DNA from: Hydrotalea sp.
Lineage (GTDB): Bacteria; Bacteroidota; Bacteroidia; Chitinophagales; Chitinophagaceae
Direction of reading: 5' to 3'
DNA: 64,000 nucleotides
Assembly: GCA_027364735.1 (NCBI GenBank)
Contig: DAHXOT010000023.1
Coordinates: forward strand, 1 to 64,000
The notes beneath the pieces were generated by a model. The model was not told the DNA's origin. It was given only the letters and a program-made list of their open reading frames with translations, and made no database searches. Position 1 is the first letter of the stretch. The number at the start of each line of letters is the position of its first letter. Of the stretch, positions 1-64,000 are shown piece after piece. Position numbers and translations under genes: made by a program.

Positions 1-333
1 GGTAATAACAGCATGTTTTACTTTCATTAAATGAATGGCTTCGGCAACGCGTTGTGGTTCGTTCCAATCTACAGGTTCCGGCCGGCCGGTTGCAACTGCA
101 CAAAACCCGCAACTACGGGTACAAATATTCCCTAAAATCATAAATGTTGCAGTTCCTTCACCCCAACATTCGCCCATATTAGGGCAATTACCGCTTTCGC
201 AAATAGTATGTAAATTATTTTTATCAACCAAACCTCTAACGTGTTTGTAACTTTCTCCAATAGGTAATTTTACACGCAACCAATTTGGTTTTCTCAGCTT
301 ATTTTCCTGACTAATGATAGGTAGTTCTTGCAC
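1..333 (-). CDS. lipA: Lipoyl synthase, N-terminal part (cut by window edge)
   Basis: Radical-SAM enzyme that inserts two sulfurs into protein-bound octanoyl groups to make lipoyl cofactor. The 111 codons visible hold both signature iron-sulfur sites: the auxiliary cluster motif [12 protein letters not shown] (Cys45, 50, 56) and the radical-SAM motif CTRSCGFC (Cys71, 75, 78). The reading frame runs off the left edge, so roughly two thirds of the protein is missing. The start is taken as GTG at 333 because no in-frame ATG lies upstream in a sensible place and the family begins shortly before the PxWLR segment seen here at residues 16-20. The family assignment is certain from the two Cys motifs; the GTG start is inferred. 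Confidence 0.93.
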
Positions 334-437
334 ACTTTAAATTTTAAATTGCTACAATTTTTACTTCGGTTGAAATGAGTAACCAACAGAAGTGAATGAT
401 TTATGAAAGCTAATTAAGCTATTGATGCAAAAATAGC

Positions 438-1256
438 TCACTTTCGTTTACCAAATTCAATTCCAATATGTGCATCAAAAAAGGCACGTTGCGGATTTCC
501 CATCACCATCATGGGCATTTTATCGGAATAATATTCAAAATTTAATCCAACTTCAATAGCAGAAATGGTTTCGTTATATCTTCCATAATCACATCGTAAA
601 GCAGTTTTTATATGAGCACCCGGAACAAATTTCATTTCTCCGAAACCTTTTCCAAATGGTGATGCTCCAACAATCAGTGCGGGATTTAAAAAGATGGAAT
701 CGTTATTGGCATATTTAATATCTTGGTACTGACCGGAATTGGGGTCTTGAATTTGAATATAATAAGGCTTAAGCATGCCAAGCGATAAACCTCCACCATA
801 AATAAACGATACTGCAACGCCATTTTTATTTCCTTTTCCGCCAATTAATATTTGATTACCTAAACCAAATTTGAAGTAATAAAAATTATTTTGTTTTCCA
901 AAAACAAAGGGGTTTCCAAATGATAAGCCCGGATAAATATTTGAGGAGCTGGAAAGTTTTTCTTCTTTTCTATCTTTTCTTTCTCCTAATTCCAGCCACC
1001 AAATATTGGTTTTAGTAATTGTTTTATACTTGCCATGCTCGTAATTCATTTTCCATCCATCCGTATTTAAATTAAAACCAAATAAACTTTGTTTATGATA
1101 AATTAAAGCACCTTCCTCTTCCTGTTTAATTAACTGATTTATTTTTTCTCTTCTTTGATTAATTCTTTCTTTTCTCGATAATTTTTGTTCCGATTGGGCA
1201 TTGGATAAATAAGAAATTGAAACAAATCCTATTACTAATACTATTAATTTCTTCAC
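438..1256 (-). CDS. Secreted protein of unknown function
   Basis: Family not recognised. With the GTG start at 1256 the product has 272 residues and opens with a clean signal peptide (KKLIVLVIGF then SNAQ), followed by a short basic, charged stretch (RKERINQRREKINQL) and then alternating glycine/aromatic strands ending in HIGIEFGKRK. That end resembles the C-terminal strand of outer-membrane beta-barrels, so an outer-membrane or periplasmic protein is inferred. A longer frame would start at 1316, but it would place about 20 non-signal residues before the hydrophobic core and overlap the divergent osmC gene, so I prefer the GTG. It is divergent from osmC, with only 46 bases between the chosen starts. 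Confidence 0.7.
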   Translation of the reverse strand: MKKLIVLVIGFVSISYLSNAQSEQKLSRKERINQRREKINQLIKQEEEGALIYHKQSLFGFNLNTDGWKMNYEHGKYKTITKTNIWWLELGERKDRKEEKLSSSSNIYPGLSFGNPFVFGKQNNFYYFKFGLGNQILIGGKGNKNGVAVSFIYGGGLSLGMLKPYYIQIQDPNSGQYQDIKYANNDSIFLNPALIVGASPFGKGFGEMKFVPGAHIKTALRCDYGRYNETISAIEVGLNFEYYSDKMPMMVMGNPQRAFFDAHIGIEFGKRK

Positions 1257-1302
1257 TTGATTTAATTTAGTGATTGTAAATTTAGAAAAATTTTTGTACG
1301 CC

Positions 1303-1710
1303 ATGACATCAACCATTGTTTATAAAGGTGATTTAAGAACAGAATTAACACATTTACAAAGTGGGCAAGCGGTAGAAACCGATGCCCCAACTGATAACCA
1401 AGGCAAAGGTGAACGTTTTTCTCCAACCGATTTATTGGCAACCTCGTATGGAAGTTGTATGATTACTACTATGGCTATACGTGCTGCCAATATGCATTTA
1501 AATTTTGAAGGAACTAAAATTGAGATAACTAAAATTATGAGTTCTGATGCTCCAAGAAGGGTTAGTGGTATTAAATGTGAATTATTTTTTACAAATCAGT
1601 TTAAAGCCACTCCCGAAGAAAAAGAGCAATTGATAAGAATTGCGAGAAGTTGCCCTGTTGAAAAAAGTTTACACCCCGATATTCAATTAGATGTTACCTT
1701 TCATTGGTAG
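1303..1710 (+). CDS. OsmC family peroxiredoxin-like protein
   Basis: The 135-residue product matches the OsmC/Ohr fold: a GERFSPTDLLATSYGSC segment with the first redox cysteine at residue 52, and the second cysteine in ARSCPVEKS at residue 117. Members reduce organic or fatty-acid hydroperoxides in the cytoplasm using this Cys pair. The sequence is closer to the general OsmC/YhfA group than to a typical Ohr, so substrate is not assigned. The ATG at 1303 is chosen over an upstream in-frame codon at 1270, because only the former gives the usual short N terminus. Its 3' end overlaps the convergent DUF2851 gene by 17 bases. Confidence 0.85.
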   Translation: MTSTIVYKGDLRTELTHLQSGQAVETDAPTDNQGKGERFSPTDLLATSYGSCMITTMAIRAANMHLNFEGTKIEITKIMSSDAPRRVSGIKCELFFTNQFKATPEEKEQLIRIARSCPVEKSLHPDIQLDVTFHW

Positions 1711-2971
1711 GTTGTAATAATTTATTGCCCACTGCGCAATCGAGGCATTTTTTATTACTGCAATAATGTTGATATAATTGTAACAGTGCTTGCGATTCTA
1801 AAGCACTGTTGCATGTTATAGAATTTGATTTCCATTCATTGATAATTGCATTGTTTTCTGCTTTTAATTCGGAAAGCCATTGTAATGATTTTGTTTTATA
1901 GTATTCATTATGGGTATAAATTCCATAAGTAAATACTATGGGAACCACTGTATTTATAATAATGTTCTTAATCATATCTTCTCCTATCTTTTTTTGTTGG
2001 TAAGCCGAAGTTTCGTTTATTATAAAATGGGTGCTCCAATAATTATTAGCTGTAACTTGAAATATTTGTTGAATATTTTTAAGTGCATCTGCTTCTTTTA
2101 TGGCGGAAAAAATATGAGCAGATTGATGTATAAGCATTGCCAATTGTGCTAAACGAATGGTTGGAAAATTGGCAGGTCGCATTCTTAAAAAATAGGGTTG
2201 TTGATGCAGCTTCGATAAGGTATATTTTTTAGCAAGAAAAGTATATTCTTTTGCCAGTTGTTGCGGGTAAGTTTCGGTAAAAGACTCGGTTAGTAAATTG
2301 GCTTGCCCTAATAATAATGCCTCTAATTGGTGTATTTGATTTTTATGTTTTGCTAACGTGTTAATGGAAATTGATTTAGCAATTTGTTCAAAAAAATCTC
2401 CATTTACTTTAGTGCCAAAATTTCGGGCAATCATCCACCAAAAAACTTCTTCCCAATGCTGATTACTTTCGGTTAAGTAGTGTAATATTTTTTCAGATTT
2501 TTGTTGTAATCGTTCAATGGCCAATCGTTCTTTCCAATTAATCCAAATTAATTCGTGTACAATGGATAAATTTTTTTTGCATTTAATTACAGTGATGTTG
2601 TTCATTAACTGCTCGTATTTATAAAGCAAAATCTTAGTTACTTTATCTTCTAAAACTAAAATGGGGATGGAGGTTTGAGTAGTTTTTTGTTTGGTATCAT
2701 TTATCCAAACAACATGTAAAATAATATTCGAAAAATTAGTATCGGTGTTGTGCTGGTGTTTTTCCCAATCGGAAGCATGAATATGCAACTCAATATTACC
2801 GGCTAAAAGGATATTATTTATTTTAATGCGGGCATCTAAAAAATCGGGACCTTGATTGTAATTTATTTTTCCGGGATGAATGATTTGTAGATTTTCTTCA
2901 TTATCTGTTTGAAGATGAAGAATTGTAAAGTATTGATACTGCCAAATAAATTGTAACAATTTTTCCGTCAT
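1694..2971 (-). CDS. DUF2851 family protein
   Basis: The 425-residue product is recognised as the DUF2851 family, conserved in Bacteroidota and without a known function. Visible hallmarks are the N-terminal IHPGKINYNQGPDFLDARI stretch (about residues 31-49), the GNIELHIHASDW segment with several His residues, and a C-terminal HYCSNKKCLDCAVG motif with three cysteines that could bind metal. There is no signal peptide or membrane segment, so it should be cytoplasmic. It stands alone between the convergent osmC and maf. The GNIELHIH segment has acidic and His residues that recall metal-dependent nucleases, but I do not assign an activity. Confidence 0.8.
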   Translation of the reverse strand: MTEKLLQFIWQYQYFTILHLQTDNEENLQIIHPGKINYNQGPDFLDARIKINNILLAGNIELHIHASDWEKHQHNTDTNFSNIILHVVWINDTKQKTTQTSIPILVLEDKVTKILLYKYEQLMNNITVIKCKKNLSIVHELIWINWKERLAIERLQQKSEKILHYLTESNQHWEEVFWWMIARNFGTKVNGDFFEQIAKSISINTLAKHKNQIHQLEALLLGQANLLTESFTETYPQQLAKEYTFLAKKYTLSKLHQQPYFLRMRPANFPTIRLAQLAMLIHQSAHIFSAIKEADALKNIQQIFQVTANNYWSTHFIINETSAYQQKKIGEDMIKNIIINTVVPIVFTYGIYTHNEYYKTKSLQWLSELKAENNAIINEWKSNSITCNSALESQALLQLYQHYCSNKKCLDCAVGNKLLQPTNER

Positions 2972-3022
2972 AGTATTTATTTAACCATGAGGGAAATATG
3001 TGGTATGAAAATAAGAAAATAA

Positions 3023-3610
3023 TTATAATGAATGAAGTGCTTGAATAACTCTGCTTACGGGCAAGCCCATAACATTATAAAAATCGCCATTAATTTTTTT
3101 AATGCCTACCACACCAATCCATTCTTGAATAGCGTATGCACCGGCTTTATCGTAAGGCTGATAAGTATCTACATAAAATTCAATTTGCTCTTGAGTAAGA
3201 GGATGAAATTCTACATCGGTAATATCGTAAAATGAAATTTCTTTGGCATCGTATAATATTACAACACCGGTAATTACCTGATGATGATTGCCAGCTAACT
3301 GGGTTAAAATGTTTATAGCATCGGCTCTATCTTTTGGTTTGCCAATTATTTTATTTTCGAAAACAACAATCGTATCGGCGGCTAAAATTGGTTTATGATT
3401 ATAGTTGCCATGAAAAGATGTTTGCACTTTTTGTTGCACTGCTATTGCTTTTTCTTTTGCAATAAAAACAGGTACATCATTTATAGGCAATTCTTCGGGG
3501 TAAGTTTCATCGGTACCTTTAGTTATTACTTCAAATTGTATTTCGGCCCATTCTAATAATGTTTTTCTTCTAGCCGATTGCGATGCCAAAATAATATCTT
3601 TTCCATTCAT
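3023..3610 (-). CDS. maf: Maf family nucleoside triphosphate pyrophosphatase
   Basis: Maf proteins hydrolyse non-canonical or certain canonical dNTP/NTPs to the monophosphate and pyrophosphate (house-cleaning). The 195-residue length is typical. The N-terminal loop LASQSARRKTLL (about residues 8-19) is the family signature, AADTIVV holds the catalytic Asp, and YDKAGAYAIQEW (near residue 155) is the third conserved block. The last motif is of the dTTP/UTP (YhdE) type rather than YceF type. Only four bases separate it from the prenyltransferase gene upstream, so the two are probably co-transcribed. Confidence 0.92.
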   Translation of the reverse strand: MNGKDIILASQSARRKTLLEWAEIQFEVITKGTDETYPEELPINDVPVFIAKEKAIAVQQKVQTSFHGNYNHKPILAADTIVVFENKIIGKPKDRADAINILTQLAGNHHQVITGVVILYDAKEISFYDITDVEFHPLTQEQIEFYVDTYQPYDKAGAYAIQEWIGVVGIKKINGDFYNVMGLPVSRVIQALHSL

Positions 3611-3614
3611 ATTT

Positions 3615-4553
3615 TTAGGAATAAATTTTAAGAAATATCATAGAAATAATACCTGCAAGCATCACCCACTTTATCCAATTACTTAGTTGATGAAAGCTTT
3701 GTTGGGTTTGAGTTGTAAATAATTTTTTAAATAGAATTATCAATGGTATTACAATCAATAACATGCTGTAAATGGCACTAATCCACCAGCCAAATTGCAA
3801 TACATAAAACTGTAAAATAGCAATACAGGCAATTAATACTATTAGCCATACGGCAATAAATACTTTACTAACATTAATGCCCCAAACAATGGGCATTGTT
3901 TTACAGCCATATTTTCTATCTCCATCAATATCTTCCATATCTTTTATCACTTCTCTAATTAATGATATTATAAAAGCAAATCCGGCATAAATAATGGTTA
4001 GTCTAAAAAATCTGGCATATAGCAGTTGAGTGTTATTTGAAGGTGCTATTGTAAAATTAATTTTAGAAAGGAAAACTATTCCTATTACCCATGCGGTTAA
4101 AATAGATATGATAATATTGCCAATAAGTAATTTCTTTTTTAATGTAGTTGAATAAAAGATGAGTAATACAATGCTTACAAAGTTGGCAATTACTAAGTGA
4201 AAATAAGTGGATATGGGTAAAGCAATTATAGTAATTATTAATCCTGATAGGCTTAACAGTAAATGCCAAAAAATAACCCATCTTCTGCCAATAATTGTAT
4301 TTACAACAACTTTTCGAGGCTTATTAATTTGGTCAATATTTAAATCGAAATAGTCGTTTATAATATAGCCTGCTGCTGCAATTAATATAGAAGCTGCTAC
4401 AATTAACCAAAATTGTGATTGCTCGTTCGGATATCTGTTAAGAGGTGAAAATACACGATAATAAATGCAATATTCGAATAAAACTTGTGTAAGAAGAATA
4501 AAAACAAGATTCGGCCATCGAATTAATTTTAAAAATGCAATTATTATTTTCAA
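3615..4553 (-). CDS. UbiA-type prenyltransferase (geranylgeranylglycerol-phosphate geranylgeranyltransferase-like)
   Basis: Integral membrane prenyltransferase of 312 residues with about eight hydrophobic segments. The two Asp-rich magnesium-diphosphate motifs are visible: NDYFDLNID (about residues 66-74) and KDMEDIDGD (about 205-213). Bacteroidota proteins of this subgroup are usually named after the archaeal digeranylgeranylglyceryl-phosphate synthase they resemble, but the true prenyl acceptor in bacteria is unproven. It sits directly upstream of maf. A second, clearly different UbiA member lies at 19211-20086, so at least two prenyl acceptors are expected in this organism. Confidence 0.8.
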   Translation of the reverse strand: MKIIIAFLKLIRWPNLVFILLTQVLFEYCIYYRVFSPLNRYPNEQSQFWLIVAASILIAAAGYIINDYFDLNIDQINKPRKVVVNTIIGRRWVIFWHLLLSLSGLIITIIALPISTYFHLVIANFVSIVLLIFYSTTLKKKLLIGNIIISILTAWVIGIVFLSKINFTIAPSNNTQLLYARFFRLTIIYAGFAFIISLIREVIKDMEDIDGDRKYGCKTMPIVWGINVSKVFIAVWLIVLIACIAILQFYVLQFGWWISAIYSMLLIVIPLIILFKKLFTTQTQQSFHQLSNWIKWVMLAGIISMIFLKIYS

Positions 4554-4603
4554 TTGAACAAATATTTAAATGCAAATTAAGTTAAGTAGCTAATTTGTAT
4601 TTG

Positions 4604-4846
4604 TTATTTTTTCTGATTATCGCGCCATTCATACACCCAACTACTTTGTATCATTTCTAAATGCCCCTCATTACTATCTTCTTTTTTACCCACAAAATTG
4701 GGTATTTCTACAACCCATTCTAATAAATCGGTAAATCGTATTCTATAAATTTTCGATTCAGAAAAATCATCGCCAAAACGTTCGTATAGCTTTAAAGCAA
4801 TATCTTCATAATCGTTCCAATGAATGGGTGGCTCAAATTGGCTCAT
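4604..4846 (-). CDS. iscX: IscX-like Fe-S cluster assembly protein
   Basis: Small acidic protein of 80 residues. The core HWNDYEDIALKLYERF, the RFTDLLEWVVEIPNF segment and the C-terminal SNEGHLEMIQSSWVYEW match IscX, which binds iron and the cysteine desulfurase IscS and tunes Fe-S cluster synthesis. It lacks any signal peptide. It lies 25 bases downstream of a 2Fe-2S ferredoxin gene, the same partner it has at the end of proteobacterial isc operons, but no iscS/iscU/hscA genes are next to it here. Confidence 0.85.
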   Translation of the reverse strand: MSQFEPPIHWNDYEDIALKLYERFGDDFSESKIYRIRFTDLLEWVVEIPNFVGKKEDSNEGHLEMIQSSWVYEWRDNQKK

Positions 4847-4871
4847 AATAAAAAAGTATTTCTGGTTTAAA

Positions 4872-5207
4872 TTATTCTCCTAAAAATTGCGATTGATCGG
4901 GTAGTGTAATTTCAATTTCGCCATTGCCTTCTAATAAAACACATTGGCAGCCTAACCTTGAATTTAGTTTCGGACTAATGGCTCTATCAATAAAATCTTC
5001 TTCTTTATCGCTTAACTCTTCAATAAAATCCATACCGGAGTTAATGTATAAATGACAGGTACTACATGCACAAACGCCACCACAGTTATGGTGTAAGTTA
5101 ATGTTGTTATCTAATAATATTTCTAATAAACTATCTCCCGATTTAATTTCAGTTAAGGTAATCGGTTGTAATTCTTTCTCTTCAAAGTTTACTTTTATTG
5201 TGTACAT
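4872..5207 (-). CDS. fdx: 2Fe-2S ferredoxin
   Basis: Adrenodoxin-type ferredoxin of 111 residues. The cluster ligands are seen in NCGGVCACSTC (C-X5-C-X2-C, with an extra Cys inside the loop) and the distal RLGCQC. It probably supplies electrons to Fe-S cluster assembly, given the adjacent iscX. The frame is open to 5228, but the start is placed at ATG 5207: that gives the usual MYTIKVNF opening strand, and a TACTTTTG -7 element at 5226-5233 would lie inside the longer version. Confidence in family is high, in start fairly high. Confidence 0.92.
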   Translation of the reverse strand: MYTIKVNFEEKELQPITLTEIKSGDSLLEILLDNNINLHHNCGGVCACSTCHLYINSGMDFIEELSDKEEDFIDRAISPKLNSRLGCQCVLLEGNGEIEITLPDQSQFLGE

Positions 5208-5225
5208 ACCTACTATATTTCGTTG

Positions 5226-5233
5226 CAAAAGTA
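5226..5233 (-). promoter_or_regulatory. -7 promoter element for fdx-iscX
   Basis: On the minus strand this reads TACTTTTG, an exact match to the Bacteroidota housekeeping -7 consensus TAnnTTTG. It ends 18 bases before the fdx ATG at 5207. No good TTTG was seen at the -33 position, so this is a candidate only. It supports the shorter fdx start. Confidence 0.45.
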
Positions 5234-5361
5234 TTTTAAATACGCATACTTATATATAATGGGTAGCATCGAAAAAGGGAAAACTTTGATATAGTAAAAA
5301 ACTATATACAGCAATTTTGTATACTTCGAAAACAATTTTATATATATTGTGCAAGAATTTT

Positions 5362-5384
5362 AATGCTTCGGTGCAGCATTTTTT
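5362..5384 (+). terminator. Terminator-like hairpin, short
   Basis: Arms AATGCT (5362-5367) and AGCATT (5375-5380) pair perfectly around a 7-base loop and are followed by TTTT on the plus strand. On the minus strand the stem is followed by AAAATT, so the signal points right. No annotated plus-strand gene ends here. Confidence 0.45.
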
Positions 5385-5451
5385 ATTTAAAAGAGTCAAT
5401 ATATAATTACTGTTAATTTTTAATAAACGATTTCGGTTGCTTGCTCATAAT

Positions 5452-5486
5452 ATCCCTGTCTGGTTATTTCCGACGGGGATTTTTAA
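5452..5486 (+). terminator. Terminator-like hairpin, GC-rich
   Basis: Arms ATCCCTGTC (5452-5460) and GACGGGGAT (5472-5480) form a 9-pair stem with one G-U pair and an 11-base loop, followed directly by TTTTAA. It is far richer in GC than its surroundings. It has no upstream plus-strand gene and is the main reason to suspect a small RNA. Confidence 0.5.
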
Positions 5487-5588
5487 TAAAATCACTTCAT
5501 ATATTTTAAGACCATACATTTGTTATTTTAATAACTAATACAATCATTGCTTTTTTAGGTATCATTCAATTTTTTGGGGAGAGAAAAT

Positions 5589-6452
5589 ATGAGTTTGGAA
5601 AAAATAATGCAAAAAATAGTTTTAAAATACTATCAGCTTAATATAAATACCATTGCTTTTTTTTCTGATAAAAAAGCGGCAAAAAAGGCCTTTAACTTAT
5701 TTTGTACACCATATATCAATAACAAAACTATTGCTAAGCCTACTTTTTTTTATAAGGCAGAACAAATAGCAATAGAAATGTATGGCAAAAAAATGGTTGG
5801 TTGGAAATGGAAATCTGAAAAAGAAAATGCGAAAAATGTTTTAATACTTCATGGATTTAATAGTTGCAGTTTTAAGTTTGAAGCATATATAAAAGAATTA
5901 GTGAAAGAAGGATTTACTGTATTAGCTTTCGATGCCATTGCTCACGGACAAAGCGAAGGAAAACAAATAACCGTGTTGCAGTATAAAGCCATGATTTGTT
6001 ATATTAATGAAAAATTTGGAAATATATATGCCATGATAGCCCATTCATTCGGCGGTTTGGCTGCAGCATTGGCAATGGAAGAATTAACGAATGTAGAAAA
6101 ACTGGTTTTAATTGCCCCTGCTGCTGAAACATCAACAGCTATTAACAATTTTTTTAAGCAATTACATCTTACTGAAAAAATTAGAACAGATTTTAATAAG
6201 CTATTAATCAACTTTGCGAACAAACCTATCGACTATTTTTCCATTGGTAGGGCTTTACTTAATGTTGAAGCAAATGTATTGTGGATACAGGATACAGACG
6301 ATCTAATTTGTCCGTATACCGATGCCCAAAAGGTTCAGCAATTACAATTGCCTAAACTTAAATTTATACTAACAAAAGGTTTAGGGCATAATAGAATTTA
6401 CAGAGAAAAATCAACCGTAAATACCGCAATTGATTTTCTTTCTATTCCATAA
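5589..6452 (+). CDS. Alpha/beta hydrolase
   Basis: Serine hydrolase fold protein of 287 residues. The oxyanion-hole strand VLILHGF (about 84-90), the nucleophile elbow AHSFGG with Ser153, the acid segment IQDTDDLICP (near 238-247) and the catalytic His in GLGHNR are all in order. Substrate unknown; the DAIAHGQS segment is typical of lysophospholipase/BAAT-like hydrolases. The ATG at 5589 is chosen over an upstream TTG because GGGGAGAG sits about eight bases before it, an unusually good ribosome-binding site for this lineage. Monocistronic, divergent from fdx. Confidence 0.85.
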   Translation: MSLEKIMQKIVLKYYQLNINTIAFFSDKKAAKKAFNLFCTPYINNKTIAKPTFFYKAEQIAIEMYGKKMVGWKWKSEKENAKNVLILHGFNSCSFKFEAYIKELVKEGFTVLAFDAIAHGQSEGKQITVLQYKAMICYINEKFGNIYAMIAHSFGGLAAALAMEELTNVEKLVLIAPAAETSTAINNFFKQLHLTEKIRTDFNKLLINFANKPIDYFSIGRALLNVEANVLWIQDTDDLICPYTDAQKVQQLQLPKLKFILTKGLGHNRIYREKSTVNTAIDFLSIP

Positions 6453-6584
6453 GATTTTTTAAGATTTGTATGTTTGAACTAATATTGCACTTGCCAAGTG
6501 GTGTTAAAATGCTTAAATAAAACATTACAAAAGCAGTACAATAGCAATTAAAAAGCTGTTATATACCTAATTATATTATTTAGA

Positions 6585-8924
6585 ATGGCAAAAAAATTAT
6601 TGATTGTAGAGAGCCCCGCCAAAGCAAAAACTATTGAAAAAATTATTGGCGATAATTTTGACGTGAAGAGCTGCTATGGCCATATTCGAGATCTTGAAAA
6701 AGATGATATGGGTATAGATGTGAATAATAATTATTCGCCCAGATATATTGTTCCCGATGACAAACAAAAAATTGTAAAGGAATTAAAGCAATTAGCAAAA
6801 AAATCTGATGAAGTGTGGTTAGCATCGGATGAGGATCGTGAAGGTGAGAGCATTTCATGGCATTTGGCTGAAGTTTTAGGATTAGATATAGCTACTACCA
6901 AACGTATTGTATTTCACGAAATAACTGCACCGGCTATCAAAAATGCGGTTGATCATCCTCGTAAAATAGATATGAATTTGGTTAATGCACAACAAGCACG
7001 AAGGGTATTAGACCGATTGGTAGGGTTTGAATTAAGTCCTGTTTTGTGGAGAAAAATTGGTATGCAAGGTGGCTTAAGTGCCGGAAGAGTACAAAGCGTT
7101 GCAGTAAGGTTAATTGCCGAACGCGAAAGAGAAATTAATCAATTTATTGCCGAAAGCAGTTATAAAATTGAAGCCATTTTTTCTGCCCAAGACATCAATA
7201 AAAAATATGTAAATTTTAAAGCAGAAGGGCCTAATAAAATCACTTCTCTGCAAAATGCCGAGCAGTTTTTACAAAGTTGCAAAGCTGCTGTTTATACTGT
7301 TAAAGATGTTCAGGTAAAACCTTCTAAACGATCTCCTGCTGCACCTTTTACTACTTCAACCTTGCAACAAGAAGCTTCCAGAAAGTTAGGATATGGAGTA
7401 AGTAAAACAATGCTCTTGGCCCAAAAGTTATACGAAAGTGGTTATATTACTTATATGCGTACCGATAGCATTAATTTAAGCGATACAGCGTTACATGATA
7501 TTAGTAATGAAATTAATAGCAGTTATGGCAAAGAATATCATCAGCCTCGAAAGTTTAAAAATAAAAATGATAATGCACAGGAAGCTCATGAAGCTATTAG
7601 GCCAACTTATATGAGTAACAGAACCATTAATGATGCCGATACAAAAAAACTATATGAGCTAATTTGGAGAAGAACAATTGCCAGTCAAATGGCTGATGCC
7701 GAATTTGAAAAAACAATTGCAAAAATTATCATCTCAACCAATAATGAGCAATTAACCGCATCTGGCGAAGTGCTGAAATTTGATGGTTTCTTGAAAGTAT
7801 ATTTAGAAGGAAAAGATGAGGAAGATGAAGAAAATATTGAAGGTATTTTGCCTCCGTTAGTAGCTAATCAAAAATTGCAATTTCAAGAAATGTTGGCTAC
7901 TGAAAAATTTACCAGGCCATCACCCCGATATACTGAAGCATCGTTAGTAAAAAAGTTGGAGGAATTAGGAATTGGTAGGCCATCAACATACGCCCCCACC
8001 ATATCTACAATTATTAAAAGAAACTATGTAGAGAAACGCGATAAAGAAGGCGTAAAACGAAATGTAAATATATTATCGCTCAATCCGCATAACGAAATTA
8101 AAAAGTTACATCATTTCGAAAATACCGGTGCAGAAAAGAGTAAATTATTTCCTACAGATTTAGGCTTAGTGGTAACCGACTTTTTAAAGCAACACTTTAA
8201 TAAAGTAATGGATTACGGATTTACTGCACATATAGAAGAAGAGTTTGATGAAATTGCTGAAGGGAAAGTGAAGTGGAGTGCTATGATTGATGAGTTTTAT
8301 AAACCATTTCATGGAAATATTGAGCATACTTTAGAAAATGCTGAAAGAGCCAAAGGCGAAAGAGAATTGGGTATTGAAGCAGCAACCGGTAAAAAAGTAA
8401 TTGCCCGAATGGGGCGGTTTGGACCAATGGTTCAAATAGGCGATGCGAATGATGATGATAAACCCCGATTTGCCAAACTTAAAGCTACCCAAAGTATTGA
8501 AACCATTACATTTGAGGACGCTATGGATTTATTTAAGTTGCCTCGTAATTTGGGTAAATTCGAAGGGGAGGATGTAATTATTAATGTTGGTAGGTTTGGG
8601 CCTTATGCTGCGCATAATAAAAAGTTTTATTCGCTTAATAAAGAAATGGATCCTTATACTGTGGAACTGGAAGAGATTGCTCCGATGATTGAAGATAAAA
8701 GAAAGGCCAAAGATGAACGTACAATTAAAATTTTTGAAAAAGAAAAAATTCAAATTTTAAAAGGTCCTTATGGTCCTTATATTAAGCAAGGATTACGCAA
8801 TTATAAGCTTACTAAGGAACAGCAAGAAAAAGCTGCTATGCTGTCTATTGAAGAAGTAAAAGCAATTATGGAAGAATTAAAAGCCAATCCTCCCAAAAAA
8901 GCAGCTCGTAAAAAAGCTAAATGA
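6585..8924 (+). CDS. topA: DNA topoisomerase I
   Basis: Type IA topoisomerase of 779 residues that relaxes negative supercoils by single-strand passage. The N-terminal TOPRIM domain starts with LLIVESPAKAKTIEKI and carries SDEDREGES (acidic triad) near residue 82. The catalytic tyrosine is Tyr290 in YITYMRTDS. The core continues to TGLGRPSTYAP-like EELGIGRPSTYAPT, followed by two toprim-C repeats each with GRFGP or GPYGP motifs, and a Lys-rich tail (KKAARKKAK). No zinc-finger cysteines are present, as usual for Bacteroidota. Transcribed alone. Confidence 0.97.
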   Translation: MAKKLLIVESPAKAKTIEKIIGDNFDVKSCYGHIRDLEKDDMGIDVNNNYSPRYIVPDDKQKIVKELKQLAKKSDEVWLASDEDREGESISWHLAEVLGLDIATTKRIVFHEITAPAIKNAVDHPRKIDMNLVNAQQARRVLDRLVGFELSPVLWRKIGMQGGLSAGRVQSVAVRLIAEREREINQFIAESSYKIEAIFSAQDINKKYVNFKAEGPNKITSLQNAEQFLQSCKAAVYTVKDVQVKPSKRSPAAPFTTSTLQQEASRKLGYGVSKTMLLAQKLYESGYITYMRTDSINLSDTALHDISNEINSSYGKEYHQPRKFKNKNDNAQEAHEAIRPTYMSNRTINDADTKKLYELIWRRTIASQMADAEFEKTIAKIIISTNNEQLTASGEVLKFDGFLKVYLEGKDEEDEENIEGILPPLVANQKLQFQEMLATEKFTRPSPRYTEASLVKKLEELGIGRPSTYAPTISTIIKRNYVEKRDKEGVKRNVNILSLNPHNEIKKLHHFENTGAEKSKLFPTDLGLVVTDFLKQHFNKVMDYGFTAHIEEEFDEIAEGKVKWSAMIDEFYKPFHGNIEHTLENAERAKGERELGIEAATGKKVIARMGRFGPMVQIGDANDDDKPRFAKLKATQSIETITFEDAMDLFKLPRNLGKFEGEDVIINVGRFGPYAAHNKKFYSLNKEMDPYTVELEEIAPMIEDKRKAKDERTIKIFEKEKIQILKGPYGPYIKQGLRNYKLTKEQQEKAAMLSIEEVKAIMEELKANPPKKAARKKAK

Positions 8925-8962
8925 TAAATAATCTATTTCTTAAATAAATACAATCGGAATTA

Positions 8963-10039
8963 TTATTTCCCCATCCTTTTTAGAAACCTAACATGAGCTA
9001 CAATAGCTCTTCTTACGGTAGGGTATTCGGTATATTTTAAATGAAATTCGTTACAAACATTTTTTACAATTTTACTTATTACAGGGTAGTGTACATGCGA
9101 TATTTTAGGAAATAAGTGATGCTCTATCTGAAAGTTTAAACCACCCACTAACCAACTTATTAATTTACTTTTTGTAGCAAAATTAGCAGTGGTTTTTATT
9201 TGGTGTGTTGCAAATTCATCGGGCAGTTTATGTTCTTTTGAATCGGCCACCGGAAATTCAGTTCCCTCTACCGTATGTGCCAATTGAAATACAATACTTA
9301 AAATAAAACCGGCAACTAAACTAAAAGTAAGAAACCCAATTAACCATGATAACCAACCTACCAACAAAATTGGTAAAGCAATAAAAACTAAGCCATGATA
9401 AAGTTTAATTAGCCAAAAACTAATATGATCTTTCAAGTGCATTTTTTTTAAAGGAATATCGCCAATTCGTTGTGTAAAATATTTTTGGTAATCGGAAAAG
9501 AAAATCCAAAATACATAAAGCATCATATAAAGAACCCAAAAATATAAGTGTTGAAAACGATGCATTTTATAACGCTTTTGCGTAGGAGCCATTCGCATTA
9601 AGAATCCAATTTCAATATCATCATCAACGCCTTCAACATTGGTAAAACTGTGGTGAAGCATATTGTGTTTTACATTCCACATAAAATGATTTGCCCCAAC
9701 AACATTAGCCGAATAAGCTGCTAATTTATTAGTAAACTTATACTTGCTAAAACTACCATGACTGCCATCGTGCATTACATTAAAACCAATACCTGCAATT
9801 AAACCTCCTAATAGCATACACTCTGCAATGCCAATATACCAAATAGGCGTATAGAGCAATAAATGCGTATATACTATAATAAACAAGCCAACAAATAGAA
9901 TTGCTTTAAAAAATAAATGATGATTGCCGGTTACAGGAATTCCTCTATCATCAAAATAGGATTGTACTCTTTTACGCAATTCCGTATGCAGCGAGGCTGT
10001 TACAACAGGAAATTTAGGAATAGTTGAATTGGTAGACAT
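8963..10039 (-). CDS. Fatty acid desaturase, front-end type
   Basis: Membrane di-iron desaturase of 358 residues. The three histidine boxes are HDGSH (residues 90-94), HNMLHH (125-130) and QIEHH (304-308); a Gln in the third box marks the front-end/delta-6-like class that inserts a double bond between an existing one or the acyl head and the carboxyl end. There are four main hydrophobic segments in two pairs. No fused cytochrome b5 domain is present, so a separate electron donor is needed. It probably adjusts membrane fluidity. Convergent with topA, 38 bases apart. Confidence 0.9.
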   Translation of the reverse strand: MSTNSTIPKFPVVTASLHTELRKRVQSYFDDRGIPVTGNHHLFFKAILFVGLFIIVYTHLLLYTPIWYIGIAECMLLGGLIAGIGFNVMHDGSHGSFSKYKFTNKLAAYSANVVGANHFMWNVKHNMLHHSFTNVEGVDDDIEIGFLMRMAPTQKRYKMHRFQHLYFWVLYMMLYVFWIFFSDYQKYFTQRIGDIPLKKMHLKDHISFWLIKLYHGLVFIALPILLVGWLSWLIGFLTFSLVAGFILSIVFQLAHTVEGTEFPVADSKEHKLPDEFATHQIKTTANFATKSKLISWLVGGLNFQIEHHLFPKISHVHYPVISKIVKNVCNEFHLKYTEYPTVRRAIVAHVRFLKRMGK

Positions 10040-10290
10040 TGCATTGATTATTATGCCTGCAAAGTAAATCTATTACTTAAAGCCGTGTTGTTAATTTTGA
10101 TAAGCGTTTAAAAAAGCAATTTTTGCAACGCAACAATTAATTGTTTATTGTTTTATGTGATGGCAATATTTCCACAGCCTATGAATAACTTGCTGTTGTA
10201 TGTGTTAAGAAAAAGAATTTAGTTTGGATACTGAAATGATAAATAATATTCAATGTTGAACTGTTTATCATCACTCTTAAAACAATAACA
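10040..10290. other. Divergent intergenic region, nothing assigned
   Basis: The 251 bases separate the desaturase and a transglutaminase-like gene transcribed away from each other, so both promoters should be here. A TTACTTTG (minus strand, near 10063-10070) is one base off the -7 consensus. No hairpin terminator or small gene was seen. Confidence 0.4.
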
Positions 10291-11160
10291 ATGCAGGAGA
10301 CAAAAGAAATTAATGCACTTTTTAGTTTAATTGATGACCCCGATGAAGAAGTGTATAACACCGTATCTACAAAAATTGTAGGGTTTGGTAAAGGAATTAT
10401 TCCCAACCTCGAAAATCTTTGGGAAAATACGTTAAGTGAAGATGTGCAGGTAAGAATTGAGTTACTAATTCATAAACTGCATTATACCGATATTACCAAC
10501 GATTTAACTGAATGGTCTAATAATACTTATCAGGATTTATTAACCGGTGCATTAATTGTTGCCAAGTTTCAATACCCCGATTTACATGCTAATACGGTGT
10601 TACAAGAAATAGAAAAAATTAGAAGAAATATTTGGTTAGAACTGAATAATTTTTTAACTCCTTTAGAACAAGCCAATGTTTTATCGAGTATTTTATATAA
10701 TTATTATCAATTAAAAGGAAATGAAGTTAATTATACCAATCCCGATAATTTTTTACTTCATAAAGTACTAGAAACAAAAAATGGAAATGCTATTACCAAT
10801 GGTATTTTATATCAGGTAATGTGCAATTTGTTAGATATTAATGCCAAGGTGATTAATATTCCCAAGCAAATGATTATTGCATTTTATCATTCCGATTACG
10901 ATTTTACAAATTTAAATGAGCATCCTCAAGAGAAAATTCTTTTTTATGTAGATAGTGCAAATGGCAATGCCTATTCACATCAAGATTTAGAAGCTTATTT
11001 CAAAAAAAACAACATAACACCTACACCTACTTTCTATAAACCTTTATCACATAAAAAAATAATTCGGTTGTTAATTCATGAATTTTCTAAATGCTTTACA
11101 CTTCCATCTAATGAATACAAGCAAAAGGAATTATTATCGTTAATGAATATAATTGCTTAA
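10291..11160 (+). CDS. Transglutaminase-like (SirB1-type) family protein
   Basis: The 289-residue product resembles the SirB1/transglutaminase-like core-2 family: an N-terminal helical repeat region (about 1-80), then a segment RNIWLELNNFLTPLEQANVLSSI leading into a papain-like fold with the ISNGILYQ-type helix (here AITNGILYQVMCNLL near 167-181) and a later FYVDSANGNAY strand. In this family the usual catalytic Cys on that helix is replaced by Gly/Ile here, so it may be inactive as a protease. Function unknown. Four-base overlap with the convergent GNAT gene. Confidence 0.7.
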   Translation: MQETKEINALFSLIDDPDEEVYNTVSTKIVGFGKGIIPNLENLWENTLSEDVQVRIELLIHKLHYTDITNDLTEWSNNTYQDLLTGALIVAKFQYPDLHANTVLQEIEKIRRNIWLELNNFLTPLEQANVLSSILYNYYQLKGNEVNYTNPDNFLLHKVLETKNGNAITNGILYQVMCNLLDINAKVINIPKQMIIAFYHSDYDFTNLNEHPQEKILFYVDSANGNAYSHQDLEAYFKKNNITPTPTFYKPLSHKKIIRLLIHEFSKCFTLPSNEYKQKELLSLMNIIA

Positions 11161-11603
11161 AAAGTAAAGTAATACGAGTAAAACGCATCATCTTTTTTCC
11201 ATCCATTTTTCTCATATACTTTTTGTGCCGTAACATTATCAATAGCTGTTTGCAGCAATAGCCACTTGCTATTTGTTTTCTCGCCAAATGCTTGTGCAAA
11301 TTGCAGTAGCCTATTGGCAATGCCATTGCCACGATACGTTTCGGTAACAAATAAATCGTTTAGCAGCCAAGTTCTTTTCATACTCACCGAAGAAAAAATA
11401 GGATACAATTGTGTAAAACCCACTGCCTTATCTTGATGCCAAGCAATAAAAATAACAGATTCGTTTTGTTCAATTCTTTCTTTTAAAAAGTTAATTGCTC
11501 CGTGTATATCTGGTGGTTGCGTATAAAAAATTCTGTACTCATCAAATAAATAAGCAAACGATGCTACATTGTGTATCTCTGCTTTTGATATTGTTATATC
11601 CAT
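11157..11603 (-). CDS. GNAT family N-acetyltransferase
   Basis: A 148-residue GNAT protein. The acetyl-CoA binding motif A is LNDLFVTETYRGNGIANRLLQFA (pyrophosphate loop RGNGIA), with the following strand WLLLQTAIDNVTAQKVYEKNGWKK typical of motif B, ending in the YYSYYF-like tail. Substrate cannot be predicted. It is divergent from csaA, with 33 bases between the starts. Confidence 0.88.
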   Translation of the reverse strand: MDITISKAEIHNVASFAYLFDEYRIFYTQPPDIHGAINFLKERIEQNESVIFIAWHQDKAVGFTQLYPIFSSVSMKRTWLLNDLFVTETYRGNGIANRLLQFAQAFGEKTNSKWLLLQTAIDNVTAQKVYEKNGWKKDDAFYSYYFTF

Positions 11604-11636
11604 AGCGTATATTTATTTCTTTAACAAATGTATGTT

Positions 11637-11966
11637 ATGATTTCTTGGGATGATTTTTCTAAAATTGAAATGCGAATAGGAACCATTATTGAAGTAAAAG
11701 ATTTTCCTAATGCCAAAAAATCTGCGTATCAATTAACTATTGATTTTGGAGCTTATGGCATTAAACATTCTTCTGCACAAATTACCCATCATTATGCTAA
11801 ACAAGAATTATTGCAAAAGCAAATTATTGCCGTAATTAACTTTCCGCCAAAACAAATTGCAAACTTTTTTAGCGAATGTTTGGTATTAGGTGTGTACGAT
11901 GAAAATAATCAGGTAATTTTATTGCGTCCGGATAAACCAACAACAAATGGGCAATTAATTGGCTAA
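11637..11966 (+). CDS. csaA: CsaA-type tRNA-binding domain protein
   Basis: Free-standing OB-fold tRNA-binding domain of 109 residues, matching CsaA: opening WDDFSKIEMRIGTIIEV, then KHSSAQITHHY, AVINFPPKQIA and LVLGVYDENNQVILLRPD. CsaA dimers bind tRNA and have been described as a secretion-related chaperone. An ATG at 11628 is also in frame and would add three residues; 11637 is preferred because it puts the conserved WDDF at the usual distance. The TAA overlaps the ogt ATG by one base, so the two are translationally coupled. Confidence 0.88.
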   Translation: MISWDDFSKIEMRIGTIIEVKDFPNAKKSAYQLTIDFGAYGIKHSSAQITHHYAKQELLQKQIIAVINFPPKQIANFFSECLVLGVYDENNQVILLRPDKPTTNGQLIG

Positions 11967-12466
11967 TGAATGAACTGTATTACACATATTATGAAAGTCC
12001 GGTAGGATTATTAAAAATTGCTGCTACCGAGCATTACATTGCTGAATTAAGTTTTGTAGATAACCCCGATCAAATTATTCATGGCGAACCCGGTGTGTGC
12101 GATATATTACACCAATGCACAGAAGAATTGATTGAATTTTTTGCTGCAAGAAGAAAGGTTTTTACGGTTCCTGTGCATCAAGAAGGTACCGAATTTCAAA
12201 AAAGAGTATGGAGCGAATTATTAGAAATTCCATTTGGTAAAACCATTAGCTATTTGGACTTATCAAAACGGTTAGGCGATCCCAAAGCCATTCGTGCTGC
12301 AGCCTCTGCCAACGGTAAAAATAAAATTGCCATTATTGTTCCCTGCCATCGGGTAATAGGAAGTGATAAAACTTTAGTAGGGTATTCCGGTGGATTGTGG
12401 CGTAAAAAATGGTTGCTTCAGCACGAATTTAGAATTATGCATGGTGTACAAACTTTATTTAGTTAA
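11966..12466 (+). CDS. ogt: Methylated-DNA-[protein]-cysteine S-methyltransferase
   Basis: Suicide DNA repair protein that removes alkyl groups from O6-alkylguanine. The 166-residue protein has the helix-turn-helix/active-site core FQKRVWSELLEIPFGKTISY and the acceptor motif IVPCHRVIG with the reactive Cys127, followed by YSGGLWRKKWLLQHE. No AraC-type Ada domain is fused. Start codon overlaps the csaA stop. Confidence 0.94.
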   Translation: MNELYYTYYESPVGLLKIAATEHYIAELSFVDNPDQIIHGEPGVCDILHQCTEELIEFFAARRKVFTVPVHQEGTEFQKRVWSELLEIPFGKTISYLDLSKRLGDPKAIRAAASANGKNKIAIIVPCHRVIGSDKTLVGYSGGLWRKKWLLQHEFRIMHGVQTLFS

Positions 12467-12532
12467 ACTTACTATCGGGTTTCATTATTTCATACTGCAA
12501 CTGTAGCAGCTTTCTATAAATACTTAAATAAT

Positions 12533-12563
12533 TTATACCAATTTTATACGATGTATGGTGTAA
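12533..12563. repeat. Imperfect intergenic palindrome (TATACC type)
   Basis: Outer arms TTATACC and GGTGTAA (one G-U pair) enclose ATAC-GAT-GTAT. It begins like the palindrome at 20094-20125 (both contain ATACCAATT on the left and ATGGT on the right) and may be a relative of it. Confidence 0.4.
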
Positions 12564-12597
12564 CTGCAATTATTTATAAAATATGAGCAATTGCACA

Positions 12598-12626
12598 TTG
12601 CACTATTGGTTGTTCCTGTATTTTTG
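12598..12626 (+). promoter_or_regulatory. Promoter of ribBA
   Basis: A TTG at 12598-12600, an 18-base spacer and TATTTTTG at 12619-12626 match the Bacteroidota -33/-7 pattern. The -7 element ends 17 bases before the chosen ribBA ATG. It overlaps the upstream GTG alternative start (12626), which argues against that start. Confidence 0.6.
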
Positions 12627-12643
12627 TGCCGAAATTTAAAACA

Positions 12644-13858
12644 ATGTTACATTCCATTCAAGAAGGCATAGACGATATACGAAACGGTAAAATGCTAATT
12701 GTAGTAGATGATGAAGATAGAGAAAATGAAGGCGATTTTATTATTGCTGCACAATTTGCTACGCCCGATGTAATTAATTTTATGAGCAAAGAAGGCAGAG
12801 GTTTAATTTGTGCTGCTTTAACCGAACAAAGATGTGCCGAGCTCGATTTGCAGCCAATGGTATCTTCTAATACCTCTTTGCACGAAACAGCTTTTACAGT
12901 ATCAGTTGATCTTTTATCCGAACATACATCCACCGGTATTTCTGCATACGATAGAGCCAAAACAATTCAAGCATTGGTTCATCATTTAACAAAACCTTCC
13001 GATTTAGCTCGCCCAGGACATATATTTCCTTTAATTGCCAAAGCAGGAGGTGTTTTAAGACGAGCAGGGCATACCGAAGCAACAGTTGATTTAGCCAGGC
13101 TGGCCGGATTAGAGCCTGCTGGGGTTTTAGTAGAAGTAATGAATGAAGATGGAACAATGGCCAGATTTCCTCAATTAGTAGAAATAGCCAAAAAATTTAA
13201 TCTTAAAATAATTTCTATTAAAGATTTAATCGAGTACAGATTAAAAATAGATTCTTTAATTGAAGAAATTACTCGTGTAGATATGCCTACTCGCTATGGT
13301 CATTTTAAATTAGTTGCCTTTAAAGAAAAAGTTTCGGGAGGAGAACATTTGGCCCTAATAAAAGGAGAATGGCAAGAAGGAGAAGCGGTTTTAACCAGAG
13401 TACATAGCAGTTGTTTTACAGGCGATATTTTAGGAAGTTTTAGATGCGATTGCGGCGATCAACTGCATACTGCTATGCAAATGGTTCAAGCGGAAGGCAA
13501 AGGTGTTATTTTGTATATGAATCAGGAAGGCAGAGGAATAGGATTGATGAATAAACTAAAAGCATACAAATTGCAAGAAGAAGGTATGGATACCGTAGAA
13601 GCTAATTTGCATTTGGGCTTTAAAATGGATGAAAGAGATTATGGCGTTGGAGCCCAAATGTTGCGATATTTGAATGTTACCAAGTTAAAACTTATGAGTA
13701 ATAATCCTCGTAAACGTGCTGCCATGAAAGGTTACGGATTAGAAATAGTAGAAATTATACCTATTGAAATTGAACCCAACCTATTTAATCAAAAATACTT
13801 GCAAACGAAAAGAGATAAAATGGGCCATGACATTTTAAAAGAAGAAGGAAGTATATAA
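12644..13858 (+). CDS. ribBA: Bifunctional DHBP synthase / GTP cyclohydrolase II
   Basis: Two riboflavin enzymes in one 404-residue chain. The N-terminal half converts ribulose 5-phosphate to 3,4-dihydroxy-2-butanone 4-phosphate; its active site [10 protein letters not shown] is at residues 22-31 and [11 protein letters not shown] near 147. The C-terminal half opens GTP; it carries the zinc-binding C-X10-C-X-C pattern [18 protein letters not shown] and the [11 protein letters not shown] loop. Length is standard for RibBA. Start ATG 12644 gives the family-typical [15 protein letters not shown] opening. No other rib genes are adjacent. Confidence 0.96.
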
Positions 13859-13863
13859 ATAGT

Positions 13864-15777
13864 CTATATATTTTCAGAAAGCTGAAGCCATCGCAATTCT
13901 TTTTCTTCAAGTTGATGTGTAATAGACGTAATTTTTTCACTTAATAAATTAAGTTCCTCAAAACTTATATTACCACTACTCATTTTTTCTGTTATTGCTT
14001 TTTTCTCTTCTTCTAAAATCGGAATTTCTTTTTCCAAATCTTCAAACTCTTTTTTTTCTTTAAAACTAAGTTTTCTTTTTGTTGTTACCGGCTGCCGATT
14101 ATTTATGTCAGATAAAGCATCGTCTAAAGATTTTCCTTTACTTTTTTCTTGCTCTAATACTTGCCATTTATTTTCTTTTTTTTCATTTTCTTTTAGCCAT
14201 AATCTATACTGTGTATAGTTGCCGGGAAAATCTTTTACTTCACCATCCCCTTCAAAAACAAATAAATGATCTACCAATTTATCCATAAAATATCTATCGT
14301 GGCTTACAATTAAAACACAGCCTTTATACTCGCTTAAAAAATTTTCTAATACCGATAGTGTTGGCAAATCCAAGTCGTTGGTAGGTTCATCTAATATTAA
14401 AAAATTAGGATTGCGAAATAATATAGTTAGCAATTGCAATCGTTTTTTTTCGCCACCACTTAACGCAGTTAAATAAGTATATTGTTTGTCGGGTGTAAAT
14501 AAAAACAATTCTAAAAACTGAGCAGCACTTAAACTTCCGCCATTTGCCAAAGGAAAATTTTCTGCAAAAGTTTTTACATATTCAATTACACGCATATCTT
14601 CTTTTATCACTAAGCCTTGTTGCGAAAAGTTTCCGAATACAATGGTATCTCCAATATTTATTTTGCCACTGTCAACAGGTTCTAATTGTTGCAGCATATT
14701 TAAAAAAGTACTTTTGCCAACTCCGTTTTTTCCTATAATGCCTATGCGTTCTCCTTTACTAAAAGTGTAATCAAAACCTTTAATTATTGGTGTTTTACCA
14801 AAACTTTTATACACTTTTTTCATTTCAATAATTTTTCCACCCAATCGGCTCATTTTAACCTGCAGTTGTACTTGAGCATCTTCAATTTTTTGTTTTGCTT
14901 TTGCTTCTATTTCGTAAAAATTATCTTGTCGGCTTTTACTTTTGGTGGTACGTGCTTTAGGTTGTTTACGCATCCATTCCAATTCTTTTCGGTATTCATT
15001 TTTGGCTTTATCAATGCTCGATAATTCGCTTTCAATGCGGGCAGCTTTTCGTTCTATATAATTTTCGTAATCGCCACGATACACATACATTTCACTTCGT
15101 TCCAATTCCCAAATTTCTTCACTTACGGCATCCAAAAAATATCGATCATGTGTAACCAGCAGTAACGTAACATTTTCTTGGTTGATATAATTTTCTAACC
15201 ATTCAATCATTTCAACATCCAGATGATTGGTAGGTTCGTCCATCATTAATAAAGTATGTTGATGATTAAAACCAATATCTATCAGTGTTTTGGCTAATGC
15301 CACTCTTTTACGTTGCCCACCGCTTAAATTACTTACGGGTTGTTCTAAATGATGGATGTTCAGTTTGGTTAAAATTTGTTTCACTTTTACTTCAAAATCC
15401 CATGCATTTAAATCATCCATTTTGCTAAACAATTCTGCCAATGCTTCGCCATCTTCACTTTCACTGGCCATTTCATATTCGCGAATAATATTTAATACCG
15501 GATGTGAGGTATGAAAAATATTTTCTAATACAGTTTTATCTTCATCAAACTTAGGGTCTTGTTCAAACAATGCAACGGTAACATCTTTATTAATAAAAAG
15601 TTTACCTGCATCGGGTGTTTCGGTACCGTTTAAAATACGCAGTAAGGTAGATTTTCCAATTCCATTTCGTGCAATTAAAGCAATTTTATCGCCTTCGTTA
15701 ATGTGAAAGGAAATATGATTAAAAAGCGGATTAATACCATAACTCTTTTCAAGGCCTTCGGCTGAAATATAGTGCAT
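13864..15777 (-). CDS. ABC-F family ATPase (Uup-like)
   Basis: Soluble protein of 637 residues with two ABC domains and no membrane segment, the ABC-F layout. Domain 1 has the Walker A NGIGKSTLL, signature LSGGQRKRVALAK and DEPTNHLD; domain 2 has GKNGVGKSTFL, LSGGEKKRLQLL and DEPTNDLD. A linker rich in Arg/Lys (residues about 260-310) and a C-terminal coiled coil (about 560-637) fit the Uup subgroup, which acts on ribosomes or replication-repair structures. The ATG at 15777 is chosen because a TATCTTTG -7 element lies only four bases upstream, excluding the longer open frame to 15822. Confidence 0.92.
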   Translation of the reverse strand: MHYISAEGLEKSYGINPLFNHISFHINEGDKIALIARNGIGKSTLLRILNGTETPDAGKLFINKDVTVALFEQDPKFDEDKTVLENIFHTSHPVLNIIREYEMASESEDGEALAELFSKMDDLNAWDFEVKVKQILTKLNIHHLEQPVSNLSGGQRKRVALAKTLIDIGFNHQHTLLMMDEPTNHLDVEMIEWLENYINQENVTLLLVTHDRYFLDAVSEEIWELERSEMYVYRGDYENYIERKAARIESELSSIDKAKNEYRKELEWMRKQPKARTTKSKSRQDNFYEIEAKAKQKIEDAQVQLQVKMSRLGGKIIEMKKVYKSFGKTPIIKGFDYTFSKGERIGIIGKNGVGKSTFLNMLQQLEPVDSGKINIGDTIVFGNFSQQGLVIKEDMRVIEYVKTFAENFPLANGGSLSAAQFLELFLFTPDKQYTYLTALSGGEKKRLQLLTILFRNPNFLILDEPTNDLDLPTLSVLENFLSEYKGCVLIVSHDRYFMDKLVDHLFVFEGDGEVKDFPGNYTQYRLWLKENEKKENKWQVLEQEKSKGKSLDDALSDINNRQPVTTKRKLSFKEKKEFEDLEKEIPILEEEKKAITEKMSSGNISFEELNLLSEKITSITHQLEEKELRWLQLSENI

Positions 15778-15781
15778 TGGG

Positions 15782-15789
15782 CAAAGATA
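15782..15789 (-). promoter_or_regulatory. -7 element giving a near-leaderless ABC-F transcript
   Basis: Minus strand TATCTTTG, exact -7 consensus, separated from the ATG at 15777 by only four bases. Transcription would start at or within a few bases of the start codon. Confidence 0.6.
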
Positions 15790-15857
15790 AGGGATAGCGT
15801 TCAGGCAATATCTATAATGCAATAGGCAATTAGAATTTGAACTAAAATGCTAAGTTG

Positions 15858-18494
15858 TTACTTTAATAAGTTTTTTATTTCATTCAATTTCATCAGTGCT
15901 TCAACGGGTGTGAGGCGATTGATATCGATTTCGTTGAGCATGTTTCGCATATTTTCGAATGTTTGCGAATGTGCATCAAAAATAGAAAGCTGTATTTGTG
16001 TGTTATTAATATTTTTTACCGATTCGGCCATCTTCCATTTTTTGTTTTTCAATTCTTTATTTTCAATTTCTTCCCCCGATTCTCTACTTTCTTCTAATAG
16101 CTTTAAAATTTCGTTGGCTCTATCAATTAAGCGTGGAGGCATTCCGGCCATTTTTGCTACATGAATTCCAAAGCTATGCGTACTACCTCCGGGTGCTAAT
16201 TTTCGTAAAAAAATTATTTTATTACCCACTTCTTTATTGGTTATATGGTAATTTTTTACTCGAGCCAATTTTTCTTCTAATGCATTTAGTTCGTGGTAAT
16301 GTGTGGCAAATAATGTTTTTGGTGATGAAGGTGAATTATGTAGAAATTCAACAATACTCCATGCAATAGAAATACCATCGTAGGTAGAAGTGCCTCTTCC
16401 AATTTCATCGAGTAATAATAAACTTCGTTGAGAAATATTATTAATAATACTTGCGGTTTCATTCATTTCTACCATAAATGTGCTTTCGCCACCACTTAAA
16501 TTATCGCTGGCACCAACACGTGTAAATATTTTATCGGTTAATGGAATTTTTGCAAATGCAGCGGGCACAAAGCTTCCTATATGTGCCATTAGTGTAATAA
16601 GTGCTGTTTGGCGAAGAATAGCACTTTTACCACTCATGTTTGGTCCGGTGAGAATAATAATTTCTTGAGAACTTGGGTCTAAAAAAATGTCGTTAGCAAT
16701 ATAGGTTTCGCCGGCAGGCAAATTTTTCTCAATTACAGGATGGCGACTATCTTTTAACTCCAACTCCAAACCGTTATGCAGTTGTGGTTTTTTATAATTA
16801 AGCTTTAAAGCATTTTCTGCAAAACAAATTAAACAATCGATAATACCAATGATATGGCCATTTAACTGAATAGGAGCAATATAATCTTGTAAAGCAATTA
16901 ATAGTTCATCATACAATTGCAATTCAATGGATAAAATTTTTTCTTCTGCTCCAATAATTTTTTCTTCATATTCCTTTAATTCAGGCGTTATATAACGTTC
17001 TGCATTGGTAAGGGTTTGTTTCCTAATCCAATCATTCGGCACTTTAGTTTTATGCGAGTTGGTTACTTCTAAGTAATAGCCAAAAACATTATTGAAGCCA
17101 ATTTTTAACGAATTAATTCCTGTTTTCTCTGCTTCGCGTTGCTGAATATTAAGAAGATATTCTTTGCCGCCGCTTGCAATGGTTCTTAACTCATCTAATT
17201 CCTTATTAACACCTTCTTTAATAACACCACCTTTGTTGATTGTGATAGGTGGTGTTTCAACAATTTCATTGGTTATTTTTTTTAAAATAACAGTACATGT
17301 ATTTAAGCCATCGCTCAATCGCTTTACATACTCATTATCCAATAATGAACAAGTATGTTTAATTAATTCTGTTTGTTGCAATCCTTTGGCCAATTGCATT
17401 ACTTCGCGGGGATTAATTTTTTTCATTGGAATTTTACTTACCAATCTTTCAATATCTCCGCAATGTTTAATTAATTGTATTAAATGATGTCGTGCATCCG
17501 ATTCTTTAATGAACAATTCAACAGCATCTAATCGTTCATTTATCTTTTTAATATCTATCAAAGGCAATACAATCCATCGTTTCAATAATCTCGATGCCAT
17601 TGGACTAATTGTATTGTCAATAGTTTTCAATAAATTATTTCCATTATCATTACCCGAATTAATAATTTCTAAGTTTCGGATAGTAAACTTATCCATCCAT
17701 AAAAAATCATCTCTTTCAATTCTTTGAATGGAGGTAATGTGTTGCAGGTTGGGGTGTTCTGTTTCTTTTAAATAATAAAGTATAGCACCTGCGGCAATAA
17801 TTGCGGCAGACATATTTTCAATGCCATAACCTTTTAACGAAATTGTTTGAAAGTGTTTTAATAAACTTTCTGTTGCAAATGCTTCTTCAAAAATCCAACT
17901 TTCTAAAGTATAGGTATAAAAAGTAGTGCCAAATATTTCTTTAAATTGTTTTTGAAAATTACGCTGAAAAATAACTTCGGCAGGTTTTAAACTTTGTAAT
18001 AATTTATCAATATATTCTTCATTGCCTTCAGCTACAAAAAACTCTCCGGTGCTAATATCTAAGAAGGCAATTCCCCAATTATTATTATCAGTATAAACGG
18101 CTGCTAAAAAATTATTATTATTATGCTCTAATAATTTATCGTTGGTAGCAATACCAGGCGTTACCATTTCTGTAACACCCCGTTTTACAATACCTTTTGC
18201 ATCTTTAGGATTCTCTAATTGATCGCAAATAGCTACACGATAACCTGCTTTTACTAACTTATGCAAATAAGTGTCTAATGCATGATGCGGAAATCCGGCC
18301 AGTTCTGAGGAAGAAGCTGCACCATTGTTTCGTTTGGTTAATGTAATACCCAATACTGCCGAAGCTTTAATAGCATCTTCACCAAAGGTTTCGTAAAAAT
18401 CGCCCACACGAAATAATAAAATGGCATCGGGATATTTTTGTTTAATAGCCCTATGTTGCTGCATTAAAGGTGTATCTAAAACAGATTTTGGCAT
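15858..18494 (-). CDS. mutS: DNA mismatch repair protein MutS
   Basis: Mismatch-recognition ATPase of 878 residues. The N-terminal mismatch-binding domain has the GDFYETFGEDA motif (Phe-X-Glu, residues about 31-35), followed by connector, lever and clamp regions, then the ATPase domain with Walker A LTGPNMSGKSAILRQ, GESTFMVEM, Walker B LLDEIGRGTSTYDG and ATHYHEL. It ends with a helical tail (VEALMKLNEIKNLL). The ATG at 18494 is used; a TTG three codons upstream is less likely because the promoter -7 element ends six bases before the ATG. Confidence 0.97.
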   Translation of the reverse strand: MPKSVLDTPLMQQHRAIKQKYPDAILLFRVGDFYETFGEDAIKASAVLGITLTKRNNGAASSSELAGFPHHALDTYLHKLVKAGYRVAICDQLENPKDAKGIVKRGVTEMVTPGIATNDKLLEHNNNNFLAAVYTDNNNWGIAFLDISTGEFFVAEGNEEYIDKLLQSLKPAEVIFQRNFQKQFKEIFGTTFYTYTLESWIFEEAFATESLLKHFQTISLKGYGIENMSAAIIAAGAILYYLKETEHPNLQHITSIQRIERDDFLWMDKFTIRNLEIINSGNDNGNNLLKTIDNTISPMASRLLKRWIVLPLIDIKKINERLDAVELFIKESDARHHLIQLIKHCGDIERLVSKIPMKKINPREVMQLAKGLQQTELIKHTCSLLDNEYVKRLSDGLNTCTVILKKITNEIVETPPITINKGGVIKEGVNKELDELRTIASGGKEYLLNIQQREAEKTGINSLKIGFNNVFGYYLEVTNSHKTKVPNDWIRKQTLTNAERYITPELKEYEEKIIGAEEKILSIELQLYDELLIALQDYIAPIQLNGHIIGIIDCLICFAENALKLNYKKPQLHNGLELELKDSRHPVIEKNLPAGETYIANDIFLDPSSQEIIILTGPNMSGKSAILRQTALITLMAHIGSFVPAAFAKIPLTDKIFTRVGASDNLSGGESTFMVEMNETASIINNISQRSLLLLDEIGRGTSTYDGISIAWSIVEFLHNSPSSPKTLFATHYHELNALEEKLARVKNYHITNKEVGNKIIFLRKLAPGGSTHSFGIHVAKMAGMPPRLIDRANEILKLLEESRESGEEIENKELKNKKWKMAESVKNINNTQIQLSIFDAHSQTFENMRNMLNEIDINRLTPVEALMKLNEIKNLLK

Positions 18495-18500
18495 GGGCAA

Positions 18501-18532
18501 CAAATATAAACTCTTCGTAAAATAGGGTACAA
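18501..18532 (-). promoter_or_regulatory. Promoter of mutS, near-leaderless
   Basis: Minus strand TTG (18530-18532), 21-base spacer, TATATTTG (18501-18508). The ATG is six bases beyond the -7 element, so the transcript has almost no 5' leader. Confidence 0.6.
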
Positions 18533-18546
18533 TATTTTTTATTTTG

Positions 18547-18598
18547 TTACCAACTTGTGTATTGCTATTGAACTTTAGTTGCGTTGCACAGTTGGTAA
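18547..18598. repeat. Dispersed hairpin repeat, copy 1
   Basis: Outer arms TTACCAAC (18547-18554) and GTTGGTAA (18591-18598) pair perfectly and extend through TGTG/CACA after one bulged base. The loop side holds the core AGTTGCGTTGCACA (18577-18590), shared with three other intergenic sites in this window. It lies in the mutS/trmH divergent region. Confidence 0.65.
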
Positions 18599-18651
18599 TG
18601 CTAAAATATTGATGAACCTCTCAACTTGCAATTCTCGATAGGCGATTCACT

Positions 18652-18659
18652 TATCTTTG
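18652..18659 (+). promoter_or_regulatory. -7 element giving a near-leaderless trmH transcript
   Basis: TATCTTTG, exact -7 consensus, five bases before the ATG at 18665. It decides the start codon: the longer open frame from 18626 would begin upstream of the promoter. The -33 element is not clear (TTG 23 bases further upstream). Confidence 0.6.
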
Positions 18660-18664
18660 CCTTT

Positions 18665-19204
18665 ATGCGAAAAATTTCGATGGACGAGTTAGGTAGAAAA
18701 TCTATTGAAGAATTTAAGCAAGCTGCAAAAAATTCCATTATTGTGGTGTTAGATAATATTCGCAGCATGCACAATGTGGGCAGTGTTTTTAGAACCTCCG
18801 ATGCTTTTTTAATTGAAGGCATTTGTTTATGCGGCTACACGCCGCAACCTCCGCACAGAGATATTCATAAAACCGCATTAGGTGCAACTGAAACGGTAGA
18901 TTGGATGTATTTTGAAACAACCAAAAATGCCCTTGAACAACTAAAACAACGAGGCTTTATAATTTATGCGGTAGAGCAAGCAGAAGGAAGTATTTCTTTA
19001 GAAAAATTTGCTGATCCAAAAGCACCAATTGCCATTATTTTTGGCAATGAAGTAGAAGGTGTTGCTGCAGATTTATTGCCTTTGTGTGATGGATGTATTG
19101 AAATACCGCAATTAGGAATGAAACATTCATTAAATATTTCTGTAGCAGCAGGAATTGTTTTGTGGAAATTATCGGAATCAAAATTTAAAAAAGTTAATGG
19201 ATAG
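18665..19204 (+). CDS. SpoU/TrmH family RNA methyltransferase
   Basis: SAM-dependent 2'-O-ribose methyltransferase with the knotted SPOUT fold, 179 residues. Motif 1 is NIRSMHNVGSVFRTSDAF, motif 2 IIFGNEVEGV and motif 3 IPQLGMKHSLNISVAAGI. The short N terminus lacks the extra L30-like substrate domain of RlmB, so it is closer to tRNA (TrmH) or TrmL-like enzymes; the exact nucleotide is not predicted. Six bases precede the prenyltransferase gene, with which it is probably co-transcribed. Confidence 0.9.
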   Translation: MRKISMDELGRKSIEEFKQAAKNSIIVVLDNIRSMHNVGSVFRTSDAFLIEGICLCGYTPQPPHRDIHKTALGATETVDWMYFETTKNALEQLKQRGFIIYAVEQAEGSISLEKFADPKAPIAIIFGNEVEGVAADLLPLCDGCIEIPQLGMKHSLNISVAAGIVLWKLSESKFKKVNG

Positions 19205-19210
19205 AATAAT

Positions 19211-20086
19211 ATGTATAAAGTAAAAAATTATTTATCGTTGGTAAAATTTTCGCATACCATTTTCGCCATGCCTTTCGCATTAATTGGTTTTTTTTTAGGA
19301 GTGATGAAAATGCCTTCGGCTTTTAGCTTTCAGCCTTTAGCACTAAAATTCTTTCTCGTTATTGTCTGCATGGTTACCGCACGTAGTGCTGCTATGGCGT
19401 TTAACCGATTTTTAGATAGAAGTTTTGATGTTAAAAATCCGCGTACTGCCATTCGTGAAATTCCTAAGGGAATTATTTCCGCCAATAGTGCATTACGCTT
19501 TGTAATGGCAGCATCCATGCTTTTTATATTAGCAACTTATTTCATTAATAATATTTGTTTTTATTTATCGCCGGTGGCATTATTCGTAATCTTGTTTTAC
19601 AGCTATACTAAAAGGTTTACACCATTGTGCCATTTGGTTTTGGGTATTGGATTATCGTTGGCACCCATTGGTGCATATTTGGCTGTAACAGGAATATTTG
19701 CAGTATTACCTATTTTATTTTCTTTATCGGTTATATTTTGGGTTAGCGGGTTTGATGTAATTTATTCCTTGCAAGATGTTGAATTCGATCAATCGCAACA
19801 ATTATATTCTATACCATCTGTATTTGGAAAAGCCAATGGTTTGCGTATTTCTGAAATGCTGCATTTGGCAAGTGCAATTTGTGTAATTGCAGCGGGTTTT
19901 TATGGCCATTTTCATTTTTTATACTGGGTAGGAATTGCTGTTTTTACAGGCATGCTTATTTATCAACATTCTTTAGTAAAACCCACCGATTTAAGTAAAG
20001 TAAATATTGCTTTTATGACAGCCAATGGCATAGCCAGTGTGGTATTTGCAGTATTTGTAATTGCCGATTTATTATTTATCAGTTAA
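19211..20086 (+). CDS. UbiA-like prenyltransferase (quinone pathway, MqnP/UbiA type)
   Basis: Multi-pass membrane protein of 291 residues. The first Asp-rich motif is NRFLDRSFDVKNPRT (about 63-77) and the second is YSLQDVEFDQSQQLYSIP (about 183-200). This pattern belongs to the UbiA/MqnP branch that prenylates aromatic acids in ubiquinone or futalosine-route menaquinone synthesis; in a Bacteroidota bacterium menaquinone is the likely product. No other quinone genes are nearby, so this rests on the motifs alone. It follows trmH by six bases. Confidence 0.82.
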   Translation: MYKVKNYLSLVKFSHTIFAMPFALIGFFLGVMKMPSAFSFQPLALKFFLVIVCMVTARSAAMAFNRFLDRSFDVKNPRTAIREIPKGIISANSALRFVMAASMLFILATYFINNICFYLSPVALFVILFYSYTKRFTPLCHLVLGIGLSLAPIGAYLAVTGIFAVLPILFSLSVIFWVSGFDVIYSLQDVEFDQSQQLYSIPSVFGKANGLRISEMLHLASAICVIAAGFYGHFHFLYWVGIAVFTGMLIYQHSLVKPTDLSKVNIAFMTANGIASVVFAVFVIADLLFIS

Positions 20087-20093
20087 ATTTACT

Positions 20094-20125
20094 TAATACC
20101 AATTGCAAACATTTGCATGGTATTA
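20094..20125. repeat. Intergenic palindrome (TAATACCA / TGGTATTA)
   Basis: Arms TAATACCA (20094-20101) and TGGTATTA (20118-20125) plus inner TGCAAA/TTTGCA form a 14-pair hairpin with a two-base loop and a two-base bulge. There is no T-run after it, so it is not a standard terminator. It lies between the prenyltransferase and ruvX. Confidence 0.5.
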
Positions 20126-20146
20126 CAGCTTCAAACTTTATATTTT

Positions 20147-20560
20147 ATGCCACGTATTATTTGTATTGATTATGGAGGAAAGCGAACCGGATTGGCAGTA
20201 ACTGATCCTTTAAAAATTATTGCTACAGCTTTAACAACTGTTGCAACAAAAGAACTAATTCCTTTTTTACAAAAATATTTTTTAAAAGAAGAAGTAGAAT
20301 TAATATTGATAGGAGAACCTTTAAATTTAGATGATACGCCTACACATGCTACACCATTAGTGTATGCTGCTATTAAGCAATTACAGAAGCAATTTCCCTC
20401 CATTCCCATTAAAACAATTGATGAGCGTTTTACCTCTAAAATGGCATCAAGAGCAATGGTTGAAATGGGTATGAAAAAAAAAGACAGACAGAAAAAAGAA
20501 AACATTGATCAAATAGCAGCTGCAATTATGCTACAAGATTACCTGAAAAGTTTGGATTAA
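20147..20560 (+). CDS. ruvX: RuvX/YqgF family putative pre-16S rRNA nuclease
   Basis: RNase H-fold protein of 137 residues, described as a Holliday-junction resolvase-like enzyme and as a 16S rRNA 5'-end maturation nuclease. The first strand IICIDYGGKRTGLAVTD has the catalytic Asp, IGEPL holds the Glu in the middle, TIDERFTSKMA the next conserved block, and KKENIDQIAAAIMLQDYL the last Asp. The ATG at 20147 gives the standard start; an upstream in-frame ATG at 20117 overlaps a palindrome and is rejected. Confidence 0.9.
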   Translation: MPRIICIDYGGKRTGLAVTDPLKIIATALTTVATKELIPFLQKYFLKEEVELILIGEPLNLDDTPTHATPLVYAAIKQLQKQFPSIPIKTIDERFTSKMASRAMVEMGMKKKDRQKKENIDQIAAAIMLQDYLKSLD

Positions 20561-20566
20561 TTACAA

Positions 20567-20598
20567 TTTGCAGGTTGAGCAATTTGCAATTATTTTTG
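20567..20598 (+). promoter_or_regulatory. Promoter of def
   Basis: TTTG (20567-20570), 20-base spacer, TATTTTTG (20591-20598): a full match to the Bacteroidota housekeeping promoter. The def ATG is 30 bases after the -7 element. Confidence 0.7.
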
Positions 20599-20628
20599 CG
20601 GATTACAGAAATATAATTTTTATAATAA

Positions 20629-21207
20629 ATGATTTTACCCATTGTTGCATACGGTGCACATATTTTGCGTAAAGAGGCTAAAAATATAAGTCCCGATTAT
20701 GATAATTTAAATGCTTTAATTGAAGATATGTGGGAAACCATGTATTCAAGTAATGGCGTTGGATTAGCTGCACCGCAAATCAATAAAAACATACGATTGT
20801 TTGTGATGGATAGTGCTCAAATATTTGACAATTTGGAGGAGGATGAACTTGGTAAATATCCCGATGGTCCGGGAATTAAAAAAGTTTTTATTAATGCAAC
20901 AATTAAAGAATATACAGGCGAGGAGTGGTTGTATAATGAAGGATGTTTAAGTATTCCTAAAATACGTGAAGATATTGTACGGCCACAAACTATTGTAATT
21001 GAGTATCTCGATGAAAACTTTCTACCTCATACAGAAACTTTTAACGGAATTACTGCAAGAATTATTCAGCATGAATACGATCATATACAAGGAAAATTAT
21101 TTATTGATTATTTAAAACCCTTAAAACGAAAATTATTACAAAGCAAATTGACCGATATAAGTAAAGGAAAGATGAAAGTAGATTATAAAATGATGTTTAT
21201 TAAATGA
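20629..21207 (+). CDS. def: Peptide deformylase
   Basis: Removes the formyl group from the initiator methionine of new proteins. The three family motifs are present: GVGLAAPQI (about 44-52), EGCLSIP with the metal-binding Cys (about 104-110) and QHEYDHIQG with the two metal-binding His and catalytic Glu (about 147-155). The insert between motif 1 and 2 (DSAQIFDNLEEDELGKYP) is common in Bacteroidota. Length 192 residues. Its TGA overlaps the next gene's start by four bases (ATGA). Confidence 0.96.
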   Translation: MILPIVAYGAHILRKEAKNISPDYDNLNALIEDMWETMYSSNGVGLAAPQINKNIRLFVMDSAQIFDNLEEDELGKYPDGPGIKKVFINATIKEYTGEEWLYNEGCLSIPKIREDIVRPQTIVIEYLDENFLPHTETFNGITARIIQHEYDHIQGKLFIDYLKPLKRKLLQSKLTDISKGKMKVDYKMMFIK

Positions 21208-22145
21208 GAAAAATAATAAATGGAATAGTTTTCTTGTTAGTGTATACAAATTGCACTTTCTCTCAAAATAAAGACACAACTATTTATGGTGATAATGGTA
21301 AACTTACCTTACCCGATGTGTTTGTAAGAAATAATTTCGACTATAAAAAACTTTTGCAACAAATTAAAGAAGATACCAGTTTTTATAAGGCTTTTAGAAA
21401 TTTGCGAATACTAAATTTTTCTTCGTATAACGATATTCGCATGCTCGATAAATCAGAAAATGTTAAAGCATCTTTATATAGTAAAACACGCCAAAACAGA
21501 GAAAATGGTTGCCGAACAATGGATGTTTTAGAAGAAAAAACTACCGGAGATTTTTATGATAGTAAGCACCGATACAATTACATTACTGCCGAATTATATG
21601 CTGCATTATTTTTTACTAAAGGAAAAGTATGCGGAGAAGATAATATTGTTAAAGGACATGCCATATCTACCGAAAAAAAATCGGGAATTGATAAGCATAA
21701 AGAACAATTGAAAATGCTATTTTTTAATCCCGGCAAAAAGATTCCGGGTATTCCTTTTTTTGGAGATAAATTAGATTTATATGATGCCTCCGCACATAAA
21801 ATTTACGATTATAAATTAGATATTACAGAATATCAGGGTAAGTTGTGCTATATATTTTCTATCAAGCCTAAGGAAGATTTGGGCTTTTTTAAAAGAGATG
21901 ATGTAGTAATTGATGAAATGACTACATGGTTTGATATGAAAACTTTAGAAGTTTTAGCACGCAATTATTCTTTAAGTTACAAAGCAGGTTTATATGATTT
22001 TGATGTAAGTATGGAAGTAGAAATGACAAGATTTCAAGACATGCTTATTCCTAAAGTATTGCGTTATAAAGGCAATTGGAATGTAATTTTTAAGAAAAGA
22101 GAACGATCCCTATTTACAGCTACCATATTTGACGTAAAAAAATAG
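21204..22145 (+). CDS. Secreted protein of unknown function
   Basis: Not a family I can name. A signal peptide (KIINGIVFLLVYTNCTFSQN) is followed by about 290 residues of mixed strands: PDVFVRNNFDYKKLLQQI, a YNYITAELYAALFF helix and late strands IDEMTTWFDMKTLEVLARNYSLSYKA that resemble the outer-membrane-lipoprotein/LolA-like or DUF4292-type folds. The ATGA overlap with def suggests coupled translation, although no functional link is evident. Probably periplasmic. Confidence 0.7.
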   Translation: MRKIINGIVFLLVYTNCTFSQNKDTTIYGDNGKLTLPDVFVRNNFDYKKLLQQIKEDTSFYKAFRNLRILNFSSYNDIRMLDKSENVKASLYSKTRQNRENGCRTMDVLEEKTTGDFYDSKHRYNYITAELYAALFFTKGKVCGEDNIVKGHAISTEKKSGIDKHKEQLKMLFFNPGKKIPGIPFFGDKLDLYDASAHKIYDYKLDITEYQGKLCYIFSIKPKEDLGFFKRDDVVIDEMTTWFDMKTLEVLARNYSLSYKAGLYDFDVSMEVEMTRFQDMLIPKVLRYKGNWNVIFKKRERSLFTATIFDVKK

Positions 22146-22172
22146 CGTATTACAATTCGTATCAACTACCAT

Positions 22173-23156
22173 TTATAAACCATTCAATAGCGTATTAATA
22201 TCGGCAATACTTTTTTGTCCTGGATTTACAACAATTTGATTAGCATTTATTGCCGTTGTACTGGCAGAACCCCAATAAAATGTATTGTCAATTTTAGAGA
22301 TACTGATAATAGTAGTTGCCGTATTAAGCGGAATTCCATTAGCGAAATATACACGAGAGGCATAATCGGGCTTCAATTTTAGTACTGTATTTTTATTATT
22401 AAATACGGCATATACTATGGTATTTTTATTGGTAAAATTGGGTGGTAAAACAACATTCAATCTGGTTGTTCCATTGCTGGTATCTATTGGTTGATAAGCA
22501 CCTACCCAATGGGTAGCCGAAGAGTATAATTCGTATTCAACAGGATAAGAGGTATTGGTAGGATGATAGGCTATCTCTAATTTCCCGATATTAAATGTTG
22601 CAGGAATCCAGTTTAAAGATGAGTCTGGATTTGGTTGACCAACGTATAACTGCATGGTGGGAATAGCCATTTTTTCGCCCCATTTAATTTCATAAAAAGT
22701 TCCAGGTGTCATTCGTAAATGGTTATTTTTCTGAATAAACTCTACATAATAGCATCTTAAACTTTCTAATGAGGCGGCATTGCTCGAGGTTTCAAATAGG
22801 GCTCTTATATAATCTCCTTTTGTTTTTACAACCATTACTCGTACCATAATCATCCCATTTACTACAGGATTATTATTAGGATTCGTGCACGATGAGGCTG
22901 GAATACTCATTTCTAAATTGTCAGGAGTATTAAAATGAATTTCTTTTCCTTGATTGGCATAAAACGAATCAACATAAAAATTAAAACTATTTAATGCTTG
23001 TGCAATTGAATCGGCTAATTTTTTATTTCCAGATTGATTAATCCATGAGGTATCATTAATGCTTAAAGTGGTATCAGGCGTAAACGTGTTCGAAAATTCT
23101 TTCTTGCACGAAGAGCATAGTATAAGTAATAATAGTATTGATAAAATTTTATTCAT
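22173..23156 (-). CDS. Lipoprotein of unknown function
   Basis: The 327-residue product starts with a lipoprotein signal: a hydrophobic leucine run, then LCSSCKKE with the lipobox Cys at about residue 17. The KKE after Cys is unlike the S-D-E-rich surface export signal of some Bacteroidota, so the location is uncertain. The rest is strand-rich and unrecognised. It is the last gene of a minus-strand cluster after an outer-membrane barrel gene and an ECF sigma factor and is 25 bases from the barrel gene. Confidence 0.75.
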   Translation of the reverse strand: MNKILSILLLLILCSSCKKEFSNTFTPDTTLSINDTSWINQSGNKKLADSIAQALNSFNFYVDSFYANQGKEIHFNTPDNLEMSIPASSCTNPNNNPVVNGMIMVRVMVVKTKGDYIRALFETSSNAASLESLRCYYVEFIQKNNHLRMTPGTFYEIKWGEKMAIPTMQLYVGQPNPDSSLNWIPATFNIGKLEIAYHPTNTSYPVEYELYSSATHWVGAYQPIDTSNGTTRLNVVLPPNFTNKNTIVYAVFNNKNTVLKLKPDYASRVYFANGIPLNTATTIISISKIDNTFYWGSASTTAINANQIVVNPGQKSIADINTLLNGL

Positions 23157-23181
23157 TGTATTATATATGATACTTGATTAG

Positions 23182-24606
23182 TTATAAATGATGCCTGCCA
23201 TTTCTTAATTTCATTCTTACACCCAGTTGAATGCCTATTGTATTAAACTTTTGACTAAATCCTGCACTGCTGGTAGTATTATTTAGTCCATATCTAAAAT
23301 AAGGCTCTGCAAATACATCCATTTTTTCGCTTATGTTGCGTATAATGCTTACGCTTCCAAAAAGGCTTAAGCCTACAGCAGTTTTATAAAAGCCATTTAC
23401 ACCTTTAGAGTTAGCCGAAATAATATTCATAGCCGTATCTATCGTATAACCATTAAACCATGATGCAATATTTAAAATTGCTCCACCATTAACTGCAAAC
23501 TTCCATTTATCATCTGGTTTCCCAAATTCATAGCCAACACTTATAGGAATTTCAACATTTTTATAGTAGTTCATATTTTTTATGGTTCTGTATCCTATTT
23601 GCGTTACTGAGGTAGTATCATTAATGGTGGTATCTCCTTGCGGGCGAACGAGTGTTCGGCTAATAATAACAGTGGTAGTTTGTGTTTGATTAATTTTTCT
23701 TTCTGCAAAGCGTTCGTTTATCTGTGCATATTGAAATCCTGCTTTTATAATAAAATGATCTCCTATAGTTTTACTTAATCTAACTCCTGCACTAAATCCT
23801 ACACTCATTTTTTCGGTACTGTCTTTCTTTTGTAAATAAGCTGCACTTAATCCATTACCGTATAATGATTTGCCAGAATAATCTGGTGAAATATAAACTT
23901 CTACATATATATCACTTTTGGGGTTACCATTTACACTAGGGCAATCGTTAGAGCCTATGCCCAAAATATTTTTTAAATTTAAAGGAGGCCAGTGTAAATT
24001 ATTTTTTCTATAAATATTATTATTGGTGAAAGAAATAATATTTTCCGGCGAATATTTTTTAGATGTTAAAGAAAATAAATCATCTATTGGCAATTCATCT
24101 GTTGAATTATTTAGAAGTTGTTGAGAGTTAAAAATATTTTTTGGTGTATTAATTTTTGATTGATTAGCTGCACGTTTTTCAAGTTTGGCAATAAACCTTT
24201 TATTTTTCGAAAAACTAAAATTTTCGGTATCGGAAGTATTTGATAAAGTATGAACTTGTTTATCGGTAATTTCTGCAATGTTTGGCAATTGTGCAGTAGT
24301 ATTTGATTTGTTATGGATTTCTGATTCTGATTTGGTAGTAGTAGATAAAGGTTGAGTAGAAGAGTTATGAGTAGATTTATTTTCAATAATTGTATTATTT
24401 AAGTGATAGTTAATTGCTACATAAATGGAGCTTACAATAACAATGAAGCTTAATGCAAGTATCCAACCTGCATTATATTTCCACCAAAAAAACTTCGGCT
24501 TTTGGTCTTTATCGTCTATAATTTTTTCCCATAAACCTTTCGGTACAGGCGAAGAGTAGTTGTTTAAGCTATCCCTTATAAAATTATCAAATAATTTATC
24601 TGTCAT
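23182..24606 (-). CDS. One-helix membrane protein with C-terminal outer-membrane beta-barrel region
   Basis: A 474-residue protein with a short cytoplasmic N-terminal part (LFDNFIRDSLNNYSSPVPKGLWEKI, about residues 5-30), one transmembrane helix near 52-70 (WILALSFIVIVSSIYVAIN), a low-complexity Ser/Thr/Asn linker to about residue 225, and a C-terminal PorT/OMP_b-brl region (about 225-474) ending in IGIQLGVRMKLR. This layout is widespread in Bacteroidota directly downstream of ECF sigma genes and may replace a normal anti-sigma factor. Its ATG overlaps the sigma-factor stop codon. Confidence 0.75.
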   Translation of the reverse strand: MTDKLFDNFIRDSLNNYSSPVPKGLWEKIIDDKDQKPKFFWWKYNAGWILALSFIVIVSSIYVAINYHLNNTIIENKSTHNSSTQPLSTTTKSESEIHNKSNTTAQLPNIAEITDKQVHTLSNTSDTENFSFSKNKRFIAKLEKRAANQSKINTPKNIFNSQQLLNNSTDELPIDDLFSLTSKKYSPENIISFTNNNIYRKNNLHWPPLNLKNILGIGSNDCPSVNGNPKSDIYVEVYISPDYSGKSLYGNGLSAAYLQKKDSTEKMSVGFSAGVRLSKTIGDHFIIKAGFQYAQINERFAERKINQTQTTTVIISRTLVRPQGDTTINDTTSVTQIGYRTIKNMNYYKNVEIPISVGYEFGKPDDKWKFAVNGGAILNIASWFNGYTIDTAMNIISANSKGVNGFYKTAVGLSLFGSVSIIRNISEKMDVFAEPYFRYGLNNTTSSAGFSQKFNTIGIQLGVRMKLRNGRHHL

Positions 24607-25142
24607 TATACAGCAATTTTTTGCATTTCAAGAATTTGTTGTTGCAGCATTTTTCTTGCTTTTACCAGTTGGCTGCGACTGGTACTTGCCTGAATATTTA
24701 GCATTTTGGCTATTTCTTCATGGCTATATCCTTCAATAACGGCAAGGTTAAAAACAATACGATAACCATCCGGAAGCTGGTGAATTATTTTCAATAAATC
24801 TTCTTCTCCCAAATGGTTAAATGCATAGGGTTCTAACGATGGTGTATTGGCCGTATTTTCTTTTATTTCACTTATTTGTATTTTCTTTTTTTGTAAACTT
24901 TTTAGTGCCACATTTACTACAATTCTTCTCATCCATCCTTCAAATGAGCCTTCAAACTTGAATTGTTGAATGTTGTTAAAAATTCTTATAAAACCCTCTT
25001 GTAAAATATCTTCGGCTTCCATTTCATCTTTGGCATATCTTCTGCATGCAGTCATAAATTTACCTGCATATTGTTCAAACAACATGCGTTGGCAATGCTG
25101 ATTTTGCCGTACACAACCTTTGATTATCTCAAATTCGGTCAA
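24606..25142 (-). CDS. ECF RNA polymerase sigma factor
   Basis: Extracytoplasmic-function sigma-70 of 178 residues. Region 2 (FEQYAGKFMTACRRYAKDEMEAEDILQEGFIRIFNNI, about 23-59) binds core and -10 DNA; region 4 (LPDGYRIVFNLAVIEGYSHEEIAKML, about 123-148) is the helix-turn-helix. The only start that keeps the conserved TEFEIIKGCVRQN opening is TTG at 25142; the next in-frame ATG is at residue 20 and would cut into region 2. It is the first gene of a three-gene cluster with the barrel protein and lipoprotein, which are probably its regulator and target. Confidence 0.9.
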   Translation of the reverse strand: MTEFEIIKGCVRQNQHCQRMLFEQYAGKFMTACRRYAKDEMEAEDILQEGFIRIFNNIQQFKFEGSFEGWMRRIVVNVALKSLQKKKIQISEIKENTANTPSLEPYAFNHLGEEDLLKIIHQLPDGYRIVFNLAVIEGYSHEEIAKMLNIQASTSRSQLVKARKMLQQQILEMQKIAV

Positions 25143-25278
25143 TTGGGGTAGAGGTTATTTTAGTTTTATGATAAGATACTTTAGTAGGCTATTTTGTTGC
25201 CTGTAAAGTTAAAAATTATATAAAGGATGGTGAGATAAAGTTGTTTTTTAGAATTTTAAGCCTAACAGCATGCTATTT

Positions 25279-26391
25279 TTAATCTTTTGTTAAAAATTGG
25301 TTATGGATATAATCAACTACATCGGTTAAGTTATTATTTTCTTTATACACTTGTAATTGTTTATCGGCACCGGTACCTTTTTCAATCATGGTTTTTACAT
25401 AATCTATAGCATAACGGCATCCTAATTGGTCAACAACATCATCTACAAAATCTAACAATTCATACAATAGTAGCCTTGTATTTACTTCAGTTTCTTTTCC
25501 AAAGTCTATTAAAGTGCCATCAATGCCATATCTGCTTGCCCGCCATTTATTTTCGTTCAGTAAGGCACGTTGATAAATCATAAAATTCAAATTTTGATTT
25601 CTGAGTTTATACAGTTTGGCACAAATAGCCTGAAATAATGCAGTAATGGCAATGGTTTCATTAGCAGTCATAGGTACATCACAAATTCTAAATTCAACGG
25701 TATTAAAAAAAGGATGAACCCTTAAATCCCACCAAATTTTTTTGGCATTATCAATGCAATTAGTTTTAATAAGAAGGTTTACATAATTATCGTACGCTTC
25801 AATACTTTCGAAATAATCGGGGATGCCGGTTCTGGGAAATTTATCAAAAACTTTAGTTCTATATGATTTGTAACCCGTAAATCTTCCTTCCCAGAAAGGA
25901 GAATTTGTGCTAAGTGCATACACATGTGGCAAAAAATAGCGAGCACTATTTGCAATATGAATAGCCATTTTTCTATCTTCCATACCTACATGTACATGTA
26001 AGCCAAAAATGAGGTTACTTCTTGCGGCATCTTGTAATTCATTTACAATTTGGTGGTAGCGAATATTATCTGTAATTAATTGGTTGTTCCAATGGCTAAA
26101 GGGATGTGTGCCGGCTGCACCTACCCAAAAGCCAAGTTCGCCTGCTATTTGTGCAATAGTGCCTCTTAGTGTAGCAACATCATTAAATACTTCATCTATA
26201 TTGGCACAAATATCGGTACCAACTTCAACTACTGCCTGATGCATCTCGGCCTTTACTTTATCTTTAATTACTTTCTGTCCTTCAATTACAATTTTTTGAT
26301 CATGACTGGTTAATTCTCTTGACTGAGGATCAATGACCATGTATTCTTCTTCAACTCCTAATGTAAAATGTCGATAATTAATGTTAGCCAT
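25279..26391 (-). CDS. GCS2-type carboxylate-amine ligase (YbdK-like)
   Basis: ATP-dependent ligase of the glutamate-cysteine ligase 2 fold, 370 residues. Visible markers are the N-terminal TLGVEEEYMVID with the metal/ATP Glu residues (about 11-19), NLIFGLHVHVGM (about 125-136), and FNTVEFRICDVPMT (about 228-241). The YbdK group joins a carboxylate to an amine, but in most bacteria its substrates are unknown; the E. coli enzyme has only weak glutamate-cysteine ligase activity. It lies 45 bases downstream of an ATP-grasp gene, and an esterase gene is divergent, suggesting a small biosynthetic locus. Confidence 0.88.
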   Translation of the reverse strand: MANINYRHFTLGVEEEYMVIDPQSRELTSHDQKIVIEGQKVIKDKVKAEMHQAVVEVGTDICANIDEVFNDVATLRGTIAQIAGELGFWVGAAGTHPFSHWNNQLITDNIRYHQIVNELQDAARSNLIFGLHVHVGMEDRKMAIHIANSARYFLPHVYALSTNSPFWEGRFTGYKSYRTKVFDKFPRTGIPDYFESIEAYDNYVNLLIKTNCIDNAKKIWWDLRVHPFFNTVEFRICDVPMTANETIAITALFQAICAKLYKLRNQNLNFMIYQRALLNENKWRASRYGIDGTLIDFGKETEVNTRLLLYELLDFVDDVVDQLGCRYAIDYVKTMIEKGTGADKQLQVYKENNNLTDVVDYIHNQFLTKD

Positions 26392-26436
26392 AAGTCCCTA
26401 ACTTGGTTTTATTGAAATAAGGTTTCAGTTGAATAG

Positions 26437-27393
26437 TTAAGGGTATAATCTTTTTTTGCCGGTGCTGCGTTTAATATAATTACCCCATGTTAAATTATCT
26501 TTTCCTTCAACAAAAGATTGGGCTTTTTCAATGGCAAAATTAGCCGCAGTTTCAACTACCCATTCAAAGTTTTCTTCTCCAACGCTTTGTATATCGGCAT
26601 CGGGAGCGGGGTTACAAAAATCAATGGCATACGGTATTCCGTTTTTAACTGCTAATTCAACGGTGTTAAAATCGTATCCTAAATAATCATTTAAACGAAG
26701 AACAATATTATTCATTTCACTTAATAATTCTTTTGTTGGATGAAATGAAGCTGCGTACCGTAAATGATGTTCGTTTCTGGGTTCATACGGCATAATACGA
26801 ACATGTTTTCCGCCAATGCAATAGCATCTATAATATTCATCAAAAATTATTTCTTCTTGTAAAAGCATTACCAATTGTGCGGTTTGTTGGTGTTTTTCAA
26901 AAAAATCATCCATATTATTTAATTTATATACATGCTTCCAACCGCCGCCAGCAAAGGGTTTCATGTAGGCGGGAAATCCAACGTATTTAAAAATACTTTC
27001 CCAATCTAATGGATATTCTAAGTTGGTAAATGATTCGTCGCTTGTATCGGCAGGAAGTTCTCTTGATGGTAATATCACTGTTTTAGGAACGGGAACTTTA
27101 ATTTTTGTAGCTAATGCATTATTAAAAAATTTTTCATCGGCACTCCACCAAAAGGGGTTATTAATAACGGCCGTACCACAAAGTGCTGCATTTTTTAAAT
27201 AGGCTCTGTAAAAAGGTACATCTTGGCTAATGCGATCAATAATTACTGCATAATTAGTCGCTTCGCCTTGCATTACCTTATCAATTTTTACAGGCTCTGC
27301 AATAATATCTTCAATATTTTTTTTATTTATTCTTTCAATAAAAGCTTCAGGAAAACTTCTTTCTTTCCCATAAAGTATTCCAATTTTTTTCAT
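26437..27393 (-). CDS. ATP-grasp family ligase of unknown substrate
   Basis: A 318-residue ATP-grasp protein. The pre-ATP domain is about residues 1-105; the ATP-binding Lys is in FPAYMKPFAGGGWKHVYKL (about 143-161), the adenine-binding strand is MLLQEEIIFDEYYRCYCIG, and the magnesium ligands are in YDFNTVELAVKNGIPYAIDFCNPAPD (about 248-273, with E and N at the expected spacing). ATP-grasp enzymes make an acyl-phosphate and join it to an amine or thiol. The substrate is not known; the neighbouring GCS2 ligase suggests an amide or peptide product made in two ligation steps. Confidence 0.82.
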   Translation of the reverse strand: MKKIGILYGKERSFPEAFIERINKKNIEDIIAEPVKIDKVMQGEATNYAVIIDRISQDVPFYRAYLKNAALCGTAVINNPFWWSADEKFFNNALATKIKVPVPKTVILPSRELPADTSDESFTNLEYPLDWESIFKYVGFPAYMKPFAGGGWKHVYKLNNMDDFFEKHQQTAQLVMLLQEEIIFDEYYRCYCIGGKHVRIMPYEPRNEHHLRYAASFHPTKELLSEMNNIVLRLNDYLGYDFNTVELAVKNGIPYAIDFCNPAPDADIQSVGEENFEWVVETAANFAIEKAQSFVEGKDNLTWGNYIKRSTGKKRLYP

Positions 27394-27495
27394 AAAAAAT
27401 AATTTAACGATAAATGGTTGTAAGGGCAGCTCAATTTAATTAATGTACTGCACATTTTAAAAATTACTTCTTTTTAATCTGTAAGTTGATTCTCT

Positions 27496-27503
27496 TATTT
27501 TTG
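27496..27503 (+). promoter_or_regulatory. -7 element giving a near-leaderless esterase transcript
   Basis: TATTTTTG, exact -7 consensus, five bases before the ATG at 27509. No exact TTTG at -33; a T-rich stretch lies about 22 bases upstream. Confidence 0.5.
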
Positions 27504-27508
27504 AAACT

Positions 27509-28327
27509 ATGATTAAGAAGTATGTTGTTGATAATATCGTTTCTGTAGAATCTAAAACTGTTTACTCAGATTATTTAATGCGAGAGGTAAAGATTGATTT
27601 ATATATTCCGGTAAATATGCAGCAATTTGATGAAGTAAGCTTATTGCTAATAAATGATGGACAAGATTTACCCAAAATGTTTTTTAATTCGCTCTTGTCT
27701 AATCTGGTAGTAGAAGAAAAAATTACTCCGCTACTTTGTGTGGGCATTTATTGTGGCGAGGAAAGAAAACGCGAATATGGTACAGCCTACAGTGCCGACT
27801 TTAAACAGCGTGGCGATAAAGCCGGATTGTACTCGAAATTTGTGATAGAAGAATTAATTCCTTTTATAAGGAAAAAACTACATGCACCCTCTTTTAAAGA
27901 AAAAGCTTTTGCAGGTTTTTCTTTAGGTGGTTTAAGTGCTTTGGATATTGTATGGAATCATCCAAACGAATTTTCTAAAGTGGGTATTTTTAGTGGCAGT
28001 TTATGGTGGAGAAGAAAAGATTATGATAATGGATATGATGATGAGATAGACAGATTAATGCATTTGCAAATATTGAAAGGCAATTATTATCCTTGGTTAA
28101 AATTCTTTTTTGAATGTGGAAAATTAGATGAAACAGCCGACAGAAATAAGAATGGTATTATTGATAGTATTGATGATACACTTGATTTAATAATTCAATT
28201 AAAAATAAAAGGCTATACCGAGCAACATATTAAATATGTTGAATTGGAAGATGGAAAACATGATATAGCTACTTGGGCAAAATCTTTCCCCGAATTTTTA
28301 TGCTGGGGTTGGAACAATAAACCATAG
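27509..28327 (+). CDS. Enterochelin-esterase-like alpha/beta hydrolase
   Basis: Esterase D/Fes-type hydrolase of 272 residues with no signal peptide, so cytoplasmic. The N-terminal strand VKIDLYIPVN, the LLINDGQDLPKMF region and the nucleophile elbow AGFSLGGLSA (Ser at about 136) are clear; the acid is in ECGKLDETAD and the catalytic His in LEDGKHDIATW near 251. Divergent from the ATP-grasp and GCS2 genes. A cytoplasmic esterase beside two ligases could trim or release their product; this is inference. Confidence 0.85.
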   Translation: MIKKYVVDNIVSVESKTVYSDYLMREVKIDLYIPVNMQQFDEVSLLLINDGQDLPKMFFNSLLSNLVVEEKITPLLCVGIYCGEERKREYGTAYSADFKQRGDKAGLYSKFVIEELIPFIRKKLHAPSFKEKAFAGFSLGGLSALDIVWNHPNEFSKVGIFSGSLWWRRKDYDNGYDDEIDRLMHLQILKGNYYPWLKFFFECGKLDETADRNKNGIIDSIDDTLDLIIQLKIKGYTEQHIKYVELEDGKHDIATWAKSFPEFLCWGWNNKP

Positions 28328-28408
28328 CGTTAATTATTCGCTTAATATCTTTCAATAAAATATTTTTCAATCATAATTTATTTAACTTGGTAATTCAATT
28401 TAAGCAAT

Positions 28409-29521
28409 ATGAAAAAATTAGTAGGCTTTATTTTACTATTTATTACAACAATAAGTTTTGCCCAAAATAAATCGTTTTATTTGTTGGTGGGTACTTATAC
28501 TCCCAATATACATGTGTATAAATTTAATACTGCCGATGCGTCTTTAAAATTGGTAAATAGCATTTCAGGAACAGAAAATCCATCTTATTTAACTATTACA
28601 AAAGATGAAAAATATGTATATGCCGTAAATGAAAATCATAAAGAGAAACCAGGTGAATTAAGTGCTTTCTCGTTCGATAAAATTAAAGGAACACTTCATT
28701 TTATTAATAAAGTAGCTACTAATGGCGATGATCCTTGTTATGTTGATGTTGATGCAACTGGAAAATATTTAGCAGTAGCTAATTATAGTAGCGGTAGTTT
28801 AAGCACATTTAAAACCAATGCCGATGGCAGCATACAACCTACTACTCAAACCATAGAACATCAAGGGTATAGTACTAATTTTATTCGCCAGTCTAAACCG
28901 CATGTTCACTGTACTTATTTTTCTCCCGATGGAAAATTTTTATTTGTAAACGATTTAGGAACCGATAAAATATACAGGTACCAAATTGCTCCAACTAATG
29001 AAGCCGTTTTAAATGAAGAGGATGTGGTAACAACTGAAGTGCCAGATGGAAGCGGACCAAGGCATATTACTTTTCATCCCAATGGAAAATATGCTTATTT
29101 AGTAAACGAGTTATTTGGAACAGTAATTGCTTTTGAATACAAAGATGGCAAACTAACCGAAATGCAAACTGTACCATCTGATAATACGGGTAGTAAGCAA
29201 GATAAAGGCAGTGCCGATATTCATATAACCCCCGATGGGAAATATTTATACACTTCCAATAGAACAACAGCGAATGATATTACTATATTTCGAATTGGCA
29301 CTACCGGGTTGTTAACAGAAATTGGTCATCAAAGTACATTAGGTATTCATCCAAGAAATTTTGCTATTGATCCTACCGGAAAATTTTTATTGGTTGCCAA
29401 TAGAGATAGTAACAATATTGTTGTATTTCAAATTATAAAAAGTACAGGTTTTTTACAACCTACCGGAACCATTATTCAAGTAGAAAAACCGGTTTGTTTA
29501 AAATTTAGCGATATTAAATAG
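28409..29521 (+). CDS. Lactonase family protein (YbhE-type beta-propeller), secreted
   Basis: Seven-bladed beta-propeller of 370 residues of the 6-phosphogluconolactonase (YbhE)/carboxymuconate cyclase family. A signal peptide (KKLVGFILLFITTISFAQ) makes it periplasmic, unlike the cytoplasmic sugar-phosphate enzyme, so its substrate may be another lactone. Propeller blades show as repeats of the type PDGKFLFVND, PNGKYAYLVNE, PDGKYLYTSNR and PTGKFLLVANRD. HCTYFSPDGK and GPRHITFHPNGK carry the conserved active-site residues. Eight-base overlap with the convergent methyltransferase. Confidence 0.85.
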   Translation: MKKLVGFILLFITTISFAQNKSFYLLVGTYTPNIHVYKFNTADASLKLVNSISGTENPSYLTITKDEKYVYAVNENHKEKPGELSAFSFDKIKGTLHFINKVATNGDDPCYVDVDATGKYLAVANYSSGSLSTFKTNADGSIQPTTQTIEHQGYSTNFIRQSKPHVHCTYFSPDGKFLFVNDLGTDKIYRYQIAPTNEAVLNEEDVVTTEVPDGSGPRHITFHPNGKYAYLVNELFGTVIAFEYKDGKLTEMQTVPSDNTGSKQDKGSADIHITPDGKYLYTSNRTTANDITIFRIGTTGLLTEIGHQSTLGIHPRNFAIDPTGKFLLVANRDSNNIVVFQIIKSTGFLQPTGTIIQVEKPVCLKFSDIK

Positions 29522-30137
29522 TACTTTGTTTTTTTATAAAACTGCAAAAAATAAATTCTTGAGTTGTATTAAAAGGAGTGATATGCTGATGAAGCGTACA
29601 ATGATTTTTGGTAAATGAAGATGAAAAGATTTCTGTTAAGCCTGTTTCGTTATATTGTTGAATTGTAAGTCCACTGCATTTGGTAGGTCCGTTGGTTGAA
29701 AAAGTACCAATAATCATATTTCTATTAATAACTTTCGAGGCAATTTTTATATAAGTTGCTACATCGTTGGGTTGCGTTAAGAAATGAAAAGCAGCTCTAT
29801 CATGCCATAAATCATAAGTTTCAGTTGGATTGAATTTTGTAATATCCGATACAATCCATTTTACCTTCTCGGCAATTTTGCCTAAGCGTTGTTGAGCTTT
29901 CTCAAGTGCTTTTTTCGAAATATCTAATACTGTAATATTTTTAAAACCTTCTTGTAGCAGGTAATCAACCAAATTACTATCTCCTCCGCCAATATCAATA
30001 ATACTGGCAGTTTTTAATAAGTTACATTGTTGAATTAGTTGTAAAGAAATATTGGGTTTTTCTTGTGTCCAACTTACTTCGTTTGGATTTTTGGTTTGAT
30101 AAATATTTTCCCAATGTTGTTGAGATAAATCTTCCAT
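29514..30137 (-). CDS. Class I SAM-dependent methyltransferase
   Basis: A 207-residue Rossmann-fold methyltransferase. Motif I is SIIDIGGGDSNLVDYLL (about 40-56), followed by ITVLDISKKALEKA and the motif IV segment YDLWHDRAAFHFL (about 109-121). The N-terminal HWENIYQTKNPNEVSWTQ is typical of thiol or small-molecule methyltransferases of the TehB/TPMT type. Substrate unknown. It is 48 bases downstream of thrC, but a hairpin lies between them. Confidence 0.82.
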   Translation of the reverse strand: MEDLSQQHWENIYQTKNPNEVSWTQEKPNISLQLIQQCNLLKTASIIDIGGGDSNLVDYLLQEGFKNITVLDISKKALEKAQQRLGKIAEKVKWIVSDITKFNPTETYDLWHDRAAFHFLTQPNDVATYIKIASKVINRNMIIGTFSTNGPTKCSGLTIQQYNETGLTEIFSSSFTKNHCTLHQHITPFNTTQEFIFCSFIKKQSTI

Positions 30138-30153
30138 TTTAAATAGAAAAGTG

Positions 30154-30186
30154 ATGATACAATAAAGGTAAATCTTATTGTATCAT
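30154..30186 (-). terminator. Hairpin at the end of thrC
   Basis: Arms ATGATACAATAA and TTATTGTATCAT (30154-30165 and 30175-30186) pair perfectly over 12 bases with a 9-base loop, touching the thrC stop codon. On the minus strand it is followed by CACTTTTCTATTT, a weak U-rich tail, so it may end thrABC transcription or just protect its 3' end. Confidence 0.45.
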
Positions 30187-31478
30187 TATTGGTTAATTAA
30201 CCATTCTTTTAGTGCATTAAATTCCGGCGGAATAACAATGCTTTGTTTTTCTGCACTTAGAAGTTGGTTGATGGCAGTAGGTATTTCTACCTTTTCTTCA
30301 ATAATCTTTTCTACAGTTTCAGCAAATTTTACCGGATGTGCAGTTTCTACAATAAAACCTTTAGCATTGGTGGTATTACAATAATTTTCCAATGCATAAT
30401 AAGCAACTGCACCATGTGGGTCTAATAAATAATTATTGGTACTAAACACTTTTTTTATTACTTGTGCAGTTGTAATATCATCTACACTAATGCTACTTAC
30501 TTTACTTTTCAGCTCATGAAATTGTTGATGAAAAATTTCTATAATGCGAATAAAATTACTTGGGTTGCCCACATCCATGGCATTAGAAATAGTTGGTATA
30601 GCAGGTTGAGGCTCATAATTTCCCGATTGTAAATATTGTGTAACTACTTTATTGGAATTACATGCTGCTATAAAATGTTTTACGGGTAATCCGCTAACAT
30701 TGGCTAAAATGCCGGCACAAATATTTCCAAAATTTCCACTGGGTACACTAATAACAGGAGGCTCTTTTTCTTGCCACTGTTGATAAGCATAAAAATAATA
30801 TAATTGTTGCGGCAACCAACGTGCTACGTTTATGGAATTTGCTGAAGTTAATAAAAGCCTCTTATTTAATTCTATATCGGCAAATGCTTGTTTTACCATA
30901 TTTTGGCAATCATCAAATGTGCCCTCAACTTCTAAGGCTGTAATATTTTTTCCAAGTGTGGTTAATTGTAATTCTTGAACACGACTAACTTTTCCCGATG
31001 GATAAAGAATTACAACTTTAATGCCTTCAACACCTAAAAATCCGTTTGCTACAGCACCGCCCGTATCTCCACTGGTAGCCACTAAAACAGTAACTTCCTT
31101 ATCATTGTTCTTATTAAAATAGCCTAAGCACCTACTCATAAATCGGGCACCAACATCTTTAAAGGCTAACGTGGGACCATGAAATAACTCTAACGATGAA
31201 ATATGATTGTTAATGGGTACTAATGGAATATTGAAATTAACTGTTTCGGTAATAATATCCTGTAACGCAGTATTGGTGATGGTTTCGCCAATATATGGTT
31301 TCATCACAACAAATCCTATTTCCTCCTTCGAATACGCCTGTATATTATCAATAAATCCCTTAGGCAATTCCGGAATAAATCTGGGAAAATATAAACCCTT
31401 ATCAGGTGCTTGTCCTTTTACTGCAGCTTCGGCAAAGCTCACTCTCGGAGCATTGTGGTTAAGGCTATAATAAAGCAT
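30186..31478 (-). CDS. thrC: Threonine synthase
   Basis: PLP enzyme converting O-phosphohomoserine to threonine; 430 residues from the chosen start. The PLP lysine is in HGPTLAFKDVGARFM (about residue 100), phosphate-binding loop SGDTGGAVANGFLG and SVPSGNFGNICAG later. The frame is open to an ATG at 31532, but ATG 31478 yields the typical opening LYYSLNHNAPRVSF and has GGTGG just upstream; the 18 extra residues do not look like the family. Third gene of the minus-strand thrABC cluster, separated from thrB by a dispersed hairpin repeat. Confidence 0.93.
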   Translation of the reverse strand: MLYYSLNHNAPRVSFAEAAVKGQAPDKGLYFPRFIPELPKGFIDNIQAYSKEEIGFVVMKPYIGETITNTALQDIITETVNFNIPLVPINNHISSLELFHGPTLAFKDVGARFMSRCLGYFNKNNDKEVTVLVATSGDTGGAVANGFLGVEGIKVVILYPSGKVSRVQELQLTTLGKNITALEVEGTFDDCQNMVKQAFADIELNKRLLLTSANSINVARWLPQQLYYFYAYQQWQEKEPPVISVPSGNFGNICAGILANVSGLPVKHFIAACNSNKVVTQYLQSGNYEPQPAIPTISNAMDVGNPSNFIRIIEIFHQQFHELKSKVSSISVDDITTAQVIKKVFSTNNYLLDPHGAVAYYALENYCNTTNAKGFIVETAHPVKFAETVEKIIEEKVEIPTAINQLLSAEKQSIVIPPEFNALKEWLINQ

Positions 31479-31576
31479 TCCACCGGTTTCGGAAGGAGCA
31501 TATTGAAAACTGTTACTAAAAATATATTTCATAGTAATAAATAATAATTTTTTTACTAAGCTTCTGGCTGTTAATT

Positions 31577-31606
31577 AAGCTTTAGTTGCGTCGCACACTT
31601 CAGCTT
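31577..31606. repeat. Dispersed hairpin repeat, copy 2
   Basis: Core AGTTGCGTCGCACACTT at 31584-31600 flanked by AAGCT/AGCTT arms. It lies in the thrB-thrC gap. The core is the same as in copies at 18577, 50076 and 52593 and has the same orientation. Confidence 0.65.
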
Positions 31607-31630
31607 ATTACCATTATTCAACTTTAACTA

Positions 31631-32557
31631 TTAAAACACTATTGGTTTTACACCTTGCTTATTAATGGTTGTTACATGTGTATGATACGCTAATCCAATT
31701 CTGTTATAAATATCTTTCATTACACCCTCAACAATTTTTGCAGTTGAAGCATTTTGACTAAGCATAAAAATAGATGGTCCGCTGCCACTAATACCACCCC
31801 CCAATGCACCGGCTTCTTTGCATTTTAATTTTATTTCATCAAATCCCGGAATTAAAATACTTCTTACCGGTTCTATAATTACATCTTCCAAACTTCTTCC
31901 AATTAAATTATAATCGTGGTTAATAAAACCGGCAACTAAGCCTGCAATATTTCCCCATTGTTTAATAGCATCTTTTAATAAAATGCGTTGTTTTAAAATT
32001 TGACGGGCATCGGAAGTTTTTACTTCAATTTGCGGATGCACAATTGTAACATATAATTCAGGTGCATCAATACTTATAATATCTAATGGGAAAATAGAAC
32101 GAATAAGTGTAACGCCACCATAAATTGCAGGAGCTATATTATCGGCATGTTTAACACCACTTGCAACTTTTTCACCAAACATGGCAAAGCGAACTAAATC
32201 TTCTTTGCTAAAACGATTATTTAATAAAATATTTGCAGCAACCACCGAGCCTGCTGCACTTGCAGCACTGCTGCCAATACCGCTTCCGGGTTTAATATTT
32301 TTTTTGCTAATTAGTTTAAAGCCTTTTATATCGGGTGTTTCGCTAAGTAATGCTAATAATGCAGCACCGCTAACATTATCCTCCGCTTTGGTAGGAAGTT
32401 GATAATCATCTTCATTAATTATGGTTACTCCATGTACATCGCTTAGCGAAATGGTCAGTTCGTCATTAGGTTCGTTGAGGGCAAAACCTAAAATATCGAA
32501 TCCGCAAACAACATTGGCAACGGTGGCGGGACTGTGTACTGTAATTTGGTTCATCAT
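31631..32557 (-). CDS. thrB: Homoserine kinase
   Basis: GHMP-family kinase of 308 residues that phosphorylates homoserine with ATP. Motif 1 is HSPATVANVVCGFDILGFA near residue 8, the ATP-binding motif is KPGSGIGSSAASAAG (about 90-104), and the C-terminal GGGISGSGPSIFML is motif 3. Second gene of thrABC, six bases after thrA. An ATG one codon later is equally possible. Confidence 0.95.
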   Translation of the reverse strand: MMNQITVHSPATVANVVCGFDILGFALNEPNDELTISLSDVHGVTIINEDDYQLPTKAEDNVSGAALLALLSETPDIKGFKLISKKNIKPGSGIGSSAASAAGSVVAANILLNNRFSKEDLVRFAMFGEKVASGVKHADNIAPAIYGGVTLIRSIFPLDIISIDAPELYVTIVHPQIEVKTSDARQILKQRILLKDAIKQWGNIAGLVAGFINHDYNLIGRSLEDVIIEPVRSILIPGFDEIKLKCKEAGALGGGISGSGPSIFMLSQNASTAKIVEGVMKDIYNRIGLAYHTHVTTINKQGVKPIVF

Positions 32558-32563
32558 ATAATT

Positions 32564-35002
32564 TTAACGGGCTACTCTAATTATATCTGCAAATACACCA
32601 CTTGCTGTAACATCGGCACCGGCACCGGCACCTTTTACAACTAATGGTTGCTCGGGATAACGTTGAGTATAAAATAATACAATATTATCTTTTCCATACA
32701 AATGATAAAAGTCGGAATTTTCGGGAATGTGTTGTAGTCCTACTGTTGCTTTTCCATTCTCATAATTAGCCACAAATTTTAGTTTGCAATTTTTATTTGC
32801 TGCTTCGTTGTATAAGGCTTTAAAATGTGCTTCATGTTTTTCCATCTCTTGATAAAAATCTGCCACACTTCCATCAAAGCAAGATCCTGGTAAAAAACCA
32901 ATATTTGAAATATTTTCCATTTCAATTTTTTCACCGGCTTCTCGTGCAAGAATCATAATCTTTCGCATAACATCTGTACCTCCTAAATCTAACCGTGGGT
33001 CGGGTTCTGTATAGCCTTCATCCTGTGCTTGTTTAACAATTGTTGCAAAGCTTTCATTTCCATTATAATTATTAAATACAAAATTTAATGTACCGGAAAG
33101 TACGGCCTGAATTTTATTAATTTTATCGCCACTTTTTATTAAATCGTTTAAAGTTCCAATTACCGGCAAACCTGCTCCTACATTGGTTTCGAAAAGGTAA
33201 GGTGCATTAAATTCTTTCGACAATGATTTTAATTGATAATAATTGTTATAAGGTGATGATGCTGCAATTTTATTACAAGCCACAACTGCAATGCTTTTTG
33301 CTAATAGCTGATGATATACTGAAGCAACATTTGCATTTGCGGTAACATCAACAAAAACGCTATTGCGTAAATTTTTATGAATGATTGCTTCAATAAAACT
33401 GTTGAGATTCATTGCTTCGGCTTGCAATAAAGTTTCTTTCCAATTACTCAATTCAATTCCTTCTTCATTCAATAACATTTTCTTACTGTTGGCAATGCCG
33501 GTAACTCTTAACTGAAGGTTTAAATTATCTAATAAATATTGTTGTTGCTGTTTAATTTGGGCAATTAGTTTTCCACCTACATTCCCTGTTCCTACAATAT
33601 AAAGATTAAGTTGTTTATGCGATGATTCGAAAAATGCTTCGTGTAAAACATTTACTGCTTTTTTAACATCGCTATACGCAACCACTGCAGAAATATTTCT
33701 TTCCGATGAACCTTGTGCAATGGCCCTAATATTTACTCCATTTCTTCCTAATGCATAAAACATTCTGCCTGCAATTCCGGTATGACTTTTCATTTTATCG
33801 CCCACTAAAGCAACAATTGATTGGTTGTGTTCAATTTTAAGCGGTTCTACTTTTCCAGTAGTAACTTCATAATCAAATGCCATATCTACAGCTTGTTTTG
33901 CTTTTTCGGTATCAACTGTGTTAATGGCAACGCAAATGGAGTGTTCGGAAGAGCTTTGGGTAATTAAAATAACATTCACTTTTTCATTAGCCAATGCTTC
34001 AAATAATCTTTTAGAGAATCCTGGAATACCCACCATTCCACTTCCTTCTAAACTTAATAAAGTAACATGGTTAATGCTCGATATTCCGGTTATAATTTCG
34101 TGTGATTGTTGCGAAACTTCTTCAATTAAAGTGCCTAATGCGGTTGGTTCGAAAGTGTTTTTTACCCAAATTTTAATTTTCTTTTGCATCGCAGGCTGAA
34201 TGGTAGGAGGGTAGATAACTTTTGCTCCAAAATGCGATAATTCCATTGCCTCTCGGTACGATGTAAAATCAATGGTTCTTGCATTGGGTACCCAACGTGG
34301 GTCGGCTGTCATCATTCCGGTAACATCAGTCCATATTTCTAAATCATCAACTTCTAAAGCTGCTGCAAAAATGGCTGCGCTATAATCCGATCCACCACGA
34401 CCTAAAGTAGTAGTATAATTATCCATATCACTTGCAATGAAACCTGGTGCAACAAACAAATTATTGGTAGAAGATTGAATTGTTTCTTGAATTAATGAAT
34501 TGCTTTTTTGAAAATCAACTGCTGCAAATCCAAAATTGCTATTGGTTTTAATTAATTGGCGGCTATCAATCCACTGCGTATTAATTCCTTTCGATTGAAG
34601 AAAAGCAGCTATAATTTTTGATGATAATAATTCACCAAAGCTTACAATTTTATCTTTGGTTCTCGCCGATAATTCATTCAACCTATATACTCCCTCACAA
34701 ATATCTTCCAACTCATTAAATTGTTGTTTAATGCTACTTAAAATACTGCTTTGTGCGGTAATAGGTAATAAATCTTTAGCAGTATCTAAATGCCTTTTTT
34801 CTAACAGTATTAAAGTTTCTTTGTACGATTCTTTTCCTTTCGATGCAGCTGCACCTGTTTGTATAAGTAAATCGGTAACACCACCTAATGCCGATACTAT
34901 TACAACTAATTTTTCGCTAATGTTTTTTTGAATAATTTCCGAAACAAGTTGAATGTTTTTTGCATTTGCTACTGACGAGCCACCAAATTTTAAAACTTTC
35001 AT
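32564..35002 (-). CDS. thrA: Bifunctional aspartokinase / homoserine dehydrogenase I
   Basis: First and third steps from aspartate to homoserine in one 812-residue chain. Kinase part (about 1-290): KFGGSSVANAKNI and the GRGGSDYSAA loop with WTDVTG; two ACT domains (about 300-460) with VTLLSLEGSGMVGIPG and VALVGDKMKSHTG, which usually bind threonine; homoserine dehydrogenase part (about 465-812) with IVGTGNVGGKLI (NAD(P) binding), GAGLPVIGTLNDL and GYTEPDPRLDLGGTDV. It is preceded by a threonine-rich leader peptide and attenuator, so both allosteric and transcriptional feedback by threonine are expected. Confidence 0.96.
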   Translation of the reverse strand: MKVLKFGGSSVANAKNIQLVSEIIQKNISEKLVVIVSALGGVTDLLIQTGAAASKGKESYKETLILLEKRHLDTAKDLLPITAQSSILSSIKQQFNELEDICEGVYRLNELSARTKDKIVSFGELLSSKIIAAFLQSKGINTQWIDSRQLIKTNSNFGFAAVDFQKSNSLIQETIQSSTNNLFVAPGFIASDMDNYTTTLGRGGSDYSAAIFAAALEVDDLEIWTDVTGMMTADPRWVPNARTIDFTSYREAMELSHFGAKVIYPPTIQPAMQKKIKIWVKNTFEPTALGTLIEEVSQQSHEIITGISSINHVTLLSLEGSGMVGIPGFSKRLFEALANEKVNVILITQSSSEHSICVAINTVDTEKAKQAVDMAFDYEVTTGKVEPLKIEHNQSIVALVGDKMKSHTGIAGRMFYALGRNGVNIRAIAQGSSERNISAVVAYSDVKKAVNVLHEAFFESSHKQLNLYIVGTGNVGGKLIAQIKQQQQYLLDNLNLQLRVTGIANSKKMLLNEEGIELSNWKETLLQAEAMNLNSFIEAIIHKNLRNSVFVDVTANANVASVYHQLLAKSIAVVACNKIAASSPYNNYYQLKSLSKEFNAPYLFETNVGAGLPVIGTLNDLIKSGDKINKIQAVLSGTLNFVFNNYNGNESFATIVKQAQDEGYTEPDPRLDLGGTDVMRKIMILAREAGEKIEMENISNIGFLPGSCFDGSVADFYQEMEKHEAHFKALYNEAANKNCKLKFVANYENGKATVGLQHIPENSDFYHLYGKDNIVLFYTQRYPEQPLVVKGAGAGADVTASGVFADIIRVAR

Positions 35003-35104
35003 AAATAATCTTTTTGTAAAAAAATAAAATAAATAATAGGATTACTTGTTATAATCAGCTTTTGCCCAAAGTATAATATAAATGTGTTAACCCCTTACAG
35101 GGTT
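35003..35104 (-). promoter_or_regulatory. thr attenuator (leader RNA with alternative hairpins)
   Basis: Reading the minus strand: AACCC in the last codons of the leader peptide (35104-35100) can pair with GGGTT just after the stop codon (35089-35094 region) as antiterminator. GGGTTA of the same segment can instead pair with TAATCC (35044-35039), which is followed at once by a U-rich tract of about 20 bases (35038-35018) as terminator. The two pairings exclude each other. A ribosome stalled at the Thr codons would leave AACCC free and favour read-through; one at the stop codon would cover it. The terminator stem is only six pairs with a long loop, so the structure is less certain than the leader peptide. 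Confidence 0.55.
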
Positions 35105-35193
35105 GTTGTAGTTGTAACGATTGTAATAACAATAGTAAGTAGTGAGGTTAAATTTGCTTTAACAGATGATAATATGTATTGGTTATTTTTCAT
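35095..35193 (-). CDS. thrL: thr operon leader peptide
   Basis: A 32-codon open frame, too short for usual ORF calling, starting ATG at 35193 and ending TAA at 35095, 92 bases before thrA. Residues 16-32 contain eight Thr, three Ile and two Val, with five consecutive Thr codons at 27-31 (ACA ACT ACA ACA ACC). This is the composition of enterobacterial ThrL, which senses charged tRNA-Thr and tRNA-Ile. The frame is followed by alternative hairpins and preceded by a promoter whose -7 element ends 11 bases before the ATG. Recognised by composition and position, not by sequence homology. Confidence 0.82.
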   Translation of the reverse strand: MKNNQYILSSVKANLTSLLTIVITIVTTTTTL

Positions 35194-35204
35194 TAAATCG
35201 GTGG

Positions 35205-35237
35205 CGAAGATAAAGGAATTCTAAATAATCTTACAAA
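35205..35237 (-). promoter_or_regulatory. Promoter of the thr operon
   Basis: Minus strand TTTG (35234-35237), 21-base spacer, TATCTTCG (35205-35212), one mismatch to TAnnTTTG. The transcript would begin about five bases before the leader-peptide ATG. Confidence 0.55.
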
Positions 35238-35303
35238 ATTTTATTAATTTTCAAGCCTCTAATTTTTGTTTGCCTTTTTTAATAAGGAAAAAAACAACAT
35301 TAC

Positions 35304-37880
35304 ATGGCAAATGCAACAAGCCTACAAACATTTAAAAACCTTGTAGGAATTAAATTTCAATTGTATAATAGTTTGTTTACTTCTCTGCCTTTTCATCGAA
35401 TTGAAAAAACAGGAATTTTAGTAAGCATGTTATTACTTAATTGTGAAGATGGATACAAAAAGAAAAAAAGTCCTGTTCAAATTATTGAAGAATTTTTTTC
35501 AACTCAAACCTCTCTAAAAAAGGATGAAGAAAAGTTGGATGTATTATTTCGCTTTGTTCAATATATCGAGCGGCAAGTGGTATTATTTGATGCATTAGAA
35601 GATGCAGCATTTAAAAAGATAAATGATTTAGGTGGACAGGGCACTTTAAAGCATTTGGCTTTAGAAGTAGATAAACAATATTTGCAAGAGGCATTTAAAC
35701 GTAAGCTACAAGACTTTACCATTCATTTGGTATTAACCGCACATCCTACACAATTTTATAGAGGTGCTGTTTTAGGTATTATTCACGATTTGTCTTCTGC
35801 TATTAATACCAATAACGAGCACCAAATTTATACTTATTTACAGCAGTTGGGAAGAACACCATTTTTTCAGCAACAAAAGCCCACACCATACGATGAAGCG
35901 GTAAGTTTAATATGGTATTTAGAGAATGTATTTTATCCTGCATCGGGTAAAATTATTTCGTTTATTAAAAATAGATTTCCCGATTGTGTTAATGCCAATA
36001 ATGCACTTATACGAATGGGTTTTTGGCCCGGTGGAGATAGAGATGGAAATCCTTTTGTAAAAACCAATATTACTTTACAAGTTGCTAATTCTTTACGTGG
36101 CAGTATTCTTAAATCGTATTATTTAGATATTCGAAAACTGAAACGAAGATTAACTTTTAAAGGAGTAGATATTGCATTAACGCAACTTGAAAAAAAGTTG
36201 TACGATAATTTATTTATTCCCGGATACCAGTTTGATTTGAAGTTAGAAGCATTTTTAGATGCTTTAAAAAATATTCGTCATTTATTAACGTACGATCATA
36301 ATAGTTTATTTGTTGAACATGTTAATTCGTTAATAGATAAAGTTGAATTATTTGGTTTGCATTTTGCATCATTAGATATTCGCCAAGATAGCAGTATACA
36401 CGAAAAAGTATTAATAGCAATTGCAGAAAATACAGATGCTTTACCTACTAATTATGCTACTTTATCCGATTCGGAAAAAGTACATCTGCTAACAAATATT
36501 TCCACAACTATTGGGTCTACAATTTTTATTACAGATGATGTTCATAGAGATACGTTAGATGTTATGGCGGCTGTAAAAACTATTCAGCAAGTAAATGGTG
36601 AAGCAGGTTGTAATAGATATATTATTAGCCAATGTAACTCTGTATTAAATGTGTTTGAAGTGTATGCTTTGTTTTTACTAAGTGGTTGGAATAAGGAAGA
36701 ATTAACTATTGATATTGTTCCGTTATTTGAAACTATAGAAGATTTATTACATGCGCATAAAATTATGAAAGTATTATATGAGCATCCTTGTTATCGTACT
36801 CATTTAAAGCGAAGGGCCAATAAGCAAACCATTATGTTAGGATTTTCGGATGGTACAAAAGATGGAGGTTATATGATGGCCAATTGGAGTATTTATAAAG
36901 CAAAAGAATCTTTAACGGCTGTCTCAAAAGAATATGATATTGATGTAGTATTTTTCGATGGTCGTGGTGGGCCACCTGCTCGTGGTGGCGGAAAAACACA
37001 TCAGTTTTATGCTTCAATGGGAAAAAATATTGCGAATAAAGAAATTCAATTAACTATTCAAGGGCAAACCGTAAGTTCTAATTTCGGAACAATTGATGCT
37101 GCTCAGTATAATATTGAACAACTAATTCATGCAGGCATAGCTAATGATATTTTATCTAACAACGCACTTACACTTCAGCCCAATGAAGAAGAGTTGTTGC
37201 AATTATTAGCAGAAAAAAGTTATCGGGCATATATCGATATTAAAGAGCATCCGTATTTTATAGAATACCTTGGCCATGCTAGTCCATTAAGGTTTTATTC
37301 TGAAACAAATATTGGAAGCCGTCCTGCAAAGCGTGGTGCATCTTCCAAAATAACTTTAAAAGATTTAAGAGCAATACCATTTGTTGGAGCTTGGAGCCAA
37401 CTTAAACAAAATGTAACAGGATATTATGGCGTAGGTACTGCCTTACAAAATTTAGAACAATTAGGTAAGTTTGAAGAGTTGCAACAACTTTATAAGCAAT
37501 CTTTATTCTTTAAAACTTTAATTGATAATTGTGAGATGGCAATGTATAAATGCTTTTTTCCTTTAACCGAATTTTTGGCTACACATCCTGTTTATGGTGA
37601 AATTTGGAATAAAATATTTAATGAATTTGAGCTTACTAAAAAATATATTTTTAAGCTATCGGGTAAAACAGAATTAATGGCAGATTTTCCGGTAGAAAAT
37701 TTATCAATTCAAATGCGAGAAAGAATTGTAATGCCATTGCTAACCATACAACAATATGCTATTACTAAAGTTCGAGAAATGGAAGAGCAGTTGGTAGATA
37801 ACTCAATTAAAAAAACGTATGAAAAATTGGCAATGCGTTGTTCCTTCGGTATTATAAATGCCAGTAGAAATTCTGCATAA
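35304..37880 (+). CDS. ppc: Phosphoenolpyruvate carboxylase
   Basis: Anaplerotic enzyme that carboxylates PEP to oxaloacetate, the precursor of the aspartate family made by the thr genes next door. The 858-residue chain carries the catalytic His in VLTAHPTQ (about 146-153), GFWPGGDRDGNPFV (about 244-257), the MLGFSDGTKDGGYMMANW stretch and the glycine-rich catalytic loop FFDGRGGPPARGGGKTH (about 551-567). It ends in MRCSFGIINASRNSA, slightly different from the usual NTG terminus, as expected for the Bacteroidota subgroup. Divergent from the thr operon; bidirectional terminator follows. Confidence 0.95.
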   Translation: MANATSLQTFKNLVGIKFQLYNSLFTSLPFHRIEKTGILVSMLLLNCEDGYKKKKSPVQIIEEFFSTQTSLKKDEEKLDVLFRFVQYIERQVVLFDALEDAAFKKINDLGGQGTLKHLALEVDKQYLQEAFKRKLQDFTIHLVLTAHPTQFYRGAVLGIIHDLSSAINTNNEHQIYTYLQQLGRTPFFQQQKPTPYDEAVSLIWYLENVFYPASGKIISFIKNRFPDCVNANNALIRMGFWPGGDRDGNPFVKTNITLQVANSLRGSILKSYYLDIRKLKRRLTFKGVDIALTQLEKKLYDNLFIPGYQFDLKLEAFLDALKNIRHLLTYDHNSLFVEHVNSLIDKVELFGLHFASLDIRQDSSIHEKVLIAIAENTDALPTNYATLSDSEKVHLLTNISTTIGSTIFITDDVHRDTLDVMAAVKTIQQVNGEAGCNRYIISQCNSVLNVFEVYALFLLSGWNKEELTIDIVPLFETIEDLLHAHKIMKVLYEHPCYRTHLKRRANKQTIMLGFSDGTKDGGYMMANWSIYKAKESLTAVSKEYDIDVVFFDGRGGPPARGGGKTHQFYASMGKNIANKEIQLTIQGQTVSSNFGTIDAAQYNIEQLIHAGIANDILSNNALTLQPNEEELLQLLAEKSYRAYIDIKEHPYFIEYLGHASPLRFYSETNIGSRPAKRGASSKITLKDLRAIPFVGAWSQLKQNVTGYYGVGTALQNLEQLGKFEELQQLYKQSLFFKTLIDNCEMAMYKCFFPLTEFLATHPVYGEIWNKIFNEFELTKKYIFKLSGKTELMADFPVENLSIQMRERIVMPLLTIQQYAITKVREMEEQLVDNSIKKTYEKLAMRCSFGIINASRNSA

Positions 37881-37902
37881 AAAATTTATTTCGGAAAAAT
37901 AA

Positions 37903-37938
37903 AAAAGAGTCATTAATTTAATTATTAATGACTCTTTT
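37903..37938. terminator. Bidirectional terminator between ppc and amt
   Basis: Perfect 15-pair hairpin: AAAAGAGTCATTAAT (37903-37917), loop TTAATT, ATTAATGACTCTTTT (37924-37938). A-run on the left and T-run on the right make it work on both strands, serving the convergent genes ppc and amt. Confidence 0.9.
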
Positions 37939-37968
37939 ATTAATTGAATGAAAAAGATAATTGATTAT

Positions 37969-39519
37969 CTATCTTGATAAAGGAGTTTCTGCATTTTTAT
38001 CGAGTTTAATACCTGCATAACCGTCAATTCCCATTTCATGTAAATCTAATCCATATAACTCAACATCAGGTGATACTCTGTTGCCTACTAATTTATCTAA
38101 CAATTTAAACATTAACCATCCTGCTAAGGCAAAAAATACAATGTTGGTTATACCACCAATCAGTTCGGCAAAAAGTTGTCCCGATCCTCCACCATAGAAT
38201 AAGCCAATTACATTTCCTTTAACGCCATTTAATCCATCGCCATAAGTTCCATCGGCAAATAAACCTAAAGCTAACACGCCCCAAAATCCATTTGCCCCAT
38301 GCACAGCAACTGCACCAACAGGATCGTCTATTTTTAATTTCTTTTCAACAAAAAGTGTTACTTCTACAACAATTACTCCGGAAATTAATCCAATTAATAA
38401 ACCTCCCATTGGAGATACAAATGCACAAGGTGCAGTAATTGCAACTAAACCTGCCAGTAAGCCATTAATCATCATACTTACATCGGGTTTTGAACCACGT
38501 ACAAACCAAATCCAAAGTGTAGAGGCAGCGGCACCCCCACAAGATGCAATCATAGTATTAAAAGCTACTACTGAAAATCTCAAATCGGTACCGGCTAAAG
38601 TAGATCCTGCATTAAAGCCAAACCATCCAAATGCAAGTACTAAAGCACCTAAAACAGCCATAGGAATATTATGTCCTGGTATTGCGTTTACAGAGCCATT
38701 TTTATTATATTTTCCAATTCTGGCACCAATCATTTTAGCACCAACAAAAGCTAATACACCACCGGAAAGATGTACAACAGACGAACCGGCAAAATCAACA
38801 TGACCATGACCTAAACCAAAATTAACACCTAATTGCGATAGCCATCCGCCACCCCAAACCCAATTGCCGTAAATAGGATATATTAATCCTCCAATTAATA
38901 AACCCGAAATAGCGAATGAAGCAAATTTCCATCTTTCGGCCATTGCACCGGTAGGTATTGTTGCTGTAGCATCCATAAAAACCACTTGAAATACAAAAAA
39001 TCCTAAAACACCTACATCATAAATTCCATTCATAAAAAATCCTTTTGCTCCAAATAAACCAAACGTATGTCCAAATAGCGTAATAGATATTTCATGGTTT
39101 AAGCCATCAAATCCACCAAGTGTTCCTAATGCACCCATGCCACCAAACATAATTGCAAAGCCACAAATAAAAAATCCCAATGCACCTGCAGGATATACAA
39201 ATAAATTCATTGCCATGGTATGCGCTACATTTTTTGCTCTTGTTAATCCTGTTTCAACCAGTGCAAAACCTGCTTGCATAAAAAATACAAGAAAAGCACC
39301 AATTAAAAGCCAAACCATGTTAATGCTAATTTTATTTTTTCCTACCTGATCGGCAATTTCAGCAGTAGTTGGTGAACCTGGTTTTGCCGCAGTAATATCT
39401 GCAGCAGTTCCGGTTGTTGTACCATTTGGATCGGGGCTTTTAGTTGTTTGTGAATTAGCAGTAACTGCAATTAATGATAAAGAAAGGAATAAAGTAAATA
39501 ATAATATTTTACGTATCAT
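37969..39519 (-). CDS. amt: Ammonium transporter (Amt/Mep/Rh family)
   Basis: Inner-membrane ammonium channel of 516 residues. An N-terminal signal-like helix ending in VTANSQ precedes a Thr/Pro/Gly linker and then eleven hydrophobic segments beginning SINMVWLLIGAFLVFFMQAGFALVETGL. The conserved pore residues lie in DFAGSSVVHLSGGVLAFVGA (first pore His) and VAVHGANGFWGVLALGLFADGTYG (second pore His). The end (SPDVELYGLDLHEMGIDGY) is the typical C-terminal region contacted by PII. Last gene of a porin-PII-amt operon. Confidence 0.95.
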   Translation of the reverse strand: MIRKILLFTLFLSLSLIAVTANSQTTKSPDPNGTTTGTAADITAAKPGSPTTAEIADQVGKNKISINMVWLLIGAFLVFFMQAGFALVETGLTRAKNVAHTMAMNLFVYPAGALGFFICGFAIMFGGMGALGTLGGFDGLNHEISITLFGHTFGLFGAKGFFMNGIYDVGVLGFFVFQVVFMDATATIPTGAMAERWKFASFAISGLLIGGLIYPIYGNWVWGGGWLSQLGVNFGLGHGHVDFAGSSVVHLSGGVLAFVGAKMIGARIGKYNKNGSVNAIPGHNIPMAVLGALVLAFGWFGFNAGSTLAGTDLRFSVVAFNTMIASCGGAAASTLWIWFVRGSKPDVSMMINGLLAGLVAITAPCAFVSPMGGLLIGLISGVIVVEVTLFVEKKLKIDDPVGAVAVHGANGFWGVLALGLFADGTYGDGLNGVKGNVIGLFYGGGSGQLFAELIGGITNIVFFALAGWLMFKLLDKLVGNRVSPDVELYGLDLHEMGIDGYAGIKLDKNAETPLSR

Positions 39520-39550
39520 AAGTTGTAAGTTTTGGTAATGATTGATTTAA

Positions 39551-39913
39551 TTAAAGGTTATCGCCAGGGCCTGCTGTAGAAGCTTCGCCTCTTGCACCAT
39601 TGCTAATTCTTACCGATTCTTCGATTGTGTATGTGAAAATCATACCATCTCCAATTTCTCCGGTAAATGCTGCTTTTTCAATGCAATCAATTGTTTTTTT
39701 AACGTTAACATCTTTCAAAACAATGGAGATAAATATTCTAGGAATATATTGTGTATCGAAAATAGTGCCTCTGTAGCTGTGGTGTTCGCGTAAATGTTCA
39801 TTCCCAATTCCTGCTGCTTCCCAGTATGAAAAGAAGTCGATACCAATTTTTTTTAGTTCGGTTTTTACATCTTCGAATTTGGAGGTTCGAATAATTGCTT
39901 CAATTTTTTTCAT
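39551..39913 (-). CDS. P-II family nitrogen regulator (atypical T-loop)
   Basis: A 120-residue PII trimer-type signal protein: opening KKIEAIIRTSKFEDVKTELKKIGI and B-loop AAFTGEIGDGMIF are standard. The T-loop region, here NEHLREHHSYRGTIFDTQYIPR, does not have the canonical YRGAEYxVDFLPK sequence with the uridylylated Tyr, and the C-terminal loop ends ARGEASTAGPGDNL. It likely blocks or opens the neighbouring Amt channel according to ATP/ADP/2-oxoglutarate. ATG 39913 is preferred over 39919 by family fit. Gap to amt 31 bases. Confidence 0.88.
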   Translation of the reverse strand: MKKIEAIIRTSKFEDVKTELKKIGIDFFSYWEAAGIGNEHLREHHSYRGTIFDTQYIPRIFISIVLKDVNVKKTIDCIEKAAFTGEIGDGMIFTYTIEESVRISNGARGEASTAGPGDNL

Positions 39914-39940
39914 AAACATTTTTTTAAGAAGTGAATAATT

Positions 39941-41008
39941 TTAAAATTTATAAACAGCTGCAATTAATAAGTTACCTGCACCGGTAGTGTTGGCATTAGA
40001 GCTGTTTAAAAAAATCTGGTCTTTTGCATTATCAAATCTTATTTCCGGTATAATGGTTAAATCAGCTATATGAATATTAGCGGATAATGTGGTTGCAAAT
40101 ACAGAAGTTCCAACTCCAACAACATTTTTCGTATCATCAAAATATTCTGTTCTTAAGGTAAAACCATATTTATTAGAAGGGTCATAGTTAAAATAAAAAA
40201 CATTGCTATTCCATGATTTACCAGCAATGTTGGCAATAGTTCCATCATAGTTTATAGAAAATTTATTGCTTAGTATTCCAAGTAGAACCAAATTAATTTG
40301 ATTAGTGGTAGTGTAGTCAGCTCTGGTTCCATTTTGATAATTCAAAATTGCTTTGAGTTGGTTGTTTTTAGTACTTGTGCTTAATTGTGCTAAAAACATT
40401 TTAGCCGATGAGTTGGTTGTTGTAAAATCGGTTGGGTTTGCAATGCTTACCATTAATGCAGTTTTTTCCCCTAATGAAATATCGGCTTTAATACCTGTAT
40501 GAAAAAAAGGACCGTAAGTAAATAAATAGCTCATACTATAATTCCTATTGGCATATACATCAACTACTTCGTTATCAAAGTGAGTTACCCATTTGCCTAT
40601 AGTAAATTTTAATTTACTTGTAGGTGCATAGCTAATAAATGCTTGCTTTATAGCAGCTAAAGAACTGTAATTATTACCCGAGCCAGTTGGAAAACCACTT
40701 CCATCGTTGTACGAAAATTCTTGAGCTCTTCTTCCAAAACCTAAATCGGCTGTTGCGGCTATTTTGCCAAAGCTATGATCAACTCTTATGGAAGCCATTC
40801 CTAATTCAAATGAATTGGTTGAGTTAGTGAAGCTGGTTTTGTTGTTGTTTGATTTGCCTGCAAAGTCAGATCTATAATAGGCATCTATAGAATAAGTAAA
40901 TACTGTTGATGGAGTAGGAGCATGAACTTTTGTAGAATCTTGTGCTTTAAGACAAAGTGTTAACACAATACTTAATACAGTTACTGATAATTTTTTTACC
41001 ATTGCCAT
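39941..41008 (-). CDS. Outer-membrane beta-barrel porin-like protein
   Basis: A 355-residue protein with a signal peptide (VKKLSVTVLSIVLTLCLKAQ) and then a strand-rich chain with alternating polar/hydrophobic residues, consistent with a beta-barrel: YSIDAYYRSDFAG near the start, FTIGKWVTHFDNEVVDVYANRNYSMSYLFTYGPFFHTGIKA in the middle (recalling BBP2/OmpL-like porins) and terminal LLIAAVYKF with the C-terminal Phe of barrels. Placed first in an operon with PII and Amt, it may admit ammonium or other nitrogen compounds through the outer membrane; that role is inferred. ATG two codons later is an alternative start. Confidence 0.78.
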   Translation of the reverse strand: MAMVKKLSVTVLSIVLTLCLKAQDSTKVHAPTPSTVFTYSIDAYYRSDFAGKSNNNKTSFTNSTNSFELGMASIRVDHSFGKIAATADLGFGRRAQEFSYNDGSGFPTGSGNNYSSLAAIKQAFISYAPTSKLKFTIGKWVTHFDNEVVDVYANRNYSMSYLFTYGPFFHTGIKADISLGEKTALMVSIANPTDFTTTNSSAKMFLAQLSTSTKNNQLKAILNYQNGTRADYTTTNQINLVLLGILSNKFSINYDGTIANIAGKSWNSNVFYFNYDPSNKYGFTLRTEYFDDTKNVVGVGTSVFATTLSANIHIADLTIIPEIRFDNAKDQIFLNSSNANTTGAGNLLIAAVYKF

Positions 41009-41363
41009 TGATTTATGGTTAATAATGAAAGTACAGCATTATTGCAGTACTAATTTTAGTTATTAAACAGGTTTATTTTCTTAATTCGGTGTTTAAACTA
41101 CAGCAATAGCTGTTTTATATCATATAGAAGAATCGTTATTCTTGTGTAAACAAGTAGTTTGTTAATAGTATTTAAAAGTGTAATTTTTAGCTTTGTATTT
41201 CAATAGCTACCACTTTAAAATAATTTATTTACAACAAATAATAAATAAAAATATATTTATTATTTAAGGCTAAATTACATAAAAAACAATAAAAAATTCA
41301 TTATTTACATAAATATAATTATTATCAAATTAATAAAATTTTATTAATTAAATTTTATTATTA
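41009..41363. promoter_or_regulatory. Upstream region of the porin-PII-amt operon, with palindromes
   Basis: No gene here. It should hold the promoter and operators of the nitrogen operon. Seen: ACAGC-AATA-GCTGT (41100-41113), CTTGT-GTAA-ACAAG (41141-41154), both perfect dyads of operator size, and an AT-only hairpin with 12-base arms (41236-41265). No sigma-54 pattern (GG-N10-GC) and no clean TAnnTTTG were found. Regulators are unknown. Confidence 0.4.
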
Positions 41364-41394
41364 AAAAAGCCATCATTTTTAGTGATGGCTTTTT
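41364..41394 (-). terminator. Terminator of gltBD
   Basis: Arms AAAAAGCCATCA (41364-41375) and TGATGGCTTTTT (41383-41394) form a perfect 12-pair hairpin 23 bases after the gltD stop; on the minus strand it ends in TTTTTT. It could also work on the plus strand. Confidence 0.88.
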
Positions 41395-41416
41395 GAGACT
41401 ATTCACACTCTTATAA

Positions 41417-42919
41417 TTAAACACTTATCACGGTGGCTTCTTTTCTTTCTAAAACCGATATTCCGGAATTAAGATATTCGTCAACCTTTCTTGCACATTC
41501 CCTTCCTTCGCTAATTGCCCACACTACTAAAGATTGCCCTCTTCTCATATCGCCTGCAGTAAAAATTTTTGAAATATTAGTTTGATATTGTTTATCATTT
41601 GCTTTTACATTTCCTCTTTCATCTAATTCAATTTCTAATTCGTCTAACAAACCACTTTTTTGCGGATGTAAAAAACCCATTGCTAATAAGGCAAGTTCAC
41701 AAGGCAATTCTCGTTCACTACCTGCAATTTCTACAAATTCAAAAGGCCGACCATCATTCGTGTATTTCCATTCTAAATCCACAATTTTTAGTGCTTTTAG
41801 GTTTCCTTTTTCATCGCCAATAAATTCTTTTGTAGCTACTGACCATTTTCTTTCTACACCTTCTTCATGCGATGTGGTAGTTTTTAAAATCATTGGATAG
41901 GTAGGCCATGGCATATTTGGTGTTCTAGCTTCTGGTGGTTTAGGTAATAATTCAAATTGTGTAACCGATGCTGCTTTTTGTCTGTTCGATGTTCCTACAC
42001 AATCACTGCCTGTATCGCCACCACCTATTACTACCACATTTTTTCCGGTAGCAAAAATATCTGTTGCATATATATTACTTTCTATGTTTGAATTTGCTAG
42101 TGGATCTTTATTTGCTACCCGTTTATTTTGTTGTTTTAAGAATTGCATGGCAAAATGAACACCTTTTAACTCTCTTCCAGGAATTTTTAGATCTCTGGGT
42201 GTAGTTGATCCGCCTGCTAAAACAATTGCATTAAATTCTCGTAATAAATCGTTGATACTAATATTTACACCAACATTGGCATTAAGTTTAAAATTAATAC
42301 CTTCTTCTTCCATTATTTTTATTCTTCTGTCTATTACCCATTTCTCTAATTTAAAGTCGGGAATGCCATAGCGTAATAATCCGCCAGGGGCATCATCTCT
42401 TTCAAAAACTGTAACCGTATGACCTGCATAATTTAATTGAGCTGCTGCAGCTAAACCTGCAGGTCCGGATCCAATAACTGCTATTTTTTTTCCGGTTTTA
42501 ATAGCCGGTTTGCGAGGTTTTACAAAGTTCTTATCGAATGCAATTTCGATGATGTGTTTTTCAATTTCTTCAATTGTTATTGGAGGTTGATTTATACCTA
42601 ATACACAAGCAGATTCGCAAGGTGCCGGACAAATTCTTCCGGTAAACTCGGGAAAATTATTGGTTGATATTAATATGCTGTATGCTTCTTCCCAGTTGCC
42701 GTCGTATACGGCATCATTAAATTCTGGAATTACATTTCCCAGTGGGCAACCATTATGGCAAAATGGTACACCACAATTCATACAACGAGCAGCTTGTTGA
42801 TTTAGTTTTTCTTCGGTAAAAGATAAAATATATTCTTTATAATCCTTAACACGCTCTACTACCGAACGTTTTGCCGGTAGTTCTCTTGTAAATTCCATAA
42901 AACCAGTTGGCTTACCCAT
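41417..42919 (-). CDS. gltD: Glutamate synthase small subunit
   Basis: FAD/NADPH-dependent beta subunit of 500 residues that feeds electrons to GltB. The N-terminal cysteines for two 4Fe-4S clusters are in CMNCGVPFCHNGCPLGN (about 42-58) and CPAPCESACVLGI (about 96-108). FAD binding: VIGSGPAGLAAAAQL (about 149-163); NADPH binding: VVIGGGDTGSDCVGT (about 294-308); closing FAD motif KIFTAGDMRRGQSLVVWAI. Directly downstream of gltB, 62 bases apart, and followed by a terminator. Confidence 0.96.
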   Translation of the reverse strand: MGKPTGFMEFTRELPAKRSVVERVKDYKEYILSFTEEKLNQQAARCMNCGVPFCHNGCPLGNVIPEFNDAVYDGNWEEAYSILISTNNFPEFTGRICPAPCESACVLGINQPPITIEEIEKHIIEIAFDKNFVKPRKPAIKTGKKIAVIGSGPAGLAAAAQLNYAGHTVTVFERDDAPGGLLRYGIPDFKLEKWVIDRRIKIMEEEGINFKLNANVGVNISINDLLREFNAIVLAGGSTTPRDLKIPGRELKGVHFAMQFLKQQNKRVANKDPLANSNIESNIYATDIFATGKNVVVIGGGDTGSDCVGTSNRQKAASVTQFELLPKPPEARTPNMPWPTYPMILKTTTSHEEGVERKWSVATKEFIGDEKGNLKALKIVDLEWKYTNDGRPFEFVEIAGSERELPCELALLAMGFLHPQKSGLLDELEIELDERGNVKANDKQYQTNISKIFTAGDMRRGQSLVVWAISEGRECARKVDEYLNSGISVLERKEATVISV

Positions 42920-42981
42920 TGCTTATATTGGTTTATAGTTTGTAAAATAAATGCACTGAATGATAATGGAATAATACATTA

Positions 42982-45900
42982 TTATTTATTGCTCATTTCA
43001 GTTTTTTTCTTTTTTTCTGAAAGTACTTTTTTATAATCCTGTGGGAATACTTTTACGAAATTCTTTAATTGATTATCAAAATCGTCTAATACAAATTTGG
43101 CGATGGTGCTTCCAGTATTTTGATAATGTTTTTCAATCATTGTTAATAATTCGTTTACATCTTCCTCCTCATTCACAGGATCTATATCTACCATTTCTTT
43201 ATTGCAATTATTAGCAAATATGCCTCTAACATCGTATATGTAAGCAATGCCACCGCTCATGCCCGCAGCAAAATTTCTTCCTGTATCGCCAAGAATTACA
43301 ACCCTTCCACCCGTCATATATTCACAGCCATGATCGCCAACACCTTCTACCACTGCATTTACACCCGAATTTCGAACTGCAAAACGTTCTCCGGCTTTTC
43401 CACGAATAAATGCTTCGCCACTTGTTGCTCCATAAAAAGCAACATTACCAATAATGATATTTTCTTCCGGAATAAAAGTTGCTTCTTTAGCCGGGTATAT
43501 AATTAATCTTGCTCCACTTATTCCTTTACCAAAATAGTCATTGGCATCTCCTTCTATCTCTAACGTTATACCATTTGTGTTAAAAGCTCCAAAACTTTGT
43601 CCGGCTGTTCCTGTAAATTTAAAGTGAATGGTATCATCCGGTAAACCGGCAGAACGGTATTTTTTTGTTATTTCATTTGATAAAATTGCACCAACTGTTC
43701 TATCGGTATTTACTATTTCAAAATTTGCTTTAACTTTTTGCTGAAATTCTATAGCAGGTTTAGCGGCTTCTAATAATTTCCAGTCTAACACATTGGCAAT
43801 GCCATGGTCCTGTTCTTCTTGTTTATATAAACCTACATATTCACTGGATGGTTCTTTATAAAGAATAGGAGAGAGATCGAGTTTGCTATATTTCCAATGC
43901 GTAATATTTTCTCTTAAATGTAAAGTATCTACTTGGCCAATCATTTCATTCACTGTTCTAAATCCAAGTTCAGCCATTATTTCGCGTAATTCTTGAACAA
44001 TAAATTTGAAGAAATTAACTACATGATCCGGATCTCCTGTAAATCTTTTTCTTAATTCCGGATTTTGTGTAGCAACGCCAACTGGACAAGTATTTAAATG
44101 GCATTTTCTCATCATAATGCAACCTTCAACAATTAATGCTGCGGTAGCAATTCCCCATTCTTCGGCTCCTAATAATGCTGCAATTGCAATATCTCTGCCC
44201 GTACGCATTTGTCCATCGGCTTGTACCGTAATTCTACTGCGTAATTTATTTTTTACTAAAGTTTGATGTGTTTCTGCTAATCCTAATTCCCATGGAAGAC
44301 CTGTATGTTTAATAGAAGAAATAGGCGAAGCTCCTGTTCCACCATCATGCCCGGCAATAAGAACTACATCTGCTTTTGCTTTAGCAACTCCGGCTGCAAT
44401 AGTTCCAACACCTGCTTTAGAAACTAGTTTTACATTGATGCGTGCATTTCTATTGGCATTTTTTAAATCGAATATGAGTTGTGCTAAATCTTCAATTGAA
44501 TAAATATCGTGATGTGGTGGTGGAGAAATTAAGCCAACGCCCGGAGTTGAATGACGCACTTTTCCTATCCATTCATCTACTTTATGCCCGGGTAGTTGCC
44601 CTCCTTCACCCGGTTTGGCACCCTGAGCCATTTTAATTTGTAATTCATCTGCTTCTGTTAAGTATAAACTGGTTACACCAAAACGTGCTGATGCTACTTG
44701 TTTAATGGCACTACGCATGCTATCGCCATTAGGCAATTTTTCGTATCTCATTTCATCTTCTCCACCTTCGCCGGTATTGCTTTTAGCACCAATACGGTTC
44801 ATTGCAATTGCAAGTGTACTATGTGCTTCATGCGAAATAGAACCAAAGCTCATGGCACCTGTTGCAAAACGTTTATAAATATTTTCTGCCGGTTCTACTT
44901 CATCAATTGATATAGAAGGTTTATTGCGTTTAAAATCTAATAAACTTCTAATAGTAATTGCTTTTTCACTTTGGTCGTTAACCAGTTTAGAATATTTTTT
45001 GAAAGTATGATAATCATTATTTCTGGTGGCTTGTTGTAATAAATGAATGGTTTGAGGATTGAATAAATGAAATTCTCCTTTGCGTTTCCATTGATATAAT
45101 CCGCCAACAGGTAATCTTTGTACCGGTATTTCGGTTTTGCTGAAAGAAAAAAAGTGTCTTGCTAATACTTCACGAGCAATCTCATCTAATCCCATACCTT
45201 CAATGCGAGAAGTAGCACCGGTAAAATATTTATCTACTACTAATTTATTTAATCCAACAATTTCAAATATCTGTGCACCTTGATAAGATTGTAAGGTGGA
45301 GATGCCCATTTTACTAAATACTTTTAGTAATCCATCGCACACAGCTTTTATATAATTCTTCTTTAGTTGTTCATGGTCTTTATCGGTTTTTAAGAAATTG
45401 GTATCTTTTAAACTACGCAAAGTAGATAAAGCCAAATAAGGATTAATAGCTGTAGCGCCAAAACCAATTAAGCATGCAAAATGGTGTACTTCCCAAACAT
45501 CGCCTGCTTCTACAATAATACCTACTTGTCCGCGATAACCTTTTCGAATTAAATGGTGATGAACAGCGGCAGTGGCTAATAATGATGGAATAGGAGCATG
45601 CTCACTGTCAATAGCACGATCTGATAAAATTAAAACCTCAAAACCATCTTCTACAGCATCAACGGCATAGCGGCATAGCCTGTCTAAACCTCTTTGTAAC
45701 GATCCCGGTTTACCGTCGGCTCTAAAATATATTTGTAAGGTTTTTGCCTGAAATATGCCGGTATCAATACTTCTAATTTTTTCTAATCCATGGTTAGAAA
45801 GGATAGGATGTTTTAATGCTACACTATGGCAATCTAATGGGTCTTCTACCAACAAATTGCCATTGTTACCTGCAAAAGTGGCTAAGCTCATTACCAATCT

Positions 45901-47505
45901 TTCACGAATTGGATCGATAGGTGGGTTAGTAACTTGAGCAAATAATTGTTTAAAATAATGACTTAAATGTTGTGGCTGGTTACTTAAAATTGCTAAAGGT
46001 GTATCGGTTCCCATGGATCCTATGGGTTCTTTTCCTTCCAATGCCATAGGGGCAATAATAGTTTCCAGATCTTCAGTTGAATAACCAAATGCTTTTTGAT
46101 ATTTGAAAATTTGTTCTTGCGATAGATGAGAGAAAGTAACTCTTGGTTCGGGTAATTCTTCTAATTTAATTTTGTATTTATTTAGCCATTCGCCATAGGG
46201 TTTTTGTGTGCAAATGGTTTGTTTTAATTCATCATCACTAATAATTCTTCCTTGCTCCATATCAACCACAAACATTTTACCCGGTTGCAATCTTCCTTTT
46301 TCTTTTACCAATTTTTGATCGATTGGAAGTGTTCCTGTTTCTGATGCCATAATTACCCTATCGTCAGTAGTAACGCAATAACGTGAGGGGCGAAGTCCGT
46401 TTCTATCTAACGTTGCTCCAATTATTTTTCCATCGGTAAAAGAAATAGAAGCTGGTCCATCCCAAGGCTCCATAAAGGCTGCATGAAATTCATAAAATGC
46501 TTTTTTCAATGGATTCATATCTTCATTACCATCCCATGCTTCAGGAATCAGCATCATCATTACATGAGGCAGTGTTCTTCCACACATGGTTAATAATTCT
46601 ATCATATTATCTAAACATGCTGAGTCGGATTGTCCTTCAAAAATAATGGGTAACAGCATGTCCATTTCTTCTTTGCTGAAGTAGGGTGATGTGAAACTTT
46701 TTTCACTTGTTTTTAGCCAGTTTAAATTTCCTTGTAATGTATTTATTTCGCCATTATGTGCAATGTAGCGGAATGGTTGTGCTAATTTCCATGAAGGAAA
46801 AGTATTGGTTGCAAAACGTGAATGGATTAAGCCAAAGGCACTAACCATTCTTTTGTTATTTAAGTCGGGGAAATAATTTCTTACCTGAAGGCTGGTTAAT
46901 TGCCCTTTATATACCAAAGTTTTGTAAGATAAAGAGGCAATGTAAAATCCTATGGTATCTTTTTTAACAGAGTTATTGATAGTATGACTTGCATAGTTGC
47001 GAAGTACAAATAGTTTTCTTTCGAATGCTTCCGGTGAGGAAATATAATCGGGGCAAGCAATAAATACTTGTTCAATTTCGGGCTCTACAGATAAAGCAGT
47101 GGCTCCAATATTAGATTGGTTTACGGGCACTTTTCGGTAAGCCAAAATTTCTAATCCTAATTTTTCGGCAGAGCGATTAAAAATATCTCTACACTCTTCT
47201 TTTAAGCGAATATCTTTTGGAAAAAATAAAACGCCTACACCGTACTTTCCAAAAGCAGGAAGATGAATGCCTAATTTAACACACTCATCAAAGAAAAATT
47301 CGTGTGGAATTTGAATTAGTATACCGGCACCATCTCCAGTATTATTTTCGCATCCACAGGCACCACGGTGCTCCATATTTTCTAAAATAGTAAGTGCATC
47401 GGAAATAATTTGGTGCGATTTATTTCCTTTAATATTAGCCACAAAGCCAATACCACAAGCATCGTGCTCGAATGCAGCATTATATAGTCCTGTTGTACTT
47501 GCCAT
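42982..47505 (-). CDS. gltB: Glutamate synthase large subunit
   Basis: Transfers the amide nitrogen of glutamine to 2-oxoglutarate; 1507 residues. The N-terminal glutamine amidotransferase domain begins at the nucleophile Cys17 in EHDACGIGFV (propeptide removed). The central and FMN TIM-barrel domains follow (GLISPPPHHDIYSIEDLAQLI, GHDGGTGASP), then the 3Fe-4S site in CIMMRKCHLNTCPVGVATQ (about 1130-1148), and the C-terminal GXGXG helix domain (FAAGMSGGIAYI). First of gltBD, downstream of ilvA by 133 bases. With Amt and PII it forms the ammonium assimilation set. Confidence 0.97.
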   Translation of the reverse strand: MASTTGLYNAAFEHDACGIGFVANIKGNKSHQIISDALTILENMEHRGACGCENNTGDGAGILIQIPHEFFFDECVKLGIHLPAFGKYGVGVLFFPKDIRLKEECRDIFNRSAEKLGLEILAYRKVPVNQSNIGATALSVEPEIEQVFIACPDYISSPEAFERKLFVLRNYASHTINNSVKKDTIGFYIASLSYKTLVYKGQLTSLQVRNYFPDLNNKRMVSAFGLIHSRFATNTFPSWKLAQPFRYIAHNGEINTLQGNLNWLKTSEKSFTSPYFSKEEMDMLLPIIFEGQSDSACLDNMIELLTMCGRTLPHVMMMLIPEAWDGNEDMNPLKKAFYEFHAAFMEPWDGPASISFTDGKIIGATLDRNGLRPSRYCVTTDDRVIMASETGTLPIDQKLVKEKGRLQPGKMFVVDMEQGRIISDDELKQTICTQKPYGEWLNKYKIKLEELPEPRVTFSHLSQEQIFKYQKAFGYSTEDLETIIAPMALEGKEPIGSMGTDTPLAILSNQPQHLSHYFKQLFAQVTNPPIDPIRERLVMSLATFAGNNGNLLVEDPLDCHSVALKHPILSNHGLEKIRSIDTGIFQAKTLQIYFRADGKPGSLQRGLDRLCRYAVDAVEDGFEVLILSDRAIDSEHAPIPSLLATAAVHHHLIRKGYRGQVGIIVEAGDVWEVHHFACLIGFGATAINPYLALSTLRSLKDTNFLKTDKDHEQLKKNYIKAVCDGLLKVFSKMGISTLQSYQGAQIFEIVGLNKLVVDKYFTGATSRIEGMGLDEIAREVLARHFFSFSKTEIPVQRLPVGGLYQWKRKGEFHLFNPQTIHLLQQATRNNDYHTFKKYSKLVNDQSEKAITIRSLLDFKRNKPSISIDEVEPAENIYKRFATGAMSFGSISHEAHSTLAIAMNRIGAKSNTGEGGEDEMRYEKLPNGDSMRSAIKQVASARFGVTSLYLTEADELQIKMAQGAKPGEGGQLPGHKVDEWIGKVRHSTPGVGLISPPPHHDIYSIEDLAQLIFDLKNANRNARINVKLVSKAGVGTIAAGVAKAKADVVLIAGHDGGTGASPISSIKHTGLPWELGLAETHQTLVKNKLRSRITVQADGQMRTGRDIAIAALLGAEEWGIATAALIVEGCIMMRKCHLNTCPVGVATQNPELRKRFTGDPDHVVNFFKFIVQELREIMAELGFRTVNEMIGQVDTLHLRENITHWKYSKLDLSPILYKEPSSEYVGLYKQEEQDHGIANVLDWKLLEAAKPAIEFQQKVKANFEIVNTDRTVGAILSNEITKKYRSAGLPDDTIHFKFTGTAGQSFGAFNTNGITLEIEGDANDYFGKGISGARLIIYPAKEATFIPEENIIIGNVAFYGATSGEAFIRGKAGERFAVRNSGVNAVVEGVGDHGCEYMTGGRVVILGDTGRNFAAGMSGGIAYIYDVRGIFANNCNKEMVDIDPVNEEEDVNELLTMIEKHYQNTGSTIAKFVLDDFDNQLKNFVKVFPQDYKKVLSEKKKKTEMSNK

Positions 47506-47638
47506 TTACGTGTATTATGTTGTTATAGTTATAATGAATTATTAAATAATATACCTCTAAGGCAAGCAATCGTTTCATCAAAAATATTCAAAAAAAAGGA
47601 ATTTCGATATGAAAATTTTCAATAAAATATCCACTTTT

Positions 47639-48895
47639 TTAGATAAGATATCCAAAAAGTGTATCATTTTTATTAATTTCCGAATAATCTATGTTAAACG
47701 AGTGCATGCGATTAATGAGCGAAGTATAATCCTTTTTATCTAAAAGCTCAATTCCCACCAAAGCAGGGCCTGTTTCTTTATTGGTTTTTTGCATGTATTC
47801 AAATCTGGTAATATCATCGGTTGGGCCTAAAACGCAATTTAAAAATTCTCTTAATGCTCCAGGTCTTTGTGCAAACCGAATAAGAAAATAATGTTTTAGT
47901 CCTTCATATTGTAAGGATCTTTCTTTAATTTCCGGCATACGATCAATATCATTATTACTTCCACTTACAATACAAACAATGGTTTTACCTTTTATTTTAT
48001 CGGCGTAGTTATCCAATGCTGCAATACTAAGAGCACCTGCCGGCTCTACAACAATAGCTTCTTCATTGTATAATTTTAAAATTGTTGTACAAACTTTGCC
48101 TTCAGGAACTAACTGAATATCGTTTAAAACATTACTGCAAATATTAAATGTAATATCTCCAATACGTTTTACTGCAGCTCCATCAACAAACCTATCAATT
48201 TTATCAATTGTAACGGGGTGCCCTTGGCGAAAGGCTTCCGTCATAGATGGAGCACCTTGTGGTTCAACTCCTATAATTTTTGTTTTTGGTGAGATAGTTT
48301 TAAAATAGGTGCCAATTCCGGCACTTAAACCTCCACCACCAATAGGTACAAAAACATAGTCTATAGCAGATAAATCTTCTAAAATTTCAACAGCAACTGT
48401 TCCTTGACCTTCAATAATTTTATAATCATCAAAAGGAGGAATAAAAGTCATTTGGTTTTCTTCTGTGTATTGTTTTGCTGCAATGGCACAATCGTCAAAT
48501 GTATCGCCAATGAGTTTTATTTCTATATTTTCACCACCAAACATTTTAGTTTGATTAACTTTTTGTTTAGGTGTAATAATGGGCATAAATACAACACCGT
48601 TAGTGTTTAATTTTTTGCAGCTATAAGCAAATCCTTGTGCATGATTACCGGCACTGGCACATACTACACCACGTTGCAGTTTTTCGTTGGGAAGTGTGCT
48701 CATCATATTAAAAGCACCACGCAATTTATAAGAGCGTACTATTTGCAAGTCTTCTCTTTTTAAATATACATTGCATTGATATTTATTGGATAAATTATGA
48801 TTGAGTTGAAGTGGTGTTTTGGTAATCACTTTCTTTAATCTCAATGCTGCTTCACCAAACTGTAATTGATGTGATATGGGATTTGTAATAAACAT
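47639..48895 (-). CDS. ilvA: Threonine ammonia-lyase
   Basis: PLP enzyme of 418 residues that deaminates threonine to 2-oxobutyrate, the entry to isoleucine. PLP lysine in VRSYKLRGAFNMM (about 55-67), ASAGNHAQGFAYS and the glycine loop VPIGGGGLSAGI. The C-terminal part (about 325-418) has one ACT-like regulatory domain (HYFLIRFAQRPGALREFLN), shorter than the double domain of E. coli IlvA. Last gene of the ilv group; links the thr operon to isoleucine. A strong hairpin precedes it. Confidence 0.94.
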   Translation of the reverse strand: MFITNPISHQLQFGEAALRLKKVITKTPLQLNHNLSNKYQCNVYLKREDLQIVRSYKLRGAFNMMSTLPNEKLQRGVVCASAGNHAQGFAYSCKKLNTNGVVFMPIITPKQKVNQTKMFGGENIEIKLIGDTFDDCAIAAKQYTEENQMTFIPPFDDYKIIEGQGTVAVEILEDLSAIDYVFVPIGGGGLSAGIGTYFKTISPKTKIIGVEPQGAPSMTEAFRQGHPVTIDKIDRFVDGAAVKRIGDITFNICSNVLNDIQLVPEGKVCTTILKLYNEEAIVVEPAGALSIAALDNYADKIKGKTIVCIVSGSNNDIDRMPEIKERSLQYEGLKHYFLIRFAQRPGALREFLNCVLGPTDDITRFEYMQKTNKETGPALVGIELLDKKDYTSLINRMHSFNIDYSEINKNDTLFGYLI

Positions 48896-48903
48896 ATTAA
48901 TTG

Positions 48904-48938
48904 AAACCCTTGAAGATTCAACTCTTCAAGGGTTTTTT
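48904..48938 (+). terminator. Strong hairpin between ilvC and ilvA
   Basis: Arms AAACCCTTGAAGA and TCTTCAAGGGTTT (48904-48916, 48923-48935) pair perfectly over 13 bases. The T-run (TTTTTTAT) is on the plus strand, whereas both flanking genes are read on the minus strand, where only TTTCAATT follows. It may partly terminate ilvC transcription, protect mRNA ends, or stop antisense transcripts. Confidence 0.6.
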
Positions 48939-48953
48939 ATATTTAATCAAATT

Positions 48954-50003
48954 TTATTTTTGATTTTCAGGGCGTAATGAACGAACTGTTTTACCTGCTT
49001 GCCACATTTCGCTATCGTGTAATTCTTTCAACTCGGCATCTAATTTTTCGCGATAATCGGGTTGAGAGTTAGAATCAATAGAACGTTGAGATTCTTTACC
49101 TGTTGCAACACTTTCGTATAGTTCTTTAAATACCGGAGCTGTTGCATCACGAAACTTTTTCCACCAATCTAATGCACCACGTTGGGCTGTAGTAGAGCAA
49201 TTGGCATACATCCAATCCATTCCATTTTCTGCAACCAATGGCATTAACGATTGTGTTAATTCTTCAACAGTTTCGTTAAAGGCTTCACTTGGTGTATGGC
49301 CGGCATCGCGTAATACTTGATATTGTGCTGCAAAAATACCTTGTATAGCACCCATCAATGTTCCGCGTTCGCCTGTTAAATCGCTGTAAACTTCTTTCTT
49401 AAAATTTGTTTCAAACAAATAACCACTTCCTACGGCTATGCCTAATGCAATAGCTCGTTCTCTTGCCTTACCGGTTGCATCTTGGTACACAGCATAACTG
49501 CTATTTAAACCTCTTCCTTGTAAAAACATTCTTCTTAAAGAAGTACCTGAACCTTTAGGAGCAACTAAAATAACATCAACATCGGCAGGAGGAATGATTC
49601 CTGTTTGATCGTTAAAAGTGATCCCAAAACCATGCGAAAAATATAATGCTTTACCGGCAGTTAAATGTTTTTTTACTGTTGGCCATAATGCAATTTGTGC
49701 AGCATCGCTTAATAAATAGCAAAAAACAGTTCCGCGTTCTAATGCTTCTTCAATTTCAAATAAAGTTTCTCCCGGAACCCAGCCATCGGCAACTGCTTTA
49801 TCCCAAGTTTTAGAATTTTTACGTTGACCAATAATTACATTAACTCCATTATCGCGTTGGTTTAATGCTTGTCCGGGGCCTTGTACACCATAACCAATTA
49901 CAGCAACAGTTTCGTTTTTTAAAACTTCCTGTGCTTTACTCAGTGGAAACTCTTCGCGGGTTACTACAGTTTCTACAACACCGCCAAAATTTAATTGTGC
50001 CAT
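48954..50003 (-). CDS. ilvC: Ketol-acid reductoisomerase
   Basis: Second enzyme of valine/isoleucine synthesis: isomerises and reduces acetolactate or acetohydroxybutyrate. 349 residues. NADPH-binding Rossmann motif VIGYGVQGPGQALNQRD (about 35-51); metal-binding catalytic block SDLTGERGTLMGAIQGIF with the DxxxE pattern; C-terminal knotted helices GALDWWKKFRD. The GxGxQ loop and acidic sites are intact. 185 bases from ilvN, with a dispersed hairpin in the gap. Length suits the short subgroup of Bacteroidota. Confidence 0.95.
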   Translation of the reverse strand: MAQLNFGGVVETVVTREEFPLSKAQEVLKNETVAVIGYGVQGPGQALNQRDNGVNVIIGQRKNSKTWDKAVADGWVPGETLFEIEEALERGTVFCYLLSDAAQIALWPTVKKHLTAGKALYFSHGFGITFNDQTGIIPPADVDVILVAPKGSGTSLRRMFLQGRGLNSSYAVYQDATGKARERAIALGIAVGSGYLFETNFKKEVYSDLTGERGTLMGAIQGIFAAQYQVLRDAGHTPSEAFNETVEELTQSLMPLVAENGMDWMYANCSTTAQRGALDWWKKFRDATAPVFKELYESVATGKESQRSIDSNSQPDYREKLDAELKELHDSEMWQAGKTVRSLRPENQK

Positions 50004-50057
50004 TTTTGTTTTGTTTACTGATTTAATAGTTGTGTTTGTTTTTTGTTATCGGCTGTA

Positions 50058-50095
50058 GTACAAGTAGGTGCTTCTGTTGCGTCGCACTCTTGTAC
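50058..50095. repeat. Dispersed hairpin repeat, copy 3
   Basis: Arms GTACAAG (50058-50064) and CTTGTAC (50089-50095), inner GTGC/GCAC, and core GTTGCGTCGCAC (50076-50087). It lies in the ilvN-ilvC gap. Core orientation is the same as in the other three copies; the outer arms differ in sequence from copy to copy but still pair. Confidence 0.68.
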
Positions 50096-50188
50096 ATTTT
50101 GTTTTTGTTCGTCTTTTTTTAAATTACTTTTTAAAGGCAACTGCTTTACTATAATGCAATACAATACAGCATTGCAATTCAATAATAA

Positions 50189-50776
50189 CTACATGCTAAA
50201 TACTTTATCTTGTTGATTTAAGAATTCATTTTCCATTAAATCTTCTCCAGGTTGTTCTTCGTCGAATTCTTTTAATTTTTCGTGAAAGCCACTACTTGTT
50301 TTAATAATAGCAACTCTTGCACTGCGAACAAATTCAATTAATCCGTACGGTTCTAATGCTTTAATTAATTTCTCAATTTCTTCTCTGTGGCCAGTAGTTT
50401 CAAAAACAGTATAATCTTTTCTTATAGCAACTGCTCTTGCTCCATATTCACGTAATAAGCGTTCTACTTTTACTTTTTCTGCAATAATATCTGTTGGTAC
50501 TTTATACAGAGCCAATTCTTGCCAAACAATTTCATCGTTGGTATTAAAATATGCTTTTAAAACCTCTACTTGTTTTTCAATTTGGCGACAAAGTTTTCGA
50601 ACTACTTCTTCGTACTCGTTGATGATAATGGTGAAGCGATGAATACCTTCGGCTTCTGATGGAGAAACATTTAAACTTTCTATATTAATTTTTCTTCTGG
50701 AAAAAATAATGGCAATACGATTTAATAAACCAACTTGGTTTTCGGTATATACGGTTATGGTAAATTCTTGTTTCAT
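50189..50776 (-). CDS. ilvN: Acetolactate synthase small (regulatory) subunit
   Basis: A 195-residue regulatory subunit with an N-terminal ACT domain (FTITVYTENQVGLLNRIAIIFSRRKINIESL, about 4-34), which binds valine, and a second ferredoxin-like domain (KVPTDIIAEKVKVERLLREYGARAVAI... onward) that ends LIEFVRSARVAI. It stimulates and feedback-inhibits IlvB. It starts 28 bases after the ilvB stop, so the two are co-translated. Confidence 0.94.
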   Translation of the reverse strand: MKQEFTITVYTENQVGLLNRIAIIFSRRKINIESLNVSPSEAEGIHRFTIIINEYEEVVRKLCRQIEKQVEVLKAYFNTNDEIVWQELALYKVPTDIIAEKVKVERLLREYGARAVAIRKDYTVFETTGHREEIEKLIKALEPYGLIEFVRSARVAIIKTSSGFHEKLKEFDEEQPGEDLMENEFLNQQDKVFSM

Positions 50777-50804
50777 TTTGTATTTGCTTTAAAGGATATT
50801 TATT

Positions 50805-52541
50805 TTATTTTAATCTTATTTCGCTTACGCTGCATCCTTGTGGTACCATAGGAAATACGTTATTTTCTTTTCCTACCATTACTTCTAATAAATAGGCTCC
50901 CTTATGGTTAAGCATTTCTTGTAAAGCGGTTTTCAAATCTTTTCTATCTTTTATACTCTTACCTGCAATTCCATAGCCTTTGGCAACTTGTACAAAATCG
51001 GGACTTTGAATATCTACAAAAGAATAGCGTTTATCGTTAAATAGTTGCTGCCATTGGCGAACCATTCCTAAAAAATTATTATTTAAAATAATAATTTTTA
51101 CTTCGGGTTTGTATTGCATAATAGTGCCTAATTCTTGTATTGTCATTTGAAAACCTCCATCGCCAACAATTTCAATAACGGTTCTTTCCGGAGCACCCAT
51201 TTTTGCACCTATAGCAGCCGGTAGGCCAAATCCCATAGTGCCTAAACCGCCCGAGGTTATATTGCTTTTTGTGTGATTAAATTTTGCATAACGGCAGGTT
51301 ACCATTTGATGCTGACCCACATCGGTTACAATAATGGCATCGCCATTAATTAATTCATTTAAGGTTTTAATTACTTCACCCATTGTCATAATATCTGAAG
51401 TGGGATTTAATTCATTGTGAATCACCACATCAATTTCTTGCTGCTTATATTCATTGAATTTATTCAACCAAGCCGTGTGTTGTTTTTCTTCAATTAATTT
51501 AGTTAGCAGTGGTAAAGTTTCTTTACAATCGCCCCAAACCGGTACGGTTGTTTTTACATTTTTATCAATTTCAGCAGGATCAATATCTAGATGAATAATT
51601 TTTGCTTGTTTAGCATATTTATCTAAGCGACCTGTTACTCTATCATCGAATCGCATTCCAACTGCAATCAATACATCGCATTCGTTGGTTAAAACATTGG
51701 GGCCGTAATTGCCATGCATGCCCAACATTCCTACATTTAGAGGATGCTCTGTTGGTAAGGCACTTAAGCCCAATAAAGTCCATGCCGATGGAATTCCTGC
51801 TTTTTCAATAAAAGCTTTAAATTCTTTTTCTGCTTTACCAAGTATTACACCTTGACCAAAAAGTACAAAAGGTTTTTCGGCTTTATTAATTAATTCGGCA
51901 GCTTGTTGTATATATTCTTTTCTGATGATTGGTTTTGGCCGATAACTTCTAATATGCTCGCATTTGGTATAACCTGTGTAATCTATTTTTTGAATTTGGG
52001 CATTTTTGGTAATGTCTATTAAAACAGGTCCGGGGCGACCGGTTTTAGCAATATAAAAAGCTTTGGCTAAAACATGAGGAATTTCGTTAGCATCGGTAAC
52101 CTGATAATTCCATTTAGTAACCGGAGTAGTAATATTAATTACATCTGTTTCTTGAAAAGCATCAGTACCTAATAAATGGGCAAATACTTGTCCTGTTATA
52201 CAAACCAGCGGTGTACTGTCAATCATTGCATCAGCCAATCCGGTAACTAAATTAGTAGCCCCCGGTCCACTTGTTGCAAAAACAACACCCACTTTTCCGC
52301 TACTACGGGCAAAGCCTTGTGCCGCATGAATGGCTCCTTGCTCATGGCGAACTAAAATATGTTTTAATTTATCCGGATAATCGTATAATGCATCGTATAT
52401 GGGCATAATGGCACCACCCGGGTAACCAAAAATTGTTTGTACATCTTCGGCTATACAAGCTTCTAATAAAGCCTTTGAACCACTTATGCTTTGTATTGTT
52501 TTTTCAGCTTCTTTTTGTTTTGTTAGTTCAAGCGTTTCCAT
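50805..52541 (-). CDS. ilvB: Acetolactate synthase large (catalytic) subunit
   Basis: Thiamine-diphosphate enzyme of 578 residues that condenses pyruvate with pyruvate or 2-oxobutyrate. TPP-activating Glu in VRHEQGAIHAAQGFAR (about 65-80); QETDVINITTPVTKWNY in the N domain; FAD-type middle domain (VGMRFDDRVTGRL); TPP/Mg motif GDGGFQMTIQELGTIMQYKPEVKIIILNNN, written in part as GDGGFQMT ... NN (about 449-478). Complete. Gap to the DinB gene upstream is 102 bases and holds a hairpin repeat. Confidence 0.96.
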   Translation of the reverse strand: METLELTKQKEAEKTIQSISGSKALLEACIAEDVQTIFGYPGGAIMPIYDALYDYPDKLKHILVRHEQGAIHAAQGFARSSGKVGVVFATSGPGATNLVTGLADAMIDSTPLVCITGQVFAHLLGTDAFQETDVINITTPVTKWNYQVTDANEIPHVLAKAFYIAKTGRPGPVLIDITKNAQIQKIDYTGYTKCEHIRSYRPKPIIRKEYIQQAAELINKAEKPFVLFGQGVILGKAEKEFKAFIEKAGIPSAWTLLGLSALPTEHPLNVGMLGMHGNYGPNVLTNECDVLIAVGMRFDDRVTGRLDKYAKQAKIIHLDIDPAEIDKNVKTTVPVWGDCKETLPLLTKLIEEKQHTAWLNKFNEYKQQEIDVVIHNELNPTSDIMTMGEVIKTLNELINGDAIIVTDVGQHQMVTCRYAKFNHTKSNITSGGLGTMGFGLPAAIGAKMGAPERTVIEIVGDGGFQMTIQELGTIMQYKPEVKIIILNNNFLGMVRQWQQLFNDKRYSFVDIQSPDFVQVAKGYGIAGKSIKDRKDLKTALQEMLNHKGAYLLEVMVGKENNVFPMVPQGCSVSEIRLK

Positions 52542-52569
52542 AAATATTATTTTTTATTTTTTACCAAAC

Positions 52570-52610
52570 CAATGTGTTATCAATTTGGCTTAAGTTGCGT
52601 CGCACACTTG
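52570..52610. repeat. Dispersed hairpin repeat, copy 4
   Basis: Core AGTTGCGTCGCACACTTG at 52593-52610. Its ACACTTG end pairs with CAATGTGT (52570-52577) with one bulge, and CCAAA/TTTGG (52564-52568, 52584-52588) is an alternative stem. Lies in the dinB-ilvB gap, 52 bases before the ilvB start. Confidence 0.65.
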
Positions 52611-52643
52611 TGCATTTTATTTACAATTCGGCAATCTGGAATT

Positions 52644-53138
52644 TTATTTTTTTCTGTAAATTCCCAATAAATCAGTTGATGTTATTTGTTCGAAACCTAC
52701 CTGCCGTAGCATAGTTACTAACTGGCCACGATGATAAGTTCCGTGATTGACGACATGTGCAAACAACTGATAAAAGGGCATTGAATAACTTGCTCCGTTT
52801 AACCTTTTAAAATTAAGATTGCTTAATAATTTCTCTTCTTCAAAATCATCAATAAAAGTTTTTAAATTACTCGAAGTGGTTTTCCATAATTCTAAATGTT
52901 CCTGTTTTGATCCATTATATTCCGATTGTAGCCAAATAATATTGTCATTGCCTTCAAATCGCTCTAACCATGCTTTCTCTGCACTTATTATGTGTAAAAC
53001 TGTTTGCCTAATACTTGTAAAGCTGCTTACTATTTCGTGGTTCCATTGTTCATCAGTAATTTGTTCTATCCAATTACAAACAGTTGTATTGGCCCACAAA
53101 TTATATTCAGCAAGTTCTTTAAAATATTGTTTTGTCAT
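52644..53138 (-). CDS. DinB family protein
   Basis: Four-helix bundle of the DinB/YfiT superfamily, 164 residues. The three metal-ligand His are at the usual places: HIISAEKAWLERF (His50), and HVVNHGTYHRGQLV near residues 128-136 with two more. Family members include bacillithiol-dependent or mycothiol-type transferases and thiol-related enzymes, but the substrate here is unknown. It sits inside the ilv cluster, 12 bases after the TonB-like gene, with no known role in branched-chain synthesis. Confidence 0.85.
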   Translation of the reverse strand: MTKQYFKELAEYNLWANTTVCNWIEQITDEQWNHEIVSSFTSIRQTVLHIISAEKAWLERFEGNDNIIWLQSEYNGSKQEHLELWKTTSSNLKTFIDDFEEEKLLSNLNFKRLNGASYSMPFYQLFAHVVNHGTYHRGQLVTMLRQVGFEQITSTDLLGIYRKK

Positions 53139-53150
53139 AGTAGTTAAAAT

Positions 53151-53969
53151 TTATCTTTGTGCTGATACGATGAATGTGATTGATTGTTTATGATGACTAA
53201 TTACAGGTTGATTGAATTGAATTGCCGGAATCCATTTCGTGCTATTCTTTATTATTCTTTCTGCTTCTTCTTTTGTTCCATATCCTGGATCATTTTCTGC
53301 TTGTACATCGCTAATTGCACCGGTTGTATCTATAATAAAATTTACTACTACTGTATATTTTCCTGGAGGTGCTCCATTTTCAATCGGCAAATTTCTATTT
53401 AAATTGCTTTCTATATATTTTAGCCAATCTGCTGGTCCGCCCGGAAATTCTGAAGGTTGTTCAAAAATATAATCGGAAATTTGGTTACCTTCTTCATCAA
53501 AAACATAATTTTCCAACTTGTCAAAAGCTTTCCTTTTGTATACATGAGCCCAAAGTTTTCCGTTTTCATAAAAAGCCCATGTATCATAAGTTCCTGATTC
53601 TTTACCATACTTAGTAACTCTTTTCTTATTACTATTTTCATAATACTGGTATTCAAAAATTATTTTTCCATTTGGATAATAAAACATTGAATCTTTAATT
53701 TTCCCTGATTCATAATAGCAAATAACAGTTCCAATTGCACCATTTAAATTTGAATCAACAGCCATAAATTTGCTATATAACTTGTTAGAAGATGAATAAT
53801 AAGCTGTGCAATTATAAAAACTATCACGATCTTCAAATTGATAATAGTATGTAGAATTTTCTTTTGGTACAACTTTAAAAAGTGTATCGTAATATTTTAT
53901 AATTACTTTGTTTTGTGCATTCAAAGTAGTTAATGAAAAAATAAATACTATTATTAAAATCAATCTCAT
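53151..53969 (-). CDS. TonB C-terminal domain protein with MORN-like repeats
   Basis: A 272-residue protein: signal peptide (RLILIIVFIFSLTTLNAQ), a central set of antitoxin/MORN-like repeats (YYESGKIKDSMFYYPNGK, FYENGKLWAHVY, about 85-150) and a C-terminal TonB-type domain (about 185-272) with GKYTVVVNFIIDTTGAISDV and IKNSTKWIPAIQFNQPV. The order MORN-like plus TonB_C is common in Bacteroidota. It lacks the inner-membrane anchor and Pro-rich span of true TonB, so a classical energy-transfer role is doubtful. Between ilvD and dinB. Confidence 0.78.
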   Translation of the reverse strand: MRLILIIVFIFSLTTLNAQNKVIIKYYDTLFKVVPKENSTYYYQFEDRDSFYNCTAYYSSSNKLYSKFMAVDSNLNGAIGTVICYYESGKIKDSMFYYPNGKIIFEYQYYENSNKKRVTKYGKESGTYDTWAFYENGKLWAHVYKRKAFDKLENYVFDEEGNQISDYIFEQPSEFPGGPADWLKYIESNLNRNLPIENGAPPGKYTVVVNFIIDTTGAISDVQAENDPGYGTKEEAERIIKNSTKWIPAIQFNQPVISHHKQSITFIVSAQR

Positions 53970-53993
53970 TATTCTTAATGTATAATTTTTACT

Positions 53994-55679
53994 TTAATTT
54001 TCATCCGTTACACAACCTTCTGCAGCAGTTGTAACCAGTTTAGCATATTTATATAAAACGCCATTAGTTGCTTTTAATGCGGGTTGTTTCCATGCGGCTC
54101 TTCTTTTAGCAATCACATCATCAGCAACTTTTAAAGTAAGTAAATTTTTTGTTGCATCAATTTCAATAATATCATTGTCTTCAACTAATGCAATTAGTCC
54201 GCCTTCTTGTGCTTCGGGAGTAATATGGCCAACAACAAATCCATGTGTTCCGCCACTAAATCTTCCATCGGTAATTAATGCAACCGATTTACCTAAACCT
54301 GCCCCAATAATGGCTCCGGTAGGTTTTAGCATTTCGGGCATACCCGGTGCACCTTTAGGTCCAATGTTTCTAATAACCACCACATCGCCTGCATGTACTT
54401 TTCCATTTTTAATTCCTTCAATTACATCTTTTTCGCCATTAAAAACTCTGGCAGTTCCTTCAAAACGTTCGCCTTCTTTGCCACTTATTTTTGCCACACT
54501 TCCGCCTGTTGCCAAGTTGCCGTACAAAATTTGTAAATGGCCTGTTGCTTTTAATGGTTTATTTAAAGGAGCAATTATTTTTTGTTGATCGAAATCTAAA
54601 TCTTTTGCATCGGCTAAATTTTCTGCAACTGTTTTTCCGGTAACAGTTAAACAATCGCCATGTAGCATGCCATTTTTCAATAAGTATTTCATTACTGCAG
54701 GAACACCACCATATTGATGCAGGTCTTCCATTAAATATTTTCCACTTGGTTTAAAATCTGCAAGTACAGGAACTTTATTACTAATAGTTTGAAAATCATC
54801 TTGCGTTAATGAAACGCCAACACTTTTTGCCATTGCTATTAAATGTAATACAGCGTTGGTACTACCACCAAGAACCATTACTACCGTAATTGCATTATCA
54901 AACGCTTTACGTGTCATAATATCTATAGGCTTAATATCTTTTTCCAATAATAATTTTATGGCTGCACCAATTTCTGCACATTCTTTTTGTTTGTCTTTGC
55001 TTATTGCAGGATTAGAGGAAGAATACGGTAAACTCATTCCTAATGCTTCAATAGCACTAGCCATAGTATTGGCTGTGTACATGCCACCGCAAGCGCCGGC
55101 ACCCGGGCAACTATGTTTTACAATACCTTTAAAATCGGCTTCACTTAAATTGCCTGCCAATTTTTGGCCTAATGCTTCAAAGGCTGAAACAATATTTAGA
55201 TCTTCGCCATGATAATGACCTGGTGCAATGGTTCCTCCATACAACATTATTCCCGGGCGATTTAACCTGCCCATTGCGATAATAGATCCGGGCATATTTT
55301 TATCGCAACCCGGAACAGTAATAATTGCATCATAATATTGAGCACCGGCATTAGTTTCAATGCTATCGGCAATAACTTCTCTGCTTACTAAACTATATCT
55401 CATACCATCTGTGCCCATGCTAATCCCATCGCTTACGCCAATAGTATAAAAACGCAAGCCTAGTAAACCACTTTCTTCAACACTTTTTTTAATATCGTTT
55501 GCCAAATCGTTTAAATGCATGTTACAAGGATTGCCATCCCAGCCCATACTTGCAATACCCACCTGTGGTTTTTTAAAATCTTCATCTTTAAATCCAATAG
55601 CATAATACATTGCTTGTGCTGCAGGTTGTGTTTCGTCTTGTGTTAATGTTTTACTGTACTTATTTAATTCTGCTGACAT
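53994..55679 (-). CDS. ilvD: Dihydroxy-acid dehydratase
   Basis: Fe-S dehydratase making the 2-keto acids of valine and isoleucine; 561 residues. Cluster ligands: GCDKNMPGS (about residue 124) and [16 protein letters not shown] (about 191-206), plus the N-terminal CNMHL. Other conserved blocks are [10 protein letters not shown] and [18 protein letters not shown]. The closest homologues have a [2Fe-2S] or [4Fe-4S] cluster; I cannot tell which. First structural gene after the ilv attenuator, whose terminator ends about 80 bases upstream. Confidence 0.96.
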
Positions 55680-55758
55680 TCTTTTTTGTTTAAGTTTTTA
55701 TAATCTACTTTATAAGTTTAATTTTTCTTTTATTCATCAATTGTTTTTTGTTCTACCA

Positions 55759-55793
55759 AAAAATAAAAAAACCCGCCTTTTTTGAGGCGGGTT
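55759..55793 (-). terminator. ilv attenuator terminator
   Basis: Minus strand AACCCGCC (55793-55786), 8-base loop, GGCGGGTT (55777-55770), then TTTTTTATTTTT (55769-55758). An eight-pair, GC-rich intrinsic terminator in an AT-rich background, placed between the leader peptide and ilvD, so it stops transcription before the structural genes. Its left arm also pairs with the antiterminator segment. Confidence 0.9.
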
Positions 55794-55846
55794 GGTATAT
55801 AATAAAATCGTTAAGTTTTATAAGCAACAGCCACCTCTATGAAGTG
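55784..55846 (-). promoter_or_regulatory. ilv attenuator antiterminator and pause hairpin
   Basis: Three segments on the minus strand: 1 = CACTTC (55846-55841, leader codons 23-25), 2 = GAGGTGG (55837-55831, codons 26-28), 3 = CCGCCTC (55790-55784, left arm and loop edge of the terminator). 1:2 is a six-pair hairpin with a three-base loop; 2:3 pairs seven bases (one G-U) and destroys the terminator. This is the layout of enterobacterial attenuators: a ribosome stalled at the Ile codons covers segment 1 and frees 2 to pair with 3. Confidence 0.78.
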
Positions 55847-55913
55847 CAGAAATAATAATGACACCGACAAAAATGACGTTGATAGGTATATTATTATTTG
55901 CTTTTGCTAACAT
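55818..55913 (-). CDS. ilv operon leader peptide
   Basis: A 31-codon frame from ATG 55913 to TAA 55818. Residues 9-21 contain six Ile and three Val, including three consecutive Ile codons (19-21); Leu occurs at 2, 24 and 31. The C-terminal LHRGGCCL codons form the RNA pairing segments of the attenuator, so they are probably constrained by structure, not by peptide function. A consensus promoter starts the transcript about 13 bases before its ATG, and an intrinsic terminator follows 25 bases after its stop. Function by analogy with IlvL/IlvG-type leaders. Confidence 0.88.
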   Translation of the reverse strand: MLAKANNNIPINVIFVGVIIISALHRGGCCL

Positions 55914-55932
55914 AGAAGTTATGTTGTTGCAA

Positions 55933-55963
55933 CAAATATAGGACGCCTCGATTAAAAAACAAA
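55933..55963 (-). promoter_or_regulatory. Promoter of the ilv operon
   Basis: Minus strand TTTG (55960-55963), 19-base spacer, TATATTTG (55933-55940): a full consensus Bacteroidota promoter. Start expected near 55926, 13 bases before the leader-peptide ATG. It implies that ilvD begins a transcript separate from leuA-leuB. Confidence 0.75.
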
Positions 55964-56023
55964 GAACTATTTAAGTGATGAATTGCATATTATTTTTTTA
56001 TTGCAATACAACACTTAATAAAT

Positions 56024-57139
56024 TTAAATGATGGTTGATTTTCTCAACTCAACATTTTCTTGGTTGACCTCATCGGTTATTTTATGAATTACATAATCGC
56101 TGATAAGTTCACCTACGGTTGATGTAAAATAAAAATTAATAGGATCAATATCTTTCGTAAAAAATTTATTTTGGAGAGTCCAACTAACTCCTTGTCGCAC
56201 CCTGTTCGCTTCTTCATGCATTTGAAAATAATCTAACATCATTGCAGCCGATAAAATTGCACCAATTGGGTTAGCAATATCTTTCCCGGCAGCTTCCGGA
56301 TAAGAGCCATGAATGGGTTCAAATAAAGCAGTGCAAACGCCATAAGATGCAGATGGAAGCATACCCAATGAGCCACTTAATACACTTGCTTCATCGCTAA
56401 TAATATCTCCAAACATATTTTCTGTAAGTATCACATCAAATTGTTTTGGATTAATAATTATTTGCATGGCTGCATTATCTACATACATATAATTCACAGC
56501 TATATCTGAATATTGTTGAGCAATTTCTTGAACTACTTTCCTCCATAATCTCGATGTTTCTAAAACATTCGATTTGTCAATTAAGGTTAATTTTTTTCTT
56601 CTTAGTCTTGCATTTTGAAATGCAATGTGTGCAATACGTTCAATTTCTGAAACATGATAGATTGATTCATCGATAGCTTGTGTTCCATCGGAACTGGTTT
56701 CTTTTTTCCCAAAATAAATGCCACCGGTAAGTTCTCTAAAAATAATAAAATCTACACCTTCTAACTGTGTTTCTTTAAGTGGGGAAAGGTGTTGAACAGC
56801 AGGATAGGTAATAATTGGACGAATGTTTGAAAAAAGCTGTAAAGATTTTCGTAATTTAAGTAATCCATGCTCGGGCCTTACTTTAGCTGAAGGATTATTA
56901 TCATATTTAGGATCTCCTATTGCGCCGAATAAAATAGCATCACTATTTAAGCAAATTTCAATGGTTTCATCGGGCAAAGGATTACCTGTTTGTTCAATAG
57001 CTCCTGCACCCATTAAACAATACGTGAAATTAAACTGATGCTTATATCTTTCTGCAACTGCATTTAAAACCCGAACAGCTTGAGCAATTACTTCGGGGCC
57101 AATGCCATCGCCATTTATTACTGCAATATTTTTTTTCAT
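56024..57139 (-). CDS. leuB: 3-isopropylmalate dehydrogenase
   Basis: NAD-dependent decarboxylating dehydrogenase, third committed step of leucine synthesis; 371 residues. Markers: GDGIGPEVIAQAV (about 9-21), LLKLRKSLQLFSNIRP (about 94-109), FRELTGGIYFG (about 135-145), DKSNVLETSRLWRKVV (about 190-205) and ILTENMFGDIISDEASVLSGSLGMLPSAS, whose Asp residues bind the metal. The gene follows the ABC protein gene by 12 bases. Confidence 0.95.
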   Translation of the reverse strand: MKKNIAVINGDGIGPEVIAQAVRVLNAVAERYKHQFNFTYCLMGAGAIEQTGNPLPDETIEICLNSDAILFGAIGDPKYDNNPSAKVRPEHGLLKLRKSLQLFSNIRPIITYPAVQHLSPLKETQLEGVDFIIFRELTGGIYFGKKETSSDGTQAIDESIYHVSEIERIAHIAFQNARLRRKKLTLIDKSNVLETSRLWRKVVQEIAQQYSDIAVNYMYVDNAAMQIIINPKQFDVILTENMFGDIISDEASVLSGSLGMLPSASYGVCTALFEPIHGSYPEAAGKDIANPIGAILSAAMMLDYFQMHEEANRVRQGVSWTLQNKFFTKDIDPINFYFTSTVGELISDYVIHKITDEVNQENVELRKSTII

Positions 57140-57151
57140 AATTTAATAAGT

Positions 57152-58639
57152 TTATGCGGCAATAACCTTTTGCAATTTTTTTTGCAATGTTTGTTTGCCA
57201 TTTATTAGTTCCATTTTAAATTGAATGCAGGATGGAATTTCTTCATCGTAATGACTAACATAAATTAATGATGTATTAGATGCATAACAGATAGCATCTA
57301 TTAATTCTATAAAGTATGCAATATGCTCATCATCTAATCCCTGGCAAGGTTCATCTAAAACTAATAGTAGTGGATGTTTTACTAATGCCCTTGCTAATAA
57401 TACCCATCGCTGTTGACCCACAGATAAAGTGTGTAGTAGGTTATTGGCATATTTTTTCAATTCAAAAAAGTTCATCCAATTATGTAAAATTTCTTCTTGT
57501 GAAGCATTCAAATTTTTATATAAACCCATTGTATCAAAAAATCCTGATGCAATGGTTTGGTAAACAGTAATATTGGTGTCGAAATATTTATGTAATTCAG
57601 GAGAAACATAGCCAATCTTCTTTTTAATATCCCAAATACTTTCTCCTTTTCCTCTTCTTTTATCGAATAAATAAATTTCATTTGCGTATGCTTGCGGATT
57701 ATCGGCAGTTATTAAACTGAGAAGAGTAGATTTACCTGCTCCGTTGGCACCTTTTAAAAGCCATCTTTCGCCCGAAAGTATTTTCCAGTTGATTGAATTT
57801 AAAATTATTTTTTCGCCATATTTTACAGAAACGTTTTTCATAGCAAGAACTGTAGCTGCTGTTTCTTGAAAAGCAATTTGCGGAACTGGTTTGTTAAGTG
57901 AAATATTTTCTCTGTATTTAAAATGAGTTGATGCGTAATTGGCTTTTTCTGTATATCGAATTAAATTTCCTTCTTGTATTTCTGCAATATGTGTAATACA
58001 GTTGGGCAGCTCTTTTGTATTGCCTACTACAATAATGGTTGTTCCATTTTGTGCAATTGAATTTAAAGCAGCATGTAGTTCTTTTCTACTATTAATATCT
58101 AAACCGTTAAAAGCATTATCGAGTATTAAAACTTGCGGTTGCTGTATTAATATTTTAATAAGTTGCAACTTTTTTTGTTCGCCATTTGAAAGTTGAATTA
58201 ACGGAGTATTAATTCTATCTGATAAATTAAATTGTTGTAGCCAATAGTTTGTAAGTGTTTTTTTTTCTTTTGAAGAAGCAATACTGTTTATAGTACTTAA
58301 AGCCTCTGCAACTGTAATTGTATCTGTTGCATCGCAACTGTTAAAGCGTTGCTGATAATAAAAGTTAGAAATGTTTGAAAGTGTTTTCCATTTTTCCGAA
58401 TTTTCTACCAAAGTTACTTTTGGTAAAAGAAGTTGGTTGGGTGTAAAATTAATTTGTATAGTTCCTGCATAAAAAATATTGTTTGCAATAGCTTTTGCTA
58501 AAACAGTTTTGCCACTACCGGTTTTCCCGGTAATGGCAAGGTGTTGATTAGAGGCTAAATGAAAAGATATGTTATGCAATATAGTTTTACCATATTGATG
58601 AACATTTATATTGTTTACTATAATGGATGGTGTAATCAT
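57152..58639 (-). CDS. Soluble tandem ABC ATPase (ModF/PhrA-like)
   Basis: A 495-residue protein with two ABC domains and no membrane segments. Domain 1 (about 1-225): Walker A GKTGSGKTVLA, signature LSNGEQKKLQLI, and ILDNAFNGLD. Domain 2 (about 255-485): GANGAGKSTLLSL, LSVGQQRWVLLARAL and VLDEPCQGLDDEH. Domain 1 has Asn in place of the second Gly of the signature and Asn-Ala in place of Glu-Pro in the Walker B region, so its ATPase could be weak. Resembles ModF/PhrA, of unclear function. It lies between leuA and leuB with gaps of 6 and 12 bases, where leuC/leuD would usually be. Confidence 0.8.
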   Translation of the reverse strand: MITPSIIVNNINVHQYGKTILHNISFHLASNQHLAITGKTGSGKTVLAKAIANNIFYAGTIQINFTPNQLLLPKVTLVENSEKWKTLSNISNFYYQQRFNSCDATDTITVAEALSTINSIASSKEKKTLTNYWLQQFNLSDRINTPLIQLSNGEQKKLQLIKILIQQPQVLILDNAFNGLDINSRKELHAALNSIAQNGTTIIVVGNTKELPNCITHIAEIQEGNLIRYTEKANYASTHFKYRENISLNKPVPQIAFQETAATVLAMKNVSVKYGEKIILNSINWKILSGERWLLKGANGAGKSTLLSLITADNPQAYANEIYLFDKRRGKGESIWDIKKKIGYVSPELHKYFDTNITVYQTIASGFFDTMGLYKNLNASQEEILHNWMNFFELKKYANNLLHTLSVGQQRWVLLARALVKHPLLLVLDEPCQGLDDEHIAYFIELIDAICYASNTSLIYVSHYDEEIPSCIQFKMELINGKQTLQKKLQKVIAA

Positions 58640-58645
58640 TTATAA

Positions 58646-59806
58646 TTAAACTGTTACCTCAACTTGTTGTGCTAATTGATGCAAATCTTCATCTTGAATT
58701 TCTTTTTTATGATCGGCAATTTCTAAAAATTTTGCATAAATAATATCAACCGAATTTCTATTAAAATTATATCCTAAGTTCTTTAATCTGTAAGCTAATG
58801 CACTTCTGCCACTTCTTGCTGTTAAAACTATTTTAGAGGTATCGGCACCTACTTCTGTTGGATTAATAATTTCATACGTTATGGCACTTTTTAAAAATCC
58901 ATCTTGATGAATACCCGATGAATGCGAAAATGCATTGGCACCAACAATAGCTTTATTGGGCTGTACCGGCATTCTCATTGTATCGCTTACCAATTTGCTA
59001 ACAGGATTTAGTTGTTCTGATTTTATTCGGGTATAATAGCCAAGATCTTTATGTTGCTTTATAATCATTACTACTTCTTCTAAAGAGGTATTGCCTGCTC
59101 TTTCTCCTAAACCATTTATCGTACATTCAATTTGGCGTGCACCATTAATAACGCCTTCAATGGCATTTGCAGTAGCCAACCCTAAATCGTTATGGCAATG
59201 GCAAGAAAGAATAGCCTTATCAATGTTGGGAACATTGTTTTTTAGATAAGCCATTTTTGCTCCATATTGGCTGGGTAAGCAATATCCTGTTGTATCGGGA
59301 ATATTTACTACGGTAGCACCTGCATTAATTACTGTTTCAACTACTTTTGCCAGATATTCATTATCGGTACGGCCTGCATCTTCAGCATAAAATTCAACTT
59401 CATCTACAAAATTTCTTGCCCATTTTACACACTGTTTTGCACGTTCTAAAATATCTGTTCTATTAGAGTTGAATTTTCCTTTTATATGGTAATCGGATGT
59501 TCCAATTCCTGTATGAATGCGTTTATGACGTGCCGGTTTTAATGCTTCTGCAGCTACTTCAATATCTTTTAATACAGCACGACTTAATCCGCATACAGTA
59601 GTGTTTTTAATAAGTTTTGAAATTTCGGTAACCGATTCAAAATCTCCGGGAGATGATATGGGAAATCCGGCTTCCAGTATATCAACACCCAAATCTTCTA
59701 AAACTAATGCTAATTCTAACTTTTCTTTCGTATTTAATTTACAACCCGGCACTTGTTCTCCATCGCGAAGTGTAGTGTCGAAAATATAAACCTTATTATC
59801 GTTCAT
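58646..59806 (-). CDS. leuA: 2-isopropylmalate synthase, short form
   Basis: Condenses acetyl-CoA with 2-oxoisovalerate, the first leucine step. 386 residues. Catalytic TIM barrel: [15 protein letters not shown] (about 8-22), [17 protein letters not shown] with the metal His pair (about 200-216), and [14 protein letters not shown]. Linker subdomain: HSSGIHQDG and [19 protein letters not shown]. The chain ends soon after, at about residue 386, so the C-terminal leucine-binding dimer domain (about 120 residues in full-length enzymes) is missing. A homocitrate or citramalate synthase role cannot be excluded, but linkage to leuB favours leucine. Confidence 0.88.
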
Positions 59807-60006
59807 AAGTGAATAATTAATTTAATTTCGTTTGTTATCTAATTTTGGCTATAACGTAAAGCGAAATAAGATAATGCACGATGGATAAAAGTATTGAATA
59901 GTACTAAAATAAAAGGTGCAAAAATGTATTGAATTTACGTTGAATAAGGATAGTTTAAATTGTTAAAATGCTTATGTAATAAGGGTTTTGAAGAAAATAA
60001 AATACG

Positions 60007-61560
60007 ATGCCCAACAAAAATATTGATATCGTTTTTCAGTTAATTAAATCGCTCGAAAAAGGCGAAAAGCGCAATTTTAAATTATATGTGCAGCGAAATT
60101 CTAGTAGCGAAGATTTAAAAATTGTTCAGCTTTTTGATGCTTTAGATAAAATGGAAGAATATGACGAGGCTGTGTTATTAAAGAAAAACAGCAATATTAA
60201 AAAGCAACAACTTAGTAATAGTAAAGCGCATTTGTACAAACAAATTTTATCGAGTTTGCGATTGATTGAAGATGGCGGTAATATTGATATTCGTTTGCAC
60301 GAGCAATTAGATTTTGCCCGAATACTTTATAACAAAGGTTTGTATTTGCAAAGCTTAAAAGTGCTCGATAAGCTAAAAGAAATTGCCAAAAATAATAATC
60401 AAATTACCTATCAGTTACAGGCAATTATTTTTGAAAAAAAGATAGAAGCATTGCATATTACACGGAGTATGGCAAACCGTGCTGAGGAATTAAGTAAAGA
60501 ATCGGATGAAATAAATTTGCGACTTTCTTTAATTAGTAAACTATCTAACCTTGCATTAGAGTTATATGGATGGTACATAAGGAATGGCCATGCACGCGAT
60601 GAGAAAGATGTAGAAGCAGTTAAAACATTTTTCGATACCAACCTGCCAATTTATAATTCTAAGCAATTAGGCTTTTATGAAAAATTGTATCTCTATCAAT
60701 CTTATTGTTGGTATGGATTTATTCTGCAAGATTTGTTAATGTATTATCGTTACACCAAAAAATGGGTAGATCTTTTCGATGAATCGCCCATAATGAAACT
60801 CAATGAAATTGGGCAATACATAAGAGGTATGCATAATTTACTAAGTGCACAATTTAATTTAAGCAATTATGAAAAGTTTGACGAATATTTAAATTTATTT
60901 GAAACATTTTCTATATCACACGATGGAAAAATTAATGCTAATACACGTATTCAAACCTTTGTTTATTTGCATATTGCTAAGATAAATAAACATTTTTTAG
61001 AAGGAACTTTTACCGATGGTTTGCAGTTAATTCCTTCTATAGAAGAAAAATTAGAAGAATATCATTTACACCTCGATCGGCATCGTATTTTAGTATTTTA
61101 TTACAAAATAGCCTGTTTGTATTTTGGTAGCGGAAATAATGAAAAAGCAATTGATTACCTCAATAAAATAATCAACTGGAAAGTTGATTTAAGAACAGAT
61201 TTGCAATGCTATGCAAGGTTATTACATTTAATTGCCCATTACGAATTGGGCAATTATCAGCTTCTGGAATACTTAATTAAATCGGTGTATCGGTTCATGG
61301 CAAAAATGAAAAACATTAGTTCGGTGGAAGAAGAGATTTTTAAATTTATTCGTAAATCGTTTTCTCTTTCACCACAAAAACTAATTCCGGCATTTGTTAA
61401 TTTAAAAGAAAAATTAGAACAGTTAGAAGGCAATCCGCTGGAAAGTCGTTCATTTATGTACCTCGATATTATTGCATGGTTAGAAAGTAAAATTAAAGGT
61501 GTACCTGTACAAGATGTTCGCCGGCAACGTTTCTTACAAGGCAGAAAAATTAAGCGATAA
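60007..61560 (+). CDS. Large helical protein of unknown function
   Basis: A 517-residue protein I do not recognise. It is rich in Lys, Leu, Tyr and Asn and appears entirely alpha-helical, with TPR-like spacing (repeats such as ILYNKGLYLQSLKVLDKLKEIA and LYFGSGNNEKAIDYLNKIINW). The N-terminal LIKSLEKGEKRNFKLYVQRN block resembles a conserved opening found in other Bacteroidota hypothetical proteins. No signal peptide or membrane segment. Divergent from leuA, with 200 bases between. Probably a scaffold or interaction protein, by fold only. Confidence 0.65.
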   Translation: MPNKNIDIVFQLIKSLEKGEKRNFKLYVQRNSSSEDLKIVQLFDALDKMEEYDEAVLLKKNSNIKKQQLSNSKAHLYKQILSSLRLIEDGGNIDIRLHEQLDFARILYNKGLYLQSLKVLDKLKEIAKNNNQITYQLQAIIFEKKIEALHITRSMANRAEELSKESDEINLRLSLISKLSNLALELYGWYIRNGHARDEKDVEAVKTFFDTNLPIYNSKQLGFYEKLYLYQSYCWYGFILQDLLMYYRYTKKWVDLFDESPIMKLNEIGQYIRGMHNLLSAQFNLSNYEKFDEYLNLFETFSISHDGKINANTRIQTFVYLHIAKINKHFLEGTFTDGLQLIPSIEEKLEEYHLHLDRHRILVFYYKIACLYFGSGNNEKAIDYLNKIINWKVDLRTDLQCYARLLHLIAHYELGNYQLLEYLIKSVYRFMAKMKNISSVEEEIFKFIRKSFSLSPQKLIPAFVNLKEKLEQLEGNPLESRSFMYLDIIAWLESKIKGVPVQDVRRQRFLQGRKIKR

Positions 61561-61679
61561 TGTTTACGTTATAAGAAATTTATTGTATTCAGCCGGTTTA
61601 TTTGCAATAAACAAAAATCGGTTAATGATATTTTAAGTTTATCTTGCAACTGTTTTATTTACTTATTTAACTTAAGAGT

Positions 61680-63491
61680 ATGTCTTATTCATATCATTCT
61701 TTTCACATTCCGGTAATGGGTTTAGCCTATACTGTAGATACGCCGGTAAAAGTAGCACCTTATGGTATTGCATCGGTTATTTCAATTGTTGAAGATTCTT
61801 TATTAGAGAGAATGCGTGAATATTATTATAATCAGTTGAACGAATTATATATTCCTATTCCTCCCATAGATTTAGATCATCGTGCTAAAAGAATTACAGA
61901 TTACCTAAACCTTGTAAACAGAATTGTACAAGATAAGTTTACTCAACTAAAAGAAAAAGCATTTGAAACCGGACAAGAAATTGTTAAGTACTTCGAAATG
62001 TTATCTGAAGATAATAAGTTGAAGCAATTATATAATACAATGCTGGAAATAACAGATACTGATTTAAAAGAAAAATTACAGCAACAACTTAGGGAAGCAA
62101 TTAAACCCGGTAGTATTGATGTAAATATTATGACTAAAATTGATAACAATAAATACGATAAGCAAGGAAATATTATAGAAAACGGTTCGGATGCTATTAC
62201 AGCCATTAGAGGTTATGTAGAGAGTAACTTAACTAACTCATCAGTTGTTTTTTCTGCCGGCATGAATCCTCGATTGTATAATTATTTAGAAAATTTTGAA
62301 CAATTTAGAAAAGAAAGCAATGGGAGTTTTGAGAAAAGAATTATTATAAAAGTAAGCGATTTTCGCTCTGCCTTTATTCAAGGAAAATATCTTGCTAAAA
62401 AAGGATTATGGGTTTCTGAATTTCGGGTTGAATCCGGGTTGAATTGCGGTGGGCATGCATTTGCTACCGACGGATTTTTATTGGGTCCAATTTTAGAAGA
62501 GTTTAAGAACAAAAAGAATGAAATGTGTAATGAATTATATGCATTATATACTAAAGCATTACACGAAAAAAATATACCAGTTCCTGCCTCCATTCCTAAT
62601 ACAAGAATTACTGTTCAAGGCGGAATTGGCACTGCCGAAGAAGATAAGTATTTGCGTACTTATTATCAGGTAGATGGTACCGGCTGGGGTAGCCCCTTTT
62701 TATTGGTACCGGAAGCAACAACAGTTGATGATAGTACTTTAGAAAGACTATGTGCTGCCGGAGAAGATGATATAATTTTAAGTAAAAATTCGCCATTGGG
62801 AGTTAGGTTTAATTACCTAAAAGGCAATTCTGGGGAAGATGAGAAAAATGAAAGAATTTTATTTGGCAATGCAGGTAGCCCTTGTCCTGAAAAGCTGTTA
62901 GAAAGTAATACAGAATTTACCGATAAACCAATTTGTACTGCATCAACCAAATATCAAAAATTAAAAATTGAGCAAATAGAAAACTCGAACTTAAGTAGCG
63001 AGGAAATGCAAAAGCAAAAGAACTTGGTATTAACTAAGGAGTGTTTATGTTTAGGATTAAGCAATGCTGCAACAAGCTGTAATATTACCAAGCCAATATT
63101 AAAATCGGCAAAAGGAGTAACTATTTGTCCCGGACCAAATATTGCCTACTTTTCAAAAGTAGTTTCTTTAAAAACAATGGTAAGCCATATTTATGGAAAA
63201 ACCAATATTCTAAAAAAAGGGTATAGGCCAAATATGTTTCAAAAAGAATTAGAACTGTATGTTGCCTATTTTAAAGAACAAGTAGAAGAAAATGCAACAA
63301 TAGCCGATGCTAAAAGAACAAAATATTTGCAAGCATTTTATACTACCATGTTATCGGGCATTAACTATTATAAAGAATTAATTAAAAACAATTTGTTTAT
63401 AAAAGATAACACATTTAAAGATAATTTGCACAAATTTGAAAACGAATTACATACTATAGCAAAGCAATTTCTTGTAGCTGAATTATGCTAA
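61680..63491 (+). CDS. Conserved protein of unknown function, possible TIM-barrel enzyme
   Basis: A 603-residue protein. The opening HIPVMGLAYTVDTPVKVAPYG, the middle LNCGGHAFATDGFLLGPILEEF (about 258-279) and NTRITVQGGIGTAEEDKYL followed by YQVDGTGWGSPFLLVPEATTVD (about 330-351) resemble the ordered loops of FMN/TIM-barrel enzymes such as nitronate monooxygenase-like proteins. Later it has clustered Cys (KECLCLGLSN, SCNITK, ICPGPN). No signal peptide. Function is not assigned. Alone on its strand before a PAS sensor. Confidence 0.6.
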   Translation: MSYSYHSFHIPVMGLAYTVDTPVKVAPYGIASVISIVEDSLLERMREYYYNQLNELYIPIPPIDLDHRAKRITDYLNLVNRIVQDKFTQLKEKAFETGQEIVKYFEMLSEDNKLKQLYNTMLEITDTDLKEKLQQQLREAIKPGSIDVNIMTKIDNNKYDKQGNIIENGSDAITAIRGYVESNLTNSSVVFSAGMNPRLYNYLENFEQFRKESNGSFEKRIIIKVSDFRSAFIQGKYLAKKGLWVSEFRVESGLNCGGHAFATDGFLLGPILEEFKNKKNEMCNELYALYTKALHEKNIPVPASIPNTRITVQGGIGTAEEDKYLRTYYQVDGTGWGSPFLLVPEATTVDDSTLERLCAAGEDDIILSKNSPLGVRFNYLKGNSGEDEKNERILFGNAGSPCPEKLLESNTEFTDKPICTASTKYQKLKIEQIENSNLSSEEMQKQKNLVLTKECLCLGLSNAATSCNITKPILKSAKGVTICPGPNIAYFSKVVSLKTMVSHIYGKTNILKKGYRPNMFQKELELYVAYFKEQVEENATIADAKRTKYLQAFYTTMLSGINYYKELIKNNLFIKDNTFKDNLHKFENELHTIAKQFLVAELC

Positions 63492-63601
63492 ACTTAAATT
63501 AATAGTATTATTTATTAGTAAAGAAAAATTTCATAAGCGGTAGTTAATATTTTTTCTTTCCTATTTATCTTTATTTTTAGCAATCAATAGTTACCCGATA
63601 T

Positions 63602-64000
63602 ATGTCTTTATCTTCAGAAGATAGTTTTAAAGCATTGTTTTTATATGCAACCGAAAGTATTCTTGTAATAGATTATCAAGGAAAAATTGTGCTTGCCAAT
63701 CCCGCATCCGAAAAATTATTTGGATATGCACATAATGAAATAATTAATCAGCCAATAGAACTTCTCATTCCTCAAAAATATACTCAAAAACATATAGAAT
63801 ACAGAAATAATTATAACAAAAATCCTCATGCCAGATCTATGGGAGTAGGATATGATTTGTATGGAAAGAAGAAAGACAATACGGAGTTTTTTGTAGAAGT
63901 AAGTTTAAGTCCTTTTGAAAGCTCGGGTAAAAATTTTGTTATTGCTTTTATTATTGATATTACAGTACGGAAAACAAACGAAAAAATTTTAAAGAAGCAA
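63602..64000 (+). CDS. PAS-domain sensor protein, N-terminal part (cut by window edge)
   Basis: The reading frame from ATG 63602 is open to the right edge (133 codons) with no stop. It encodes a PAS domain: FKALFLYATESILVIDYQGKIVLAN (about 9-33) then EKLFGYAHNEIINQPIELLIPQKY, GYDLYGKKKDNTEFFVEVSLSPFE and the C-terminal strand FVIAFIIDITVRK. A helix with NEKILKKQ follows, typical of the coiled linker between PAS and a histidine-kinase or diguanylate-cyclase output. Output domain not visible. Probably a two-component kinase. Confidence 0.85.
   Translation, partial: MSLSSEDSFKALFLYATESILVIDYQGKIVLANPASEKLFGYAHNEIINQPIELLIPQKYTQKHIEYRNNYNKNPHARSMGVGYDLYGKKKDNTEFFVEVSLSPFESSGKNFVIAFIIDITVRKTNEKILKKQ

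Follow-up and report, generated by a model that had tools for sequence, protein, structure and literature searches.

A candidate Ile/Val leader-peptide attenuator upstream of ilvD in Hydrotalea and its relatives in Chitinophagaceae

Introduction

What lies between leuB and ilvD in Hydrotalea sp., and how might it act on the genes behind it? In the 64,000-nucleotide stretch of contig DAHXOT010000023.1 (assembly GCA_027364735.1) analyzed here, which we call the window, this space holds a short frame rich in Ile and Val codons, followed by a stem-loop and a T-run. A preliminary description drawn up from the letters of the window had read it as a classical attenuator of the enterobacterial kind, with a leader peptide, three pairing RNA segments, and a terminator. 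By comparing the locus with relatives in its own family, Chitinophagaceae, and in three other families of its class, we find that the element is very likely a ribosome-mediated transcription attenuator for an Ile/Val operon, one that would very probably switch the Ile/Val genes off when isoleucine and valine are plentiful.

The locus and its promoter

The first gene past the terminator is ilvD (dihydroxy-acid dehydratase; 53994-55679, on the minus strand like every leader feature described below), which matches TIGR00110 above its cut-off (E 5.6e-224). ilvB, ilvN, ilvC, and ilvA follow on the same strand at 47639-52541 (TIGR00118, TIGR00119, TIGR00465, and TIGR02079, each above cut-off), giving the order ilvD-x-x-ilvB-ilvN-ilvC-ilvA in one direction, and the genes from ilvD through ilvA are probably co-transcribed. 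The first of the two frames between ilvD and ilvB (53151-53969) has weak, sub-threshold matches to TonB-C and MORN, and the second (52644-53138) belongs to the DinB family. On the 5' side of the leader, the neighbors are leuA, an ABC ATPase gene, and leuB. The ATPase gene (57152-58639), lying between leuA and leuB, has ModF as its closest NCBIfam model, under the cut-off of that model; leuA (58646-59806) encodes 386 amino acids that cover positions 3-383 of the 516-position 2-isopropylmalate synthase model, without the C-terminal part. A search of the host genome for a second copy of the leader, using the covariance model R1 introduced below, gave a single match under E 0.3, the ilvD leader itself, the next being at E 0.37.

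Upstream of the leader, TTTG (55960-55963) is separated by 19 nt from TATATTTG (55933-55940), which in turn stands 19 nt from the leader ATG. We take this pair to be a Bacteroidota-type promoter (-33 / -7 consensus), and the promoter that had been proposed 19 bases 5' of the leader is borne out by its relatives: a box resembling TAnnTTTG or TAnnTTCG occurs in all 25 family leaders compared, at 15-19 nt from the start codon in 23 of them (25 nt in L025 and 31 nt in L012). TTCTTTG is found within 75 nt 5' of the start in 17 of these 25 leaders and TCTTT in five more; L023 and L048 have neither, and the stretch used for L062 is cut short. Transcription would start about 10-15 nt 5' of the leader ATG. 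Shine-Dalgarno sequences are largely absent from the mRNAs of this phylum.

The leader frame and the terminator

The leader peptide gene (55818-55913) consists of 31 codons and a TAA stop codon and translates as MLAKANNNIPINVIFVGVIIISALHRGGCCL*. Nine Ile/Val residues fall in codons 9-21 (55851-55889), ending in three consecutive isoleucines (19-21), exactly as the preliminary description had it. Such a density, nine Ile/Val per 13 residues, is reached by one of the 885 short frames in the 64-kb window (ATG starts, 12-60 amino acids, nested starts included), namely the ilvD leader. The alignment of the 25 family leaders has 24 gaps in its coding part, and the length of every one is a multiple of three. 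Judged from its sequence, 55913-55818 is a coding frame, and it appears to be a short leader in which codons for the amino acids of the operon are clustered.

Between this leader and the first structural gene lies an intrinsic terminator stem-loop, AACCCGCC/GGCGGGTT (55770-55793), with a T-run to 55765. The RNA of leader and terminator together folds at -39.5 kcal/mol (z -4.49), with none of 200 shuffles as low. In relatives the stem covaries strongly, with both sides changed in 26 cells where shuffles give 7.2 and none of 500 gets that high, and in 35 cells versus 8.3 in a larger set; the GC-rich terminator and T-run of the preliminary description are upheld in both place and pairing. Three terminators in the 64-kb window passed our filter, and a strong upstream complement exists only at the ilvD leader (-15.5 kcal/mol, versus -6.5 and -6.3 for the others).

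Conservation among relatives

From 546 ilvD loci we kept and named the best 80, most of which come from Chitinophagaceae or from bins named no more closely than Bacteroidota, the few others including an Elizabethkingia; 78 have at least 250 nt of upstream sequence. Leader and terminator stand directly 5' of ilvD in 18 of these 78 (16 called automatically, L033 and L043 by inspection), and in another 17 the leader lies 1.0-1.5 kb farther upstream. The detector found nothing on the reverse strand (0/78) or in Markov shuffles (0/1560); its 18 matches in 1510 other tiles comprise 17 real leaders farther up and one spurious call. A separate search of 60 family genomes, 43 of which have ilvD, yielded 30 listed loci, and 11 of these, the window included, carry leader and terminator directly 5' of ilvD (L012 by way of a TTG start). 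The covariance model R1 matched 114 of 195 family genomes at E <=0.01, the host of the window among them, and gave no match in the remaining 81. The leader module is common in Chitinophagaceae.

At the 30 R1 loci listed from the 114 matching genomes, the next gene, called from its N-terminal letters, is ilvD in 14 cases, ilvE-like in 15, and another frame in one. Three of the 15 ilvE-like genes were profiled, and all three match TIGR01122 (ilvE_I) above cut-off. leuB lies upstream at these three loci (identified by profile at L213, and by 281/371 and 248/371 identical residues at L226 and L215), where the module sits between leuB and the ilv gene as it does in the window. Left out of alignments A1 and A2 were L010, L017, and L032, which duplicate the leaders of L049, L068, and L003, and L013, which is nearly identical to L062; a subset of 42 loci was submitted to the model. 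The preliminary description had proposed a comparison of orthologous ilvD upstream regions, and in these the frame, the Ile/Val run, its spacing, the promoter, the antiterminator, and the terminator are all kept.

A short hydrophobic frame with a terminator behind it might also encode a functional small (membrane) peptide, the hairpin merely terminating that frame or read-through from leuB. Frames of this sort do occur before ilvD: in L125, L127, and L128, they are membrane-like, followed by a terminator, and Ile-rich (41%). Their composition, however, differs from that of the family leaders, whose hydrophobic run is 43% Ile, 31% Val, 5% Leu, and 2% Phe, versus 8% Val, 26% Leu, and 18% Phe in those three. 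In the 22 leaders from other families described below, the run is 34% Ile, 25% Val, and 12% Leu. This composition fits the genes behind the leader, which make isoleucine and valine. Further, the C-terminal part of the leader peptide follows the RNA sequence complementary to the terminator arm, whereas its N-terminal start is variable, and 29 of the 30 R1 loci listed have ilvD or an ilvE-like gene next, all of which makes a membrane peptide very unlikely as the explanation of the family leaders. L125, L127, and L128, which belong to one genus (g71), probably represent an unrelated upstream gene.

The antiterminator

Segment 2 (GAGGTGG and GTTG, 55825-55837) forms the 5' strand of an antiterminator lying just past the sensor codons, and segment 3, CAACCCGCCTC (55784-55794), forms its 3' strand and overlaps the 5' arm of the terminator, the duplex reaching the -15.5 kcal/mol given above. 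The cores, GAGGTGG (55837-55831) and CCGCCTC (55790-55784), had been singled out in the preliminary description; the antiterminator extends beyond them, as GTTG (55828-55825, in two Cys codons) can pair with CAAC (55794-55791), for a total of 11 bp with a 2-nt bulge.

In relatives, segment 2 mostly reads GGAGGTGG, and the outermost pair of the family's 2:3 stem, a GC pair, has been lost on both sides in the window. The family antiterminator GGAGGTGG/CCGCCTCC is paired in 86-90% of cells, versus 44-56% for versions slid out of register. It is also nearly invariant, with one compensatory cell (L012) and shuffles that reach the observed values; in alignment A2, L043 and L049 are offset by one codon, which lowers its 2:3 and 1:2 counts. 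Because the antiterminator hardly varies within the family, pair counts there neither support nor refute it, and we therefore compared leaders from other families.

This wider survey covered 91 loci, 66 of which have no leader by our detector and 25 of which have an Ile/Val/Leu-rich frame followed by a terminator. The long membrane-like frames of L125, L127, and L128 were set aside before counting, which left 22 leaders, drawn from three further families in the class. Segment 2 reads, for example, GTGAGGCACT, TGAGAATGGT, GCTGAGAGAGGT, AAGGAGAGTGGTTTT, or TAGGGAGGGTT in these leaders, and in each case it is complementary to the terminator arm of that leader. Summed over the 22, pairing with the leader's own partner gives -330.9 kcal/mol, versus a mean of -223.3 (sd 14.5) for permuted partners, a difference (z -7.4, 0 of 20000 permutations as low) that is optimistic since the 22 leaders are interrelated. 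Taken singly, 14 of the 22 duplexes are stronger than at least 95 of 100 shuffles, and the other eight are not. The pairing GAATGGC/GCCATTC of L134 was judged by eye. The earlier claim that segment 2 can pair with a segment 3 overlapping the terminator is thereby sustained, by the duplex in the window and by its preservation with other letters elsewhere.

Two variants in this wider set deserve mention. In L137, L138, L145, L150, and L158, which lie 5' of ilvD in another family, the stop codon of the leader falls in or beside segment 2 (as in GGTGAGGCACT), an arrangement that appears to be the same switch laid out differently. The congeneric leaders L119 (MMQISIIITSVVVVNV...) and L120 (MMQISIIITSVIVVNV...) keep the terminator with changed letters and have weak antiterminators (-6.3 and -9.1 kcal/mol).

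The stem between segments 1 and 2

Segment 1, CACTTC (55841-55846), lies within the spacer that a stalled ribosome would cover. In the enterobacterial scheme adopted by the preliminary description, segment 2 alternates between segments 1 and 3, the 1:2 stem acting as protector and pause signal. Both stems can form in the window, the 1:2 stem being CACTTC/GAGGTG with 6 bp and -5.4 kcal/mol, and CACTTC recurs at the corresponding position in the congener L003 and in L074. A shorter pairing, UUCC/GGAG, whose letters are nearly invariant, is compatible with 95% of cells across 41 distinct rows, and in 19 of 25 leaders the 1:2 pairing exceeds the mean of the leader's own synonymous recodings.

Against a functional 1:2 stem, the strength of the free duplex in the family is at chance (mean z 0.0, n=25), and its mean z rises only to 0.5 when measured against synonymous recoding or codon shuffling; in the window, recoded leaders pair equally well in 25% of trials. 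Column pair counts reveal no compensatory changes between segments 1 and 2, and CACTTC adjoins segment 2 in three of the 25 rows of alignment A1 (the window, L003, and L074) and in two of the 42 rows of A3. We consider the full enterobacterial scheme, with a working protector and pause stem, unlikely at this locus, and the 1:2 stem probably dispensable; an untranslated leader may therefore default to read-through rather than termination. What is retained of the earlier account is the leader, terminator, antiterminator, and spacing, all conserved, while its 1:2 stem is not established as conserved. Of the compensatory changes that it anticipated in the three stems, the terminator shows them clearly and the 2:3 stem is kept with other letters outside the family, but 2:3 is nearly invariant inside it and 1:2 has none.

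Spacing and proposed mechanism

In 19 of 25 family members, 12 nt separate the last Ile/Val codon of the run from segment 2. The gap measures 13 nt in the window and its congener, which both have an altered first base in segment 2, 11 nt in one leader, 9 nt in two, and 21 nt in L011, whose longest run stops sooner and whose gap comes to 12 nt if its last Ile pair is counted. In other families it falls between 7 and 15 nt in 21 of 22 leaders. The stretch between segment 2 and the end of the stop codon is more variable (12-27 nt in the family), the stop codon in the window ending 20 nt past the start of segment 2. About 12 nt corresponds to the front of one ribosome, and for a stalled or passing ribosome to mask segment 2, a nearly fixed distance of this size would be needed.

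We propose the following course of events. When charged Ile- or Val-tRNA is short, a ribosome would stall in the Ile/Val run with its front edge covering only the spacer, leaving segment 2 free; segment 2 would then pair with segment 3, occupying the 5' arm of the terminator, and the polymerase would read into ilvD and beyond. When isoleucine and valine are plentiful, the ribosome would move on across segment 2 as far as the stop codon, and with segment 2 masked the terminator would form and transcription would end near 55765.

Switches between an antiterminator and a terminator are also used by other regulators, and the terminator could in principle be controlled by an RNA-binding protein, a small RNA, or a ligand-sensing RNA, with the leader frame incidental. 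But no Rfam family, T-box included, matches the element at the gathering score, and control of this kind needs neither codon-wise gaps, nor residues cognate to the pathway, nor a nearly fixed distance from sensor to segment 2; we regard it as highly improbable. The same can be said of nascent-peptide arrest, in which the leader peptide would sense free Ile or Val in the ribosome tunnel instead of tRNA charging. The C-terminal residues ...IIIPALHGGG are alike among family members, as such a mechanism would have it, yet the residues past the Ile/Val run differ in other families, and the peptide is therefore not conserved as a sensor; the likeness within the family arises because the RNA segment is encoded there. 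Stalling at the Ile/Val codons according to tRNA charging remains our preferred reading.

Choice of valine codons

Valine in the leaders is disproportionately encoded by GTC, with 49 occurrences in the 25 family leaders, where the ilvD genes of the respective genomes would predict 12.9, and 41 versus 10.9 in the 22 others, counts to be read in the light of the relatedness of the leaders and of the conserved family RNA stretch GTCATTATTATT, which could contribute part of the bias. In the other families the bias is present amid different surroundings. In the window, GTC makes up all three leader Val codons, versus 3 of 287 in 12 window genes. The isoleucine codon ATA is below expectation (20 versus 32.2 in the family, 10 versus 20.4 in the others). 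According to the theory of Elf and Ehrenberg, attenuators use starvation-sensitive, often rare codons (PMC1183508), and the occurrence of GTC in leaders of several unlike families offers an independent test case for it.

A tRNA family search of the host genome listed at least 30 matches, among which ARAGORN identified tRNA-Val(UAC) as the sole tRNA-Val, in a list that is incomplete and contains no tRNA-Ile or tRNA-Ala. A first pattern for tRNA-Val(GAC) gave one match, not tRNA-like by eye, this form of the pattern recovering 0 of 21 known tRNA genes; with a shorter gap it recovers 15 of 21, missing tRNA-Val. A second pattern gave two matches, also not tRNA-like by eye, in a form that the known tRNA-Val, whose T arm differs, is unable to match.

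Taken together, these features hint at a Bacteroidota design of Ile/Val attenuator that dispenses with a conserved protector stem. With the sensor run ending one ribosome front (12 nt) short of segment 2, any ribosome past the last Ile codon would mask it, the rare GTC codons would serve as a valine sensor, and an untranslated leader would lead to read-through, the opposite of enterobacterial superattenuation. We put this composite forward tentatively, as a possibility that may well not hold in full.

Comparison with known systems

A permissive Rfam scan of 55650-56050 gave 37 matches, none over its family cut-off and none to a T-box. Those to amino-acid leaders fall well short of the gathering scores: Phe_leader (RF01859) with 25 bits versus 55, Trp_leader (RF00513) with 19.2 versus 41, and Thr_leader (RF00506) with 19.1 versus 55. 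T-box leaders (presumably RF00230) likewise couple tRNA charging to terminator formation. The Bacteroid-trp RNA (RF01692), which to judge from its name presumably lies upstream of trp genes, has no match in the window at the gathering score; it is a Bacteroidetes cis-regulatory candidate (Weinberg et al. 2010, PMC2864571).

The closest counterpart by pathway is the ilvXGMEDA attenuator of E. coli. Its leader peptide IlvL has an Ile/Val run followed by Pro, MTALLRVISLVVISVVVIIIPPCGAALGRGKA, and the family leaders end in a similar way (...VVVVIIIPALHGGG-like). The core VVVIIIP of IlvL (L272:823-921) is common to Bacteroidota leaders, by descent or convergence. The E. coli terminator arm also has an 8-bp complement in the leader, a candidate antiterminator as in Hydrotalea, but one that begins 5 nt past the last Ile codon, compared with about 12 nt in the Hydrotalea family. 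Five of the six Val codons of IlvL are GTG, whereas Bacteroidota leaders are enriched in GTC. The promoter type and the 1:2 pause stem of the E. coli attenuator are not known to be shared by the Hydrotalea family. Branched-chain attenuators were reportedly predicted by Vitreschak and colleagues in 2004, with Bacteroidetes/Chlorobi said to be among the groups having some attenuators.

Within the phylum, work on Flavobacterium psychrophilum describes strong indications that leader peptides control attenuation ahead of amino-acid operons, together with newly found structured 5' elements without Rfam hits, those named lying upstream of pheA and hisG among others (Guerin et al. 2021, PMC9723704). 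These attenuators share both phylum and proposed mechanism with the Hydrotalea leader, and ilv has 0 occurrences in the main text of that paper. A Bacteroides thetaiotaomicron transcriptome study likewise mentions short frames reminiscent of leader peptides that mediate attenuation (PMC7366714). The preliminary description had pointed to the enterobacterial mechanism in a Bacteroidota genome; its presence there is supported, and, given the F. psychrophilum work of 2021 (PMC9723704), it is not new to the phylum. We regard the Ile/Val leader family itself, which no Rfam entry matches above its cut-off, as new and well supported by sequence comparison, and the mechanism proposed for it as an ordinary, textbook one. 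Being sharply defined, such an attenuator family would make the coupling of ribosome and RNA polymerase testable at one locus in these bacteria.
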